A stretch of DNA of 64,000 nucleotides from Fuscovulum blasticum DSM 2131. Its GTDB lineage: Bacteria; Pseudomonadota; Alphaproteobacteria; Rhodobacterales; Rhodobacteraceae. The notes beneath the pieces were generated by a model. That model was not told where the DNA came from. It saw only the letters and a program-made list of their open reading frames with translations, and did no database searches. The stretch spans positions 186,001-250,000 of the forward strand of contig NZ_PZKE01000001.1 in NCBI RefSeq assembly GCF_003034965.1. Direction: 5' to 3'. This document shows positions 1 through 64,000 of this stretch, in pieces. The translations under genes and the position numbers were made by a program. The first letter of the stretch is position 1. Every line of letters starts with the position of its first letter.

Positions 1-505
1 CCACGGCCCCGAGCGATGTCATCAGGATGGCCCAGACCATCTGGTTCGTCATGGGCAGGAAGGAAATCCGCAGCATCTGCGGCATGATCACGTTGCGGAA
101 GGCCTGAAAGCCGCTCATCCCAAGCGAGCGGGCGGCGCGGGTCTGGGTTTCGGGTATGGCCTTGAGGGCGCCCCGGAAATTCTCGGCCAGATAGCCCGCG
201 TTGTTGAAGGCGATACCGATCAGCAGCGAGAGATAGGGCGAAAGATGGACCCCAAACCCGCCCAGGCCGAAGTGAACCATGTAGATCTGGAACAGGGCCG
301 GCGTGTTGCGCGCGATTTCGACCCAGGTTGTTGCCACCGCACCCAGCAGGCGGTTGCCGGATTGTCGGAACAAGGTCAGCGCCATGGCGATGAGGATGCC
401 GATCAGCATCGACAGCACCGCGATCTCGATGGTCACAAGCGCGCCTTCAAGCATCTGCGGAAGCGAGTCGAGGGCCTGGCTCCAGCGAAAACGATAGTTG
501 AACAT
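1..505 (-). CDS. Amino-acid ABC transporter permease (partial, runs off the left edge)
   Basis: Inner-membrane permease of the His/Glu/Gln/Arg/opine polar amino-acid ABC family. The readable N-terminal part (about 168 residues) starts MFNYRFRWSQ. It continues through hydrophobic membrane segments and the cytoplasmic EAA-type loop (around FRGALKAIPETQTRAARSLG), which contacts the ATPase. The 3' end is outside the window, and no ATP-binding subunit is visible here. It lies 69 nt downstream of the binding-protein gene with a strong stem-loop between them, so it is probably the next gene of the same transport operon. The substrate is unproven; the neighbouring genes suggest hydroxyproline or a related amino acid. 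Confidence 0.88.
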   Translation of the reverse strand, partial: MFNYRFRWSQALDSLPQMLEGALVTIEIAVLSMLIGILIAMALTLFRQSGNRLLGAVATTWVEIARNTPALFQIYMVHFGLGGFGVHLSPYLSLLIGIAFNNAGYLAENFRGALKAIPETQTRAARSLGMSGFQAFRNVIMPQMLRISFLPMTNQMVWAILMTSLGAV

Positions 506-533
506 GGCCACCCCAGATCCGTGAACGCCAAGG

Positions 534-559
534 CGATGCGGGGGGCTACCCCCGCATCG
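534..559 (-). other. Intergenic stem-loop between binding protein and permease genes
   Basis: An 11-bp perfect inverted repeat (CGATGCGGGGG / CCCCCGCATCG) with a 4-nt loop, directly after the binding-protein stop codon. There is no T-run after it on the minus strand, so it is more likely an mRNA-stabilising or partially terminating hairpin than a full terminator. Such hairpins are known after binding-protein genes in ABC operons, where they raise the amount of binding protein relative to the membrane subunits. Confidence 0.6.
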
Positions 560-574
560 CATCCTGTCTGAAGA

Positions 575-1384
575 TCAGCGATAGACGCCCTTGATGGTCA
601 GGTCAGCCGGTTCGCCTTCGCCCACCCATTTCTTGTAGAGTTCGGCATAGCGGCCGGTGCGGACCTGCTGGTTGATGAACAGGTTCATGTAGTTGATCAG
701 GCCGAATTCTTCGCGCAGCGTGATCAGGGCCACATAGTCCGGCACCATCGGGGCCTTGTCGGCGATGGTAATGCCCGGGAAGTTGCCCGATTTCACGTTG
801 GCCTCGGCCACTTCGACGGTCGAGACGGTGGCATCAAGCTGGCCCTGCGACAGTGCCAGGAACACGTCGGCCTGGGTCTGGTAGGGACGGAACTCGCCCT
901 CGCCCCATTCCTTGACCTTGCCTTCCAGCCAGATCGCCTCATAGGTGCCGGCGGTGGCGCCCACGACCTTGCCCTTCATGCCTTCCCAGTTGGTGATGCC
1001 GGCCTTGTCATTGGCGACGACGGCATTTTCAAAGGCATAGTAGGGGATCGAGAAGCCGACGGTCTTGGCCCGTTCCAGCGTGTCGGAGGTGGAGGCGACA
1101 GCCACATCGACCGACCCCGACATGAGCGCGGGAATACGTTCGGGGAAGGTGGTTTCGACGATTTCCGCCTTCACGCCCAGCGCCGCCGCCAGATCGTTGC
1201 AGTAATCGACATCGAAACCGATGGGGGTGTTGCTGGCATCGCGCGACCCCATGGGCGGGAAGTCCAGCACGACGGCGCAGCGCAGCGTGCCCGAAGCAAT
1301 GATGTCGTCCAGTTTGTCGGCCTTTGCCGGCATGGCCACAGCGGTGGCGGCCAGCAGGCCAGCGGTGAGAAACGCCGTTTTCAT
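575..1384 (-). CDS. Amino-acid ABC transporter periplasmic substrate-binding protein
   Basis: Periplasmic solute-binding protein of family 3 (SBP_bac_3), 269 aa. I chose ATG at 1384 because GGGAGGG lies 5 nt upstream and the protein then begins with a clean signal peptide (residues 1-22, cleavage after MPAKA). The mature part starts with the family-typical ...IIASGTLRCAVVLDFPPMG. It also contains PIGFDVDYCNDLAAALG and the lobe segment PERIPALMSGSVDVAVAS. It would deliver an amino acid to the permease encoded just downstream. A putative GntR box (1467-1476) lies 82 nt upstream of the start, so it may have its own regulated promoter inside the cluster. Confidence 0.88.
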   Translation of the reverse strand: MKTAFLTAGLLAATAVAMPAKADKLDDIIASGTLRCAVVLDFPPMGSRDASNTPIGFDVDYCNDLAAALGVKAEIVETTFPERIPALMSGSVDVAVASTSDTLERAKTVGFSIPYYAFENAVVANDKAGITNWEGMKGKVVGATAGTYEAIWLEGKVKEWGEGEFRPYQTQADVFLALSQGQLDATVSTVEVAEANVKSGNFPGITIADKAPMVPDYVALITLREEFGLINYMNLFINQQVRTGRYAELYKKWVGEGEPADLTIKGVYR

Positions 1385-1466
1385 GTTCCCTCCCATGGGT
1401 GATGTTATGATTCCGGTATTGTCACTATCGGGCGTGGCGGGGCACAAATCAATTACAAAATACACT

Positions 1467-1476
1467 TAGTATACAA
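1467..1476. promoter_or_regulatory. Candidate GntR (FadR/FCD-type) operator upstream of the binding-protein gene
   Basis: Read on the minus strand the site is TTGTATACTA, a full match to the TNGTNNACNA pattern of FadR-subfamily GntR operators. It sits in an AT-rich stretch that would hold the promoter of the binding-protein gene. Related boxes occur before the deaminase gene (4230-4239) and the regulator gene (4987-4996). Binding is inferred. Confidence 0.45.
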
Positions 1477-1499
1477 GCTATATTCAGCCGTCCGCCGTC

Positions 1500-1519
1500 T
1501 GCCCTGCGGGGGCAGGGCA
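1500..1519 (-). other. Intergenic stem-loop between dehydrogenase and binding-protein genes
   Basis: Perfect 8-bp stem TGCCCTGC / GCAGGGCA with a GGGG loop, 27 nt after the dehydrogenase stop. No T-tract follows on the minus strand. It could attenuate read-through into the transport genes, or protect the 3' end of the upstream message. Confidence 0.45.
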
Positions 1520-1546
1520 TCGGGTTCGGTCTGACGCGGGCCTGTA

Positions 1547-3055
1547 TCACAGATCCTTCGGCAAGATCGCCTCGGGCAGGTTCTGGTAGCTGACCGGCCG
1601 CAGGAACCGGCGGATCGACAATGTGCCGACAGAAGTGGCGCCAAAGTTGGTGCTGGCCGGATAGGGACCACCATGCACCATCGCATCGCAGACTTCGACC
1701 CCTGTCGGAAAACCGTTGGCCAGCACACGGCCGGCCTTGTGTTCCAGCACCGGCAACAGGCGGCGGGCAAGATCGGCGTCTTCGTCGTTCAGGTGCAGGG
1801 TCGCGGTCAACTGGCCGGGGAAGCTGCGGGCAATGGCCAGCATCTCCTCGGCGTCGCGGGCGGTCACGATCAGTCCAAGCGGACCGAACACCTCTTCCGC
1901 AAGGGCGTGATCGGCAAGCCAGTCCTGGCCGCGCACCTGAAACAGTTGCGGCGTTGCCTGGCGGGGACCGCAGTCCTGTGACAGCAGGCTTTGCACGCCC
2001 GGCGCGGCGGCAATCCGGTCGCGCCCCTGCACATAGGCCCGCGCGATGCCTTCGGTCAGCATGACCTGGGGCGCCACCTGCCGCAGGGCGGCCAGGGTGG
2101 CGGCGACGAATGCTGCCGCCTGATCTTCCATCACCACGGCGATGCCGGGATTGGTGCAGAACTGACCGGCGCCCATGGTCAGGCTGGCCGACCAGCCCTG
2201 CGCCACGGCATCGCCCCGCGCCGCCATGGCGGCGGGCAGCAGGAACATGGGATTGACCGCCCCGAGTTCGCCGAAGAACGGAATCGGTTCAGGCCGGGCG
2301 GCGCACAGATCGAACAGCGCCCGCCCGCCAGCAAGCGAGCCGGTGAAACCCACCGCCTTGATCAGCGGATGCGTGACCAGCGCCTCGCCAACGCTGCGGT
2401 TGCCGCCCTGGATCAGGCTGAACACGCCCGGATGCAGGTTGCAGGCAAGGATGGCGGCATGAATCGCCTCGGCCACGATTTCGCCGGTGCCGGGATGGGC
2501 CGAGTGGCCCTTGACCACCACGGGGCAGCCCGCGGCCAGCGCGGCGGCGGTGTCGCCACCTGCGGTCGAGAAGGCCAGCGGAAAGTTCGACGCGCCGAAC
2601 ACCGCGACCGGGCCGATGGGGCGCTGGATCATGCGGATGTCGGGGCGGGGCAGCGGCTGGCGGTCGGGCAGGGCTGCGTCATGGCGGCGGTCAAGATAAT
2701 CACCCGCCTCGATATGCGCCGCGAACAGGCGCAGTTGGCCGGTGGTGCGGCCCCGCTCTCCGTTCAGCCGCGCTTCGGGAAGGCCGGTTTCCTGGCATCC
2801 GATCAGGGTGATCGCCGCGGCCCGGGCCTCGATCTCATCGGCGATGCGGCGCAGGAAGGCGGCGCGCAGGGCACGGTCGGCCCAGCCGAAGGACCAGAAC
2901 GCCACTTCCGCGGCCTGGGCGGCCTGGTCCACAAGCGCCCGGGTGCCCACGGCAAAGGTATGGGCGGGGCCATGCGCCGGGTCGGAGGCGAAGGTGTCAG
3001 GCCCGGCGATCCATTCACCGGCGATCAGGTGCTTTCCATGGGGAACAAAGGTCAA
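1547..3055 (-). CDS. Aldehyde dehydrogenase, probable 2,5-dioxovalerate (alpha-ketoglutarate semialdehyde) dehydrogenase
   Basis: Cytoplasmic NAD(P)-dependent aldehyde dehydrogenase, 502 aa. It probably oxidises 2,5-dioxopentanoate to 2-oxoglutarate, the last step of hydroxyproline and several sugar-acid pathways. Visible features are the Rossmann GASNFPLAFS (154-163), Lys182, FTGS (237-240), the general-base Glu263 in FFGELG and the nucleophile Cys300 in GQFCTNPG. The Phe before Cys300 and the overall N-terminus fit the KGSADH branch rather than generic ALDHs. The start is TTG at 3055, chosen because AAGGAAG is well placed upstream and no in-frame ATG fits. It lies 123 nt downstream of the DapA-family gene, whose product would make its substrate. 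Confidence 0.85.
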   Translation of the reverse strand: MTFVPHGKHLIAGEWIAGPDTFASDPAHGPAHTFAVGTRALVDQAAQAAEVAFWSFGWADRALRAAFLRRIADEIEARAAAITLIGCQETGLPEARLNGERGRTTGQLRLFAAHIEAGDYLDRRHDAALPDRQPLPRPDIRMIQRPIGPVAVFGASNFPLAFSTAGGDTAAALAAGCPVVVKGHSAHPGTGEIVAEAIHAAILACNLHPGVFSLIQGGNRSVGEALVTHPLIKAVGFTGSLAGGRALFDLCAARPEPIPFFGELGAVNPMFLLPAAMAARGDAVAQGWSASLTMGAGQFCTNPGIAVVMEDQAAAFVAATLAALRQVAPQVMLTEGIARAYVQGRDRIAAAPGVQSLLSQDCGPRQATPQLFQVRGQDWLADHALAEEVFGPLGLIVTARDAEEMLAIARSFPGQLTATLHLNDEDADLARRLLPVLEHKAGRVLANGFPTGVEVCDAMVHGGPYPASTNFGATSVGTLSIRRFLRPVSYQNLPEAILPKDL

Positions 3056-3122
3056 CGGCTTCTTCCTTGTCGGCGGGTCTGGCGACCCTTCGGTTCACGG
3101 GGCTTGGGCAACGGGCCCGAAC

Positions 3123-3145
3123 AGCGCAGGGTGCGCCCCTGCGCT
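3123..3145 (-). other. Intergenic stem-loop between deaminase and dehydrogenase genes
   Basis: Perfect 9-bp stem AGCGCAGGG / CCCTGCGCT with a 5-nt loop. A second, 16-bp perfect palindrome (GCAGGCCATGGCCTGC) lies at 3156-3171, immediately after the stop codon of the upstream gene. Neither has a T-tract. They may mark mRNA processing or attenuation between the two catabolic genes. Confidence 0.45.
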
Positions 3146-3178
3146 GCATGTCACGGCAGGCCATGGCCTGCGGCGGGG

Positions 3179-4141
3179 TCAGACCTTGCAGGTCTGCACC
3201 GCGCCCGGAAGTTTGCTCCACTCTGCGTACCAGGTCTTGAACTGGGTGAACTGCGCTTCGGCCCAGCCGCGCTGGCTGGGCGTCAGCTCGTCCGTGGCAT
3301 TGAAGTGCAGGGCGTAATCGGCATCGCCTTCCAGCACCATCATGTACTTGTAGTACAGCACCAGATCGCAGCCCTCGTCCCACGACGACAGCACTTCCAG
3401 CGCCTCGCCCAGTTCGCGGGCGCGCTGGCGGGCGTCCAGATCGCCGGCGGCGGCGGCCTTGGCCAGCGCGACGAAGTGCAGGACTTCCTTGGCCAGCACG
3501 TTGCCGATGCCGGTGATGGTGCCCGTTGCCCCGCATTTGACATAGCCGTGATAGACGCCGGTATCGACGCCGGCCATCAGGATCACGCTTTCATCGGCGC
3601 TGGTGATGTGTTCGGCGGCATAGGTCATGGCCTTGGCGCCGCCAAATTCCTTGAAGCCCACAAGGTTGGGGTGTTCGGCGCGCAGGGCGAAGAACAGGTC
3701 GGCCTTGGTTTCGTAGCCGTAGTAGGGGCTGTTGTAGATGACGGCCGGCAAGTCGGGCGCGGCGGCGAGAAGCGCCTTGAAGTGATGGCGCTGCGCAACC
3801 GGCGATGCTCCGCGCGACAGCACCCGGGGGATCAGCATCAGCCCAGCGGCGCCCACCTTCTGCGCATGGGCGGCATGGGCCACCGCGCTGGCAGAGTTGA
3901 TCGCGCCGGTGCCGACGATGACCGGGATGCCGGCCTTGACCAGACGTTCGACGCCTTCCATCCGCTGTTCATCGGTCAGCAGCGGCCAGTCGCCCATGGA
4001 CCCGCAATAGACCACCGCCGACATGCCGGCGGCCATCAGCTCTTTCGCCTTGCGGACAAGCGCATCGAAGTTGGGACGGCGGTCTGCCGTGCAGGGCGTC
4101 ATCAGCGCGGGAATCACTCCGGTGAAAATCGCGGTATCCAT
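3179..4141 (-). CDS. DapA-family lyase, probable 1-pyrroline-4-hydroxy-2-carboxylate deaminase
   Basis: A 320-aa (beta/alpha)8 class-I lyase of the dihydrodipicolinate synthase family. It carries the Schiff-base Lys164 (GFKEFGG), the conserved Tyr136 (VIYNSPY) and the glycine-rich motif CGSMGD (46-51) in place of the GTTGE of true DapA. Next to a KGSADH-type dehydrogenase, an FCD GntR regulator and amino-acid ABC genes, the best assignment is the deaminase that converts 1-pyrroline-4-hydroxy-2-carboxylate to 2,5-dioxopentanoate in trans-4-hydroxyproline breakdown. A sugar-acid dehydratase such as KdgD is the main alternative. The start ATG at 4141 has AAGGAG 7 nt upstream. Confidence 0.8.
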   Translation of the reverse strand: MDTAIFTGVIPALMTPCTADRRPNFDALVRKAKELMAAGMSAVVYCGSMGDWPLLTDEQRMEGVERLVKAGIPVIVGTGAINSASAVAHAAHAQKVGAAGLMLIPRVLSRGASPVAQRHHFKALLAAAPDLPAVIYNSPYYGYETKADLFFALRAEHPNLVGFKEFGGAKAMTYAAEHITSADESVILMAGVDTGVYHGYVKCGATGTITGIGNVLAKEVLHFVALAKAAAAGDLDARQRARELGEALEVLSSWDEGCDLVLYYKYMMVLEGDADYALHFNATDELTPSQRGWAEAQFTQFKTWYAEWSKLPGAVQTCKV

Positions 4142-4229
4142 CTGGGAACTCCTTGTGACCCATGTTCGGCATGGTTCGGCGGCACCCGGTCCGCCGATTC
4201 CTGACCGAATAATACCTTTTGCATTTTAT

Positions 4230-4239
4230 TTGTCGACAA
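4230..4239. promoter_or_regulatory. Candidate GntR operator upstream of the deaminase gene
   Basis: Perfect 10-bp palindrome TTGTCGACAA, a full TNGTNNACNA match. It lies in an AT-rich gap between the regulator gene and the deaminase gene, about 90 nt before the deaminase start. A second partial copy (ATCGACAG) follows at 4243-4250. It is a probable binding site for the GntR regulator encoded upstream. Confidence 0.5.
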
Positions 4240-4252
4240 GAAATCGACAGGA

Positions 4253-4957
4253 CTAGAGCGCGATCTCCTGCCGTTCGTCGCGGGCGAAAAGCTGCTGGAT
4301 CTGGCGGACGATCTGGTCGGCGTGCGCCCGGGCAAGGCGGTCGCACAGGTCGATGTCGCGCGCGGCGATGGCGGCGATCATCGCCTCATGTTCATCGACA
4401 TACTGCTTCGGAAGGCGGTCATCGAAAGACTGGTAATACAGCCGCAGGATACGGCGGCCTTCGTCCAGAAGGCGCAGCGTCAGGGTGGTGAAATACGGGT
4501 TGCGCCCGGCTTCCGCGATGGCGGCGTGCAGGTCGCGGTTGACCGCCACCATGGCCAGCGCATCCTGCGCGGCGGCGGCGGCGGCATACATCTGCTGAAG
4601 CCCGCGAATCCGGCTGAGATCGGCCGGACGGTGATACTGCGCCGCCAGCCGTGTGGTGACACGATACATCAGCGTGATCGCATCATAGAAGGTGTGCAGG
4701 TTCAGGACATCAATGTTCGACACCATGGCCGAACGGTTCGGCAGGGTTTCCACCAGCCCTTCGCCCGCCAGCCTGACCAGCGCCTCGCGGATGGGGGTGC
4801 GCGACATGCCGAAACGTTCGGCAAGGTGAACCTCATCAATCGGGCTGCCTGGCGGAAGTTTAAGGTCAAGGATTTCGTCGCGAAGCATTTCGTAGACGAC
4901 CTTCACACCAGAGCCGCGCTTGCGCTCGGGATAGGCGCCCTCACCCGTATCAGTCAT
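4253..4957 (-). CDS. GntR-family transcriptional regulator (FadR/FCD subfamily)
   Basis: A 234-aa DNA-binding repressor/activator. The N-terminal winged helix (about residues 15-75 in this start) contains the GntR signature LAERFGMSRTPIREALVRL. The C-terminal FCD ligand domain has spaced histidines in DLHAAIAEAGRN, YVDEHEAMIAAI and ARAHADQI, which usually bind a metal and a carboxylate ligand. ATG 4957 is preferred over GTG 4966 because AAGGG lies 8 nt upstream. It is the first gene of the catabolic cluster and is probably self-regulated through the box at 4987-4996. Its inducer is likely a hydroxyproline intermediate (inference). Confidence 0.86.
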   Translation of the reverse strand: MTDTGEGAYPERKRGSGVKVVYEMLRDEILDLKLPPGSPIDEVHLAERFGMSRTPIREALVRLAGEGLVETLPNRSAMVSNIDVLNLHTFYDAITLMYRVTTRLAAQYHRPADLSRIRGLQQMYAAAAAAQDALAMVAVNRDLHAAIAEAGRNPYFTTLTLRLLDEGRRILRLYYQSFDDRLPKQYVDEHEAMIAAIAARDIDLCDRLARAHADQIVRQIQQLFARDERQEIAL

Positions 4958-4986
4958 GCCGGCCACCCTTCAGGTCTGAAAACTTT

Positions 4987-4996
4987 GTGTCGACCA
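4987..4996. promoter_or_regulatory. Candidate GntR operator upstream of the regulator gene
   Basis: GTGTCGACCA shares the GTCGAC core with the box at 4230-4239 and differs from TNGTNNACNA at one position. It sits 30 nt upstream of the regulator's start codon, where autoregulation would be expected. Confidence 0.38.
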
Positions 4997-5241
4997 GAAA
5001 AATACATCGCGGCCCGGTACAGATCAACGTTCTGAATTTCAGGGCGGCTTGTCAGGCCATGAGAGGCGCGGGCGGCGGCAGCCTGGTGCCCTTGCGGCGG
5101 CGCAGAACGTGCGTCCGGCGCATCCGACGCGGCAGGTTTCGCAACCGACGCAGCCGCCGTTCACGTCACGCAAACGGCTAAGTCCTTGCAAATCTGGCAT
5201 TTCGCGACATCCGGGGGCCGCTCACGACTCCAGAATAGATA

Positions 5242-5262
5242 TTTCGCGACCATAACGAAATG
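5242..5262. promoter_or_regulatory. Inverted repeat upstream of the RTX gene
   Basis: ATTTCG, 9 nt, CGAAAT, with a second ATTTCGCGAC half-site at 5200-5209. The 42-nt spacing puts both on the same helical face (four turns). It is a candidate operator or activator site for the RTX gene; the cognate protein is unknown. Confidence 0.35.
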
Positions 5263-5376
5263 AACCTTGGGGAAGATCGCCGGTGCTTTGGGCATGACTG
5301 GCTGAATTGTTGTGTTCCTACGTTCAGCTCACTGCCTGCCGCGCCAAGCATGTTTTAATTCAGGAGCGCGAACGTC

Positions 5377-8300
5377 ATGGCCACCTATCCCGGCACCGCA
5401 GGCAACGACACCTATGACGGAACCACCTTCGGAGATAGTATCGAAGGCCTTGGCGGCAACGACAGCCTGTTTGGCTGGGCCGGCAATGACACCATTGATG
5501 GCGGGGCCGGAAACGACCGCATCTCAGGTGGGGCCGACAACGATTCCATTGATGGCGGTGCGGGGGATGACAGCATCTCCGGTAATGATGGAAACGACAC
5601 CATCTATACCGGGAACAGTGAAGATACGGTCTATGGTGGCAATGACAATGACCGCATCTTTGGCAACAACCAGACCCAGATTCTGTATGGCGACGCCGGC
5701 AACGATGTCATCAGCGGTGACTCGGCGATCAACGGGGGCATCGAGACCAACACCGATTCATCAGAACGCGATTCACTTTTTGGCGGGGCCGGAAACGACA
5801 CCCTTTATTCCGGCTTCCTTGGCAGCACCATTTACACCTTCGGTGACCTTCTGGACGGCGGCATCGGCAACGATGTCCTGATCGGCGGCAATGCCCATGA
5901 CACCCTTCTGGGGCAGGACGGCAACGATTCCATGAATGGCGGCGCCGGGAACGACCTTCTGGAAGGCGGCGCCGGCAATGACACGATCTACACCCAGGAC
6001 AATCAAGATACCGTCTATGGTGGCGACGACAATGACCGCATCTTCGGCGACAACGTAAAACAGCTTCTCTATGGCGATGCCGGCGATGATGTGATCAGCG
6101 GTGACTCGGCAACCAACGGTGGCGGCGAGAGCAATACCAACACATCCGAGAGCGATTCGATTTATGGTGGGGACGGAAACGACACCCTGCATTCGGGCTA
6201 CTTTGGCACCACATCTGCCTTCGGCGACCTTCTGGACGGTGGTATCGGGAACGACGTGGTTTTCGGCGGCACGGCCGACGACACGCTGCTGGGCCAGGAC
6301 GGCAACGATTCCCTGGATGGCGGCGTGGGGAATGACCTTCTGGATGGCGGCCTGGGCAATGATACGCTTCGGGGCCGCGACGGCGAGGACAGCCTGTTCG
6401 GCGGCGCCGACAATGACATGATCTTTGGCGGCAACGGCAGCGATTATGCCGAAGGTGGCATCGGGAACGACTTCATTACCGGCGACACCGACGGCGACAC
6501 CGGAAACGATACGTTCTACGGCGGAGACGGAATTGACGTCCTGATTGGCCGGACCGGGGCGGACATGCTTTACGGTGACGCAGGGGATGACCAGATCTTT
6601 GGCCAACGGCTGGACGATATTCCCGATGGCAATGACTCGCTCTATGGCGGGGATGGCAATGACTACATCCAGGCCAACATCGGAGAAGACCTTCTCTATG
6701 GCGGCGAAGGCAATGACGTTCTGTCCGGTGATGGATACGACCCCTCTGTCGGACAAAACGACACGATCTATGGCGAAGCCGGGAACGATGTGGTCTATGC
6801 CGCCGGCGGTGACGACCTGGCCTATGGCGGTGCCGACAATGACACCCTCTGGGGCGAGGACGGCAATGACAGCCTGTACGGCGACGCGGGCAATGACTCG
6901 ATCATTGGCGGAAACGGCAGTGATTACGCCGAGGGCGGCGACGGCAACGACCAAATCATGGGAGAGACGGGCACCGGCACCGGAAACGACACGTTCGATG
7001 GTGGAGAGGGCGATGACACTCTGGTTGGCGGGGGCGGATCCGACCTGCTGTATGGTGGGGCCGGCGACGATTACATTCTTGCCCAGTTGAACGACACCTT
7101 TGCCGATGGCGATGACACGGTCTATGGCGGGGATGGCTACGACTATGTCGAGGGCAGCCTTGGCAATGACCTGATCTATGGCGGCACGGGCGACGATTAC
7201 CTGGTGGGTGATGGCGTCAGCACCAACGGCGACAACGATACGCTGTATGGCGAAGACGGCAACGACCTGCTTATCGGCGGCGGTGGCGACGACCTGGTGT
7301 ATGGCGGCGCAAACGACGACGTGATCTACGGCTATGACGGCAACGACACGCTGCATGGCGATGACGGCAACGACGAGATGTACGGCGACGCCGGGAACGA
7401 CCAGGTCTATGGTGGCGCCGGGAATGACACGCTGAGCGGCAGCGACTATTTCGGCGGCGGCGGCGGGGCGGATACGCTGACGGGCGGCACGGGGGATGAT
7501 CGCTTCATCATCGCGGGCGGCGCGGGCGACAGCATCCACCTGGCGGACTTCGGTGCGGGGGAAACCAACGGCACCAACGGTTCGCTGGACGGCAGCGATG
7601 GTTCGTGGGGTGACAACGACTTTGTCGATCTGACGCAATGGTACAGCGACGGCACGCTGGCGCTTTACAATTCCACCTACGGGACGAACTTCTCGACCCC
7701 GCTGGAAGCGTTGAAGCATGATGCGGCCACCAGCACGCCGGGCACGCTGAACTTCATCGCGTTCCAGAGTGGGCCAACGGTGACTTTCACGCTGGTCGGC
7801 AGCGGGGCGATGGACACCGAACACACCGGCGTGCCCTGCTTTACCCGCGGCACCATGATCGAAACCGCGCGGGGCGAGGTGGCGATCGAAGATCTGCGCC
7901 GCGGCGATCTGGTGGAAACGGCGGACCATGGGCTGCAGCCGATCCGCTGGGTCGGGTCGCGCCGGATCACGGCCGGCGATCTGGAGGCCAATCCGAAGCT
8001 GCGCCCGATCCGCATCCGCGCCGGCGCCCTGGGCCGGGGCCTGCCGCTGCAGGACGTGGTGGTTTCGCCACAGCACCGGGTGCTGGTGTCGTCGAAGGTT
8101 GCCGAACGCATGTTCGGTGAGCGCGAGGTGCTGGTGCCCGCGCGGCACCTGCTGCTGATCAACGGCATCGACGTGGCCGAGGAGATGGCGGCGGTGGAAT
8201 ACTTCCACATCCTATTCGACCGGCATCAGATCGTGTTTGCCGCGGGCGCGCCGATGGAATCGCTGTTCACCGGCCCCGAGGCGCTGAAGTCGGTCGGCCC

Positions 8301-8457
8301 CGAGGCGCGGCGCGAGATTTTCGAGATCTTCCCGGAACTTGAAACGCTGGACGCCACCGCCCTGCCCCAACCGGCCCGCCCGATTCAACCCGGCCGCATC
8401 GCCCGGAAACTGGCCGCCCGACACGCCCAGAACGGGATCGCGCTGCTCAGCCACTGA
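5377..8457 (+). CDS. RTX (hemolysin-type calcium-binding repeat) protein with C-terminal Hint domain
   Basis: A 1026-aa acidic secreted protein. Residues about 10-700 are almost entirely GGxGxDxxx nonapeptide repeats that form calcium-bound beta-rolls. Residues about 700-815 are a non-repeat linker ([14 protein letters not shown] then HLADFGAGE). Residues 821-965 are a Hint_2 domain beginning at Cys821 ([10 protein letters not shown]), with His900 in SPQHRVLV and [20 protein letters not shown] near its end. No Sec signal peptide is present, so type I secretion is expected; no T1SS genes are adjacent. Two large duplications are visible: about 127 residues (80-207 versus 208-335) and 160 residues (351-510 versus 511-670). 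The RTX-Hint architecture is common in Rhodobacteraceae. Its biological role is not established; surface or biofilm functions are possible. Confidence 0.88.
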
Positions 8458-8480
8458 CCGGCACAGCGCCAGAACCCCAA

Positions 8481-8507
8481 GGCCGCATCCGAAAAAAGGG
8501 TGCGGCC
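8481..8507 (+). terminator. Probable intrinsic terminator after the RTX gene
   Basis: GGCCGCATCC pairs with GGGTGCGGCC (10-bp stem with one G-T pair) around a GAAAAAA loop, followed by ATTCTTCTT. It lies 23 nt after the RTX stop codon. Confidence 0.65.
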
Positions 8508-9078
8508 ATTCTTCTTGATCAAATCCGCGGAGAAAGACATAATGCTGAAATTGGCGATGCCATTACGGGCAGGTTTTGCCGGGCCATAAAGGCCCGGACT
8601 TGGCCAGAAGCCCCGCCAGAGTGTGCGATTTGAACGTGTGGGTGGCCCCTGTCGGGCTGCATCGCTGTGGTTCAGGTAAAGTGAATACCACCCGTTCCGA
8701 GTGTCCACCGTCACACCGTTCGTGACACGGCGGGCGTAGTTCACGACACACGACATGAAGGCCCTGACAAGATTGGCTAAATCTCGCGACAGATCGCGTG
8801 CCGCAAATGTTTCGGCCCGCCTGCGTTGGTGCAGTACGAGGTTCGTTGATGTTCACGTTTTCCCGTGAGGTGCGGGCAGCCCGCCACAAGGCGGAGTGTC
8901 CTTCGCGAACCGATCATCCGTGCCTGAAGACCCCGGTGACGCAACTTTGCCTTCGGAGCCGGAGACAGCTTTCAAGATATTCGAGATGAGTGCCCGACAT
9001 GAGGCCAGAGAACCGGAAGAATGCCGGTACAGCTATTTCCCTCCCAGTTTCGCATATGACGTTGGTCACGAGTGAAGC
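8508..9078. other. Long non-coding gap between the RTX and LytTR genes
   Basis: About 570 nt with no convincing reading frame; short open frames on both strands lack ribosome-binding sites and protein-like composition. It holds a perfect hairpin CCGGGCC-ATAAA-GGCCCGG (8579-8597) without a T-tract and a shorter dyad GTCAC...GTGAC near 8708-8724. It also contains a sequence ACCGTTCGT near 8716 that fits the loose LytTR half-site pattern. It may hold the LytTR promoter or a small RNA, but nothing proves either. Confidence 0.4.
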
Positions 9079-10017
9079 ATGAAGACGCAGATCGAGCCAA
9101 TCATCGCCTTTGCCAGCGGAGAAACAGCCCCGCTTTGCAGCGCCTTTGTCTGGGAACTTGTGGGATCAACCCGGTTCAAGCTGTTTATCGTGACAACCAT
9201 CGGACTGTTTGCGCTGATCCAGCCCTATCAGCCGGTGAAGCTGCAGCGGTGGGAGGCGATCACCATCATCGCCGTTGTCGGGCTGATGGTCTTTTTCTGC
9301 TATGTGTCGGCCTTCATGTTCTTCGCCAAGTGCTGGCGCCGCTTTCGTCTCCGACAATTGCGGACGATCTGGTTGCTGCTGATCAGTTCCCTGATGGCGT
9401 CCTTTGCCGGGCAATGGGCCCTGCCCCTGTTCGGGGAAACTCCGAAGACGGTTCTGGAAACCCTGTTGGTCTGGGTGTTCCACTTCATGATGTTCACGGG
9501 GCTGGAGATCATCTTCTCGACGCTTGTCCTGCCCGAGGTCATGGCCAACCTTGCCCGCCGCCCCGGGCCGCACGACAACGAACCCATCGCCGTTCCGGTC
9601 GGGATTGCCACCGCCACAGTGGCCCCCGCGCCGGCCGCAGCCCCGGCCAGGATTGCCGCCCCGCGCCCGGCGGCCCCGATCCCGGCTGCGACTGCAACCG
9701 TCATCATTTCCGACAAGCGGTTCGAGATCGACAAGATCAAATGGGTCATGGCGGAAGAGCATTACATCTCGATCTACACCTTCGATGAGCAGACCCATTT
9801 CATGCGGGGCCGGCTGCGGGACTTTCTGGCGCAGGTGTCCGAGGATATGGGCTTTGCGATCCACAGATCCTACTGGGTTTCCTGGGGTGCGATCCGGCAG
9901 GTCGATGCCGAGAAGGACAGCATGACGGTTGTTCTGGATGACAAGACATCGCTGCCGGTCGCCCGCGCCAGACGATCCCAGTTCGTAGAGGCCCAGAAAC
10001 GGCACGGCATGGGCTGA
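9079..10017 (+). CDS. Membrane-anchored LytTR-domain transcriptional regulator
   Basis: 312 aa. Residues 1-155 contain four predicted membrane helices (about 34-52, 60-84, 95-117, 127-152). An Ala/Pro-rich linker (172-208) leads to a C-terminal LytTR DNA-binding domain (about 208-306: IKWVMAEEHYISIYT, GFAIHRSYWVSW, LPVARARRSQF). It has no receiver domain, so it probably senses at the membrane and binds DNA directly, like other TM-LytTR proteins of Rhodobacteraceae. It follows the RTX gene on the same strand, but a terminator and a long gap separate them, so it is transcribed separately. Target genes are unknown; the RTX gene is a candidate by position only. The ribosome-binding site is weak. 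Confidence 0.82.
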   Translation: MKTQIEPIIAFASGETAPLCSAFVWELVGSTRFKLFIVTTIGLFALIQPYQPVKLQRWEAITIIAVVGLMVFFCYVSAFMFFAKCWRRFRLRQLRTIWLLLISSLMASFAGQWALPLFGETPKTVLETLLVWVFHFMMFTGLEIIFSTLVLPEVMANLARRPGPHDNEPIAVPVGIATATVAPAPAAAPARIAAPRPAAPIPAATATVIISDKRFEIDKIKWVMAEEHYISIYTFDEQTHFMRGRLRDFLAQVSEDMGFAIHRSYWVSWGAIRQVDAEKDSMTVVLDDKTSLPVARARRSQFVEAQKRHGMG

Positions 10018-10033
10018 AGGGCGGCGCCGGGCC

Positions 10034-11065
10034 TCAGGCCGCGCGCATCAGCATCCCGTAAAGATCGCGCGGATCATCGGGATCGGCGATCATGTCCAGC
10101 ATCTGGCCAAGGCCGGTTTCCGGCAGCCGCGCCAGCACATAGCGTAGGGCGGCAAAATCCTCGATCGCGAAGCCCACGCTGTCGAACAGCGTGACCTGCG
10201 TGGGGTGGGTGCGCCCCGGGGCGCGGCCGGCAATGACCTCCCACAGCTCGGTGACGGGGTGGTTCGGGTCAAGCTGCTGGATTTCGCCTTCGATCCGGGT
10301 CTGCGGGGTGTATTCGGTAAAGATGTCCGCCCGGTGCAGAATGGGTTGGGCAAGTTCAGTCTTGCCGGGGCAATCGCCGCCAACGCCGTTGATGTGCACC
10401 CCGTTGCCGACCATGTTGTCGTTCAGGATCGTGGCGTGGTTCTTGTCGGCGGTGACGGTGGTGATGATGCCCGCACCCAGGATCGCCTCTTCTGCCGTGC
10501 GGCAGAAGATGACCTTCAGGCCAGAGCCGGCAAGGTTGCGGGCGCATTTTTCGGTGGCCGCGGGATCAATGTCGTAAAGCCGCACTTCGCGCAGGCCGCA
10601 GATGGCCCGGAAGGCCAAGGCCTGAAATTCCGCCTGCGCCCCGTTGCCGATCAGCGCCATGCAGTCGGCCCCCGCGGGCGCCAGCCATTTGGCCGCCATG
10701 GCGGAGGTGGCGGCGGTGCGCAGCGCGGTCAGGATCGTCATTTCGGACAGCAGCACCGGATAGCCGGTGGCCACATCGGCCAGCAGACCGAAGGCCGTCA
10801 CGGTCTGCAAACCGCGTTTCATGTTGGACGGATGGCCGTTCACATATTTGAAGCCATAGGTCTGGCCGTCCGAGGTGGGCATCAGTTCGATCACCCCCAC
10901 GTCGGAATGAGAGGCGATGCGCGGCGTCTTGTCGAATTCGGGCCAGCGGCGGAAATCGGCTTCGATCTCGGCGGTAAGGTCGCGCAGCACGGTTTCGATG
11001 CCGATGCGGTGGACCAGGCGCATCATCGCATCGACGCTGACAAAGGGGACAAGGTTCAGGGTCAT
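10034..11065 (-). CDS. Ornithine cyclodeaminase
   Basis: 343-aa NAD-dependent enzyme of the OCD/mu-crystallin family that converts L-ornithine to L-proline and ammonia. It has the substrate-binding segment YGFKYVNGHPSN, the Rossmann GNGAQAEFQ, the acidic YDIDP that follows, and the VGGDCPGKTEL segment with the catalytic Asp. ATG 11065 was preferred over GTG 11092. It lies 1 nt after the arginase stop codon, so the two genes are translationally coupled and together turn arginine into proline. Some family members use other amino acids, but the arginase neighbour supports ornithine. Confidence 0.9.
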   Translation of the reverse strand: MTLNLVPFVSVDAMMRLVHRIGIETVLRDLTAEIEADFRRWPEFDKTPRIASHSDVGVIELMPTSDGQTYGFKYVNGHPSNMKRGLQTVTAFGLLADVATGYPVLLSEMTILTALRTAATSAMAAKWLAPAGADCMALIGNGAQAEFQALAFRAICGLREVRLYDIDPAATEKCARNLAGSGLKVIFCRTAEEAILGAGIITTVTADKNHATILNDNMVGNGVHINGVGGDCPGKTELAQPILHRADIFTEYTPQTRIEGEIQQLDPNHPVTELWEVIAGRAPGRTHPTQVTLFDSVGFAIEDFAALRYVLARLPETGLGQMLDMIADPDDPRDLYGMLMRAA

Positions 11066-11066
11066 G

Positions 11067-11990
11067 TCACTTGCTCCGGGTCGGGCGGTCAAACACCTTG
11101 CGGCCCATCAGGCTGGCCACCAGATCGACCATCAGCCGCGCGGTCATGCCGCGATCGTCAAGGAAGGGGTTCAGCTCCACCAGGTCCAGGCTGGTGACCA
11201 GGCCGGATTCGTGCAGCATCTCCATCACCAGATGCGCCTCGCGGAAGGTGGTGCCACCGGGAACGGTGGTGCCCACGGCGGGGGCGATGGCGGGATCAAG
11301 GAAATCGACATCCAGGCTGACATGCAGCATCCCGCCCGCTGCGCGGACCCGGGCCAGGAACCGGCGCAGGGGGGCAACGATGCCCTCTTCATCCAGCGTG
11401 CGCATGTCGACGGGGATAAGCTGATGATCAATCAGCGCGGCATGTTCGGCCGGATCGACCGAGCGGATGCCGTAAAGACAGACCCGGTCCGCCGGGACGG
11501 GGGCGGGAAACGGGGGAAAGGCGTCAAACCCGCCGCGCCCGGTGATATAGGCCACGGGCGTGCCGTGCAGATTGCCCGAGGTGGTGGTCAGCGGGGTGTG
11601 AAAATCAGAATGGGCATCCAGCCACAGCACGAACAGCGGCCGCCCCTTCCGCGCCGCAAAGCCCGCTGCCCCCGCGACCGAGCCGAGGGCCAGCGAATGA
11701 TCGCCCCCCATGACGATGGGCAAGGTGCCTTCGGAAAGCGCATCATCGACAGAGTCGATCAGCGCCTCGGTCCAGCCCACCGTTTCGGGCAGGGAATGAA
11801 CGGCGGCGTTGGGGCAACGGGCCGGGCGCAGGGCGGGCAGCGCCAGATCGCCCCGATCCTCGACAGCATGGCCAAGGTCGGAAATCGCCTGGGCCAGACC
11901 CGCAACGCGATAGGCGGCGGGGCCCATCAGGCAGCCGGGGCGGCGCTGACCACTGTCGATCGGTGCCCCGATCAGGGTGCATCTTGTCAT
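11067..11990 (-). CDS. rocF: Arginase
   Basis: 307-aa manganese ureohydrolase that splits L-arginine into ornithine and urea. The metal ligands are visible in GGDHS (His98), WLDAHSDFH (Asp125, His127, Asp129) and SLDVDFLDP. The length matches the family. ATG 11990 has GGAGGAG about 9 nt upstream. It is coupled to ornithine cyclodeaminase and divergent from an Lrp/AsnC regulator, the usual arrangement for an arginine-inducible catabolic pair. Confidence 0.93.
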   Translation of the reverse strand: MTRCTLIGAPIDSGQRRPGCLMGPAAYRVAGLAQAISDLGHAVEDRGDLALPALRPARCPNAAVHSLPETVGWTEALIDSVDDALSEGTLPIVMGGDHSLALGSVAGAAGFAARKGRPLFVLWLDAHSDFHTPLTTTSGNLHGTPVAYITGRGGFDAFPPFPAPVPADRVCLYGIRSVDPAEHAALIDHQLIPVDMRTLDEEGIVAPLRRFLARVRAAGGMLHVSLDVDFLDPAIAPAVGTTVPGGTTFREAHLVMEMLHESGLVTSLDLVELNPFLDDRGMTARLMVDLVASLMGRKVFDRPTRSK

Positions 11991-12023
11991 GGAACTGTCT
12001 CCTCCGATCTGTGTTAATCTTTC

Positions 12024-12053
12024 CATAATGTGACGGTTTCCAGCGACATTATG
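12024..12053. promoter_or_regulatory. Inverted repeat in the arginase-Lrp divergent promoter region
   Basis: CATAATGT (12024-12031) and ACATTATG (12046-12053) form a perfect 8-bp inverted repeat with a 14-nt spacer. Two further palindromes follow, ATGATCAT (12051-12058) and TTGCGCAA (12060-12067). This AT-rich run between the divergent starts is the likely binding region for the adjacent Lrp-type regulator. Confidence 0.55.
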
Positions 12054-12101
12054 ATCATCTTGCGCAATATGATGCGCGAAGCGATGACAAGGATAAACGA
12101 A

Positions 12102-12560
12102 ATGGACGATACCGACCTGCGTTTGATCGCGGAGTTGCGGCGCGATGGCCGGGCGGCGCTGTCCCATCTGGCGGCGCGGCTGGGGCTGAGCCGGGCCACG
12201 GTGCGCGCCAGGATGGAGCGTCTGGCCGCCGCGGGCGAGATCGCGGGGTTCACCGTGCTGACGCGTGCCGACGCCACCCCGGCGCCGGTGCGGGCCCTGA
12301 TGATGGTGGGGATCGAAGGCCGCGGGGCCGAGCGGATCATGGCGCGGCTGACGGGGTTTCCGCAGGCGGTGGCGGTTCATTCAACTGCGGGGCGCTGGGA
12401 TCTGGTGGTCGAGCTGGGGGCGCAGACGCTGGCCGAACTGGATGAGACCATCTTCCGCATCCGCGAGGTCGAGGGTGTCATGACCAGCGAGACGAACCTT
12501 CTGATGTCAACCCGGCGGGCGGGGCGCAGACAGGGGCGGCCGGATCAGAGCAGTTCCTGA
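12102..12560 (+). CDS. Lrp/AsnC-family transcriptional regulator
   Basis: 152 aa. The N-terminal winged HTH (about 1-60) carries the Lrp pattern MDDTDLRLIAELRRDGR...LGLSRATVRARMERL. The C-terminal RAM/AsnC ligand domain (about 68-145) includes the GRWDLVVELGAQ segment. I chose ATG 12102 because AAGGA lies 8 nt upstream and this gives the normal family N-terminus. It is divergent from arginase/ornithine cyclodeaminase, so it most likely activates them in response to arginine or ornithine. Its 3' end overlaps the convergent mnhG by 16 nt. Confidence 0.9.
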   Translation: MDDTDLRLIAELRRDGRAALSHLAARLGLSRATVRARMERLAAAGEIAGFTVLTRADATPAPVRALMMVGIEGRGAERIMARLTGFPQAVAVHSTAGRWDLVVELGAQTLAELDETIFRIREVEGVMTSETNLLMSTRRAGRRQGRPDQSSS

Positions 12561-12913
12561 GTCTCGCGTTCGGCCGCGGGGGGAATGTCGGGGGTGCCGT
12601 CCTTGCGGTCGCGGTGCAGGGCGGCGCGGCCCAGCAGCATCAGCGTGACAGGGGTGGTGATCATCACGAAGATGCCGATCACAAGTTCATGCACGATCAC
12701 ACGGTCCTGCCCCCAGGAAAAGGCCAGCAGCCCCGCCAGAAGGATGCCCGCCGTGCCCCAACTGGTGCCCAGTGTCGGCGCGTGAATCCGGTCATAGAAG
12801 CTGTGCAGCCGGACCAGCCCCAGCGTGCCGAGGAAGGTGAGCGAACTGCCGATCACCAGCAGCAGCGCAACCGGGATGGCAACCCACAGCGGCAGGGCTT
12901 CGAACGAGGTCAT
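12545..12913 (-). CDS. mnhG: Na+/H+ antiporter subunit G (MnhG/MrpG/PhaG)
   Basis: 122-aa membrane protein with three helices and the family segment [25 protein letters not shown]. It is the last subunit of the Mrp multi-subunit Na+(K+)/H+ antiporter. Its ATG overlaps the mnhF stop by 4 nt. Its 3' end overlaps the convergent Lrp gene. Confidence 0.93.
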
Positions 12914-13194
12914 TCGATCACCTCGCCGCGGATCAGGAACTTGGCCAGCGCCACCGTGGCCACGAAGCCCAGCACGCCGATGACCAGAGACGCCTCGAAG
13001 AAGAACGGGGTGCCAAGACGCATACCCGTGACGACGAACAGCAGCATCGCGTTGATGTAGAGCGAATCCAGCGCCAGCACCCGGTCTTGCGCGCGCGGGC
13101 CGCGCAGGGTGCGAACCATGGCAAGGATGGCCGCCAGCGCCAGCATGAACTGGGCATAGGTCAGGGCCCACCAGATCAGCGTTGCGGCGGTCAT
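12910..13194 (-). CDS. mnhF: Na+/H+ antiporter subunit F (MnhF/MrpF/PhaF)
   Basis: 94-aa protein with three membrane helices. It has the conserved cytoplasmic segment [20 protein letters not shown], whose Asp is typical of MrpF. Start and stop overlap mnhE and mnhG by about 4 nt each, so translation is coupled throughout the operon. Confidence 0.93.
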
Positions 13195-13676
13195 GCGAAA
13201 GCCTCCAGCAGCAGGGCTTCGTAACGGTCGCGGATCAGGCTGCGCCAGGCCTCATCGTCGATCATGTCAAAGACATGCAGCAGCAGCACGCCCGAACCGG
13301 GGCGGTATTCCATCCAGGCGGTGCCGGGCGTGGCGGTGACGATCAGCGCCAGCAGGGCCAGCGCGGAAGGGTTGCTGATGCGCAGCGGGATTTCGACAAA
13401 GCCCGACCGGCGGGCCCCGTTGCGGCCATTGGTCAGGATCAGCCAGGCCACCGCGATGTTGGAGCGGATGATGTCGATGCTGACGATCCCCATCAGCCGG
13501 ATCAGCGGCCAGAACGCGCGGATGCGCGGACCCTTGGGTTCCAGTTTCTGGAAAACCCAGCCGGCGAACAGGCCGATGGCGGCGCCCAGCAACAGGTGAC
13601 CGGGTGAAAAGCGGTTCAGCAGCAGCCACATCAGTGTCAGCGCCAGCGACAGAAGGGGGTGCGGAACAAGGCGCAT
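13191..13676 (-). CDS. mnhE: Na+/H+ antiporter subunit E (MnhE/MrpE/PhaE)
   Basis: 161-aa subunit with N-terminal membrane segments and a conserved C-terminal cytoplasmic domain (ITATPGTAW-type [10 protein letters not shown], then [14 protein letters not shown]). ATG 13676 overlaps the mnhD stop by 1 nt; GTG one codon upstream is an alternative start giving a 4-nt overlap. Confidence 0.92.
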
Positions 13677-15313
13677 CACTCCTCCTCCTCGGGTTCGGCA
13701 TCGACGGCGCGGGGGGCGCCCAGCGCACCATCGGCATAGATCGCGGGGGCATGAAGCGCCTCGGCCGTGGCGCGCATGTAGCGCAGCACATCATCGGCCT
13801 TGATCGTCAGCACCAGCATCAGCGCGGTCAGCGCCAGCGCCGGCGCGATTTCCAGCGCCAGCACGCGCGGAACGATGCCGTCGCCAGCCCAGAAGGTTTG
13901 AATCCCGATGCGGACCAGGCCGATCAGCGTGGCAAGACCGGCCAGCAGCAGAAGCACGACAAACGCCCAGCCGACGGCGGGTGAAACGGCATCGGTCGCC
14001 AGAACGCCGCGCAGGATGGCGACCTTGCCGATGAAGCCCGCCATGGGCGGCAGGCCCGCCAGCACCAGCAGGCAGGCGCCGAAGGTCAGGCCCAGCACGG
14101 TCAGCGTGCCGGGAATGGCAAGGCCCACTTCAGGCTGGCTGTCTTCCTCGCGCTCATCCAGACCATAGGCGTCGGCGGTCAGCGCCAGCATGGCGGCGAT
14201 GCCGCCTTCTTCGCGGCTCATCGGTTCGATCAGCAGGAACAGGGCGCTGGTCGCGAGGGTGGAGTTCAGCATGTAGAACAGCCCGCCCGCCAGCAGGGCC
14301 GCCCCGCCGCCCGCCAGCGCCAGCCCGTTCACCGCCAGCAGCGTGCCCGAAGAGACCAGCACCAGATGCGCCGCCATCCGGCCCAGCCCCTGCGAGGCCA
14401 GAACGCCGACAAAACCGAAGACCACCGTTGCCATGCCGCCGGCGATCAGAACCTCGGCGCCGAAGCCCGAGGAAATGCCGGCGGCGGTGCCGAACATCAG
14501 CATCGACAGCCGCAGAAGGACATAGATGCCGACCTTGGTCATGATGGCAAACAGCGCCGCCACGGGGGCCGCCCCGGCCTGATAGGCCAGCGGCAGCCAG
14601 AACGAGACCGGCCAGATGCCGGCCTTGATCAGGAAGGCCAGCCCCATCAGCGCGGCGCCGGCGTGGAACAGCGGCCGGTTTTCCTGTGCCATCAGCGGCA
14701 CCAGCTTGGAAAGCTGCGCCATGTTCAGCGTGCCGGTGACGCCATAGATGATGGCAACGCCCAGCAGGAACAGCAGCGAGGCGGTCAGGTTGACCGCGAT
14801 GTAATGCAGCCCCGCGCGCACCCGAAGCTGCCCGCCGCCATGCAGCAACATTCCGTAAGAGGCGGCCAGAAGCACCTCGAAGAACACGAACAGGTTGAAC
14901 AGGTCGCCCGTCAGGAAGGCGCCGTTCAGGCCCATCAGCAGGAACATGAACATCGAATGGAAATGCTGCCCCTGCCGGTTCCACCCGGCGGCCGAATAGA
15001 CCAGCGCCGGAATTGCCACCAGCGAGGACAGCACCAGCATCATCGCGGAAAGCCGGTCGATCACCAGAACGATGCCGAAGGGCGAAGCCCAGTCGCCCAG
15101 CAGGTAAAAGCCGATGTCGTTGCCGCCCGACAGTTCGTTGCCCTTGGAACGGTTCAGAAGCTCGATCGCGACGAAGAGCAGCGCCACGGTTGCGGCAAGG
15201 CTGATGAAGAACTTGGCGCGGCGGCGGCGGTCTTCGTAAAGCAGCATCAGCGCGCCCGCGAAGAACGGGATCAGGATCGGCGCGATGATCAGGTGATCGG
15301 GGCCGCCGTTCAT
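13676..15313 (-). CDS. mnhD: Na+/H+ antiporter subunit D (MnhD/MrpD/PhaD)
   Basis: 545-aa, about 14-helix subunit homologous to the proton-translocating NuoL/M/N subunits of complex I. The proton_antipo_M core contains LFNLFVFFEVLLAASYG (a conserved membrane Glu) and FLIKAGIWPVSFWLPLAY (a conserved Lys). The C-terminal tail is acidic (EPEEEE). The start overlaps mnhC by 4 nt. Confidence 0.93.
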   Translation of the reverse strand: MNGGPDHLIIAPILIPFFAGALMLLYEDRRRRAKFFISLAATVALLFVAIELLNRSKGNELSGGNDIGFYLLGDWASPFGIVLVIDRLSAMMLVLSSLVAIPALVYSAAGWNRQGQHFHSMFMFLLMGLNGAFLTGDLFNLFVFFEVLLAASYGMLLHGGGQLRVRAGLHYIAVNLTASLLFLLGVAIIYGVTGTLNMAQLSKLVPLMAQENRPLFHAGAALMGLAFLIKAGIWPVSFWLPLAYQAGAAPVAALFAIMTKVGIYVLLRLSMLMFGTAAGISSGFGAEVLIAGGMATVVFGFVGVLASQGLGRMAAHLVLVSSGTLLAVNGLALAGGGAALLAGGLFYMLNSTLATSALFLLIEPMSREEGGIAAMLALTADAYGLDEREEDSQPEVGLAIPGTLTVLGLTFGACLLVLAGLPPMAGFIGKVAILRGVLATDAVSPAVGWAFVVLLLLAGLATLIGLVRIGIQTFWAGDGIVPRVLALEIAPALALTALMLVLTIKADDVLRYMRATAEALHAPAIYADGALGAPRAVDAEPEEEE

Positions 15314-15654
15314 CCTTCGCGCTCCTTCCCGTCAACATGGTCGGTGCCGGTCAGCCCGCGCGAGGCGATGATGACCACCAGAAACAGCGCCGTGGTGGCA
15401 AAGCTGATGACGATGGCCGTCAGCACCAGCGCCTGCGGCAGCGGATCGGCGTAAAGCGTGGGGTTGACGAACCCGCCCTGCGGCATGATCGGCGGCACCC
15501 CCACCGTCAGCCGACCCATCGAGAAGATGAACAGGTTCACCGCATAGGACAGCAGGCACAGGCCCACGATCACCTGAAAAGTGCGGGGCCGCAGCAGAAG
15601 CCAGATGCCCGAGGCGGCCAGGATGCCGATGGCGGCGGAGAGCACAATTTCCAT
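15310..15654 (-). CDS. mnhC: Na+/H+ antiporter subunit C (MnhC/MrpC/PhaC)
   Basis: 114-aa NuoK-like subunit with three helices and the family segment LLSYAVNLFIFSMG, followed by DPLPQALVLTAIVISFATTA. ATG 15654 overlaps the stop of the A/B subunit by 1 nt; GTG 15657 is the alternative. Confidence 0.93.
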   Translation of the reverse strand: MEIVLSAAIGILAASGIWLLLRPRTFQVIVGLCLLSYAVNLFIFSMGRLTVGVPPIMPQGGFVNPTLYADPLPQALVLTAIVISFATTALFLVVIIASRGLTGTDHVDGKEREG

Positions 15655-18548
15655 CACGCGGCCTCTTTCGCCTGGGCTTCGGCCGCTTCGTGTTCGCGCA
15701 TCCGCGACAGGCGCAGCGACTGGTGCGCGATGGCGATCAGCATCAGCACGGTTGCCCCCACCACCAGCGAGAACACGCCGGTATCGAAGATCAGCGCGGT
15801 GGCGGCCGGAACCTTGCCGATCAGCGGCAGGTCAACATACTGGGCATGGGCCGTCAGGAACGGATAGCCGAAGGCGAAGGCGGCCACGCCGGTGGCACCG
15901 GCGATCAGCAGGCCAAAGCCCATCCAGCGGATCGGCAGCACGGTCAGCCGTGCCTCGACCCAGCGGACATCATGGCCCAGGTATTGCAGCAGGAAGCCGA
16001 TGGCCAGCGTCACCCCGGCCGAGAAGCCGCCGCCCGGCAGATCATGGCCGCGCAGGAACAGATAGGCCGAGATCACGATGATCGGCGGGAACATCCAGCG
16101 CATGATGACCGAAGGCACCAGCAGGTAATCGGCCAGCGACCGGGTTTCGGCGTCGGCCTCTTCCTCGGGGCGCAGGTCGCGCAGGCTTTCGGGGGCGGGG
16201 CGGAACCGGCGCAGCAGCGCAAAGACCGTCAGCCCCACGATGGCCAGAACGGTGATTTCGCCGAAGGTGTCGAAGGCCCGGAAATCGACAAGGATGACGT
16301 TGACGGTATTGGTGCCGCCCGCCTCGTAATAGGCGTTGCGCAGAAACCAGTCGCCGATGTTCGGGATCAGCGGCCGGGTCATGATGACAAAGGCCATGGC
16401 GGCGATGCCGGCCCCGGCCACCGAGGCGATGATCAGATCGCGCAGGCGGCGGGCGCGGGCGGGCAGCAGCGTGTCTTCGTGAATCTCTTCGCGCCGGCGC
16501 GGCAGCCAGCGCAGGCCCAGCAGCAGCAGCACGGTTGTCACGATTTCGACCAGAAGCTGCGTCACCGCCAGATCGGGGGCGGAAAACCACGCGAAGGTCA
16601 GGCAGGTGACCAGCCCCGCGCCGCCCAGCAGCGTAAGGGCAGCGAAGCGGTGATACTTCGCCTGCCAGGCGGCGCCCAGCGCGCAGGCGGCGCCCACGAT
16701 CCACATCAGGGCAAAGGACGGGTTCAGCGCGTTGGTGCGCGGTTCGGCCGCCTGTTGCAGGGTGCCCCAAAGCGCAAGCCCGACACCGGCAATCGCCAGA
16801 AGAACGATGGTGCGCAACTGGGTTTGCAGCTTCTCGCTGCCGATGATGGCCATGACCGCGCGCGGCACCCGCCAGGACAGCAGCAGCAGACCCTTTTCAA
16901 ACAGCCGCTGCGCCCGCAGCCGGTGCAGCAGCGGCGGGCCTTCAGGCCCTTCGGCAATGCGCTGGGCAAAGGCGAAATACAGGATCACCCCGCCGGCAAG
17001 GGCGCCCAGGCTCATCAGCAGGGGGGTGTTGATGCCGTGCCAGATGGCGATGTCATAATCGGGCAGGGTGGTGCCGGTCACGGATTCGACCGCCAGGTTC
17101 AGCGTCGGCCCCAGCGTCAGGCCGGGGAACACCCCGACCACAAGGCAGGCCAGAACCAGCGCCTCGACCGGCAGGCGCAGCCAGGCCACGGGTTCATGCG
17201 GGGTTTGCGGCAGGTCGGTCGGCGCGGGCCCGAAGAACACGGCGGCGATGAAGCGCAGCGAATAGGCGACGGCAAATATGCTGGCCAGCGTGGCGATCCA
17301 GGGCAGCGCATTGTCCAGCCAGGTGCCGTTGTGCCAATCCACCGCCTCGGCGAAGAACATCTCTTTCGACAGAAAGCCATTCATCAACGGCACCCCCGCC
17401 ATGGCGGCCGAAGCGACGATGGCCAGCGTTCCGGTGATGGGCATGTAGCGCATCAGCCCGCTGAGGCGCCGCATGTCACGGGTGCCGGTTTCATGCGCGA
17501 TGATCCCCGCCGCCATGAAAAGCGACGCCTTGAACACCGCATGGTTCACGATGTGGAAGATCGCCGCCAGAATGGCGGTGCTGCTGCCAAGCCCGGCCAG
17601 CGCGGTGATCAGGCCAAGGTGGCTGATGGTGGAATAGGCCAGCAGACCCTTCAGGTCATGCCGGAACAGCGCGATCACCGCGCCCATCAGCAGCGTGGCC
17701 ATGCCGGTGCCGGTAACGGCAAAGAACCAGAGCTCGGTCCCGCCCAGCGCGGGGGAAAAGCGGATCAGCAGGAATACCCCGGCCTTCACCATGGTGGCCG
17801 AATGAAGGAAGGCCGACACCGGCGTCGGCGCGGCCATGGCGCCGGGCAGCCAGAAATGGAACGGGAACTGCGCCGATTTGGTGAAGGCGCCCAGCAGGAA
17901 CAGCACCAGAACCAGCGGATAAAGCGGATGCGCGCGGATCAGGTCACCCGAGGCCAGAACGCGATCCAGGTCATAGGTGCCCAGGATCTGGCCGATGATC
18001 AGCATCGACAGCAACAGGCACAGGCCGCCGCTTGCGGTGACGATCAGCGCCATCCGCGCACCATCGCGCGCGGCCTGGCCCTGATACCAGTAGCCGATCA
18101 GCAGGAACGAAATGATCGAGGTCAGTTCCCAGAACACCACCAGCATCAGGATGTTGCCGGACATCAGCATACAGATCATGGCGCCGGTGAAGGCCATGAG
18201 GAAGGAATAGAACCGGGGAACCGGGTCGGTTTCGGCAAGGTAGTAGCGGGCGTAGATCACCACCAGAATACCGATGGACAGCACAAGGGTGATGAACAGC
18301 CAGACGAAACTGTCGATGCGGAACGAAAGGTTCAGACCCAGCGACGGCACCCAGCGCAGAACGGCGCGCACTGGTTCGCCATCGGCAACGGCGCCGTGCA
18401 ACCCCGCCATGACCCCAAGCCCCGCCAGCAGCAGCGCCCCCGACACCCAGGCCGCCGCCCCGTGGGCATTTTCCGGCAACGTTGCCGTTGCCAGCGCCGC
18501 CACGAAGGGCAGGAACGCAAGGACCAGGATCAGGTTCTGCTCAATCAT
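15654..18548 (-). CDS. mnhA: Fused Na+/H+ antiporter subunits A and B (MrpA-MrpB/PhaAB)
   Basis: About 964-aa polytopic protein. The N-terminal part (to about residue 500) is a NuoL-like antiporter module containing FWELTSIISFLLIGYW and KSAQFPFHFWLPGAMAAPTPVSAFLHSATMVKAG. A NuoJ-like MrpA C-terminal region follows (FSAPDLAVTQLLVEIVTTVLLLLGLR). The last about 140 residues are a fused MrpB domain (LRGHDLPGGGFSAGVT). The A-B fusion defines group 2 Mrp systems of alphaproteobacteria. The complex exchanges Na+ or K+ for H+ at the inner membrane for pH and salt homeostasis. The start is uncertain: ATG 18548 is given; GTG 18566 is the alternative, and neither has a strong ribosome-binding site. Confidence 0.92.
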   Translation of the reverse strand: MIEQNLILVLAFLPFVAALATATLPENAHGAAAWVSGALLLAGLGVMAGLHGAVADGEPVRAVLRWVPSLGLNLSFRIDSFVWLFITLVLSIGILVVIYARYYLAETDPVPRFYSFLMAFTGAMICMLMSGNILMLVVFWELTSIISFLLIGYWYQGQAARDGARMALIVTASGGLCLLLSMLIIGQILGTYDLDRVLASGDLIRAHPLYPLVLVLFLLGAFTKSAQFPFHFWLPGAMAAPTPVSAFLHSATMVKAGVFLLIRFSPALGGTELWFFAVTGTGMATLLMGAVIALFRHDLKGLLAYSTISHLGLITALAGLGSSTAILAAIFHIVNHAVFKASLFMAAGIIAHETGTRDMRRLSGLMRYMPITGTLAIVASAAMAGVPLMNGFLSKEMFFAEAVDWHNGTWLDNALPWIATLASIFAVAYSLRFIAAVFFGPAPTDLPQTPHEPVAWLRLPVEALVLACLVVGVFPGLTLGPTLNLAVESVTGTTLPDYDIAIWHGINTPLLMSLGALAGGVILYFAFAQRIAEGPEGPPLLHRLRAQRLFEKGLLLLSWRVPRAVMAIIGSEKLQTQLRTIVLLAIAGVGLALWGTLQQAAEPRTNALNPSFALMWIVGAACALGAAWQAKYHRFAALTLLGGAGLVTCLTFAWFSAPDLAVTQLLVEIVTTVLLLLGLRWLPRRREEIHEDTLLPARARRLRDLIIASVAGAGIAAMAFVIMTRPLIPNIGDWFLRNAYYEAGGTNTVNVILVDFRAFDTFGEITVLAIVGLTVFALLRRFRPAPESLRDLRPEEEADAETRSLADYLLVPSVIMRWMFPPIIVISAYLFLRGHDLPGGGFSAGVTLAIGFLLQYLGHDVRWVEARLTVLPIRWMGFGLLIAGATGVAAFAFGYPFLTAHAQYVDLPLIGKVPAATALIFDTGVFSLVVGATVLMLIAIAHQSLRLSRMREHEAAEAQAKEAA

Positions 18549-18673
18549 GCAGCGGCGGTCTTTCACTCACTTTGTTGCAACCGGGAAAGGGCGGCGACCG
18601 CGAACGCACAAGGCCGCCCATCCGCCCGCGGGCGGTTGCAGCAACCCCGATACCCCGTGATTGACCCTTACGC

Positions 18674-18703
18674 TTTATGAAGGCGCAGGGGCTGCGGATT
18701 CAA
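18674..18703 (-). promoter_or_regulatory. Possible promoter of the Mrp operon
   Basis: On the minus strand TTGAAT, 18 nt, CATAAA lies about 125 nt upstream of the antiporter start in the gap after the sulfotransferase gene. It fits a housekeeping-sigma promoter only loosely. Confidence 0.25.
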
Positions 18704-18802
18704 CCCGCCAGTTTCGACAATGTGGCCGCAGGGCGTAAATTCGTCTTTCAGTTTCGTCACAAACCGCACGCTTCCGGCAGGCTGCGGACCGGAATGGCGG
18801 CC

Positions 18803-20200
18803 TCAGTCGCGCCAGCGGCCGAAGCCGAAGCCCAGATAATCGCGGGCATAGGCTTCTTCGGCGGCCTCTTCGAGAGAGGCATCCCAGATTTCCGACAGGG
18901 CCGTTTCGGCGGCACTGTCGGCGCGCGGGGCGGATGGGGCAGTCAGGCCCAGCTCTGCCGCCAGATAGGCTAGGCCATCGGCCAGACGGTCTTCGCGCAA
19001 GATCACATCGGGCGGCTGGAACCCGGCGAAGCCTTGCAGAACCGCGGTCTGGCTGGCCCAGTGCGGATCAACCCGCGGGCCGGTCTGGCCCGCAACCGAA
19101 AGCCGGGCAAAGCGCAGGAAGGCCAGGAAAGCCTGTCGGTGCTGGTCTGCATCGGCGAAAGGCAGGCCCGGCGGCGGAAGGTCTGCCTTTTGCAGCCGGA
19201 TCAGGCTGGCGCGCTGATCGGCCAGACGACCGGAGACGATCATCTCGCGGAAGGCCGCATGGGCGCGCAGCAGCGGGTGGCGCAGCACGGTAAAGCTGCG
19301 GTGCGGGCAGTTGGCCCGCTTCCACTGGCGCAGCGATTTCTGGGTGAATTCCTCGATCACCTCGCCGGGGTGCAGCTTTTCCAGCCAGTCCCGCACCGCC
19401 GCAGAGGGGCCGGAGCGGACCGGCATGAACAGCAGCCCCGACGCGGCCACATAGGACGGAATGGCCGGCGGGCGGCGCGGTTCGAAGTTCGGCGTGCGCG
19501 ACAGGTTGAACCGATCAAGCCGCGTCAGCGCGGTTTCCATCTGGTCGAAATTGGCGACCTTGGTGCCAAGCTCTTCAGGGTTCTGCTTCTTGAGCGTGCC
19601 ATCCACCGCTTCAAGCCGCGCCTCGACCCCCAGCCAGCCGGCCAGGCCGTTCAGCACCGCGACATCGCCGATGTCTTCGTAATCAAGATAGAACGCCGTC
19701 TGCCCGCTGGTCTGAAGCGCGCGCAGGATCTGCAACTGGAAATCCTGCGCGGCGGTCAGGTAACGCTCGAACTCGGCGGGGTCGAACTGTGCCTTTGCCT
19801 GCCGCAGGTTCTTGACGTTGGTCAGCTTCCACTGGCCGGTGGCCTGCGCGATCTTCCAGCTTACATAGCTTTCCGCCGGGTTGCGGGTCAGCACGATCTT
19901 GGCGCAGGCCGGATCGTCCAGCAGCAGCGGCAGGATGCGGGCGTCGTGATCATGGAAATAGCGGAAGCCGGAAAGACCGGGCGTTTTCGCGCGGATGCGG
20001 CGCAACAACAGCGCGGGGTTCTGATCGCGCTGTTCAAGATCAACGCCGAACAGTTCGGTCTGATCCTTCTTGCCGATGAAATGCGGGTTGAACACCTCAC
20101 CCAGACAGGCAACGCCCGGAAGGGCATTCAGGTTCGCCTCAAGAAAGTTCGAGCCTGTCCGCATTCCGGCAAGCATGACGAAAGAGGTGAATACAGGCAT
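18803..20200 (-). CDS. Sulfotransferase-family protein with two sulfotransferase-like modules
   Basis: 465 aa. The N-terminal module has a PAPS 5'-phosphosulfate loop (LAGMRTGSNFLE, 10-21) and a 3'-phosphate motif (VLTRNPAESYVSW, 103-115), resembling NodH-type bacterial carbohydrate sulfotransferases. The C-terminal half repeats the pattern more loosely: LLFMPVRSGPSAAV (256-269) and FTVLRHPLLRAHAAF (303-317), like Sulfotransfer_2 enzymes. It would transfer sulfate from PAPS to a glycan or other acceptor in the cytoplasm. It lies 11 nt after the GT14-DUF5927 gene and is the last gene of the glycan block. The acceptor is unknown, and whether both halves are active cannot be told. Confidence 0.82.
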   Translation of the reverse strand: MPVFTSFVMLAGMRTGSNFLEANLNALPGVACLGEVFNPHFIGKKDQTELFGVDLEQRDQNPALLLRRIRAKTPGLSGFRYFHDHDARILPLLLDDPACAKIVLTRNPAESYVSWKIAQATGQWKLTNVKNLRQAKAQFDPAEFERYLTAAQDFQLQILRALQTSGQTAFYLDYEDIGDVAVLNGLAGWLGVEARLEAVDGTLKKQNPEELGTKVANFDQMETALTRLDRFNLSRTPNFEPRRPPAIPSYVAASGLLFMPVRSGPSAAVRDWLEKLHPGEVIEEFTQKSLRQWKRANCPHRSFTVLRHPLLRAHAAFREMIVSGRLADQRASLIRLQKADLPPPGLPFADADQHRQAFLAFLRFARLSVAGQTGPRVDPHWASQTAVLQGFAGFQPPDVILREDRLADGLAYLAAELGLTAPSAPRADSAAETALSEIWDASLEEAAEEAYARDYLGFGFGRWRD

Positions 20201-20211
20201 CGGCGATCACT

Positions 20212-21900
20212 TCATTGCTTGGACCGGGCACGACGACCCGAGGTTGGAGAAGGACCATTTACCGGGAAATCGCCCATCAGGACCGGCTTCATGCCCTGAT
20301 TGCGCAGATTCTGAAGGAACTGACCAAAGCCGGTAAGATCAACCAGCCGCGGCACCTCGGACAGGCGGTGCGGGCTGCGCGGGTTGATTTCATCGACGAT
20401 GGTCTGAAGGGGTTCTATGGGGTTTTCCAGGAACTCGGCAAGGTTCCAGATGCGGACCCGGGCCTTGGAGGTGGGCGCCCGCAAGACGGAAAGAAATTCG
20501 GATTCGATGCGCTGCAACCGGGCGGCCTCGGTCCGGATGATGCCGAAGTTCAGGTTGGACCGGAACAGCGGAATCGCGAAGGCGCCGGTGATGACCGACA
20601 CCTGGGCGTTGGGGTCGCCGGCGATGAATTCGGTGATCTTCTGCGCGTCGTCGGGCCCGAACTGGAAACACTGGCGTTCGCCGCGGGTGTTCCAGATCAG
20701 GCTGGCAAGAAAGGCACGCGGGTTATAGTCGCGCAGGGCGGTGCTGTCAGACAGGCAGCCATTGTAGATGCCGACACCGCCGGCAAACTGCACACGATCC
20801 GGCGCGAACAGGTTGCCATGCACGCGGGTGCCGGCGGATTTGGAAAGCCAGGTCTCGAAATCCTCGAACAGCTCGGCAAAGCCCTGGAACAGCGAATAGG
20901 GCGCGGCGGTCCGGCCGTTTTCGCGTTCCCGCGTGGGAAAGCGCGACTGCATGTAAAGGCCGGCGCGGCCGGTCAGCCGCCGTTCGACCGCCTTGGAAAA
21001 CAGCCGGTCGATCCGGCCCGGGTTCGGTTCGGCGCGGGGCTGGCTGGCGGCTTCGGGCGAGAGGAAGGTTTCATACAGCTTGTCGGCCTGCGGCCAGATC
21101 TTGCGGGCGACGAAACAGTCAGACCGGCGCAGAAGTTGCAGGTGGTCATCATAGAAGATGTGCGGCTTGCCCTGGAAATCGAACTTGGACAGCGTCAGCG
21201 AGCGGCTTTCGATGTTGGTCGAATGTATCCTGACCAGCGACTGGAAATAGCTTTCGTCGGGGATCCAGACCTTGCGGAAAAAGCGGTCATAGGCGGCGCG
21301 GCCGGGCCCGTCGAGAATGGCCGACAGGGTTTGCCGCGTCAGGCACCACCACTGGCTGCCCAGATGCGGCACAAGCCCTTCGGGCAGGCGGCGGCGTATT
21401 CCAAGGCGGCGCTGAAGGCGGACATATCCGTCGAACAGGACGCGGTGCTTGCGCCACGAGAACGGGAAGCGCAGCGTGAACCGTTCGGAGTTCAGGCCGC
21501 CGATCGTCCAGTCAACATCGGCGGCGGTCACGCTTTCGATGAAATCGGTCCGGGGGTGCTGGTCAAGATAGGATTGCAATTCGCCAACCGGGCGCAATGG
21601 CAGGCATGAGCCGGAGGCCAGATAGACGCGCTGCACCTCCGGGAACTCGGCCAGCATCATGCTTGAGGCCGCCTGCGTTGCGGCCACAAGGCCCCAGGTG
21701 CCCCATTCGCAGACATGCCGGGGCGAGAAGCGGACATTGGCCAGATCTGCCAGACCGGCACGCAGGGCATCATGCTCGGCGGCGGGGGTGCGGCGGTCGA
21801 CGTGAATGACCACGGGGCAGCCGTTGCTGGCCCAATAGCGCGCAACCTGCGCGGCACGGTCCAGCGCGGTATGCGTCAGCATGACGAAGCCCAGCCTCAT
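20212..21900 (-). CDS. Beta-1,6-N-acetylglucosaminyltransferase-like protein (GT14, core-2/I-branching) with DUF5927-type C-terminus
   Basis: 562 aa. Residues about 1-270 resemble the GT14 core-2/I-branching glycosyltransferase fold (GFVMLTH, CPVVIHVDRRT, RVYLASGSCLPL, GSQWWCLTR, WIPDESYFQSLV). Residues about 300-562 are the extra domain usually found with this enzyme in Rhodobacterales (DUF5927). ATG 21900 was chosen over 21975 because it overlaps the upstream stop codon by 4 nt and gives the usual MRLGFVMLTH start. It probably adds a branching sugar to a surface or exopolysaccharide. Donor and acceptor are unknown. Confidence 0.82.
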   Translation of the reverse strand: MRLGFVMLTHTALDRAAQVARYWASNGCPVVIHVDRRTPAAEHDALRAGLADLANVRFSPRHVCEWGTWGLVAATQAASSMMLAEFPEVQRVYLASGSCLPLRPVGELQSYLDQHPRTDFIESVTAADVDWTIGGLNSERFTLRFPFSWRKHRVLFDGYVRLQRRLGIRRRLPEGLVPHLGSQWWCLTRQTLSAILDGPGRAAYDRFFRKVWIPDESYFQSLVRIHSTNIESRSLTLSKFDFQGKPHIFYDDHLQLLRRSDCFVARKIWPQADKLYETFLSPEAASQPRAEPNPGRIDRLFSKAVERRLTGRAGLYMQSRFPTRERENGRTAAPYSLFQGFAELFEDFETWLSKSAGTRVHGNLFAPDRVQFAGGVGIYNGCLSDSTALRDYNPRAFLASLIWNTRGERQCFQFGPDDAQKITEFIAGDPNAQVSVITGAFAIPLFRSNLNFGIIRTEAARLQRIESEFLSVLRAPTSKARVRIWNLAEFLENPIEPLQTIVDEINPRSPHRLSEVPRLVDLTGFGQFLQNLRNQGMKPVLMGDFPVNGPSPTSGRRARSKQ

Positions 21901-22907
21901 GCCCAGTTCCCCGTGGACATGAGACCCAGAATTTCGAGCTGCCGCCAGTTGATGTACTTCTCGCTCCACTTGCACCAGAAATCGGGCTGTTCGGCCAACC
22001 CGTTGAGATAGGCCTTGTATTCGCGGCTTTCGGCATAGTGTTCGCCGCGCGCCATCTCTTCCTGCGCCTTCAGGGCGAAGGTGTCGAGGAACTTGGCGTG
22101 CAGCAGGCAGCCGCTGGTCTTTTCGCCGCCGGCGCGATCATAGACAAGGTTCAGCCCGCGCGGCAGAAGCATGTGTGTCGAACTGACATAGGCGAAGGAG
22201 CGGTCCCAGCGGACCAGCGGAATCTTGTTCAATGCCGGGGCCTGCCGCGGCCGGCTGGCAAAGAAGGTGCGGCTGCGAGGTCCGCCCTGAATCCACAGGT
22301 TTCCGTAGGGCCAGTTGCGGGTGAAGGTGTAGTTGCCGCTGTCAAACCACTGGGCGATTTCAAACGGGTTCTGGCCTTCGCGATAGGGCTGATCCTGGAT
22401 CGGGCCCTGCGGATACATGTCCAGCATCATGGCCGAGAAGGTGCGGATACTGCTGGCATCCAGCCAGTCGGTCAGGGCGCGCAGCGGGCGGGTTTCGCAG
22501 AAGGGGTAGATCAGGAATTCATCGACATCGACCGTCAGGCACCAGCGGTTGTGCCCATGCGCGCGCAGAAGGGACATGATCCAGTCCATCCCGAAGCGCG
22601 ATTTCCGATAGGACGCGGGCGTCGTCCAGAGCGACACATCCGGCTGTGCGGCCAGATAATCGCGGCTTCCGTCGGTGCTGTCGTTGTCAACGAACAGGAA
22701 GTGGTCGATCCCCAGATCGCGGTAATACTTCAGGAAATAGGGCAGGCGGACCCGTTCGTTCCGCAGGGTTGCGAACAGAAGAATTGCATCCGGCCGCAGG
22801 GACTCGGTCCGCTGGGCCACGGGGACCAGATCCTTGCGCCGCAACACGGCCCGGGCGATCAGACGCCGTCGCCGCATCCGCAGGCGATATGAACCGATCA
22901 AGCCCAC
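21897..22907 (-). CDS. Glycosyltransferase family 2 protein (Glyco_tranf_2_4 type), paralogue 1
   Basis: 336 aa with an N-terminal basic patch (RMRRRRLIAR) and a GT-A fold. FATLRNERVRLPYFLKYYRDLG and HFLFVDNDSTDGS form the nucleotide-sugar site, and CLTVDVDEFLIYP carries the DxD metal motif. It shares its C-terminal block (LNKIPLVRW, STH, WRQLEILGLMS) with the gene at 23104-24174, so the two are tandem duplicates. It starts at GTG 22907 with no strong ribosome-binding site and ends in a 4-nt overlap with the GT14 gene. It acts in the cytoplasm on an unknown glycan. Confidence 0.85.
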   Translation of the reverse strand: MGLIGSYRLRMRRRRLIARAVLRRKDLVPVAQRTESLRPDAILLFATLRNERVRLPYFLKYYRDLGIDHFLFVDNDSTDGSRDYLAAQPDVSLWTTPASYRKSRFGMDWIMSLLRAHGHNRWCLTVDVDEFLIYPFCETRPLRALTDWLDASSIRTFSAMMLDMYPQGPIQDQPYREGQNPFEIAQWFDSGNYTFTRNWPYGNLWIQGGPRSRTFFASRPRQAPALNKIPLVRWDRSFAYVSSTHMLLPRGLNLVYDRAGGEKTSGCLLHAKFLDTFALKAQEEMARGEHYAESREYKAYLNGLAEQPDFWCKWSEKYINWRQLEILGLMSTGNWA

Positions 22908-23103
22908 CCGACGACCCTGTTCTTGACGGATTCATGCCCGAACCGGCAGGCCAACCGTCCTGCCGCGGGACAGGGCGCGGCGATGGCAGCGCCGAAAATC
23001 CTTTCAGTCCACATAGGTGAGCGCCCGCGCCGGTCAATGCCACAACTGTTCGTGTCTAGAATGTGAGGCCGGTCAAGTAAACACTGGCGCCCTTTGCACG
23101 GCA

Positions 23104-24174
23104 TCAGATCCAGCCTCCGCGCGACATCAGGCCAAGGCCTTCCAGTTGCCGCCAGCCCTGATAGCGCTGCGAGGCGGGGCCGTGCAGCACGGGATCGGTG
23201 GCCAGACTGTCCCAGTAATCGGCATAGCGGGCCGGATCGGCAAAATGTTCGCGGCGGGTCTTTTCCTCGGCCGCCCGCCGGGCCGCCGACGGCAGGAATT
23301 TCGTGTGCAGCAGCACGCCCGAAATCTGTTCGCCGCCGGTTTCGTCAAAGGTGGCGTTCAGGCGCGGCGGCAGGGCGGAGTGGGTTGAATTCACATAGGC
23401 ATAGCGCCAGTGCCAGCGCACCAGCGGAATCTTGTTGAGCGTCGGCGCGCGGCGGGGGTCTTGCGCAAAGAAGGTGCGCGCCCGCACCCCGCCCTGAATC
23501 CAGAGATTGCGCATTCGGGGCTGGACCTGCACCTGATAATTGCCGCTGTCGAACCAGCGCAGGATGGCAAGCGGATCGTCGCCCGGCTGAAAGCTGTGTG
23601 CGGAAAGCGGCCCTTCGGGGTAAAGGTCCAGCATCATGGCGCCGAAACTGTCGATGCCGTGGTCATCAAGCCAGCGCGTCAGCGCCGGCAGGGGCCGCGT
23701 CTCGCAATGCGGGTAGACCAGCAGTTCGTCGGCATCCAGCGTCAGACACCAGCGGCCATGGCCATGCCGCAGAAGCAGCCAGTTCGTCCAGTCCAGCCCG
23801 AAGCGTGACCGGCGGTAGCTGGCGGCGGTCTGCCAGAGCGAGACATCGGCACAATCGCGCAGCAGGGCCGCGGTGTCATCGGTGCTGGCATTGTCCACGA
23901 TCAGGAAGTGATCGACGCCCAGGCGGCGATGGTACTCCAGGAAATGCGGCAGACGCTCGGCCTCGTTGCGGACGACCATCACGCAGAGGATGGCGCGGCG
24001 GCGCAGGCCGGCGGTTCTGTCGGTGATCGGGGTCAGTTCGCGGCGTTTGCGCAGCGCGCGCGCGATCAGGACACGGCGGCGCAGCCGCAGGCGGAAAGAC
24101 CGCCAGACCTGCACCGCGCCCCGTTGGGGCGCAGGCAGATCAAGGATCGGATAGGCGTGGGGCTCTGCCCCCAT
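23104..24174 (-). CDS. Glycosyltransferase family 2 protein (Glyco_tranf_2_4 type), paralogue 2
   Basis: 356 aa. Key motifs are CVMVVRNEAERLPHFLEYH, HFLIVDNASTDDT and CLTLDADELLVYP (DxD metal site), ending WRQLEGLGLMSRGGW like its paralogue downstream. It starts 4 nt after the galU stop codon. The pair may add similar sugars at successive positions of the same polymer. The 196-nt gap to the downstream paralogue shows no promoter or terminator I can support. Confidence 0.85.
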   Translation of the reverse strand: MGAEPHAYPILDLPAPQRGAVQVWRSFRLRLRRRVLIARALRKRRELTPITDRTAGLRRRAILCVMVVRNEAERLPHFLEYHRRLGVDHFLIVDNASTDDTAALLRDCADVSLWQTAASYRRSRFGLDWTNWLLLRHGHGRWCLTLDADELLVYPHCETRPLPALTRWLDDHGIDSFGAMMLDLYPEGPLSAHSFQPGDDPLAILRWFDSGNYQVQVQPRMRNLWIQGGVRARTFFAQDPRRAPTLNKIPLVRWHWRYAYVNSTHSALPPRLNATFDETGGEQISGVLLHTKFLPSAARRAAEEKTRREHFADPARYADYWDSLATDPVLHGPASQRYQGWRQLEGLGLMSRGGWI

Positions 24175-24178
24175 TGCC

Positions 24179-25075
24179 CTATTGCGCAGCCCGCTGTTGC
24201 GCGAACATGTCGGTCAGATAGCTCTGAAACTCATCGCGCAGATCGGGGCGTGACAGGCCGAAGGCAACGGTGGCTTGCAGGAACCCCGCCTTCGATCCGC
24301 AGTCGTAGCGCAGGCCACGGAAGCGGAAGCCGTGGACGCCGGCCTTCGAGTCGACCTCTTCGGCGATGGCGTCGGTCAACTGGACCTCGCCGCCGGCGCC
24401 CTGTTTCATGCGGTTGAGGTTGACCAGAATCTGCGGCGACAGGATGTAGCGCCCGATCACCGCAAGGTTCGACGGTGCGTCTTCGGCCTTGGGCTTTTCG
24501 ACCATACCCTTGGCGCGGACAATGGCGCCGCGATCCTCGGCAATGTCGAGCACGCCGTAAGAGCTGGCCTTGGCGGGCGGCACTTCCATGGCCGCAACCA
24601 TGCAGCCGCCGGTTTCGGCATAGGCTTCGACCATCTGCTGAAGGCAGGGCTTTTCGGCGGCGATCACGTCATCGGGCAGCAGGACGGCAAACGGTTCGTC
24701 GCCGATCAGGCGGCGGGCACACCAGACGGCATGGCCCAGGCCCATGGGCCGGTTCTGCCGGACATAGGCGATGGCGCCGCTGTCCATGTTGGTGTCCTTG
24801 AGCATTTCCAGAAGCTCGGTCTTGCCCTTGCGGCGCAGCTCCGATTCAAGCTCGGGGGCGTTGTCGAAGTAATCCTCAAGCGCGGATTTTCCGCGCGAGG
24901 TGACGAAGATGAACTCCTTGATCCCGGCGGCGCGGGCTTCGTCGATCGCGTATTGGATCAACGGCCGGTCGACCAGTGTCATGATCTCTTTCGGGATCGA
25001 CTTCGTTGCCGGCAGAAACCGTGTTCCCAGACCTGCGACCGGGAAGACGGCTTTTGTAACCTTCTTGGGCTTCAT
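24179..25075 (-). CDS. galU: UTP--glucose-1-phosphate uridylyltransferase
   Basis: 298-aa nucleotidyltransferase that makes UDP-glucose from UTP and glucose-1-phosphate. It has the signature FPVAGLGTRFLPATKSIPKE, VRQNRPMGLGHAVWCA, LLPDDVI and GRYILSPQI. Start ATG 25075 (GTG one codon earlier is an alternative). It supplies the activated sugar for the glycosyltransferases encoded directly downstream. Confidence 0.95.
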   Translation of the reverse strand: MKPKKVTKAVFPVAGLGTRFLPATKSIPKEIMTLVDRPLIQYAIDEARAAGIKEFIFVTSRGKSALEDYFDNAPELESELRRKGKTELLEMLKDTNMDSGAIAYVRQNRPMGLGHAVWCARRLIGDEPFAVLLPDDVIAAEKPCLQQMVEAYAETGGCMVAAMEVPPAKASSYGVLDIAEDRGAIVRAKGMVEKPKAEDAPSNLAVIGRYILSPQILVNLNRMKQGAGGEVQLTDAIAEEVDSKAGVHGFRFRGLRYDCGSKAGFLQATVAFGLSRPDLRDEFQSYLTDMFAQQRAAQ

Positions 25076-25236
25076 CACATCACTCGTTTCATTTCCCCGA
25101 CAAACGGACGAACAGCCGTCTGGCTACATAAGATCCTGCGGAAACAGCGGCAGGATTCGGGCGTGGGCGTGAGATACCGGGTAACAGACCTTACGGGAAG
25201 CACCTAATGGGGGGAAAAGCACCGCCTTGCGCCCCG

Positions 25237-26025
25237 TCAGCACATATCTGCCAACATCGATTCCAAGACTGCCACATCCGTGGGATTGTTCAATTCCCAG
25301 AATTTGCGGCCACGGGCCTCGACCTCGACACAAAGGACGCGGCGGCCCTGTTCAAGAAAGCGAAGCTGTTCCAGACCTTCCAGCGTTTCCAGCGGGCCGA
25401 CCGGCCAGCCGGAATAGGCGGCAAGGGCGGCGGGGCGATAGGCATAGACGCCCACATGGTGAAAGACCGGGGTCGGCTCATCATCGGCATAGTCGCGGCC
25501 GGTGTAGGGGATGACCTCTTTCGAGAAGTAGAGCGCGCGGCCACCCTGCCCGAAAACAGCGGTGGTTCCACCAACGCGCCCGGCGCGGCGGTCGGCGCGG
25601 AACCCCGACAGGGCGGCCCCGTCGCAGCGCAGGACAGGCGTGGCGATGTCGGCCTGCGAATCGGCGGCAAGACCGGCGACCAGATCCTCGACGAACCACG
25701 GCGGGGTCAGCGGCGCGTCGCCCTGAAGGTTCACGATCACATCAAAGCCGGGCAGGTGCGTCGCCACCTCGGCCACGCGCTCGGTTCCGTTGCGCGCGTC
25801 GGAGGAGGTCATCACCACCTCGGCGCCGAAAGCGCGGGCGTGGTCGGCAATCCGGTCGTCATCGGTGGCAACGACAACGCGGTCGATGCCCCGGACGGCC
25901 ATCGCTGCCTCCCAGCTTCGGCGAATCAGGGTCTTGTCACCATCGGGGCCCCGCAGGGAAACCAGCGGTTTGCCCGGATACCGGGTGCTGGCATAGCGGG
26001 CGGGGATGGCGATCAGCGTCTTCAT
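25237..26025 (-). CDS. kdsB: 3-deoxy-manno-octulosonate cytidylyltransferase (CMP-Kdo synthetase)
   Basis: 262 aa with IAIPARYASTRYPGKPL (nucleotide loop), VVVATDDDRIADH, NLQGDAPL and HHVGVYAYRPAAL, all characteristic of KdsB/KpsU. It activates Kdo for lipopolysaccharide core or for the Kdo linker of capsular polysaccharide. Its ATG overlaps the cysQ stop by 4 nt. LNNPTDV near the C-terminus is also family-typical. Its place in a glycan block with an exporter permease leaves a KpsU-like capsule role open. Confidence 0.94.
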   Translation of the reverse strand: MKTLIAIPARYASTRYPGKPLVSLRGPDGDKTLIRRSWEAAMAVRGIDRVVVATDDDRIADHARAFGAEVVMTSSDARNGTERVAEVATHLPGFDVIVNLQGDAPLTPPWFVEDLVAGLAADSQADIATPVLRCDGAALSGFRADRRAGRVGGTTAVFGQGGRALYFSKEVIPYTGRDYADDEPTPVFHHVGVYAYRPAALAAYSGWPVGPLETLEGLEQLRFLEQGRRVLCVEVEARGRKFWELNNPTDVAVLESMLADMC

Positions 26026-26795
26026 TTCAGCACCACACCGGGGGCATGGGCGATGAAATGGGGGTTGTCCCAGCCGGGTTTGCCATAGGTCAGCGGCGTG
26101 TGGTCATCAAAGCGCACGCAGATGCCGCCCGCCCCGCGCAGCACGGCATCGCCGGCGGCGGTGTCCCATTCCATGGTGCGGCCAAGCCGGGGGTAAAGGT
26201 CGGCCTCGCCCGTGGCGACAAGACAGAACTTGAGGCTGGAACCGGCGCTGCGGGAATCCTTCACCGCGTAACGGTTGATGTATTCGTCGGTTGCCGCATC
26301 GCGATGGGATTTCGACGCCACCACCATCAGCGCGGCATTGTCCGGCGTTGCCACGCGCAGCGGGCGCAGGCTGCCATCTGCCAGTTCTTCAACAGAAGTT
26401 CCGTCGGCCAGGGTGTAGAACAGCCGCCCCTGCGCCGGCGCATAGACCACGCCCCGGACCGGCACGCCGTTTTCGACATAGGCGATGTTCACGGTGAAAT
26501 CGCCGCGGCGCTGGACGAATTCCTTGGTGCCATCCAGCGGATCGACGATCAGGAAGGTGGCCGCCTGAAGGGCATGGCTGTCGGCCTGTTCCTCGGTGAT
26601 GAGGGGAAGATCGGGAAAGGCGGCCCGCAGCCCGGCGGAAATCAGGGCATCGGCCGCTTCGTCGGCCTCGGTCACGGGCGAGGCATCGCCCTTGGCGCGC
26701 ACCTCGAAATCGGGGCCGTTATAGACCTCAAGGATACGATCCCCCGCCTCAAGCGCCAGTTGGCGAAGGATGGGGATAAGGTGATTGTGATCCAT
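26022..26795 (-). CDS. cysQ: 3'(2'),5'-bisphosphate nucleotidase
   Basis: 257-aa inositol-monophosphatase-family enzyme that hydrolyses 3'-phosphoadenosine 5'-phosphate (PAP) to AMP. Metal-site motifs are ITEEQADS, VDPLDGTKEF and the C-terminal EWDTAAGDAVLRGAGG. PAP is the by-product of sulfotransferases and of PAPS reduction. It is the first gene of the minus-strand run that ends with a sulfotransferase, which suggests a functional link, though CysQ also serves general sulfur assimilation. Confidence 0.93.
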   Translation of the reverse strand: MDHNHLIPILRQLALEAGDRILEVYNGPDFEVRAKGDASPVTEADEAADALISAGLRAAFPDLPLITEEQADSHALQAATFLIVDPLDGTKEFVQRRGDFTVNIAYVENGVPVRGVVYAPAQGRLFYTLADGTSVEELADGSLRPLRVATPDNAALMVVASKSHRDAATDEYINRYAVKDSRSAGSSLKFCLVATGEADLYPRLGRTMEWDTAAGDAVLRGAGGICVRFDDHTPLTYGKPGWDNPHFIAHAPGVVLK

Positions 26796-26906
26796 GGGTC
26801 TCTCCTTGTTGCCTTAGACGGGCCGGGCCCTTATCCTCTGCCGGCAACGGATCGGCAAGAAGTCCCGCTTAGGCTGGGGGCCACAGGACAGGCGAAAAGG
26901 CACGGG

Positions 26907-27731
26907 ATGTTCCGACCGCAGGCAACCAGACTCTCGCATATGAGAACCGGGTTCGAGCTTCTCGAACTCATCTATCATTCCACGGCGCGCGCCTTGCGCA
27001 AGAACTACAGCAATGCGGTTCTTGGCCTGGTGATGGAGGTGGTGAACGCCGCCTTGATGGTGACCGTCTTCGTGGCAATGTTCCACATTCTGGGGTTGCG
27101 GCGCGTCGCGATCCGCGGGGATTTCGTGCTTTACGTCATGTCGGGCGTGTTCATGTTCCGCGCCCATGCCGCCGCGATCGGCGCTGTTTCCGGCGCGGAC
27201 GGTCAGGCCTCGGCGATGATGATGCACGCGCCGATGAACCCCATCGTCGCGGTCACCTCGGCGGCACTGGCATCGCTGTACCGGCAGATCTTTTCGGGCG
27301 CGATCATTCTGCTGTTCTACCACACCCTGTTTGAGCCGATCACGATCAGAGACCCGGTCCCCGCGCTGGGGATGGTTCTGCTGGCCTGGTGGACGGGCGC
27401 CGCCATCGGGCTGATCTTCTATTCGGCAACCCCGTGGCAGCCGGAATTCTTTGGCGTCGCCTCAAAAATCTATCAGCGGGTGAACATGATCGCGAGCGGC
27501 AAGATGGTGGTGGCCAATATGACGGCGGCACCGCTCAGGGCGCTGTTCGACTGGAACCCACTGTTTCACATCATTGACCAGACGCGCGGTTTCATTTTCC
27601 TGAACTACAACCCGCATTTCACCTCGATGGTCTATCCGATAAAGGTGGGAATGGTCTGTGTGGTCATCGGGTTGATGATCGAATTCTTCACCCGCGGGCA
27701 TATCTCGGCAAGCTGGGGCAAGCGTCGATGA
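26907..27731 (+). CDS. ABC-2 type polysaccharide export permease (KpsM/Wzm-like)
   Basis: 274-aa inner-membrane protein with about six helices and the ABC-2 pattern of polysaccharide exporters (an N-terminal LIYHSTARALRKNYSNAVLG segment before TM1; GKMVVANMTAAPLRALFDWNPLFHIIDQTRGFIFLNYNPH near the end). ATG 26907 has AAAAGG 7 nt upstream. A long open frame continues upstream to 26046, but that part is antisense to cysQ. It is divergent from the glycan block. No ATP-binding partner (KpsT/Wzt) lies next to it, so the ATPase must be elsewhere. It ends in a 4-nt overlap with the SH3-domain gene. Confidence 0.78.
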   Translation: MFRPQATRLSHMRTGFELLELIYHSTARALRKNYSNAVLGLVMEVVNAALMVTVFVAMFHILGLRRVAIRGDFVLYVMSGVFMFRAHAAAIGAVSGADGQASAMMMHAPMNPIVAVTSAALASLYRQIFSGAIILLFYHTLFEPITIRDPVPALGMVLLAWWTGAAIGLIFYSATPWQPEFFGVASKIYQRVNMIASGKMVVANMTAAPLRALFDWNPLFHIIDQTRGFIFLNYNPHFTSMVYPIKVGMVCVVIGLMIEFFTRGHISASWGKRR

Positions 27732-28339
27732 TCCGCGCACTGGCTTTGCTTGTGGCGCTGTCGGCCCTGCCGGCGCAGGCAGACGATCTGCCGGCGCTTT
27801 ACGATGTGACAGGCGTGGCCGCCGGCGATGTGCTGAACATCCGCGCCGAACCTTCGGCGCGGGCGCAGGTGGTGGCAACGCTGCGCCCGAACACGCGCGG
27901 GGTCGAGGTGGTGGAACTGTCCGGCACCTGGGGCAAGGTGAACACCGGCGAAGGCGTCGGCTACGCCTCGATGACCTATCTGCGCCGCGCGGGCGCCGGC
28001 AGTTGGGCCAGCCTTGACCTGCCCCTGCACTGCCACGGAACCGAGCCGTTCTGGGGCCTGACCTATGACCCGGTGGCCGGCACCGCCACGCTGGATGACC
28101 CCGAAACCGGCAAGACGGCCCTGCCTGTTACGGCGCGCTGGGGAATTCAGCCCGGATCAAACCTGGTTGCCCTTGGCGCAACGGGCATGACGGCGGTCTT
28201 GCGCGGGGCCGCCTGTTCGGACGGCATGTCCGACAACGCCTTCGGCCTGGCGCTGGATGTGTTCCTGACGGGCCAGACGCCCGACGGTCCGGCAAGTTCG
28301 CGGCACCTGACCGGCTGCTGTTCGCTGGCCCGGCCCTGA
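27728..28339 (+). CDS. Secreted SH3-domain protein with COG3650-type C-terminal domain
   Basis: 203 aa. Signal peptide 1-18 (MIRALALLVALSALPAQA). A bacterial SH3 domain (about 24-86: VLNIRAEPSARAQVVATL and WGKVNTGEGVGYASMTYL). A C-terminal domain with the COG3650 hallmark CHGTEPFWGL and several cysteines (CHG, ACSDGMSD, TGCC). It is probably periplasmic and may bind cell wall. Its start overlaps the exporter permease by 4 nt, so the two are coupled, which hints at a role at the envelope alongside polysaccharide export. The actual function is unknown. Confidence 0.75.
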   Translation: MIRALALLVALSALPAQADDLPALYDVTGVAAGDVLNIRAEPSARAQVVATLRPNTRGVEVVELSGTWGKVNTGEGVGYASMTYLRRAGAGSWASLDLPLHCHGTEPFWGLTYDPVAGTATLDDPETGKTALPVTARWGIQPGSNLVALGATGMTAVLRGAACSDGMSDNAFGLALDVFLTGQTPDGPASSRHLTGCCSLARP

Positions 28340-28347
28340 GCGGCGGA

Positions 28348-28962
28348 TCAGACTGCCGTCACGACCCGGCAGGTCAGGTTGATGCGCCCGCCCTGCGGCA
28401 GCAGGGTTGAAGACGCGGGGCGGATGCGGTCAACCCCGTGCCAGGCCAACCGCGCCGACCCGCCCATCAGAACCACATCGCCGGATCGCAGCCAGAAACT
28501 TTGCGTGCCTTCGCTGCGATCGGCCCCGCCGATGCGGAACAGCGCGTCGTCGCCCAGGCTGACGGACAGGACGGGGAATGAGAAATCGCCTTCGTCGCGG
28601 TCCTGATGCAGGCCCATCCGGGCGCCGGAATCGTAGAAGTTGACAAGGCAACAGTCCGGATCGCGGGAAAGCCCGGTCAGATTACGCCAGATGGCCAGCA
28701 CCGCCGGGGGGATCGGCGGCCAGGCCGCCCCCGAAGGATGCTGCGGCTGATACCTGTACCCGCGCCGGTCGGTCACCCAGCCCAGCCGCCCGGCGGCGGT
28801 CATCCGAACGCTCATCTGCCGGCCGCCGGGGGTGACGGGTGTGACGAAAGGCGCCGCTTCCGCCACCTTGCGCAGGTCGGCCACCAGCGATTCCTGTGCC
28901 GGGCGATCAAGATAGCCCGGCCAGACGTGCAGGCCCCTGATCTGAAAAGCCCCGGTTGCCAT
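28348..28962 (-). CDS. alkB: Alpha-ketoglutarate-dependent DNA dealkylase AlkB
   Basis: 204-aa Fe(II)/2-oxoglutarate dioxygenase that repairs 1-methyladenine and 3-methylcytosine. The iron ligands are His119 and Asp121 (LHQDRDE) and His175 (LAWHGVDRI). Arg193 and Arg199 (RINLTCR) bind 2-oxoglutarate. The substrate lid WVTDRRGYRY (62-71) is also present. It is convergent with the SH3 gene (8 nt gap) and divergent from dnaK. Confidence 0.93.
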   Translation of the reverse strand: MATGAFQIRGLHVWPGYLDRPAQESLVADLRKVAEAAPFVTPVTPGGRQMSVRMTAAGRLGWVTDRRGYRYQPQHPSGAAWPPIPPAVLAIWRNLTGLSRDPDCCLVNFYDSGARMGLHQDRDEGDFSFPVLSVSLGDDALFRIGGADRSEGTQSFWLRSGDVVLMGGSARLAWHGVDRIRPASSTLLPQGGRINLTCRVVTAV

Positions 28963-29004
28963 CGTAATCCCCGAAAATTCGCAACAGACATTGGTGCCAG
29001 ACCG

Positions 29005-29035
29005 TTGCAGGGCCGAATACGCCCGCCTATATACG
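29005..29035 (+). promoter_or_regulatory. Candidate RpoH (heat-shock sigma) promoter of dnaK
   Basis: TTGCAG (29005-29010), 15-17 nt, then CCTATATACG (29026-29035), which matches the alphaproteobacterial RpoH -10 pattern CYTATNTNNG at every defined position. The 5' leader would be about 110 nt. No CIRCE element is visible, in line with RpoH rather than HrcA control of dnaK in this group. Confidence 0.6.
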
Positions 29036-29147
29036 CCCAGTCAAGCGGTCCGGTGCCAGACATCGGGCCAAAACCATACCCCGGCCGGGGGTGCCGAATA
29101 CGCAGGGCCCCTGTCCGGTGCATCGCCTGAATGAAAGGGATACGCAC

Positions 29148-31058
<1,911 letters not shown>

Positions 31059-31066
31059 TTCCGCTT

Positions 31067-31114
31067 GAACCGGAACGGGGGGCGGTTCGGCAACGAGCCG
31101 CCCCCTCCCGGTTC
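31067..31114 (+). other. Large stem-loop between dnaK and dnaJ
   Basis: An outer 7-bp stem GAACCGG / CCGGTTC (31067-31073, 31108-31114) and an inner 8-bp stem GGGGGCGG / CCGCCCCC (31078-31085, 31098-31105) with small bulges. No T-run follows, so it is probably a partial terminator or mRNA stabiliser that sets a higher DnaK:DnaJ ratio. Confidence 0.6.
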
Positions 31115-31131
31115 AGGACAGGGGTTTTGCG

Positions 31132-32280
31132 ATGGCAAAACGCGATTTCTACGAGGTGCTGGGGGTTGCGCGCGGCGCTTCGCCCGACGAGATCAAGAAA
31201 GCCTATCGCCAGAAGGCGAAAGAGCTGCACCCCGACCGCAATTCCCAGAATCCTCAGGCCGAGGCCCAGTTCAAGGAAGTGAACGAGGCCTATGACGTTC
31301 TGAAGGATGAACAGAAGAAGGCGGCCTATGACCGCTTTGGCCATGGCGCCTTTGAAGGCGGCATGGGCGGCGGCGGTCCGCGCGGCGGGTTCCAGCAGGG
31401 CGATTTCGCCAGCGCGTTTTCGGACGTGTTCGAAGACCTGTTCGGCGATTTCATGGGCCGGGGCGGCGGCGGTGGTGGCGGGCGCAGCCGGGCGCAGCGC
31501 GGGTCTGACCTGCGCTACAACCTGCGCGTCAGCCTGGAAGAGGCCTGGAAGGGCGTTCAGAAAACCATCAACGTGCCCACGTCGGTGCAATGCGACACCT
31601 GCCACGGCACCGGGGCCGAAGGCGGCGCCGAGCCGGTCACCTGCCCCACCTGTTCGGGCATGGGCAAGGTGCGGGCGCAGCAGGGCTTTTTCACCGTCGA
31701 ACGCACCTGCCCCACCTGCAACGGCATGGGCCAGATCATCAAGAACCCCTGCAAGACCTGCCACGGCGCGGGCCGGGTTGAACGTGAGCGGACCCTGTCG
31801 GTGAACATTCCTTCGGGCGTGGAAACCGGCACCCGCATCCGTCTGGCCGGCGAGGGCGAGGCGGGCCTGCGCGGCGGACCGCAGGGCGATCTGTATATCT
31901 TCATCGAGGTGAAGGATCACCCGATCTTCCAGCGCGACGGCGTGCACCTGTTCTGCCGCGTGCCGATCTCGATGCCCTCGGCCGCCCTGGGGGGTGAGGT
32001 CGAGGTGCCCACCATCGACGGGGGCAGCGCGCGGGTGAAGGTGCCGGCCGGTGCCCAGTCGGGCAAGCAGATGCGGCTGCGCGGCAAGGGGATGCCGGCG
32101 CTGCGCGGGGCCGGCGTGGGCGACATGGTGATCGAACTGGCGGTGGAAACCCCGGTCAACCTGACCGCGCGGCAGAAAGAGCTGCTGCACGAGTTCGAGC
32201 GGTTGAGCGAGGAAAACAACCCCGAGGGCAGTTCGTTCTTCGCCAAGGTCAAAAGTTTCTGGGACGGGATGAAGGGCTGA
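31132..32280 (+). CDS. dnaJ: Chaperone DnaJ (Hsp40)
   Basis: 382-aa co-chaperone that stimulates DnaK ATPase. It has a J-domain with HPD at 33-35, a Gly/Phe-rich region ([13 protein letters not shown]), and four zinc-binding CxxCxGxG repeats ([32 protein letters not shown]). Two C-terminal beta domains follow. It lies downstream of dnaK in the same transcription unit. Confidence 0.98.
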
Positions 32281-32337
32281 CGCCGGGCCAAGCGGCGTTA
32301 ACCCTTCTTTCACCAAGGCTGTGGCAGGCTTTCTGCC

Positions 32338-33105
32338 ATGGCAAACCCCGGCTTCTCAGATGCGCATCTTCCGCTTTTCCCCCCGTCGGGGGATGAGGAT
32401 GAGGCGGCCGGTCATGCGCTGACCGGCCGCCTGCCCAGCTATATTTCCGATCACCGCAAACGGCTGCGCGCCCGCTTCATGGAGGGCGGCGCGCAGGCCA
32501 TGCCGGATTATGAACTGCTGGAACTGCTGCTGTTCCGCGCCATCCCGCGCCAGGATGTCAAGCCGCTGGCCCGGTTGTTGCTGGACACGTTCGGCGATTT
32601 CAACCGCGTCGTGACCGCCTCGGTCCCGCGCCTGATGATGGTCAGGGGCGTGGGCGATGCGGTGGTGCAGGAGCTGAAGATCGTCGAAGCCGCCGCACAG
32701 CGGATGATGCGGGCGCGGGTGATGCACCGGCCGCTGCTGTCAAGCTGGGATGCGCTGCTGGATTACTGCCACACCACCATGGCGCATCGGGAAACCGAAC
32801 AGTTCCGCATCCTGTTTCTTGACCGCAAGAACGTGCTGATCGCGGATGAGGAACAGGCGAAGGGCACGGTGGACCATGTGCCGGTCTATCCGCGTGAAGT
32901 GGTGAAGCGCGCGCTGGAACTGAACGCCAGCGCGTTGATCCTGGTGCACAACCACCCGTCGGGCGACCCCACCCCCAGCGAGGCCGACATCGGCATGACC
33001 GCCCAGGTGCAGGATGCCTGCCAGACGCTGGGGCTTACCCTGCATGACCACCTGATCATCGGCAAATCGCGCGAACTCAGCTTTCGCGCGCAGGGCTATC
33101 TGTAG
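32338..33105 (+). CDS. radC: RadC/JAB-domain protein
   Basis: 255 aa with an N-terminal helix-hairpin-helix region (LLELLLFRAIPRQDVKPLAR, VRGVGDAVVQELK) and a C-terminal JAB/MPN metalloprotease-like domain. The metal motif is EQAKGTVDHVPVYPREVVK...HNHPSGDPTPSEAD. It is historically called a DNA repair protein, but the biochemical role is unsettled. It stands 57 nt after dnaJ on the same strand and may be co-transcribed with it. Confidence 0.9.
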   Translation: MANPGFSDAHLPLFPPSGDEDEAAGHALTGRLPSYISDHRKRLRARFMEGGAQAMPDYELLELLLFRAIPRQDVKPLARLLLDTFGDFNRVVTASVPRLMMVRGVGDAVVQELKIVEAAAQRMMRARVMHRPLLSSWDALLDYCHTTMAHRETEQFRILFLDRKNVLIADEEQAKGTVDHVPVYPREVVKRALELNASALILVHNHPSGDPTPSEADIGMTAQVQDACQTLGLTLHDHLIIGKSRELSFRAQGYL

Positions 33106-33259
33106 CAGCCTGCCGACCCGCATTCCGGCCACCCTTGGGCGAAGTGCGGCAGAACGCCGACTGCGCGGTCGCAACCCTGGATCATGCGCTTGCCGTGCTA
33201 TTTTACCCCCGCATTACACCCGCAAGCGGCCGCCCGAGGGTTGAAGAACGGGCTAAACC

Positions 33260-33280
33260 CGCACCGGGCCGAACGGTGCG
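33260..33280. other. Hairpin between convergent radC and flgI
   Basis: Perfect 7-bp stem CGCACCG / CGGTGCG with a 7-nt loop. It sits in the 189-nt gap between two convergent genes, where terminators are expected, but it has no T-tract on either strand. Confidence 0.3.
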
Positions 33281-33294
33281 CCATGCCTCAATGC

Positions 33295-34383
33295 TTACTG
33301 AATCACGAAATCTGCATGCAGGGCGCCAGCGGCATTGATGCTTTTCAGGATGTCGATCATGTCATAGGGCGCGACACCCAGCGCATTCAGCCCGGCGACC
33401 ACCTCTGACAGGCTGGTGCCGGGGGGAACCTCGGCCAGACCCTTGCCATCGGTTGAAATGTCGGCCGAGCTGCGCGGCACCACCACCGTTTCGCCTTCGG
33501 CAAAGGGATTGGCTTGCACGACCAGCGGGCTTTCCTCAACCCGCAGCGTCAGATTTCCCTGGGCCACCGCAACCCGGCTGATCCGCACATCCGCCCCCAT
33601 GACAATGGTGCCCGACCGCTGGTCCACCACCACGCGCGCCCGGGTTTCCGGTTCGACCAGCAACCCCTCGATCCGGGCCAGCGCATGGGCGGGGGGCAGC
33701 CCGGTTCTTTCCAGATCGAAGGACACTGTTCCCGCATCCAGCATGGTGGCCACGCGCTTGCCGAAAGCGCCGTTGATGACCTTTTCGATCCGGGCCGCAG
33801 TGGTGAAATCCGCGGACTTCAGGGCAAGCCGCACCGATGAGATCGTGGTGAAGTCGAACGGAACCTCCCGTTCGACCCGTGCGCCAGAGGGAATTGTGCC
33901 CGCCGTCGGCACCCCCTGCACGACCCGCGCCGCCTTGCCTTCGGCCGAAATGCCGCCGGCGATGATCGTGCCCTGCGCCACCGCATAGATCTGCCCGTCT
34001 GCCCCGTTCAGCGGCGTCATCACCAATGTCCCGCCCAGCAGGCTTTTGGCATCGCCGATGGCGGATACCGTCACGTCGATCCGGCCGCCCGCCCGCGCAA
34101 AGGGCGGCAGGGTCGCGGTGACGAAGACCGCCGCCACGTTCTTCGGGCGGTACTCCTCTCCGGCGACATTGACACCCAGCCGCTCCAGCAGGTTGGCCAT
34201 GATCTCTTCGGTGAAGGGGGCGTTGCGGATACCGTCGCCGGTGCCGTTCAGCCCGACGACAAGGCCGTAACCGACCAGATCATTGCCGCGCACGCCATCC
34301 ACCTCGACCAGATCCTTGATGCGGACCTGATCGGCCAGCGCGGGCCAGGCCAGGAAAAGAAGGCAAAGGATCAGGCGCAGCAT
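33295..34383 (-). CDS. flgI: Flagellar P-ring protein FlgI
   Basis: 362-aa periplasmic protein that forms the flagellar P-ring around the rod. Signal peptide (MLRLILCLLFLAWPALA). Family features are GVRGNDLVGYGLVVGLNGTGD at the N-terminus, VTATLPPFARAGGRIDVTVSAIGDAKSLLGGTL, and a C-terminal SINAAGALHADFVIQ. ATG 34383 overlaps the flgL stop by 1 nt (GTG 34386 gives a 4-nt overlap). It is the last gene of the motB-flgE-flgK-flgL-flgI run. Confidence 0.95.
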   Translation of the reverse strand: MLRLILCLLFLAWPALADQVRIKDLVEVDGVRGNDLVGYGLVVGLNGTGDGIRNAPFTEEIMANLLERLGVNVAGEEYRPKNVAAVFVTATLPPFARAGGRIDVTVSAIGDAKSLLGGTLVMTPLNGADGQIYAVAQGTIIAGGISAEGKAARVVQGVPTAGTIPSGARVEREVPFDFTTISSVRLALKSADFTTAARIEKVINGAFGKRVATMLDAGTVSFDLERTGLPPAHALARIEGLLVEPETRARVVVDQRSGTIVMGADVRISRVAVAQGNLTLRVEESPLVVQANPFAEGETVVVPRSSADISTDGKGLAEVPPGTSLSEVVAGLNALGVAPYDMIDILKSINAAGALHADFVIQ

Positions 34384-35384
34384 CACAGGTAATCCGTCAG
34401 TTTCAGTTTCGACAGGCGCGAGGTGAGCAGGTAAAGCGATTCAAGCCGCGACTGCAGGTCTTCCAGCCGGGTTGCCGCTTCATAGGGATCGGCCTCGACC
34501 AGACCGTTCCGGGCAAGGCCAAGGGCTGTTTTCTCGGCCTCGTTTCGGGCCCTGGCATCGGCGATGTCCGCCTGCGCCGTGCCGATCCGCGCCGCCAGCG
34601 TTGCCCGCGCGGTGCCGGATGACGCCAGCGAAACGCCGGCGGCCTGCGCAAGCCCGGCCCGCGCATCGGCCTGGCCGGCCAGAAGGCCCCGGTCCAGCAG
34701 CGCAACCGTCGCCAGACCTTTCAACGTGTCGCGAAGGGCGGGGTCCAGCGCGGTGACCGGCAGATCGACGCTGTCACCCGGGGCCACCGGCAGCGCCGCG
34801 CGGGCCGCGCCCCCCTGATACAACGCGGCATATCCGGTGGCGCCATCGAACCAGTCATTGATCGCCGTCTGCGCTCCGGCGGCCGTTGTCACCCCGGTCA
34901 GCGCGGTTTCAAGCGAGGCAAGGATCGTATCGGCATCCGGCAGGGGCGCGGTTTCAGAGACCACGCCGGCAAAGACGCTTTGGTCCGCAAGGCGGGTGTT
35001 GAGCGCGGCGATGGCCGCTTCAAACTTCTGCCGCCCTTCAAGGGTGACAGCCGTCAGGTTTTCCGGCGTCGAAAGGCCCAGATTGCGCAGCAGATTTCCG
35101 GACAGGTCTTCGGCGGCGGTCGAGATGACACCCAGCGCGGTTTGCATCGCTTCGGCCAGAAGACCCGCTTCGGTGGTGATGGCACCATAGCCCCCGATCC
35201 GCGCCAGCGCGTGATCCATCGCCGCAAGCGCAGAGAAATCACCCCCCACCGCCGCGCCGGTATCGGCCTTCTTGCCGGTCGTCATTTCCATCGAGACGCG
35301 CGTCACCTCGGCCCTCAGCGTGGCGCCCTGGCGAAACAGCCCGGCGGTCAGAAAGGCGTTGGCGGCGATCCGGTCCATGGTCAC
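34383..35384 (-). CDS. flgL: Flagellar hook-filament junction protein FlgL (flagellin-like)
   Basis: About 331-333 aa flagellin-homologous protein that joins hook-associated FlgK to the filament. The helical N-terminus (ANAFLTAGLFRQGATLRAEVTRVSMEMTTGKKADT) and C-terminus (AATRLEDLQSRLESLYLLTSRLSKLKLTDYL) make the coiled-coil D0/D1 core. GTG 35384 overlaps the flgK stop by 4 nt; ATG two codons later (35378) is an equal alternative. Divergent FlgL proteins like this are usual in Rhodobacteraceae. Confidence 0.87.
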   Translation of the reverse strand: MTMDRIAANAFLTAGLFRQGATLRAEVTRVSMEMTTGKKADTGAAVGGDFSALAAMDHALARIGGYGAITTEAGLLAEAMQTALGVISTAAEDLSGNLLRNLGLSTPENLTAVTLEGRQKFEAAIAALNTRLADQSVFAGVVSETAPLPDADTILASLETALTGVTTAAGAQTAINDWFDGATGYAALYQGGAARAALPVAPGDSVDLPVTALDPALRDTLKGLATVALLDRGLLAGQADARAGLAQAAGVSLASSGTARATLAARIGTAQADIADARARNEAEKTALGLARNGLVEADPYEAATRLEDLQSRLESLYLLTSRLSKLKLTDYL

Positions 35385-36838
35385 AGCTCCAGCAGGGTGT
35401 TGATCATGTCATTCACGGTTTGCAGCACCTTGGCATTAGCGGCGTAGGTCTTCTCGATCACCAGAAGCGCCTGCATCTCTTCATCGGTATCAACGCCACC
35501 CGCCCGCTCCATCTCATCCAGGGCGGCGTAGCGGGCGGCGGTATAGGCGGTTTCGCTGTCGGCCGAGAGCCGGTCGGTTGAGGTCAGCGACAGGAGATCG
35601 GACGCAAGCCCGGCCAGGCTGCGGCTGGCCGCGGGCAGGGCGGCCGAGGCTGTGGGCCGTGCCGCGCCAAGGACATTCGACAGCGCAAGCAGCAGGCCCG
35701 CGTTGCCGGAGGGGCCGGTCGCGGTGGCCCCCAGCCCGTCGCGCAGCCGTGTGACAAGGCCACCCTGGGCGGGATCAACCCGCGCGTTGACCGACAGGCG
35801 GGATGAAAGACCCGCTTCGTTGGTGGCAGAAAAGGCGCCCCCGGAATCGGTAAACAGGCCGGGGGTCCCGGGTGTCAGCGTTGGGTCCAGACCGGCGGCG
35901 GAAAATCTTTCCACCAGATCGCGCGCCAGCGCATCCAGCCGGGCCTGACCTTCCGTCGCCAGATCGTCGCGCACCGCGAACAGCGCAGACAGTTCGCCGC
36001 CGCTGATCAGGCTGGCCTCGCCCGCCGTTGCCATCGGCCGGCCGTTCAGTGTCAGCCCGGACAGCCCGCCAGAGGCCTGGGTCATTTCAGGGACAACGGT
36101 GTGAACCGCGGTAAAGCCGAACTGGCCAGCGGTTCCGTCCAGCAGGACCGCGCCGCCGGTGGTGATCAGCGCCACGTGATTATGGTCCCGCGCGATTTCC
36201 CGCACGGGAACCAGGCCGGAAATTTCGTCGATGATCTGCTGACGCTGGTCCAGCAGCGCCGAGACATCGCGCCCGGCGCCGGTGAAGCTGCGGATCTGCG
36301 TGTTCAGATCCTGCACCTGTTGCAAGGCGGTGTTCAGCGTGCCGACCGCGCCTGCAATCTGGCTGTCAGCCTTGGCGCGTTCGGCCTGAATGGCGTCGCT
36401 GGCCTGGTTCAGACCCAGCGCCAGATCGCTGGCGGCGCTGACGGCGGCGGCCAGACGCGCCTCGGACTCGGGGCGGCTGGCGGCTTCCAGCAGGGCCTTG
36501 TCCAGCGCGCCGATGCGGGCGGTCAGCGACCCGGTGGTTTCCGGGGTTCCGATGATCTCTTCCAGCCGCTTGAGAAAGCTGCTGCGGGTTTCCCGGTCAT
36601 CCGCGGCCGACTGGGCGACACGGCGGTCATTGATCAGGAACTGGTCGATGTCGCGCCGGATGCCGGTGACCCGCACGCCCTGGCCGGTGCCGCCCACGGA
36701 CAGGGCCGCCAGGGCCACGGACCGCTTGCCATAGCCCGGCGTCGTGGCATTGGCGACGTTCGAGGAAATCGCCTCGGCCTGGCGGGAGGTGGCCTGAATT
36801 CCGGTCAGGGCGCTGGCAAGGGCCGAGGTCACGCTCAT
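35381..36838 (-). CDS. flgK: Flagellar hook-associated protein FlgK
   Basis: 485-aa hook cap/junction protein. The N-terminal rod motif is SALTGIQATSRQAEAISSNVANATTPGYGKRSV. The central region has the FlgK_D2-type segments, and the C-terminus (QALLVIEKTYAANAKVLQTVNDMINTLLEL) matches flagellar axial proteins. It is exported by the flagellar type III system. It lies 9 nt after flgE. Confidence 0.93.
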   Translation of the reverse strand: MSVTSALASALTGIQATSRQAEAISSNVANATTPGYGKRSVALAALSVGGTGQGVRVTGIRRDIDQFLINDRRVAQSAADDRETRSSFLKRLEEIIGTPETTGSLTARIGALDKALLEAASRPESEARLAAAVSAASDLALGLNQASDAIQAERAKADSQIAGAVGTLNTALQQVQDLNTQIRSFTGAGRDVSALLDQRQQIIDEISGLVPVREIARDHNHVALITTGGAVLLDGTAGQFGFTAVHTVVPEMTQASGGLSGLTLNGRPMATAGEASLISGGELSALFAVRDDLATEGQARLDALARDLVERFSAAGLDPTLTPGTPGLFTDSGGAFSATNEAGLSSRLSVNARVDPAQGGLVTRLRDGLGATATGPSGNAGLLLALSNVLGAARPTASAALPAASRSLAGLASDLLSLTSTDRLSADSETAYTAARYAALDEMERAGGVDTDEEMQALLVIEKTYAANAKVLQTVNDMINTLLEL

Positions 36839-36847
36839 CCTTTACCC

Positions 36848-38164
36848 CTAGCGTTTGATGTTGGTGGTTTCCTGAAGCATTTCGTCCACCGTCTGAATCA
36901 CCTTGGCGTTGGAGGAATAGGCGCGTTGCGTCTGGATCAGCGAGGTCAGCTCTGCCGCGACATCGGTGGTGGAGCCTTCGCGCGCATAGCCTTCGACCGA
37001 GCCGGTGGGCCCATCCCCCGCATCCCACAGGAAGAACGAGCCAGACTTCGGCGAGACCTGATAGGTCTGGTTGTTCAGCGACAGCAGGCCGTTCGGGTTG
37101 GGCACGTCAACCAGCGGAATCTGGTAAAGGCGGCGGGTAAAACCGGTGTCATAGGTGGCGGTGATATAGCCGTTCTCGTCCACCTCGACCGTGGTCAGAT
37201 TGCCGACGGGCGATCCGTCCTTGGTGATCCGCACCGGGGCGAACTTGTCGGAAAGCTGGGTCAGGCCGTTCGGATCGCCCAAGCGGCCGATGGCCACGCT
37301 GATCGGGCCGCCGGCAACGGTCAGGTCAATCCGGCCGGTGGCAGCGTTGTAGGTTCCGCCGGGCCAGCCCGCGGTCTGGCTGACGTTTTCCAGCGTTCCG
37401 CCGGAACTGCGACTGTCGTCGAACGTCAGGGTGTAGCGGCCGATTTCGGCCCCGCCGCTGGCGGAATCGGTGATGACCATCGTCCAGGTATTGGACGTTC
37501 CGGTTGCCGGCACGGTGGGCGTGAAGGTGATGTCCAGCGTTTCAGAGGTGCCGAGGTTGCCGAAGTATTCAACCGAAAGGGGCAGGCTGGTGCCGGCGGC
37601 CCCGGCCTCGGTTCCGGTGGCGGGTAGGTTGACGCCCAGTGTCATGGTCGTGGTCGGGTCGCCCGCCGTCTGGTTCGAGTTGATGACAACAGGTTCCAGC
37701 CCGGTGATCGTGTCGCGCGGCATGACGGGGATGGTGCCATCGGGGTTGGCGGGCCAGCCCAGCAGAACCATGCCGGATTCGGTTTTCAGGATACCGTCCG
37801 CATCGGTGCGGAAGGCGCCGGTGCGTGTCATCAGAAGCGGCGTGTCGCCGGTGATGTTGCCAAGGCTGACCTCGGGGATCACCGGCAGCATACCGCGGCC
37901 GGCAACGGCCAGATCCAGCGCGTTCGAGGTGCCGACAAGCGCCCCCCGCTCCTCAATCAGGCGGAGGGTGCTGGCGCGCACGCCCCCGGCGGAATAGACG
38001 CCGGCGCCGCGGGCATTGGTAATGACCATGCTGTCGAATTCGGCCGAAGAGCGTTTGTAGCCATAGGTTCCCGAATTGGCGATGTTGTCGGAAATCGTGG
38101 CAAGCCGGGTCGCGTTTGCGTTCAACCCGGCCACACCCGCCGAGAGCGCGGAAGAAATGGTCAT
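36848..38164 (-). CDS. flgE: Flagellar hook protein FlgE
   Basis: 438-aa hook subunit. The N-terminus TISSALSAGVAGLNANATRLATISDNIANSGTYGYKRS-type sequence carries the flagellar basal-body rod signature. The C-terminus ELTSLIQTQRAYSSNAKVIQTVDEMLQETTNIKR is the axial coiled coil. ATG 38164 has AAAGGTG upstream. It begins a tight flgE-flgK-flgL-flgI set, with motB just upstream across an 88-nt gap that may hold a promoter. Confidence 0.94.
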   Translation of the reverse strand: MTISSALSAGVAGLNANATRLATISDNIANSGTYGYKRSSAEFDSMVITNARGAGVYSAGGVRASTLRLIEERGALVGTSNALDLAVAGRGMLPVIPEVSLGNITGDTPLLMTRTGAFRTDADGILKTESGMVLLGWPANPDGTIPVMPRDTITGLEPVVINSNQTAGDPTTTMTLGVNLPATGTEAGAAGTSLPLSVEYFGNLGTSETLDITFTPTVPATGTSNTWTMVITDSASGGAEIGRYTLTFDDSRSSGGTLENVSQTAGWPGGTYNAATGRIDLTVAGGPISVAIGRLGDPNGLTQLSDKFAPVRITKDGSPVGNLTTVEVDENGYITATYDTGFTRRLYQIPLVDVPNPNGLLSLNNQTYQVSPKSGSFFLWDAGDGPTGSVEGYAREGSTTDVAAELTSLIQTQRAYSSNAKVIQTVDEMLQETTNIKR

Positions 38165-38219
38165 CGTCGCACCTTTCTGCTGCCTGACCTGTGTCGCGGC
38201 CAGACTGCACCGGGCCAGG

Positions 38220-38234
38220 CTAACGAACCGCTAA
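38220..38234. promoter_or_regulatory. Weak CtrA-like motif upstream of flgE
   Basis: CTAA-N7-CTAA (38220-38223 and 38231-38234) resembles the TTAA-N7-TTAA CtrA site with one substitution per half. CtrA controls flagellar genes in many Rhodobacterales. The match is imperfect and binding is speculative. Confidence 0.25.
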
Positions 38235-38252
38235 CATCTCAAATTCAAACGA

Positions 38253-39083
38253 TCAGCGGTCAGCCCGCAGAAGGATGATCTCGATCCGGTTGTTGCGGAT
38301 GGCGGCGGGGTCGGCCACGGCGGGCTTGCGGTCGGCATAGCCGCCGATGCGGGCCAGGCGGGCGGGGTCAAGCGCGGCCGCTTCCAGCAGGCCACGCATC
38401 GCCTGTGCGCGGGCGGCGGACAGTTCCCACACCGGGTTGGTGGCCAGCGTGACGGGATAGGTGCGCACATGGCCGTTCACGGCAATTCTGTTGGTGGTCA
38501 ACCCCATCACCTCGGCCAGAAGGTCGGCCAGTTGCAGGGTCACCGACTGCGGGGTGGCGGTATCTTCGGCGAACAGGGGCGCGCCTTCGACATCGAAGAT
38601 CTCGATCACCAGACCTTCGTCGGTGACGCGGGTGATGACATGCTTCAGCAGCGTTTCCATGGTGCGGCTTTCACCGCCCCGGTCAAACAGCGCCTCTTGC
38701 ACCGCCTTAAGCTGTTCAGCCTCCTTCTCTTGCGACAGGGTATCGTCTGCCGAGCCGGTGGAACTGCCGTTGTCGTTCGAGGTGCCGCCAGCGCCGTTGC
38801 GAACCTTGGTATCCTCGGAAAACAATGTGTCGCCGCCCAGGGTGCCGTCGCCCCCGCCCGAGACGCGGTTCACCGGGATGGTGGGATTGAAATAGTCCGA
38901 CAGCCCCTTGCGCTGTTTTTCGGTGGTGGCGTTCAGCAGCCACATCAGCAGGAAGAAGGCCATCATCGCCGTCACGAAATCGGCATAGGCCACCTTCCAG
39001 GCGCCGCCGTGGTGGCCGCCGCCGCGGATGACCTTCTTTCGCCTGATGATGACGGGCGCGGTATTCTTTGCCGGCTCTGCCAT
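38253..39083 (-). CDS. motB: Flagellar motor stator protein MotB
   Basis: 276-aa inner-membrane stator subunit. A single N-terminal membrane helix (KVAYADFVTAMMAFFLLMWL, about 30-49) carries the proton-binding Asp35. A Gly/Ser-rich periplasmic linker and a C-terminal OmpA-like peptidoglycan-binding domain follow (NRIAVNGHVRTYP, ELSAARAQAMRGLLE, NNRIEIILL). MotA is not in the window. It is probably the first gene of the flagellar run. Confidence 0.93.
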   Translation of the reverse strand: MAEPAKNTAPVIIRRKKVIRGGGHHGGAWKVAYADFVTAMMAFFLLMWLLNATTEKQRKGLSDYFNPTIPVNRVSGGGDGTLGGDTLFSEDTKVRNGAGGTSNDNGSSTGSADDTLSQEKEAEQLKAVQEALFDRGGESRTMETLLKHVITRVTDEGLVIEIFDVEGAPLFAEDTATPQSVTLQLADLLAEVMGLTTNRIAVNGHVRTYPVTLATNPVWELSAARAQAMRGLLEAAALDPARLARIGGYADRKPAVADPAAIRNNRIEIILLRADR

Positions 39084-39205
39084 CCCTGCACCCCCGTTTC
39101 ACAGCCGGGGGAAACCATCGCATCGGTTGGTCAAAAAGGGCTTAACCGGCGGCCTTTTAGTGATATGCCGCAAGGGCGCCATGTTCGGGCAGCGGGTATT
39201 GCGCC

Positions 39206-39901
39206 TTAACTGCGCTTGAGCCAGATCGCCGCGTCGCCCAGCTTGGCGACAAAGGCCAGATGCGCGGCCTCTTCCTCGGCGGTCAGGCGGGGGTGCAGCG
39301 GTTCGGGCCGGGGGCGGGGGCGCCAGGTTTCGGTTTCGACCGTGCCGCTGCGATTGGCCCCGGACACGGGGGCCAGCACCAGATCGGGCTGACGGCCACC
39401 CACAAGTTCCAGATACACCTCGGCCAGGATTTCGCTGTCAAGCAGCGCCCCGTGCTTTTCACGGGCGGAATTGTCCACGCCGAACCGGCGGCAAAGCGAA
39501 TCGAGCGAGGCGGGCGATCCCGGGAACCGCTGGCGGGCAATCATCAGCGTGTCGATGGCGCGGTTCATCGGCAGGGTCGGCAGGCCGATGCGCGACAGTT
39601 CGAAGTTCAGGAACTTCATGTCGAAGGCGGCGTTGTGGATGACCAGCTTCGCATCGCCGACAAATTCCAGAAAGGCGGCGCCGATCTGCTGGAAGACCGG
39701 CTTGTCGCGCAGGAAATCATCACCCAGGCCGTGCACCTCGAACGCTTCTTTCGGCATCAGGCGTTCGGGGTTGATATACTGATGATAGGTCCGCCCCGTG
39801 GGCAGGTGATTCATCAGCTCAACCGCACCGATTTCCACGATGCGATGGCCTTCGCTGGGTTCAAACCCGGTGGTTTCGGTATCGAGAACGATTTCACGCA
39901 T
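39206..39901 (-). CDS. dnaQ: DNA polymerase III epsilon subunit (3'-5' proofreading exonuclease)
   Basis: 231 aa. DEDDh exonuclease motifs: ExoI LDTETTG (Asp7, Glu9), Exo[15 protein letters not shown] and Exo[23 protein letters not shown] 39901 overlaps the end of coaE by 8 nt. The maf-aroE-coaE-dnaQ order next to the chromosomal origin is widely conserved in alphaproteobacteria. Confidence 0.95.
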
Positions 39902-40499
39902 GTGAAGCGGCGATCCTGCGGCGAATGTCGGAAACCACATCCTTGACCGCCGCGCGGGCGGTGTCGAGGGTGGTTGTCCTGATGACGTAATCGGCGCGGG
40001 CCCGTTTCTGGGCATCGGGCATCTGCCGCGCCAGGATTGCGGCCAGATCGGTTTCCGTCATGGTGCCGCGCGCCAGAACCCGTGCGCGCTGCACATCGGG
40101 CGGGGCGGTGACCACGACAACGGCATCACACAGGGTTTCGGCGCCGGTCTCGAACAGAAGGGGCAGGTCAAGCAGCACGATGTCGGCCTGCGCGCTGTCC
40201 AGAAAGGCGGCGCGGTCCGCGGCCACCAGCGGATGCACCAGCGCGTTGATCCGGTCCAGCGCGGTGGGATCGGCGGCGATGATGGCGCGCAGCGCCGGGC
40301 GCGAAACGGCGCCGGTCTCATCAACCGCCTGCGGAAAGATCGCGCCAATGGTCTGCGCCGCCAGACCCCCGGCCGCATAGAGCCGGTGGACGGTGGCATC
40401 GGCATCCCAGACCGGGATGCCCAGTTCGGCAAACATGGCGGCCGTGGTGGATTTGCCCATCCCGATCGAGCCGGTCAGGCCCAGGCGGAACGGCGTCAT
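39894..40499 (-). CDS. coaE: Dephospho-CoA kinase
   Basis: 201-aa kinase for the last step of coenzyme A synthesis. P-loop GSIGMGKST (9-17), [21 protein letters not shown] with the substrate-binding Asp, and the CoA domain [27 protein letters not shown] 40499 overlaps the aroE stop by 4 nt; an in-frame extension to 40799 is only antisense/frame-shadow sequence of aroE. Confidence 0.94.
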
Positions 40500-41335
40500 G
40501 CCGAAAGAACGGCCTGGCGGGTGGCTTCGTCCACCTCGGGGCGCTGGCCGAACCAGCGTTCGAACCCGGGGGCGGCCTGATGCAGCAACATCCCAAGGCC
40601 ATCGACCACCGGATTTCCTCGCTCCTCGGCCTCGATCAGGAACTGGGTCTTGAGGGGGGTATAGACCAGATCGGTGACCAGCGCGCCAAAGGGCAGCGCG
40701 TTCAGCGACACCTTGAAATCGGGCTTGCCCGTCATGCCCAGCGAGGTGGTGTTCACCACGGTGGCGCAATCTTCCAGCATCGGGCCGGCCTGCACCCATT
40801 CATGCACGGTGACGCGGGCGCCGAAGTCGGAGCGTATCACCTCGGCCCGGGGTCTGGTGCGGTTGGCGATGCGGATTTCTGGCACCCCCACCTCGATCAG
40901 CGCGGCCACCACGGCGCGCGAGGCGCCCCCGGCACCCAGAACAGCGGCCGGCCCGGCGGCGGGGTTCCAGTGCGGCGCATTCTGGCGAAGGTTTGCGATG
41001 AAACCCGATCCATCGGTGTTGTCGGCGTGGATCTTGCCATCCTTGCGGAAGATTACCGTGTTCGCCGCCCCGATCAGCGCCGCGCGGTCAGTGATGATGT
41101 CGGCAATCTGAAGCAGGGCTTCCTTGTGCGGCAGCGTGACGTTGACGCCGACAAAGCCCATTTTCGGCAGCGTGCGCAGGACGGTTTCCAGATCGCCGGG
41201 CGCCACATCCATGGGGATGTAGAACCCCTTGAGACCATAGCGACGCAGCCAGTAGCCGTGCAGCGCGGGGCTGCGGCTGTGAGCGACCGGATGTCCAAGA
41301 ACACCGGCAAGGGGGATACGGGGTAATTCGGTCAT
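40496..41335 (-). CDS. aroE: Shikimate dehydrogenase (NADP+)
   Basis: 279 aa; reduces 3-dehydroshikimate in aromatic amino-acid synthesis. Shikimate-binding [10 protein letters not shown], catalytic Lys in VNVTLPHKE, Asp in [12 protein letters not shown] loop GAGGASRAV, and [10 protein letters not shown]. The stop overlaps coaE and the start overlaps maf by 4 nt. Confidence 0.95.
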
Positions 41336-41922
41336 GCCGGGATGATTCCTCTCTGCCCAAGATAGGACAAGAGCGGGATCAAAGGCAGGCCGAGGATGGT
41401 GAAATGATCGCCCGAGATGTGGGAGAAAAGCCGCACTCCTTCCTCTTCCAGCCGATATCCGCCGACGCTGTGGCGGATCGTGTCCCAGTTGCGGGCCAGA
41501 TAATCATCGCGGTAGGCATCGGAAAAGTCGCGCATGGTCAGGTGCGCATCGGTGATGGTGCGCCAGACCGGGCGGCCCTTTTCATACAGCACCGCCGCCG
41601 ACATCAGCTTGTGGGTGCGGCCGCGCAGATCGGTCAGATGCGCGCGGGCGTCTTCGGGCGTTTCGGGTTTGGCATAGACCGCGCCCTTGTATTCAAGGAT
41701 CTGGTCACAGCCCAGAACCAGCGCCTCGGGGAAGCGCTCGGCCACCTTGAGCGCCTTCATCTCGGCCAGGGCATCGGCCAGATCGCGGGGGTTGGCGTCT
41801 TCTGCCAGCAGGGCAAGGCGGGCCTGTTCCTCATCCACGCGGGCGGGATAGGGGGTGGTGGGCACACCCGCAGCACGCAAAAGCTGGGCGCGGGTTTCCG
41901 AGGCCGACGCGAGAATGAGCAT
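41332..41922 (-). CDS. maf: Maf-family nucleoside triphosphate pyrophosphatase
   Basis: 196 aa. The Maf signature [16 protein letters not shown] starts the protein; LGCDQIL and [14 protein letters not shown] line the active site. The family hydrolyses non-canonical or methylated nucleotides (house-cleaning). It is the first gene of the minus-strand maf-aroE-coaE-dnaQ operon that reads away from the putative oriC. Confidence 0.92.
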
Positions 41923-42109
41923 GGGGCGACTCTGGGGATATTCGCGTTACGTTCCATAGGCCGGAAAGCGTGATCCCGGCCCGAGAAGGCGGCAGGATCG
42001 GCAAGCTGTGGATGGCTGTCAAGCGCCGCGGAACTTATCCAGAAGGGGATGCGGTTTCGCGGGGTCTGGGGACAAGACACGCTTCCCCCGGGTCTGTTCT
42101 GTGCAGACA

Positions 42110-42118
42110 TGTGGATAA
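42110..42118 (-). promoter_or_regulatory. Perfect DnaA box
   Basis: TGTGGATAA, the exact complement of the consensus TTATCCACA. It lies 13 nt left of the main AT-rich block in the putative origin, the usual geometry for the box next to the unwinding element. Confidence 0.75.
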
Positions 42119-42190
42119 ACTTCAGCCGCTATTCCATTTATCTATCTGTTTTTATTGTTATTTTATTCCTGAAGCTCGCGAACATGCTTC

Positions 42191-42210
42191 TTGTCCACAG
42201 ATTTTCCACA
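42191..42210 (+). promoter_or_regulatory. Pair of near-consensus DnaA boxes
   Basis: TTGTCCACA (42191-42199) and TTTTCCACA (42202-42210), each one mismatch from consensus and in the same orientation. They are spaced 11 nt start-to-start, one helical turn, on the right side of the AT-rich block. Confidence 0.68.
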
Positions 42211-42338
42211 CCCGGGCCAGGCTTGGGGTAACTGCCGGGGAACCTGCGACAATCCCGTTATCCCCTGCCCCTACATCATCAATTCCTTTCTATATTTCTT
42301 CTTGTTAAAGGATGTCCGGGCGACAGGGAGCCGGACCG

Positions 42339-42788
42339 ATGGGCGATTTTCTCTGGGAATGGTATGGATGGATCAAGTCCATGCATGTGATCTCGGTCAT
42401 CGCGTGGATGGCGGGGTTGTTCTACCTGCCGCGCCTGTTCGTCTATCATGTCGAGGTGGTGGGGTCGGGCAACCCGACCGATGACCTGTTTCAGGTGATG
42501 GAACGCCGGCTGCTGAAGGCGATCATGACGCCGGCTGCGGTTTCGACCTGGGTCTTCGGCCTGTGTCTGGTGTTCACGCCGGGCATTGTGGACTGGAGCC
42601 TGTGGTGGCCGTGGTTCAAGGCAACGGCGGTGATCACGATGACCTGGTTCCATATCTGGCTTATGCTGCGCCGCCGTGATTTCGCGGCAGGGCAGAACCG
42701 GCTGACCGGACGCGCCTATCGGGCCATGAACGAACTGCCCACGGTGCTGATGTTCTTCATCGTCTTCTCGGTGATCGTCAAATTCTGA
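42339..42788 (+). CDS. hemJ: Protoporphyrinogen IX oxidase HemJ
   Basis: 149-aa membrane protein with four helices. It has the conserved HemJ motifs KSMHVISVIAWMAGLFYLPRLFVYHVE and KATAVITMTWFHIWL, plus NELPTVLMFFIVFSVIVKF at the C-terminus. It oxidises protoporphyrinogen to protoporphyrin in heme synthesis and replaces HemG/HemY in most alphaproteobacteria. ATG 42339 has GGGAG upstream; ATG 42312 is the alternative, but its AAAGG is too close. Confidence 0.92.
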   Translation: MGDFLWEWYGWIKSMHVISVIAWMAGLFYLPRLFVYHVEVVGSGNPTDDLFQVMERRLLKAIMTPAAVSTWVFGLCLVFTPGIVDWSLWWPWFKATAVITMTWFHIWLMLRRRDFAAGQNRLTGRAYRAMNELPTVLMFFIVFSVIVKF

Positions 42789-42792
42789 TCCG

Positions 42793-42821
42793 TTGACTTT
42801 GAGACGGGCGCGGCATATCTG
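42793..42821 (+). promoter_or_regulatory. Probable sigma-70 promoter of rho
   Basis: TTGACT (42793-42798), a 17-nt spacer, then TATCTG (42816-42821). It starts 5 nt after the hemJ stop codon and leaves an approximately 80-nt leader before the rho start. Rho is usually autoregulated through its leader. Confidence 0.6.
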
Positions 42822-42908
42822 CCTGTATGCAAGGCCGTCCGGCCCCTGCGTTTCCCTTTGTATATCCGACGTGCGGCCCCTGATTGTGCGGGCCCGTGGA
42901 GCCTTCTC

Positions 42909-44177
42909 ATGACCGAACGCCTTAATCTTTCCGACCTCAAGGCCAAGACGCCTGCCGATCTGCTGGCCATGGCCGAGGAATGGGAAATCGAGAACGCCCC
43001 TTCGATGCGCAAGGGCGAGATGATGTTCCAGATCCTCAAGGAACATGCCGAGGAAGGCTATGAAATCGGCGGCGATGGCGTGCTTGAGGTGTTGCAGGAC
43101 GGCTTCGGTTTCCTGCGCAGCCCTTCTGCGAACTATCTGCCGGGCCCGGATGACATTTACGTCAGCCCGGAAATCCTGCGCATCTTCTCGCTGCGGACCG
43201 GCGACACCATCGAAGGTGTCATCAAGGCCCCGCAGGAAAATGAACGCTATTTCAGCCTGACCAAGGTCACGAAGATCAACTTCGATGACCCGGAAAAGGC
43301 CAAGCACAAGGTTCTGTTCGACAACCTGACGCCGCTTTACCCCGAAGAGCGGCTGAAGATGGAAATCGAGGATCCGACGATCAAAGACCGCTCGGCCCGG
43401 ATCATTGACCTGGTGGCGCCCATCGGCAAAGGCCAGCGGGCGCTTATCGTGGCCCCGCCGCGCACCGGGAAAACCGTGCTGCTGCAGAACATTGCCCGGT
43501 CAGTGGCGGCAAACCACCCGGAATGTTACCTGATCGTGCTGCTGATCGATGAACGCCCCGAAGAAGTGACCGACATGCAGCGCAGCGTGAAGGGCGAGGT
43601 GATCTCCTCAACCTTCGACGAACCGGCAACCCGGCACGTCGCCGTGGCGGAAATGGTGATCGAAAAGGCCAAGCGCCTGGTCGAACACAAGCGCGACGTC
43701 GTGATCCTGCTCGATTCGATCACCCGCCTGGGCCGCGCCTTCAACACGGTTGTGCCGTCGTCGGGCAAGGTGTTGACCGGCGGTGTGGACGCCAACGCCC
43801 TGCAACGGCCGAAGCGGTTCTTCGGCGCCGCGCGGAACATCGAGGAAGGCGGGTCGCTGACCATCATCGCCACAGCGCTGATCGACACCGGCAGCCGGAT
43901 GGACGAGGTGATCTTCGAAGAATTCAAGGGCACCGGGAACAGCGAAATCGTGCTTGATCGCAAGGTTGCGGACAAGCGCGTCTTCCCGGCGATGGACATC
44001 CTGAAGTCCGGCACCCGGAAGGAAGACCTGCTGGTCGACAAGAACGATCTGCAAAAGACCTATGTCCTGCGCCGCATCCTGAACCCGATGGGCACCACCG
44101 ATGCCATCGAGTTCCTGATTTCCAAGCTGAAGCAGACCAAGACCAACGGCGAATTCTTCGATTCGATGAACAGCTAA
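42909..44177 (+). CDS. rho: Transcription termination factor Rho
   Basis: 422-aa hexameric RNA helicase. It has an N-terminal Rho_N domain ([20 protein letters not shown]), an RNA-binding cold-shock domain ([30 protein letters not shown]-type segment, about 57-86), Walker A APPRTGKT (182-189) and the ATPase core with [13 protein letters not shown] and [19 protein letters not shown] 42909 has GGAG upstream. It heads the rho-mnmE-mnmG-rsmG-parA-parB run. Confidence 0.98.
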
Positions 44178-44192
44178 GGCTGATCACCCGCC

Positions 44193-45467
44193 ATGGACAC
44201 GATCTATGCCACGGCCACGGCGCGGGGACGCGCCGGCGTTGCGGTCATCCGGGTTTCCGGGCCGCAGGCGTGGGCGGTTTGTGGCGCCCTTTGCGGCGAC
44301 GTGCCGGCGCCCCGGCGGGCCGCCCTTCGCAACATCCGGTGGGATGGCGATATTCTGGATCAATCCCTTGTGGTGGCCTTTGCCGAAAAGGCCAGCTTCA
44401 CCGGAGAGCCGGTTGTCGAGTTCCACATTCACGGCGGGCTGGCGACAGGCGCGGCCGTGCTGCGGGCGGTTGCGGCCACCGGGCTGGCGCGGCTGGCCGA
44501 ACCGGGCGAATTCACCCGGCGTGCGCTGGAAAACGGCGTGCTTGACCTGACGCAGGTCGAAGGGCTGGCCGATCTGATCGACGCCGAGACCGAGGCGCAG
44601 CGCAAACAAGCGCTGCGGGTGCTGGGTGGCGCCATCGGGCAGCGGGTTGACGGTTGGCGCGCGCGGTTGATCCGGGCGGCGGCGCTGCTGGAGGCCACCA
44701 TCGACTTTGCCGAGGAAGACGTGCCGGTGGACGTAACGCCGGAAGTGCGCGATCTGCTGACCGGCCTGGTGTCCGAGCTTGAGGCCGAAGCCACAGCCGC
44801 CGCCAAGGCCGAGCGGATTCGCGACGGGTTCGAAGTGGCCATCGTGGGTGAACCGAATGCCGGAAAATCCACCCTTCTCAACAGGTTGGCTGGCAGGGAT
44901 GCCGCCATCACCTCGGAAATCGCGGGGACGACGCGCGATGTCATCGAGGTGCGGATGGACCTTGACGGTTTCGCGGTAACGCTGCTGGACACCGCCGGTT
45001 TGCGCGACAGTGCCGATCCGGTGGAACGCATCGGCATCCGCCGCGCGGTTGAGCGGGCCGAGGCTGCGGACCTGCGCATCTTCCTGGGGCCGACGCAGAT
45101 GCTGGCACCGCGACCGGGTGATCTGGTGGTGCAGCCCAAGGCTGACCTGGCCGCCGGTCCGGGGCTTGCGGTTTCCGGCAAGACCGGCGCGGGCGTTGAC
45201 GCTTTGTTGGCCGAGGTGACGCATCGCCTCTCGGAAAAGGTGGCGGGGGCTGGTATCCTTGTACGGGAACGGCACCGGCTGGCGCTGGAGCAGGGGCTTC
45301 GGTCGATTCGCCGGGTGCTGGACATGCTGGCGCAACCGCAGACCTTGACCGAGATCGCCGCCGAAGAATTGCGGCGGGCGATCCGGTCGCTGGATGCGCT
45401 GGTGGGACGGGTGGACGTGGATGAGCTGTTGGGGGAAATCTTCAGCAGCTTCTGCATCGGGAAATAG
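44193..45467 (+). CDS. mnmE: tRNA modification GTPase MnmE (TrmE), short form with degenerate G4 motif
   Basis: 424 aa; works with MnmG to modify the wobble uridine of tRNAs. The N-terminal folate-type domain begins [20 protein letters not shown]. The G-domain has G1 [10 protein letters not shown]2 EIAGTTRD and G3 DTAGL. The C-terminus is the conserved FCIGK. The segment after G3 is about 25-30 residues shorter than in the usual approximately 450-aa protein, and the G4 NKxD is read here as PKAD (VVQPKADL), with the Asn lost. The frame is otherwise intact, so this is a lineage variant rather than a pseudogene. It ends 1 nt before the mnmG start. Confidence 0.93.
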
Positions 45468-45468
45468 G

Positions 45469-47337
45469 ATGTTTCACGTGAAACACTATGACGTGCTTGT
45501 GGTGGGCGGAGGCCATGCCGGTGCCGACGCGGCGGCAGCGGCGGCACGGATGGGCGCGACCACGGCGCTGGTCACCATGCGGGCGGCCGCGATTGGCGTG
45601 ATGTCCTGCAACCCGGCCATTGGCGGTCTGGGCAAGGGCCATCTGGTGCGCGAAGTGGATGCGCTGGATGGCATCATGGGCCGCGCGGGCGACCGGGCAG
45701 GTATTCAGTACCGGCTGCTGAACCGCCGCAAGGGGCCGGCGGTCCAAGGCCCCCGCACACAGGCCGACCGCAGGCTTTACGCCCAGGCCGTGCAGGCGCT
45801 GCTGGCCGAAGAGCCGCTGCTGACGGTGATTGAAGGCGAGGCGGCTGAACTGCTGCTCGAGGGCGGGCGCTGCACGGGGCTGCGGTTGGCCGATGGCGCC
45901 GAAATTGCGGCGCGGGCTGTGGTGCTGACGACGGGCACCTTTCTGAACGGGATCATCCATGTCGGTGATCAGCGCCGGTCCGGGGGGCGGGTTGGTGATG
46001 CGGCCTCGGTTCGGCTGGCCGAACAGATTCGCGCACTGGGGCTGACAACGGGCCGGCTGAAGACGGGCACGCCACCCCGGCTGGACGGGCGCAGCATCGA
46101 CTGGGCGCGGTTGGACATGCAGCCGGCGGATGAGGCGCCGGTGATGCTGTCCTTCCTGAACCGCGCGCCGCTGGTGCGGCAGATTTCCTGCGGCATCACC
46201 CATACGTCCGAGGCGACGCATGATGTCATTCGCGCCAATCTGGCCCGCAGCGCCATGTATGGCGGCCATATCGAAGGCGTCGGCCCGCGCTATTGCCCGT
46301 CGATCGAGGACAAGGTGGTGCGCTTCGCCGACAAGACCAGCCACCAGGTGTTCCTGGAACCCGAAGGGCTGGACGACGACACGGTTTATCCCAACGGCAT
46401 TTCCACCAGTCTGCCCGCCGAAGTGCAGGAGGCCTACGTTCGCACTATCGTCGGGCTGGAGCGGGCGGTGATCACCCAGCCGGGCTATGCCATTGAATAT
46501 GATTACCTTGATCCGCGGGAGCTGCGCGCCACGCTGGAAAGCCGCGCCATGCCTGGGCTGTGGCTGGCGGGGCAGATCAACGGCACCACCGGCTATGAAG
46601 AGGCCGCGGCGCAGGGCGTGGTGGCGGGGCTGAACGCCGCGCTGTTTGCGAAAGACCGCGAGGCTGTGACGTTCTCGCGCACCGACAGCTATATCGGCGT
46701 GATGATCGACGATCTGGTGACGCGGGGGGTGACGGAACCCTATCGCATGTTTACCTCGCGCGCCGAATATCGGCTGAGCCTGCGCGCCGACAATGCCGAT
46801 CAGCGGCTGACACCGCTTGGCCTGCGGCTGCGCTGTGTGCGCGAAGACCGCGCGCGCGCCTTCGGCACGAAGATGGAGGCGCTGGAGCGTGTGGTTTCCG
46901 CCCTGAAAGCGCGCAGCTTCACGCCGAAAGAGCTGCTGGCCGGGGGCGTGGTTGTCAGCCAGGATGGCGCGCGGCGGTCAGCCTTCGATGTGATGGCGCT
47001 GCCGGACTATGACCCTGCGCAACTGGACGGTTTGATGCCGGAACTGGCCGAACATCCGGCCGAAGCCCGCGCGCAGGCGGGGATTGAGGCGTTGTATGCC
47101 CAATATGCCGACCGGCAGGCGGCGGATGCCGAGGAATTGCGCCGCCACGAAACCACGGCGATTCCGCCCGATTTCGACTATGCCCCGCTTTCGGGCCTGT
47201 CGCATGAGCTGAAATCCAAGCTGATGCGGCTGCGGCCGGAAAACCTGCATCAGGCGCGGCAGATCGAGGGCATGACGCCGGCGGCGCTGACCCTGCTGAT
47301 TGCCAGCCTGAAGAAACCCCAGAAACGGGCGGTTTAG
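45469..47337 (+). CDS. mnmG: tRNA uridine-5-carboxymethylaminomethyl modification enzyme MnmG (GidA)
   Basis: 622-aa FAD-binding partner of MnmE. It has the N-terminal dinucleotide fold [21 protein letters not shown], the GidA signatures [23 protein letters not shown] and [21 protein letters not shown], and a helical C-terminal MnmE-binding domain ([31 protein letters not shown] region). The start codon overlaps a parS site, which explains the MFHVKH N-terminus seen in related alphaproteobacteria. Confidence 0.97.
45470..45485. promoter_or_regulatory. parS: parS centromere site (ParB binding), copy 1
   Basis: TGTTTCACGTGAAACA, a perfect match to the bacterial chromosomal parS consensus and a perfect 16-bp palindrome. 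It starts at the T of the mnmG ATG, so the site encodes the first residues (MFHVKH) of MnmG. It lies 2.5 kb upstream of parA and 3.3 kb from the putative oriC. Confidence 0.95.
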
Positions 47338-47958
47338 GTGGACGCCGCCTTGTGGAAAGACCTGGGCGTCGGCGAGGGCGGGCTGGACAAGCTGCACGCC
47401 TTTGTGGCGCTGGTTGAGAAATGGACGGTGCGGATCAATCTCGTGGCCCGCTCGACCCTGCCCGATATCTGGGAGCGCCATATCGAGGATTCCGCCCGCC
47501 TGTGCCTGACGGCCCCCGAAAGCCCCGCGATCTGGGCCGATTTCGGCGCAGGCGGCGGGTTTCCGGGCATTGTGGTGGCCGTTGTGTTGCAGGCGCGGGG
47601 GGCGAAAACGCGGGTGATTCTGGTGGAATCAGACCTGCGCAAGGCCACCTTCCTACGCGAATCGGCACGCTTGCTGGATCTGCCGGTCGAGGTGCGCAGT
47701 GAACGGGCGGAATCGCTGCCGCCCCTTGGGGCCGATGTGGTTTCGGCCCGCGCGCTGACCGCGCTTGATGGGCTTTGCGCCCTGGCGCAGCGGCACATGG
47801 CGCCGGGTGGCGTGGCGATTTTTCCCAAGGGCGAGAATTACGAGGCGGAAATCGACGCAGCCCGGAAAAACTGGCGCTTCGATCTGGAGACCGTTACCGA
47901 TCCGCGCCATAAGGGGGCCATCCTTTGCCTGAGGAAGATCGACCTTGCCCGCAGCTGA
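47338..47958 (+). CDS. rsmG: 16S rRNA (guanine-527-N7)-methyltransferase RsmG (GidB)
   Basis: 206-aa SAM-dependent methyltransferase. SAM loop [14 protein letters not shown], acidic strand [16 protein letters not shown], and [13 protein letters not shown]. It starts with GTG directly after the mnmG stop codon and overlaps parA by 14 nt. Confidence 0.95.
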
Positions 47959-48760
47959 CCCCATTGCCGCGACCGACCGCGCACCTGCGCATGTGATTGC
48001 CATCGCCAACCAGAAGGGGGGCGTGGGCAAGACGACCACGGCGATCAACCTGTCTGCGGCGCTGGCCGAACGGGGGCTGACGGTTCTGCTGGTGGACCTT
48101 GACCCGCAGGGAAATGCCTCAACCGGCCTTGGGATCACCCCGAAAGACCGCAAGCAGACGACCTATGACCTGATGGTGTCGGACGGGGCGCCGGACAAGA
48201 TCATCCGGCCGACCGGGGTGAAGGGGCTGTGGATCAGCCCGGCGAATTCTGACCTGGCCTCGGCGGATATTGATCTGGTGGCGAACGAAAAGCGCAGTTT
48301 TCTGCTGCATGATGCCCTTCGCCACCCGGAAATCGAGGCGATGGGCTTCGATGTGATCCTGATCGACTGCCCGCCCTCGCTGAGTTTGCTGACGGTGAAC
48401 GCGCTGGTCGCGGCCCATGCCGTTCTGGTGCCCTTGCAAGCCGAGTTTTTTGCCCTGGAAGGCCTGTCGCAACTGCTGCTGACCGTGCGCGACGTGCGCC
48501 GGTCGGCAAATCCGGCGCTGCGGATCGAGGGTGTGGCGCTGACCATGTATGACGGCCGCAACAACCTGGCGCAGCAGGTTGAAAAGGATGCGCGCGACAA
48601 TCTGGGGGACATGGTGTTCCGCACCGTCATTCCGCGCAATGTCCGGCTGAGCGAGGCACCGTCCTATGCCAAGCCGGTGACGGAATACGACAGCGCCTCG
48701 CGCGGGGCCGAGGCCTATCGCGCGCTGGCCGGAGAAATTGCTGCCAAACTGCAGCGTTAG
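47945..48760 (+). CDS. parA: Chromosome partitioning ATPase ParA (Soj)
   Basis: 271-aa deviant Walker-A ATPase; KGGVGKTT at 24-31, [11 protein letters not shown], and [19 protein letters not shown]. It drives ParB-parS (origin) segregation over the nucleoid. The start is TTG 47945 inside the end of rsmG; a GTG at V17 is the only other candidate that keeps the ATPase fold. Confidence 0.96.
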
Positions 48761-48779
48761 AGACGTATTGGGGGTGGGT

Positions 48780-49658
48780 ATGGAGCCGAGAAAAGGGCTT
48801 GGGCGCGGTCTTTCGGCGCTGATGTCGGATGTGAACCTGCGGCCGGAAAGCGAGGGTCCGCGCCGGGCCGATACGATTCTGCCGGTGGCGCGTCTGCGCC
48901 CGAACCCGTTGCAGCCCCGCAAGGATTTTGACCAGGGCGCGCTGGAATCGCTGGCCGATTCGCTGCGTCAGAAGGGCGTGATCCAGCCCCTGGTGGTGCG
49001 CCCGGTGGGCGACGATTACGAAATTGTCGCCGGTGAACGCCGCTGGCGGGCGGCGCAGATCGCGCAACTTCATGAAGTGCCGGTTGTCATCCGCGATCTG
49101 GACGACACCGAGGTGCTGGAAGTTGCGATCATCGAGAATATCCAGCGCGAAGACCTGAATGCCATCGAAGAAGCCCTTGGAATCAAGGCGTTGGTGGATA
49201 GGTTCGGTCATACGCAGGAGAAGATTGCCGAGGCGCTGTCGAAAAGCCGCAGCCATATTGCCAACCTGATGCGCCTTCTGGCGCTGCCGGATGAGGTGCA
49301 GGCCATGGTGCGCGCGGGCACCATCAGCGCCGGCCATGCCCGGGCGCTGATCGGCACGCCGGACCCGGTGGCGCTGGCGCGCAGGGTGGCGGTGCAGGGG
49401 CTTTCGGTGCGCGAAACCGAGAAACTGGTGCGCGAAAGTGGCCCGGCAGCCACCAAACCCATCCGCGACCGCGTTGATTCGTCCAAGGATGCCGATACGC
49501 GCGCGCTGGAGGGCGATCTTTCCGCGCATCTTGGCTTGTCGGTGAAGATTGATCATCGCGGCGAAGGCGGGTCGCTGACCATTTCCTATCGGTCGCTTGA
49601 AGATCTGGACCGGCTTTGCAATCTGCTGTCGCAGGCATCGGCCGGTCTGGCAGACTGA
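48780..49658 (+). CDS. parB: Chromosome partitioning protein ParB (Spo0J)
   Basis: 292-aa CTP-dependent clamp that loads at parS. The N-terminal ParA-interacting segment (KGLGRGLSALMSD), the CTPase box GERRWRAAQ, the ENIQREDLNAIEEA segment, and the HTH (TQEKIAEALSKSRSHIANLMRLL) are in the usual order, followed by a C-terminal dimerisation domain. A G-rich ribosome-binding site (GGGGGTGGG) precedes ATG 48780. Its two cognate parS sites lie at 45470 and 50816. Confidence 0.97.
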   Translation: MEPRKGLGRGLSALMSDVNLRPESEGPRRADTILPVARLRPNPLQPRKDFDQGALESLADSLRQKGVIQPLVVRPVGDDYEIVAGERRWRAAQIAQLHEVPVVIRDLDDTEVLEVAIIENIQREDLNAIEEALGIKALVDRFGHTQEKIAEALSKSRSHIANLMRLLALPDEVQAMVRAGTISAGHARALIGTPDPVALARRVAVQGLSVRETEKLVRESGPAATKPIRDRVDSSKDADTRALEGDLSAHLGLSVKIDHRGEGGSLTISYRSLEDLDRLCNLLSQASAGLAD

Positions 49659-49659
49659 G

Positions 49660-50832
49660 TCAGGCCGAAAGTTCCAGAACCAGACGGTTCAGCAGCAGGC
49701 GGCCGGCTTCGGTTGTGCGAAGGTGGTCGCCGTCTTGCTGCAAAAGCCCGCCATCCAGCGCGGCTTCCAGTGCGCCGGCGTTCAGATCGCTGCCCGAAAG
49801 GGCGCGATACCGCGAAATGCGGGTGCCTTCCGACAGGCGAAGCGACATCATCAGGTATTCATCGGCCTGCGCGGCGGGAAGAAGAACCTCACGCGGGGTT
49901 TCGCCGCTGCCGGTATCGCGAACGGCGCGAAGCCAGACTTCGGGGTTACGATGCGTGCTGGTGGCATAGCGCGTTTGGCCCAGCGTCAGGCGGCCATGCG
50001 CGCCCGGGCCGATGCCGACGTAATCGCCCATGCGCCAGTACACCAGATTGTGCCGCGATTCCGAGCCTTCGACCGCATAATTTGAAACCTCATAGGCGGA
50101 AAGGCCGGCGCCTTCGCAGATTTCGCCGGTCATTTCATACATGGCAACGGCCAGGTCTTCATCGGGCAGGCCGCGCAACTTGCCCGCGCGGGCAAGGGCG
50201 CCGAAGGCGGTGCCATCCTCGATGGTCAATTGATACAGCGACAGATGATCGGGGCCACGATCCAGCAGTGAGCAAAGTTCGTATTCCCAGGCGGCAAGCG
50301 TCTGGTCTTGCCGGGCATAGATCAGATCTGCCGACACCCGGTCAAAGGTGGACCGGGCCAGATCCAGCGCCGCCAAGGCCTCGGCCGCGCTGTGCTGGCG
50401 GCCAAGGCGGCGCAGATCGTCATCATTCAGGGCCTGCAGGCCCAGCGACAGGCGGTTTACGCCTGCGGCGCGATAACCGCGAAAGCGATCTGCCTCAACC
50501 GAGGTGGGGTTGGCCTCAAGCGTGATCTCGATGTCATTCTCGAACCGCCAGTGCCGCGAAATCCGGTCAAGCACCGCGCCAACCAGCGACGGGTCCATCA
50601 ACGAAGGCGTGCCGCCGCCGAAAAACACCGACCGCAGGATGCGACCGCCGGTTTCGGCTGCGGCGCGGTCAAGTTCGGCCAGATAGGCGGATTGCCAGTC
50701 CTGCTGGTCGATCCTTGTGCGGACGTGGCTGTTGAAATCGCAATAGGGGCATTTGGCCTTGCAGAACGGCCAGTGCAGATACAGCGCAAAGCCGCCGGCC
50801 TGCCAGTCTTCGGGCTGTTTCACGTGAAACAC
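49660..50832 (-). CDS. hemW: Heme chaperone HemW (radical SAM, coproporphyrinogen oxidase-like)
   Basis: 390 aa. The radical-SAM cluster CKAKCPYC (Cys24, Cys28, Cys31) is followed by SVFFGGGTPSLMDPSLV. A HemN_C-type domain follows. True HemN's substrate features are not evident, so HemW (heme delivery) is the better name. The start is GTG 50832, which lies within parS copy 2 (N-terminus MFHVKQ), overlapping the rdgB stop by 13 nt. It ends 1 nt from the convergent parB. Confidence 0.93.
   Translation of the reverse strand: MFHVKQPEDWQAGGFALYLHWPFCKAKCPYCDFNSHVRTRIDQQDWQSAYLAELDRAAAETGGRILRSVFFGGGTPSLMDPSLVGAVLDRISRHWRFENDIEITLEANPTSVEADRFRGYRAAGVNRLSLGLQALNDDDLRRLGRQHSAAEALAALDLARSTFDRVSADLIYARQDQTLAAWEYELCSLLDRGPDHLSLYQLTIEDGTAFGALARAGKLRGLPDEDLAVAMYEMTGEICEGAGLSAYEVSNYAVEGSESRHNLVYWRMGDYVGIGPGAHGRLTLGQTRYATSTHRNPEVWLRAVRDTGSGETPREVLLPAAQADEYLMMSLRLSEGTRISRYRALSGSDLNAGALEAALDGGLLQQDGDHLRTTEAGRLLLNRLVLELSA
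50816..50831. promoter_or_regulatory. parS: parS centromere site (ParB binding), copy 2
   Basis: TGTTTCACGTGAAACA, identical to copy 1 at 45470-45485 and a perfect consensus match. It sits across the rdgB-hemW junction: on the minus strand it supplies the last codons and TGA stop of rdgB and most of the first codons of hemW. Confidence 0.95.
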
Positions 50833-51425
50833 TTGGCAAGCATACGCGCGACAGCCTGCCCGCGATGCGAGATCGCGTTCTTTTCGGCAGCCGACAGTTC
50901 GGCAAAGGTGCGGGTCTGGCCGTCGGGCTGGAACATCGGGTCATAGCCGTGGCCATCCTGCCCGCGACGGGGCCAGACCAGACGCCCGGGGGCAGTGCCT
51001 TCAACCCATTCGTCATGCCCATTCGGCCAGGCCAGAACCAGCGTGCAGCGGAACTGCGCCGTCCAGGGTTGCGGATGGCCTGCCAGCGCGGCATGGGTCT
51101 TTTTCATCGCGTGAACGAAGTCGCGCCCGGTGGGGGTGGTGGCCCAATCGGCAGTATAGACGCCCGGCGCACCATCCAGCGCGTCAACCGTCAGGCCGGA
51201 ATCATCGGACAACGCGGGCAGGCTGGTGGCCCGCGCGGCGGCATGGGCCTTGATCCGCGCGTTGCCCAGGAAGGTGGACTCGGTCTCCTCCGGCTCGGGC
51301 AGGCCAAGGTTGCCTGCCGAGGTGCAGGTGATGCCCAGCGGCGCCAGAAGCTGGGCGAATTCGTCCAGCTTGCCGCGATTGTGCGTGGCGATCACCAGTT
51401 GCGTGCCGGAGAAGCGCCGGGTCAT
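50820..51425 (-). CDS. rdgB: RdgB/HAM1 non-canonical purine NTP pyrophosphatase
   Basis: 201 aa; removes ITP/XTP from the nucleotide pool. N-terminal [37 protein letters not shown] and [18 protein letters not shown] are the family active-site blocks. The start overlaps rph by 4 nt, and its end lies in parS copy 2. Confidence 0.96.
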
Positions 51426-52138
51426 TCGGTCAGCGCCTTGCGCTGCACCAGAACCAGCGCCTCGATCCCGCGGTCTGCCAGCGCCATCAGCGCCGTCAGG
51501 TCGGCGGTGGTGAAGGGCGCGCCTTCGGCCGAGGCCTGAACCTCAACCAGCTTGCCGCGGCCGGTGATCACGAAATTGCCATCGGTGCCGGCGACCGAGT
51601 CTTCGTCATAATCCAGATCCAGCACAGGCTGGCCGGCATAGATGCCGCAGGACACGGCGGCGACGTGATCAAGGATCGGGTCCGAGGTGATCAGGCCCTT
51701 TTCCCGCAGCTTGTTGATGGCCAGCCGCAGGGCGACAAACCCCCCGGTGATTGAGGCGCAGCGGGTGCCGCCATCGGCCTGGATCACATCGCAGTCGATG
51801 ACGATCTGGCGTTCGCCAAGTGCGTGCCGATCCACCACTGCCCGCAGAGCGCGACCGATAAGGCGTTGAATTTCCTGCGTTCTTCCGCTCTGCTTGCCGG
51901 TGGCAGCCTCACGCTTGCTGCGGGTATGCGTGGCGCGGGGCAGCATCCCGTATTCGGCGGTAACCCAGCCCATGCCGGTGTTCCGCAGGAATTGCGGGGG
52001 CTTGTCCTCGACCGAGGCGGTACACAGGACGTGCGTTCCGCCCATGCGGATCAGGCAAGACCCTTCCGCATGGCGGGTGACGCCGGTTTCAATCGTGACG
52101 TGGCGCAGTTCATCAAGGGCGCGGCCGGAAGGGCGCAT
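51422..52138 (-). CDS. rph: Ribonuclease PH
   Basis: 238-aa phosphorolytic 3'-5' exoribonuclease for tRNA 3' maturation. [20 protein letters not shown] at the N-terminus, [18 protein letters not shown] and [25 protein letters not shown] 52138 gives the standard length. It is divergent from hrcA, a pairing conserved in alphaproteobacteria. Confidence 0.97.
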
Positions 52139-52198
52139 GATCCATCCTTTCAGGGTTTCGGCCAGATACCCCCCAGCGGCCAACCCATGCAACCCCGA

Positions 52199-52227
52199 TT
52201 GACGCCGCGCGTCTTGCACCCTTTATT
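52199..52227 (+). promoter_or_regulatory. Candidate promoter of hrcA-grpE
   Basis: TTGACG (52199-52204), 17 nt, TTTATT (52222-52227), about 24 nt before the hrcA start codon. The -10 is a fair housekeeping match; it only loosely resembles an RpoH -10. No CIRCE repeat is present. Confidence 0.4.
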
Positions 52228-52250
52228 CAGGATGTGCCCGGAGGGCAGGA

Positions 52251-53321
52251 ATGCAGAACGGATCGCGATTGCTGACAGAAATGACCGACCGCTCACGCGA
52301 GGTGTTCCGCCGCGTGGTGGAAGGCTATCTGACGACCGGAGAGCCGGTCGGTTCGCGCACGCTGACCCGGACGATGACCGAACAGGTTTCCGCCGCGACC
52401 ATCCGCAACGTGATGCAGGATCTGGAGTTTCTGGGCCTGCTGGACAGCCCGCATGTTTCGGCCGGGCGGGTGCCCACACAGGCGGGGCTGCGGCTGTTCG
52501 TGGACGGGTTCCTGGAAATGGGCGGCCTTGCCGCCGAGGACCGCGAGCGGATCGACGCCACGCTGACGCAGAACGATCAGGATGTGGCGGTGCTGCTGGA
52601 TCATGTGGGATCGGCGCTGTCGGCGCTGACGCGGGGGGCCAGCATCGTGCTGGCGCCCAAGCATGAATCAGCCCCGATCCGGCATATCGAGTTTGTCAGC
52701 CTGTCGCCGGAACGGGCGCTGGTGGTGCTGGTCTTTGCCGATGGTCAGGTGGAGAATCGCCTGTTCCTGCCGCCGCCCGGCCAGACGCCCAGCAGTATGC
52801 GGGAGGCGGCGAATTTCCTGAACGCCATGGCCGAAGGCAAATCGCTGGAAGAACTGCGCCGGTCGATCGGGGCCGAGATCGTTCAGCGGCGGCAAGAGAT
52901 TGATTCGCTGGCGCGGGAACTGGTGGAAAGCGGGCTGGCCGTCTGGGAAAATGCCGGGCTGTCGTCCGAACGGCTGATCGTGCGGGGCCGGTCCAACCTG
53001 CTGGAGGCCACGAATGAGGCCGACGTGGACCGCGTTCGCACCCTGTTTGATGACCTGGAACGCAAGCGCGACATCGCGGAATTCCTTGAACTGGCCGACG
53101 AAGGCGACGGCGTTCGCATTTTCATCGGGTCCGAGAACAAACTCTTCTCACTTTCGGGTTCAAGTCTCGTGGTTTCTCCCTATATGAACGCCGAGCGGAA
53201 GATTATCGGCGCCGTCGGCGTGATCGGCCCCACGCGGCTGAATTACGGACGGGTCGTTCCGATTGTGGATTACACGGCGCAGCTTGTGGGGCGGATGGTG
53301 TCCGACCGCGGGCGGGGCTGA
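52251..53321 (+). CDS. hrcA: Heat-inducible transcription repressor HrcA
   Basis: 356-aa repressor that binds CIRCE elements (typically upstream of groESL). N-terminal winged helix (REVFRRVVEGYLTTGEPVGSRTL, AATIRNVMQDLE, GLLDSPHVSAGRVPT), GAF-like core, and C-terminal IGAVGVIGPTRLNYGRVVPIVDY. GGAGG precedes ATG 52251. No CIRCE site occurs in this window, so its targets lie elsewhere. Confidence 0.96.
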   Translation: MQNGSRLLTEMTDRSREVFRRVVEGYLTTGEPVGSRTLTRTMTEQVSAATIRNVMQDLEFLGLLDSPHVSAGRVPTQAGLRLFVDGFLEMGGLAAEDRERIDATLTQNDQDVAVLLDHVGSALSALTRGASIVLAPKHESAPIRHIEFVSLSPERALVVLVFADGQVENRLFLPPPGQTPSSMREAANFLNAMAEGKSLEELRRSIGAEIVQRRQEIDSLARELVESGLAVWENAGLSSERLIVRGRSNLLEATNEADVDRVRTLFDDLERKRDIAEFLELADEGDGVRIFIGSENKLFSLSGSSLVVSPYMNAERKIIGAVGVIGPTRLNYGRVVPIVDYTAQLVGRMVSDRGRG

Positions 53322-53346
53322 GACCGAGAGAGACGAGGAAAGACGT

Positions 53347-53901
53347 ATGGCGCAGGACGAGGCCAAGGCCGCCGAGGCTGTGGAACAGGAATTGCCCGAG
53401 AACACGGAGCCGGTGTCGGATGATCTGGCCCTGGAAGAAGAGCTTGTGGCCCTTCAGGCCGAGCGTGACGAATATCGCGACAAGTTCATGCGCGCCCTGG
53501 CCGAGGCGGAGAACACCCGCAAGCGCGCCGAACGCGACCGGCGCGAGGCCGAGCAATACGGCAGCACCCGGCTGGCCCGGGATCTGCTGCCGGTCTACGA
53601 CAACCTGAACCGTGCGCTGGCCTCCATTCCCGAGGAAAGCCGCGCCGCTTCGGCAGCGCTGATCGAGGGGGTCGAGCTGACGCTGCGCGAGCTGACCAAG
53701 GTCATGGAAAAGCACGGCGTGACGACCATCACCCCCGCCGTGGGCGATGTCTTCGATCCGCAACTGCACCAGGCCATGTTCGAAGCGCCAGTGCCGGGCA
53801 CCAAGGCGGGGCAGATCATCCAGGTGATGACCGAAGGCTTCATGCTGTACGACCGGCTGCTGCGGCCGGCGCAGGTGGGCGTTTCGTCCAACCCGGGCTG
53901 A
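53347..53901 (+). CDS. grpE: Nucleotide exchange factor GrpE
   Basis: 184-aa DnaK co-factor. An acidic N-terminal coiled coil (about 40-85) leads to RDKFMRALAEAENTRKRAERDR and RDLLPVYDNLNRAL. The C-terminal beta domain has GDVFDPQLHQAMFEAP and GFMLYDRLLRPAQVGVS. GAGGAAAG precedes ATG 53347. It lies 25 nt after hrcA. Confidence 0.96.
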   Translation: MAQDEAKAAEAVEQELPENTEPVSDDLALEEELVALQAERDEYRDKFMRALAEAENTRKRAERDRREAEQYGSTRLARDLLPVYDNLNRALASIPEESRAASAALIEGVELTLRELTKVMEKHGVTTITPAVGDVFDPQLHQAMFEAPVPGTKAGQIIQVMTEGFMLYDRLLRPAQVGVSSNPG

Positions 53902-53913
53902 TGGGGGCAGCCG

Positions 53914-53934
53914 CCGGGGGCTTTGCGCCCCCGG
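53914..53934 (+). terminator. Hairpin after grpE, probable (bidirectional) terminator
   Basis: Perfect 8-bp stem CCGGGGGC / GCCCCCGG with a TTTGC loop, followed by ACCCCCGCAGGATATTTTC. It lies 12 nt after grpE and 36 nt from the end of the convergent mutS. The hairpin plus ACCCCCG...ATATTT tail looks like a dispersed terminator-like element I recall from Rhodobacteraceae genomes. Confidence 0.55.
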
Positions 53935-53969
53935 ACCCCCGCAGGATATTTTCAGACAGATGAAAGCGA

Positions 53970-56597
53970 TCAGGTCAGAAGCGACCTGAGGTCGTATAGC
54001 GCCTTGAGCGCATCGATCGGGGTCATCTCGTCGGGGTGCAGCGCCTTGAGGCGTTCTTCCACGCCCGAGGTCTTTGGCGGCTTCGGGGCGGGGGCAGCCG
54101 GCGGTGCCGCGCGGAACAGGGGCAGGTCGTCAATCAGCGCGGCCTGCTTGCCACCATCCCGGTCGCCCTTTTCCAGCGCCTCCAGCACCACCTTGGCGCG
54201 TTCGATCACGCTGTGCGGCAGGCCCGCCAGCCGGGCAACCTGCACGCCATAGCTGCGGTCGGCGGCGCCTTGTCTGACTTCGTGCAGGAAGATCACCTCA
54301 CCATCCCATTCCTTGACGGTGACGGTGGCGTTTTCCACGCCCGGCAGCTTGCGCGCCAGGGTGGTCATCTCATGGTAGTGGGTGGCGAACAGGGCGCGGC
54401 AGCGGTTGACGCCGTGCAGGTGTTCCAGCGTGGCCCAGGCGATGGAAAGCCCGTCCCAGGTGGCGGTGCCGCGGCCGATTTCATCAAGGATCACCAGCGC
54501 GCGGTCATCGGCCTGGTTCAGGATGGCGGCGGTTTCCACCATTTCCACCATGAAGGTTGACCGGCCGCGGGCCAGATCGTCGCTGGCACCGACGCGGCTG
54601 AACAACTGGCTGACAAGGCCGATGCGGGCGCTGCGCGCGGGCACATAGGCCCCGGCCTGCGCCAGCAGCGCGATCAGCGCGTTCTGCCGCAGGAAGGTGG
54701 ATTTACCCGCCATGTTGGGGCCGGTCAGCAGCCAGATCGCGGGTGTGCGGTCTTCGGTCAGGGCGCAGTCATTGGCAACGAAGGTTTGCCCGGCGCGGCG
54801 CAGGGCGCGTTCCACCACCGGGTGGCGGCCGCCTTCGATGGCGAAGGCGTGGCTGTCGTCAACCTGCGGCTCGCACCAGTCTTCGGCCACGGCCAGTTCG
54901 GCAAAGGCGGCGGCAAGGTCAATCTCGGCCAGGGCGCGGGCGGCGGTGCCGATGGCGCCGGCTGCGGCCAGAATTTGCTGTTTCAGGCCGTCATAGTGAC
55001 GCTTTTCGATCTCGACCGCGTGGTTGCCTGAATTCAGGATGCGGGTTTCCAGTTCGGACAGCGCCAGCGTGGTAAAGCGCACCTGTCCCGCCGTGGTCTG
55101 GCGGTGAATGAACAGATCGGGCTGGGCGCGCATCCGGTCTTCATGCGTGGTTGTGACCTCGATGAAATAGCCAAGCACGTTGTTGTGCTTGATCTTCAGC
55201 GAGGGCACGCCGCTGCGGTCGCTGTATTCGGCCTGCAACCGGCCGATCACGCCGCGGCCTTCGTCGCGAAGCTGGCGGGTTTCGTCCAGTTCGGCATCGA
55301 AGCCCGGCGCGATGAAGCCGCCGTCGCGCACCAGCAGCGGCGGTTCCGCCACCAGCGCGCGGGTCAGCAGATCAACCAGCGCGTCATGGCCAACCAGCGC
55401 CGCGCCCGCGCGCGACAGCAGCGGCGGCGCTTCGGCCACGCGGGCGGCAATGTCGCCCGCCTGCGCCAGACCGGCGCGGATGGCGGCCAGGTCGCGCGGG
55501 CCGCCCCGATCCAGCGCCAGACGTGACAGGGCGCGGTCCATGTCGGGAACGCGGCGCAGCAGGTCGCGCAGGTCATCGCGCAGGCGGGGCTGGTCGATCA
55601 GGTGGCGCACGGCGGCCAGACGGGCGTGGATCGTGGCCAGATCGCGCGAAGGCGCAGACAGCCGCCGGTCCAGCAGGCGGGCGCCGGCGGCGGTGACCGT
55701 GCGATCAACTGCCGCCAGAAGCGAGCCTTCGCGGCCGCCTGACAGCGCGGCGGTCAGTTCAAGGTTGCGCCGGGTGGCGGCGTCGATCTGCATGGCGCCG
55801 CCGGGCGTTTCGCGCACCGGGGGGCGCAGCAGGGGCAGTTTCCCGCGCTGCGTCAGATCAAGGTAATCGACCAGCGCCCCCATGGCCGAAAGTTCGGCCC
55901 GGGTGAAGGTGCCGAACCCGTCCAGCGAGCCGGTTCCGTACAACGCGCAGAGCCGCTTTTCCGCACCTGCGCTGTCAAAACTGGCGCGGGCCAGTGGCGT
56001 GATCGCGGCGCCGGTGTCTTCGACCAGCGTCGCCAGGTCGCGGTCTCGGGTTTCGCTGACCAGCACCTCACGCGGGGCCAGCCGGGCCAGTTCGGGCGAC
56101 AGCCGGGCCAGCGGGCAGGGCATGACGCGCAGTTCCCCGGTGGAAATGTCGGCCCAGGCCAGCGCCGCCTCGTCCCGAACCTCGGCCCAGGCGACCAGGT
56201 GGTTGGGGCGGCGGGCTTCCAGCAGCGAATCCTCGGTCAGGGTGCCGGGGGTGACAAGGCGCACCACATCGCGCCGCACGACCGATTTCGAGCCGCGCTT
56301 GCGCGCTTCGGCCGGGTCTTCCATCTGTTCGCCGATGGCCACACGAAAGCCCTTGCGGATCAGCGTCAGCAGATAGCCTTCGGCGGCATGGACGGGCACG
56401 CCGCACATGGGGATGGGTTCGCCCAGATGGAAGCCGCGTTTCGTCAGCGCGATGTCCAGCGCCTCGGCGGCGGCCACGGCGTCATCGAAGAACATCTCGT
56501 AGAAATCGCCCATCCGGTAGAACAGCAGCGCGCCGGGATTCTGGGCCTTGATCTCAAGGTATTGCGCCATCATCGGCGTCACGGCGTCTTCGGTCAT
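53970..56597 (-). CDS. mutS: DNA mismatch repair protein MutS
   Basis: 875 aa. The N-terminal mismatch-binding domain has [15 protein letters not shown] (the Phe-x-Glu mismatch wedge). The C-terminal ATPase has Walker [34 protein letters not shown] and [14 protein letters not shown]. It initiates post-replicative repair with MutL, which is not in the window. ATG 56597. Confidence 0.97.
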
Positions 56598-56722
56598 GCG
56601 TCCCCCCTTGGGTCTGCCGAACCTACAAAAGCGGGGCTGCGGCGAAAAGGCTTCATTCGCACCTTTTCAGGTTGATCCGCCGGGTCTATGACCCACGAAT
56701 TCGCACACAGGATGGCCCCCTG

Positions 56723-58978
56723 ATGACCCGTTCCAAGACCACGCCCGAAGAGGCGCTGCTGTATCATTTCGAACCGACCCCCGGAAAATACGAAATCGTC
56801 GCGTCAAAGCCGATGGCAACGCAGCGCGACCTGAGCCTGGCCTACAGCCCGGGCGTGGCGGTGCCGGTGCTGGCCATCGCCGAGCGGCCCGAGACGGCCT
56901 ATGACTATACGGTCAAGGGCAACATGGTGGCGGTGGTGTCGAACGGCACCGCCATTCTGGGGCTGGGCAACCTGGGCGCGCTGGCGGGCAAGCCGGTGAT
57001 GGAAGGCAAGGCGGTGCTGTTCAAGCGGTTTGCCGATGTGAACGCCATCGACATCGAGCTGAACACCGAAGACCCGGACGAAATCATCAAGGCTGTCCAC
57101 CTGATGAGCTGCACCTTCGGCGGCATCAACCTTGAAGACATCAAGGCGCCGGAATGTTTCATCATTGAAAGCCGGCTCAAGGAAATCTGCGACATCCCGG
57201 TGTTTCACGATGATCAGCACGGCACCGCGGTGATCTGCGCGGCCGGCATGATCAACGCGCTGGAGATCACCGGCAAGAAGATCGAGGATTGCCGGATCGT
57301 GCTGAACGGCGCGGGGGCGGCGGGCATCGCCTGTCTGGAATTGCTGAAATCCATGGGCGCACGGCATGAAAACTGCATCATGTGCGATACCAAGGGCGTC
57401 ATCTGGCAGGGTCGCCCCGATGGCATGAACCAGTGGAAATCGGCCCATGCCGTGAAAACCGACCTGCGCACGCTGGAAGAGGCGATGGTGGGCGCCGATG
57501 TGTTCCTGGGTGTCAGCGCCAAGGGGGCCGTGACGCCCGAAATGGTGCGCAGCATGGCGGAAAACCCGGTGATCTTTGCCATGGCGAACCCCGACCCGGA
57601 AATCACCCCGGAAGAGGCCCATGCTGTGCGGGCTGATGCCATTGTGGCAACCGGGCGCAGCGATTACCCCAACCAGGTGAACAACGTCCTGGGCTTTCCC
57701 TACCTGTTCCGGGGGGCGCTGGACATTCACGCCCGCGCCATCAACGACGAGATGAAGATCGCCTGCGCCCGCGCGCTGGCCGCCCTGGCGCGGCAGGACG
57801 TGCCGGATGAGGTGGCCATGGCCTATGGTCGCAAGCTGAGCTTTGGCCGCGATTACATCATTCCCACGCCGTTCGATCCGCGGCTGATCTACACCATTCC
57901 GCCCGCCGTGGCGAAGGCGGGCATGGATACCGGCGTGGCCCGCCGCCCGATCATCGACATGAAGGCCTATGAGGCCGGGCTGAAGGCCCGGATGGACCCG
58001 ACCGCGACGCTGTTGCAGGGCATCCATGCCCGCGCGCGGCAGGCGCAGGCCCGGATGATCTTTGCCGAAGGCGACGATCCGCGCGTGCTGCGGGCGGCCG
58101 TGGCCTGGCAGCGCAGTGGTCTGGGCAAGGCGCTGGTGGTGGGCCGCGATCAGGATGTGAAGGACAAACTTGAATCGGTCGGTCTGGGCGATGCCGTGCG
58201 TGAGCTTGAGATCGTCAACGCCGGCAATTCCCGCCACCTCGATGCCTACAAGGACTTTCTCTATCAGCGCCTGCAACGGCAGGGCCATGACCGGGAGGAT
58301 ATTCACCGGCTGGCGGCGCGTGACCGGCATGTCTTCGCCTCGCTCATGCTGGCGCATGGGCACGGGGACGGGCTGGTGACGGGCGCCACGCGCAAGTCGG
58401 CCCATGTGCTGAACCTGATCAACACCGTTTTCGACGCTTCGGCCACGGCCGGGGCGGTGGGGGTGACGGCCTTGCTGCACAAGGGGCGGATCGTGCTGAT
58501 CGCCGACACGCTGGTGCATGAATGGCCGGATGAGGAAGATCTGGCGACCATCGCCACCAAGGCCGCCGGCGTGGCCCAGAACCTTGGGCTGGAACCGCGC
58601 GTGGCCTTTGTCAGCTTCTCGACCTTCGGCTATCCGGTCAGCGAGCGCGCCACCAAGATGCACCGCGCCTGTTCCGTGCTGGAAAAGCGCGGCGTCAGCT
58701 TTGAATTCGATGGCGAGATGACGGTGGACGTGGCGCTGAACATGCAGCGCATGGCCGCCTATCCGTTCTGCCGGCTGACGGGCCCCGCGAACATTCTGGT
58801 GGTGCCGGCGCGGCACTCGGCCTCGATCTCGGTCAAGCTGATGCAGGAAATGGCGGGGGCCACCGTGATCGGGCCAATCCTTACCGGCGTGACCAAGCCG
58901 ATCCAGATCTGTTCGACCGGGGCCACGGTGAACGACATCCTGAACATGGCCGTGATGGCCGCCTGCAAGGTGGGGTAG
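56723..58978 (+). CDS. maeB: NADP-dependent malic enzyme with C-terminal phosphotransacetylase-like domain
   Basis: 751-aa MaeB-type enzyme that decarboxylates malate to pyruvate. Residues about 15-430 are the malic-enzyme part (SLAYSPGVAVPV, GLGNLGALAGKPVMEGK, FHDDQHGTAVI, NAD(P) loop GAGAAGIA). Residues about 440-751 are a phosphate acetyltransferase-like domain (FAEGDDPRVLRAAV, HGHGDGLVTGATRKSAHVL) that is usually regulatory, not catalytic. ATG 56723 is the start. Confidence 0.96.
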   Translation: MTRSKTTPEEALLYHFEPTPGKYEIVASKPMATQRDLSLAYSPGVAVPVLAIAERPETAYDYTVKGNMVAVVSNGTAILGLGNLGALAGKPVMEGKAVLFKRFADVNAIDIELNTEDPDEIIKAVHLMSCTFGGINLEDIKAPECFIIESRLKEICDIPVFHDDQHGTAVICAAGMINALEITGKKIEDCRIVLNGAGAAGIACLELLKSMGARHENCIMCDTKGVIWQGRPDGMNQWKSAHAVKTDLRTLEEAMVGADVFLGVSAKGAVTPEMVRSMAENPVIFAMANPDPEITPEEAHAVRADAIVATGRSDYPNQVNNVLGFPYLFRGALDIHARAINDEMKIACARALAALARQDVPDEVAMAYGRKLSFGRDYIIPTPFDPRLIYTIPPAVAKAGMDTGVARRPIIDMKAYEAGLKARMDPTATLLQGIHARARQAQARMIFAEGDDPRVLRAAVAWQRSGLGKALVVGRDQDVKDKLESVGLGDAVRELEIVNAGNSRHLDAYKDFLYQRLQRQGHDREDIHRLAARDRHVFASLMLAHGHGDGLVTGATRKSAHVLNLINTVFDASATAGAVGVTALLHKGRIVLIADTLVHEWPDEEDLATIATKAAGVAQNLGLEPRVAFVSFSTFGYPVSERATKMHRACSVLEKRGVSFEFDGEMTVDVALNMQRMAAYPFCRLTGPANILVVPARHSASISVKLMQEMAGATVIGPILTGVTKPIQICSTGATVNDILNMAVMAACKVG

Positions 58979-58995
58979 GCGGCCGTTTCGTCAGG

Positions 58996-59718
58996 CTAGA
59001 AGCGATAGTTCAGCCCAACCTTCACGCTGGTGTGGCTGGGGGTTGCTTCTGTCGTGACGGGGCCGAAGGTGCGGGTTTCCTTGCCCAGGCTGATGTATTC
59101 CAGCTCTCCCGTCAGCGACCAGTCGGTGTTGATCGCCTTTTCGATGCCAAGCCCGGCGATATAGCCGGTCGTCTTGTAGTCGGCGGCCTGACCGTTCAGC
59201 CGATAGTCGATGCTGGCGCGCGCAACGCCAAGGGTGCCAAAGATCAGGAGGTCATTTTCGGTGACAAAGCCGGTCTTGAAGCGAAGGGCCAGAAGATCCG
59301 TTACCGTGGATTCGCCGGTATAGGCCACCCCATCGACCACGCCGCTTGCGCTGTCGGAAATGTCTGCGGCCGAGAAGCCCAGTTCCGGGCCGAACACCAG
59401 CCCGCCGCGCTGCCAGCGATAGCCGATCCGAAGCCCGGCCTCTGCGCCCGAAACCGAGATGTCACCGGCGTCTCCCAGCAGGGTGCCGCTGATCGCATCG
59501 CGGATGCCAAGCCGGTCATCGCCATTGAAGCCATAGCCAAGTGTGGCGCCGGCATAAAGCCCGGCCCAGTCTTCCGCGGGCGCGGGCGCGGGCGCGGTCA
59601 CGGGCGCGGTCACGGGCGCGGCGGGTTCGGGGGCGGTGGCAAGGCCGCCTGCAAAGGCAGGTGTCAGACCGCAGGCGATCACGACAAGAGGCTGGGCAAT
59701 CTGTTTCAGGAAAAGCAT
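58996..59718 (-). CDS. Outer-membrane beta-barrel protein (Omp25/OmpW-like porin family), paralogue 2
   Basis: 240 aa. Signal peptide 1-23 (MLFLKQIAQPLVVIACGLTPAFA), then a Pro/Ala/Val linker with a repeated APVT unit, then an 8-strand-type barrel (DWAGLYAGATLGYGFNGDDR ... ending VKVGLNYRF with the terminal Phe used for BAM insertion). ATG 59718 was chosen because AGAGG then lies 8 nt upstream. It is a tandem paralogue of the next gene, from which it is separated by a strong terminator, so it must have its own promoter. Function unknown. Confidence 0.82.
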   Translation of the reverse strand: MLFLKQIAQPLVVIACGLTPAFAGGLATAPEPAAPVTAPVTAPAPAPAEDWAGLYAGATLGYGFNGDDRLGIRDAISGTLLGDAGDISVSGAEAGLRIGYRWQRGGLVFGPELGFSAADISDSASGVVDGVAYTGESTVTDLLALRFKTGFVTENDLLIFGTLGVARASIDYRLNGQAADYKTTGYIAGLGIEKAINTDWSLTGELEYISLGKETRTFGPVTTEATPSHTSVKVGLNYRF

Positions 59719-59787
59719 GGCCATGTCCTCTCCGGTTGCATCGCGGAATGGTAACACGACTTTATCTTGTGGAGAACCAACAAAAAA

Positions 59788-59813
59788 GCGCGCACATCCC
59801 GCGATGTGCGCGC
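59788..59813 (-). terminator. Strong intrinsic terminator between the two beta-barrel genes
   Basis: Perfect 11-bp stem GCGCGCACATC / GATGTGCGCGC with a 4-nt loop, followed on the minus strand by TTTTTT (59787-59782). It ends transcription of the upstream paralogue (59860-60576). Confidence 0.9.
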
Positions 59814-59859
59814 CTTGATTTCAGCTTGATTTCAGCCGCCGAAACGCGGCGCGGTCCGA

Positions 59860-60576
59860 TCAGAACCTATAGTTCAGACCAACCTTGACGTTGGTGTAGG
59901 ACGGAGTCGCCTGGGTCGAGATATCCTCGAAAATGCGCTCTTCCTTGCCAAGGCCGACATATTCCAGTTCGCCGGTCAGCGACCAGTCGGTGCTCAGCAT
60001 CTTTTCAACGCCCAGACCCAGGATGTAGCCCGTGGTCTTGTAGTCGCCGACAAGGCCGTTCAGCCGATAGTCAACATCCGCACGGCCGATGCCAAGGGTG
60101 CCGAAAACCATCAGGTCGGGCTGGGCGACATAGCCGGTCTTCAGGCGCAGGGCGAGCAGGCTGTTGACCTGGGATTCGCCGGTGTATTCGACATTCGCGA
60201 CGGTCGCCGTCACCGTGTCCGAAATATCGCCGCCTTCATAGCCCAGTTCCGGCCCGATCACCCAGTTGCCGGTCTGCCAGCGATAGCCGATCCGCAGGCC
60301 GGCATTGGCGCCGGAAACCTTCAGGTTGTCGGCATCGCCAAGGAATTCGCCGCTGGCCACATCGCGGATGCCAAGACGGTCATCGCCGTTGAAGGCATAA
60401 CCAAGCGTGGCACCAACGTAGAGGCCCGACCAGGCTTCAACTTCGGCAGGGGTTTCCGGCACCGGGGTGATCACCGGCTCCATCACAGGCTCAGCCATAC
60501 CGCCGGCCAGCACAGGGGCAGCGGCCGAGACCAGAAGAGCAGCGGTGAGGGGGAGGAGGGAGATGGAACGTTTCAT
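59860..60576 (-). CDS. Outer-membrane beta-barrel protein (Omp25/OmpW-like porin family), paralogue 1
   Basis: 238 aa. Signal peptide MKRSISLLPLTAALLVSAAAPVLA, Pro/Glu/Val-rich linker, then a barrel beginning WSGLYVGATLGYAFNGDDRLGIRD and ending VKVGLNYRF. Segment-by-segment similarity with the downstream paralogue (GYKTTGYI-type DYKTTGYILGLGVEK, DWSLTGELEYVGLGKE) shows a tandem duplication. It is bounded by a terminator on each side, so it is a single-gene transcript. The role is unknown; surface or stress-response porins of this type are abundant in Rhodobacteraceae. Confidence 0.84.
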   Translation of the reverse strand: MKRSISLLPLTAALLVSAAAPVLAGGMAEPVMEPVITPVPETPAEVEAWSGLYVGATLGYAFNGDDRLGIRDVASGEFLGDADNLKVSGANAGLRIGYRWQTGNWVIGPELGYEGGDISDTVTATVANVEYTGESQVNSLLALRLKTGYVAQPDLMVFGTLGIGRADVDYRLNGLVGDYKTTGYILGLGVEKMLSTDWSLTGELEYVGLGKEERIFEDISTQATPSYTNVKVGLNYRF

Positions 60577-60643
60577 CTTGTCGCACTCACTAAACAGAAA
60601 TTCATACGCCTTGAGGTAGAGGGTCATCCCCAAGAAAACAAGA

Positions 60644-60663
60644 CCGCAGGCCAACGCCTGCGG
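60644..60663 (-). terminator. Intrinsic terminator of argG
   Basis: Perfect 8-bp stem CCGCAGGC / GCCTGCGG with a CAAC loop, followed on the minus strand by TCTTGTTTTCTTGG. It lies 78 nt after the argG stop codon. Confidence 0.75.
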
Positions 60664-60740
60664 ATTCCGGCCCATCAAAGGTGACACATATGCAACGGTT
60701 GCCGGGCCACCGAAGCGGGGCCCGGCTGCAAGCGCAAGGT

Positions 60741-61964
60741 TCAGCCGAACCGTGCGTTGCGCGTTGCGATCAGCTTCAGACGCAGGGCGTTCAGGCGGAT
60801 GAAGCCTTCGGCATCCTTCTGGTCATAGGCGCCGGCGTCTTCTTCAAATGTGACGTGCTTTTCGCTGTAAAGCGAATGGTCCGACCAGCGGGCCACGGTG
60901 CGGGCGCTGCCCTTGTACAGCTTCACCCGTACGGTGCCGGTCACATGTTCCTGCGTCTTGTCGATCAGGGCTTGCAGCGCCTCACGCTCGGGGCTGAACC
61001 AGAAGCCGTTGTAGATCAGCTCGGCATAGCGCGGCATGATGCTGTCTTTCAGGTGGCCCGCGCCGCTGTCCAGCGTGATCTGTTCAATCCCGCGATGCGC
61101 CTCAAGCAGGATGGTGCCGCCGGGGGTTTCGTAAACGCCACGCGACTTCATCCCGACGAAGCGGTTTTCCACCAGGTCCAGAATCCCCACGCCATGCTTG
61201 CCGCCCAGTTCGTTCAGCCGGGTCAGAATGGTGGCGGGCGACAGGAGTTCGCCGTTGATCGCCACGGCATCGCCCTTTTCGAAGGTGATTTCCACCATCT
61301 CGGCCTGATCGGGGGCCTGTTCCGGCGGCACCACGCGCTGCAGAACGTAATCGGGGAATTCCTCGGCCGGATTCTCCAGCACGCGCCCTTCCGACGAGGT
61401 GTGCAGCAGGTTCGCGTCCACGCTGAACGGCGCTTCGCCGCGCTTGTCCTTGGCGATCGGAATCTGGTTCGCCTCGGCAAACTCCAGCAGCCGGGTGCGG
61501 CTGGTCAGATCCCACAGCCGCCAGGGCGCGATGACCTTGATCGCCGGGTCCAGCGCGGCGGCGGACAGTTCGAAGCGAACCTGATCGTTGCCCTTGCCGG
61601 TGGCGCCATGGGCCACGGCATCTGCGCCGGTTTCATGGGCGATGCGCACCAGATGCTGGCTGATCAGCGGCCGCGCGATCGACGTGCCCAGCAGATACAG
61701 CCCCTCATACAGCGCATTGGCGCGGAACATCGGGAACACGAAGTCGCGGACGAATTCTTCGCGCACATCGACGATGTGAATGTTCTCGGGCTTGATGCCC
61801 ATCAGCTCGGCCTTCTTGCGGGCCGGCTCCAGCTCTTCGCCCTGGCCCAGATCGGCGGTGAAGGTCACCACTTCACAGCCATATTCGGTCTGCAGCCATT
61901 TCAGGATGATCGAGGTATCGAGGCCGCCCGAATAGGCGAGGACGACTTTCTTCGGCTTCAGCAT
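60741..61964 (-). CDS. argG: Argininosuccinate synthase
   Basis: 407 aa; ATP-dependent ligation of citrulline and aspartate in arginine synthesis. N-type ATP pyrophosphatase loop [17 protein letters not shown] (8-24), [13 protein letters not shown] and the citrulline-site [13 protein letters not shown] 61964 with GGAG upstream; the frame stays open upstream to 63233 but that part is antisense to ilvA. It is divergent from ilvA. Confidence 0.97.
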
Positions 61965-62066
61965 CTGCCGCTCCTGCACTGAATTCTTGCCTGCGCGTCT
62001 ATTGGGTTTCGGCCCGGCAAACAAGACCAGTTGGCCCCGCCGACGGGGCGCTGTAGGGTCGCCCGC

Positions 62067-63314
62067 ATGACCGATTTTCCCAGCCTTGCCCGCGCCGCCA
62101 CCGAAGCCATCCGCGACCTGTTCCCGGAAACCCCTTTGCAGCGCAACGAACACCTGTCCGCGCGTTATCAGGCCGACATCTGGCTGAAGCGCGAGGATCT
62201 GACGCCGGTGCGCAGCTACAAACTGCGGGGCGCCTTCAACGCCATGCGCAAGGTGCGGGCGAAAAACCCCGGGCAGGGGCAGTTCGTCTGCGCCAGTGCG
62301 GGCAACCATGCGCAGGGCGTGGCCTTTGCCTGCCGGCATTTCGGCGTGCAGGGCACCATCTTCATGCCGGTGACAACCCCGCAGCAGAAAATCGACAAGA
62401 CCCGCATCTTCGGCGGGCCGAATGTCACGGTGGAACTGACCGGCGACTATTTCGACCAGACGCTGGCCGCCGCCCAAAGCTGGTGCCATGAGCGGGGCGC
62501 GCATTTCCTGGCCCCGTTCGACGACCCCGATGTGATCGAAGGGCAGGCCAGTGTGGCGGTGGAAATGCTGGAACAGCTTGGCCGCGCCCCCGATGTGGTG
62601 GTGCTGCCGGTGGGCGGTGGCGGTCTGGCCTCGGGCGTCACGGGATACTTGCGCGATGTGGCACCCGACACGCGGTTCCAGTTCGTCGAACCGCTGGGCG
62701 GGGCCAGCCTGATGGCGGCGCTGGAACATGGCGGCCCGGTCAAGCTGCCGCGTGTGAACAGCTTTGTCGATGGCGCGGCCGTGGCGCGGCTGGGCGATCT
62801 GACCTGGCGCCGGCTGGATTGGGTGCGCCCCGAACAGGTGCATCTGGCGCCGGAAGACCGGGTCTGCGTGACCATGCTTGAAATGCTGAACGTTGAAGGC
62901 ATCGTGCTGGAACCGGCGGGTGCGCTGTCGGTGAACATCCTGCCCGAGATTGCGGCGCAGATCCGGGGCAAGACGGTGGTCTGCGTCACCTCGGGCGGCA
63001 ACTTCGATTTTGAGCGGCTGCCGGAAGTGAAGGAACGTGCACAGCGCTACGCCGGGCTGAAGAAATACTTCATCCTGCGAATGCCGCAGCGGCCGGGCGC
63101 ATTGCGCGAATTCCTGTCGATGCTGGGCCCGGAAGACGACATCGCCCGCTTTGAATACCTGAAGAAATCGGCGCGGAACTTCGGCTCGGTCCTGATTGGC
63201 ATCGAAACCAAGAGGGCCGAGAACTTTGCCCATTTCACCGGCCGGATGGACGCCGCCGATTTCAGCTATCGCGACATCACCAATGACGAAGCGCTGGCCG
63301 AATTTCTGATCTAG
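62067..63314 (+). CDS. ilvA: Threonine ammonia-lyase (threonine deaminase)
   Basis: 415-aa PLP enzyme that makes 2-oxobutyrate from threonine for isoleucine synthesis. PLP Lys52 in [24 protein letters not shown], the phosphate loop [10 protein letters not shown], and [10 protein letters not shown]. One C-terminal ACT-like regulatory domain (about 330-415: [21 protein letters not shown]) suggests isoleucine/valine control. It is the short biosynthetic form. Its TAG overlaps the stop of the convergent HPt gene. Confidence 0.94.
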
Positions 63315-63640
63315 GCGGCGCTGCCCTGGGCCAGCGCGCCCAGAAAGCGGCGTTTCGAGGCCTCATACAGGCTGGCGACGCGGGGCAGGTTGACCTGATT
63401 TCCCCGGCCCGCGGCGGCCAGCTTTTCGCCCGACTGGCACAGCATGGCCAGATCGGAAAGGCCAAGGTTCAGTGCGCTGCCCTTCAGGAAATGTAGATCA
63501 GCCTCAAGCCCGGCGGATTGGCCGGCGGCAATGCGGCGGACAACATCATCCGCCTCTTCCAGAAACACGGTGACAACCTCGGCCAGATCGTCATCGCCGA
63601 TCTCGCCGCGCAATTCGTTCAGTCTGTCCCAGTCGATCAT
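63311..63640 (-). CDS. Hpt (histidine phosphotransfer) domain protein
   Basis: 109-aa four-helix phosphotransfer protein. The phosphorylatable His50 lies in [13 protein letters not shown], matching the HPt consensus (AHxLKGSSxNLG). ATG 63640 gives the family-typical [10 protein letters not shown] start. It is divergent from a response-regulator gene 152 nt away, its likely phosphorelay partner. Confidence 0.85.
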
Positions 63641-63792
63641 GGCATCCCCTGGCCCGCACACCCGGCGCCAAGGCTTCCATCTGTCGATTAACAAGCGGTA
63701 AGCCCGCGCAGGCCGGACGCGGGCAATTTTACGCTTCACCGCCGCTTAACCTGCCGCCGCCACTGTCGGCCGTGAAACAGCAGCGGATAGCG

Positions 63793-64000
63793 GATGGCGC
63801 AGGATCAGAACCCAAGGCGGCAGGGCCACCTGGCCAGCGAAACCCCCGGTCTGCCGGCGCGGGTGCTGGTGGTGGATGACAGCCGTGCCCAGCGGCAGCT
63901 TCTGGCCATGTACCTGCGCCGCTGGGGGTATGAGGTGATGCAATCCGCCTCGGCCGAAGAGGCGCTGGCGCTGTGTTCGGCGGTTGCCGTTGATGTGGTG
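63793..64000 (+). CDS. Response regulator receiver-domain protein (partial, runs off the right edge)
   Basis: Only the first 69 residues are present. After a short basic leader (MAQDQNPRRQG) comes a CheY-like receiver start, ARVLVVDDSRAQRQLLAMYLRRWGYEV, with the acidic pair that binds Mg2+. The phospho-acceptor Asp would fall just beyond the window. In related genomes such proteins next to an HPt gene often carry a SpoIIE phosphatase or GGDEF output domain, but that cannot be seen here. Confidence 0.75.

Follow-up and report, generated by a model that had tools for sequence, protein, structure and literature searches.

The gap between the divergent genes maf and hemJ of Fuscovulum blasticum DSM 2131 is, very probably, the chromosomal replication origin (oriC). 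We regard it as a candidate of predicted activity and as an unremarkable example of a familiar type of bacterial origin. The window that we analyzed is a stretch of 64,000 nucleotides, and the candidate site lies at position 228,130 of contig C1 (410,342 bp), within an assembly of 3.59 Mb in 69 contigs. The original prediction had named this gap a likely chromosomal oriC, and its reading gains support from the clustering of DnaA boxes in the gap, from the retention of the gap by all 78 informative relatives, from the genome's sole parS sites, less than 9 kb away, and from the GC-skew turns of relatives (the same-genus genome G012 and Maritimibacter ih11). Several observations speak against it: the skew minimum of the contig itself, a shifted skew switch in the complete relative QY30, a noisy skew in G015, and a pair of DnaA boxes on contig C2. 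To these are added the lack of a strict IHF match and of a full CtrA site in the window, a degenerate hemJ-side box, and a failed three-NAN rule.

Genes and composition of the maf–hemJ gap

The features of the candidate origin are collected in Table 1. The gap is free of genes over 416 nt, and the genes on its two sides run in the directions originally described, those from maf onward to the left and those from hemJ onward to the right. It had also been taken as GC-rich, which calls for qualification; 53% of the gap is GC, less than in any 2-kb bin of the window (59% to 69%), and the AT content of 41923-42311 is 0.47. The names maf, aroE, dnaQ, hemJ, rho, mnmE, mnmG, rsmG, and parAB agree with an NCBIfam scan that took in all genes named in the prediction except coaE and the flagellar genes; the matches of hemJ, maf, and rsmG were under the cut-off, as were all 25 parA matches listed. 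For hemJ, there are two start candidates, 42312 and 42339, of which the latter, implied by an end of the gap at 42338, looks better by eye. In the window, the hemJ reading frame spans 42312-42788, between the candidate origin and rho.

The absence of dnaA from the vicinity was also correctly anticipated. The gene is missing from contig C1 and was found at C4:6615, which places it more than 180 kb away from the gap. In alphaproteobacteria, dnaA need not adjoin the origin; the distance between dnaA and hemJ is about 49 kb in QY30 and about 88 kb in Maritimibacter. An origin at dnaA itself was considered and rejected, as boxes do not exceed one per 420 nt at the locus that holds this gene (L046) and form no cluster there.

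Table 1. Coordinates of the candidate origin and associated features in the window
Feature	Position	Strand	Basis or remark
oriC candidate: gap between divergent maf and hemJ	41923..42338	.	boxes, conservation
DnaA box, maf-proximal	41933..41941	-	two mismatches in window
DnaA box TTATCCAGA	42035..42043	+	one mismatch
DnaA box TTATCCACA	42110..42118	-	perfect
Central AT-rich block	42131..42168	.	composition, 82% AT
DnaA box TTGTCCACA	42191..42199	+	one mismatch
DnaA box TTTTCCACA	42202..42210	+	one mismatch
DnaA box TTATCCCCT, hemJ-proximal	42258..42266	+	two mismatches in window
C-rich spacer and WWC triplets (GCCCC TAC ATC ATC), DnaA-trio-like	42267..42280	+	triplet counts in relatives
hemJ-proximal AT-rich tract, candidate unwinding element	42281..42310	.	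42280-42309 77% AT
parS, perfect palindrome	45470..45485	.	just 5' of mnmG domain match
parA and parB, origin-proximal partition genes	47945..49658	+	ORFs, NCBIfam
parS, perfect palindrome	50816..50831	.	at start of minus-strand ORF 49660-50832

DnaA boxes cluster in the gap

One perfect DnaA box (42110) and three boxes with one mismatch (42035, 42191, and 42202) were recovered where the original prediction had placed them, and four additional sites, at 41933, 42007, 42067, and 42258, have two mismatches. The cluster is far beyond chance, as in a bacterial oriC: the gap holds 4 of the 9 boxes with at most one mismatch in the entire window, and each of 20,000 order-1 Markov sequences modelled on the region contained at most 2 such boxes, versus the 4 observed. 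Contig C1, which was scanned in full, has 24 sites with at most one mismatch, the 42110 box being the only perfect site; beyond the gap, such sites never number more than one in 420 nt of this contig. Elsewhere, the scan covered samples, comprising 180 kb of contigs C2 to C4 and two short loci. One sampled stretch, C2:308836-308855, carries a perfect box adjacent to a second box. The pattern TTNTCCACA-N0-30-TTNTCCACA has a single match in the 3.59-Mb assembly, inside the gap, and two inverted arrangements of the TTNTCCACA pair have no match in the whole assembly; the pair on C2 does not fall under any of these patterns.

Conservation among relatives

Of at least 576 loci confirmed in a HemJ search, the best 80 were taken. 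Most are labelled Rhodobacteraceae or Rhodobacterales, or belong to genera that we place there; the labels of L068 and L129 read Rhizobium and Proteobacteria, respectively. Two loci (L103 and L113), the sequence of which stops short of maf, were dropped, leaving 78 informative loci. In all 78, maf and hemJ are divergent, with a gap of 354 to 460 nt (median 390). These gaps contain 240 boxes with at most one mismatch in 30.4 kb (7.9 per kb), versus 152 in 889 kb of flanking DNA (0.17 per kb); 68 of the 78 gaps have at least two boxes, 9 have one, and a single gap (L100) has none, counts that come from relatives of shared ancestry and not from independent trials.

The individual boxes are retained to different extents. 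A box with at most one mismatch lies within 3 columns of the aligned place of the maf-proximal box (41933) in 53 of the 78 relatives, and near the aligned place of the 42110 box in 25; the 42202 and 42191 boxes have counterparts near their aligned places in 21 and 8 relatives, respectively. At the place of the 42035 box, TATCC is present in 8 of 8 rows of a same-genus alignment.

Partition genes and parS sites

The rho/gid/par neighbourhood is shared with the origins of Caulobacter crescentus and other alphaproteobacteria. At a tolerance of one mismatch, the parS sequence TGTTTCACGTGAAACA occurs at exactly two sites in the genome, 3.2 and 8.5 kb from the gap; parAB also lies near the candidate oriC. 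Perfect parS sites, one or two per genome, are present in 11 of the 12 genomes of the genus that were searched (F. blasticum included), and G009 has none. A location of parAB near ori has been reported for almost all genomes of one analysis, with exceptions that include Rhodobacterales (PMC8116508).

Both parS sites sit where reading frames would start with the peptide MFHVK, and the minus-strand ORF 49660-50832 is presumably hemW-like. The two sites are about 5.4 kb apart, a spacing shared by six other members of the genus that were searched.

The GC-skew minimum of the contig lies 118 kb from the gap

GC skew had been proposed as a check, with a minimum far from 42 kb counting against an origin here, and on this contig that is what was found. 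The cumulative skew of the window climbs overall without a turn at 42 kb, the minimum of the contig is at C1:110,560, 118 kb to the left of the site, and the genome shows no sign change at the site itself. The third-position skew averaged over both gene strands also turns at about C1:110 kb, so the shift persists; exceptions are a negative bin at C1:182-205 kb and near-zero values at 274-342 kb. The polarity of GGGNAGGG (plus/minus) is 9/25 at 1-110.5 kb, 12/14 at 110.5-228 kb, and 25/13 beyond, and the middle segment, having no clear side, is undecided. Skew alone has been described as insufficient in several alphaproteobacteria (PMC1914354).

Skew was also sampled in four relatives, in stretches of 20 kb or smaller. 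In G012, the switch is clear: with maf at 724 kb, skew is negative in 10 of 10 stretches between 424 kb and that point and positive in 8 of the 10 beyond it, those at 764 and 1024 kb being the exceptions. In Maritimibacter ih11, with hemJ at 1793.5 kb, the values are -0.010 at 1730-1750 kb, +0.005 at 1770-1790 kb, and +0.060 at 1795-1815 kb, which puts the turn at most about 40 kb away; samples far from the locus (900 and 3400 kb) take the other sign, though barely. In G015, the skew near the locus (3477 kb) is noisy: it changes from -0.012 at 3450 kb to +0.021 at 3475 kb, and samples at 3320 kb and 1 kb are of the other sign. In QY30, the switch is about 100 kb off, on the maf side.

Gene order in G012 offers a partial account of the shift. 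Two places that are 135 kb apart here, C1:84.5 kb (a single gene, matched at 91% identity) and C1:219.3 kb, have homologues 4.8 kb apart in that genome, a difference that suggests an entry or movement of DNA next to the origin. Rearrangement as the entire cause was not borne out, as eight genes of C1:146-168 kb correspond to 527-538 kb of G012 with their strand and their side of the origin unchanged, and not all of the segment would therefore stem from the other arm. Rearrangement would thus account for the skew shift only in part. The comparison covered parts of the G012 contig, and collinearity around the locus extends over C1:219-243 kb only. The segment C1:110-228 kb, which includes the left part of the window, has skew of the wrong sign and a gene order unlike that of G012, with a part on the same arm and strand.

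These data also bear on a true origin about 118 kb to the left, near C1:110,560, with the gap acting only as a locus for DnaA titration or promoter control. Such an arrangement would fit both the cumulative minimum and the gene-strand-corrected third-position turn, the shift of QY30 is of like size and to the same side, and the eight genes that kept side and strand mean that moved genes are not a full explanation. We nonetheless give it only a slim chance. Contig C1 has no other box cluster, the turns of F. blasticum and QY30 lie in gene neighbourhoods that do not match, and those of G012 and Maritimibacter lie at or near the maf–hemJ locus. Both parS sites are beside the gap, which all 78 relatives keep, and the 4.8-kb distance in G012, versus 135 kb here, points the same way, with one gene on the far side. 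An origin in the maf–hemJ gap thus remains our reading.

A conserved module at the hemJ side

An AT block of approximately 80% had been highlighted at 42131-42168, and its AT content is indeed 0.82. Among the candidate unwinding elements, the one with the strongest conservation lies outside this block, at 42258-42310. In a 79-row alignment inspected by eye, conservation peaks at the boxes aligned to 41933, 42223, and 42258, and along the stretch 42258-42312, which consists in order of a box, GGCCC, TAC, WWC repeats, a T-rich tract, and AAGAAG. These repeats recall the unwinding region of B. subtilis, a general likeness and not a sequence comparison. Over the 78 relatives, the box in the 42258 column is perfect in 10, has a single mismatch in 32, two mismatches in 19, three in 7, and at least six in 10, and thus stays within one mismatch in 42. 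Of these relatives, 58 have three or more WWC triplets no further than 24 nt from the box, against a mean of 0.67 and a maximum of 4 in 200 shuffles, the WWC form of this repeat test having been picked after inspection of the alignment. The window also has at least three (TAC ATC ATC), so that tandem 3-base repeats by the last box are present in a variant of three or more WWC triplets; its hemJ-proximal box and triplets are degenerate. The window fails the published rule of at least three NAN triplets next to a DnaA box, within a 16-nt spacer, having a run of two. This rule separates these origins from shuffles weakly, as 50 of the 78 relatives reach it versus a shuffle mean of 31 (maximum 42).

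Among 292 genomes of the order, 11 matched the strict pattern TCCACAGNSCCTACWWCWWC and 2 its reversed-pattern control; among 385 genomes of the class, 2 matched the pattern, and the genome of the window had no match. At class level, the reversed control was found in 12 genomes, more than the 2 of the pattern itself. TCCACAGNSCCTACWWCWWC was rejected as a general marker for being too strict, and it lends no support outside the order.

Seven genomes of the genus (G002, G003, G005, G007, G010, G011, and G012) showed no HemJ in the interval from maf to rho; in these, 495 to 610 nt separate the maf start from the aligned rho residues. As judged by eye, the same-genus alignment retains box, spacer, and AT tract in varying quality, and at least three WWC triplets are kept in six of the seven genomes, the exception being G002. 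As the repeats persist without hemJ, the module would be part of the origin and not a hemJ leader or promoter; it may have a role in rho expression. The same genomes weigh against a gap that serves mainly as divergent maf and hemJ promoters with DnaA-regulated transcription. The gap does separate divergent genes, and DnaA boxes occur in promoters too, but its length is almost constant across the 78 relatives, and we give this alternative next to no chance beside a replication origin.

The central block and the site of opening

AT-rich elements adjoin the boxes both in the centre and at the hemJ edge of the gap, as judged by composition only. Aligned relatives are AT-rich at the central block as well, where sequence conservation is low. 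The IHF-like core TAAN4TTGA is present in the gaps of 18 of the 78 relatives, versus a control mean of 4.7, and all 14 plus-strand copies begin 204 to 239 nt into the gap; the strict IHF motif is present in 9 of the 78, versus 1.8 in controls. Neither was found in the window. The full CtrA site TTAA-N7-TTAA is present in 6 of the 78 relatives (control mean 0.7) and absent from the window. We read the centre as a region that probably serves for bending, and the hemJ edge as the likelier site of opening.

If the gap is oriC, strand opening would then probably take place at the hemJ-side tract, at about 42281-42310. That unwinding would instead begin in the central block, with the hemJ-side module as an accessory, is a lesser but appreciable possibility: the block is 82% AT, is AT-rich in aligned relatives, and is flanked by the best boxes of the genome, and the hemJ-side box of the window has two mismatches. 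The block is poorly conserved, however, whereas some of the best-conserved positions fall in the box, spacer, and triplets of the hemJ side.

With opening at the hemJ side, initiation could proceed as follows. DnaA, encoded on another contig, would bind the boxes on either side of the central AT block, which would bend the DNA. A DnaA filament would start at the hemJ-proximal box, spread over the adjoining WWC triplets, and open the AT tract, where helicase would be loaded. Two forks would depart, one toward maf and one toward hemJ, and ParB on the two nearby parS sites would segregate the new origins.

Comparison with known origins

The Caulobacter origin lies at hemE/COG1806 and has DnaA, CtrA, and IHF sites (PMC1914354). 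Cori of Caulobacter crescentus and the alphaproteobacterial hemE/COG1806 origins resemble the present candidate in their gap of about 400 nt, their DnaA boxes, their AT-rich block, and their neighbour of heme synthesis (PMC1914354). Unlike in Caulobacter, the boundary genes here are maf and hemJ instead of hemE and COG1806, and the window has neither a full CtrA site nor a strict IHF match.

Within the family, origins of 101 Rhodobacteraceae strains were predicted with Ori-Finder from boxes, skew, and parAB proximity, and eight more strains could not be placed (PMC6699656). Those origins are alike in family and in the criteria used; they are predictions only, and flanking genes, box layout, and unwinding elements do not figure in the part of that study compared here (PMC6699656). 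For D. shibae, DNA from the terminus region has been described (PMC7901474). We recognised no marker-frequency map of a member of the Rhodobacteraceae among the literature matches listed, a coverage that mostly leaves out subscription journals.

The basal unwinding system consists of DnaA boxes and DnaA-trios (PMC8287927), and both the system and its use in origin prediction have been described (PMC8287927, PMC10225481). The hemJ-side DnaA box, C-rich spacer, WWC repeats, and AT tract appear to form an arrangement resembling this system, in which a DnaA box is likewise followed by a short C-rich spacer, 3-base repeats, and then an AT tract (PMC8287927). Unlike in the basal system, the repeats here are WWC (3'-WWG-5') instead of 3'-GAT-5', their middle adenine is variable, and F. 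blasticum has only two consecutive NAN triplets. Tentatively, and with more doubt than confidence, Rhodobacteraceae origins might use a variant unwinding module made up of a box, a C-rich spacer, and WWC repeats that lack an invariant middle adenine.

Implications

The probable origin of a draft genome is hereby narrowed to about 400 nt, where the GC skew of the contig would point to a site 118 kb away. What our analysis adds is a caution on the use of skew in the F. blasticum genome and the module at the hemJ side. This short conserved module at the hemJ edge is a testable candidate unwinding site for Rhodobacteraceae, and, if the variant is real, DnaA of this family would read a single-strand repeat other than the 3'-GAT-5' trio.
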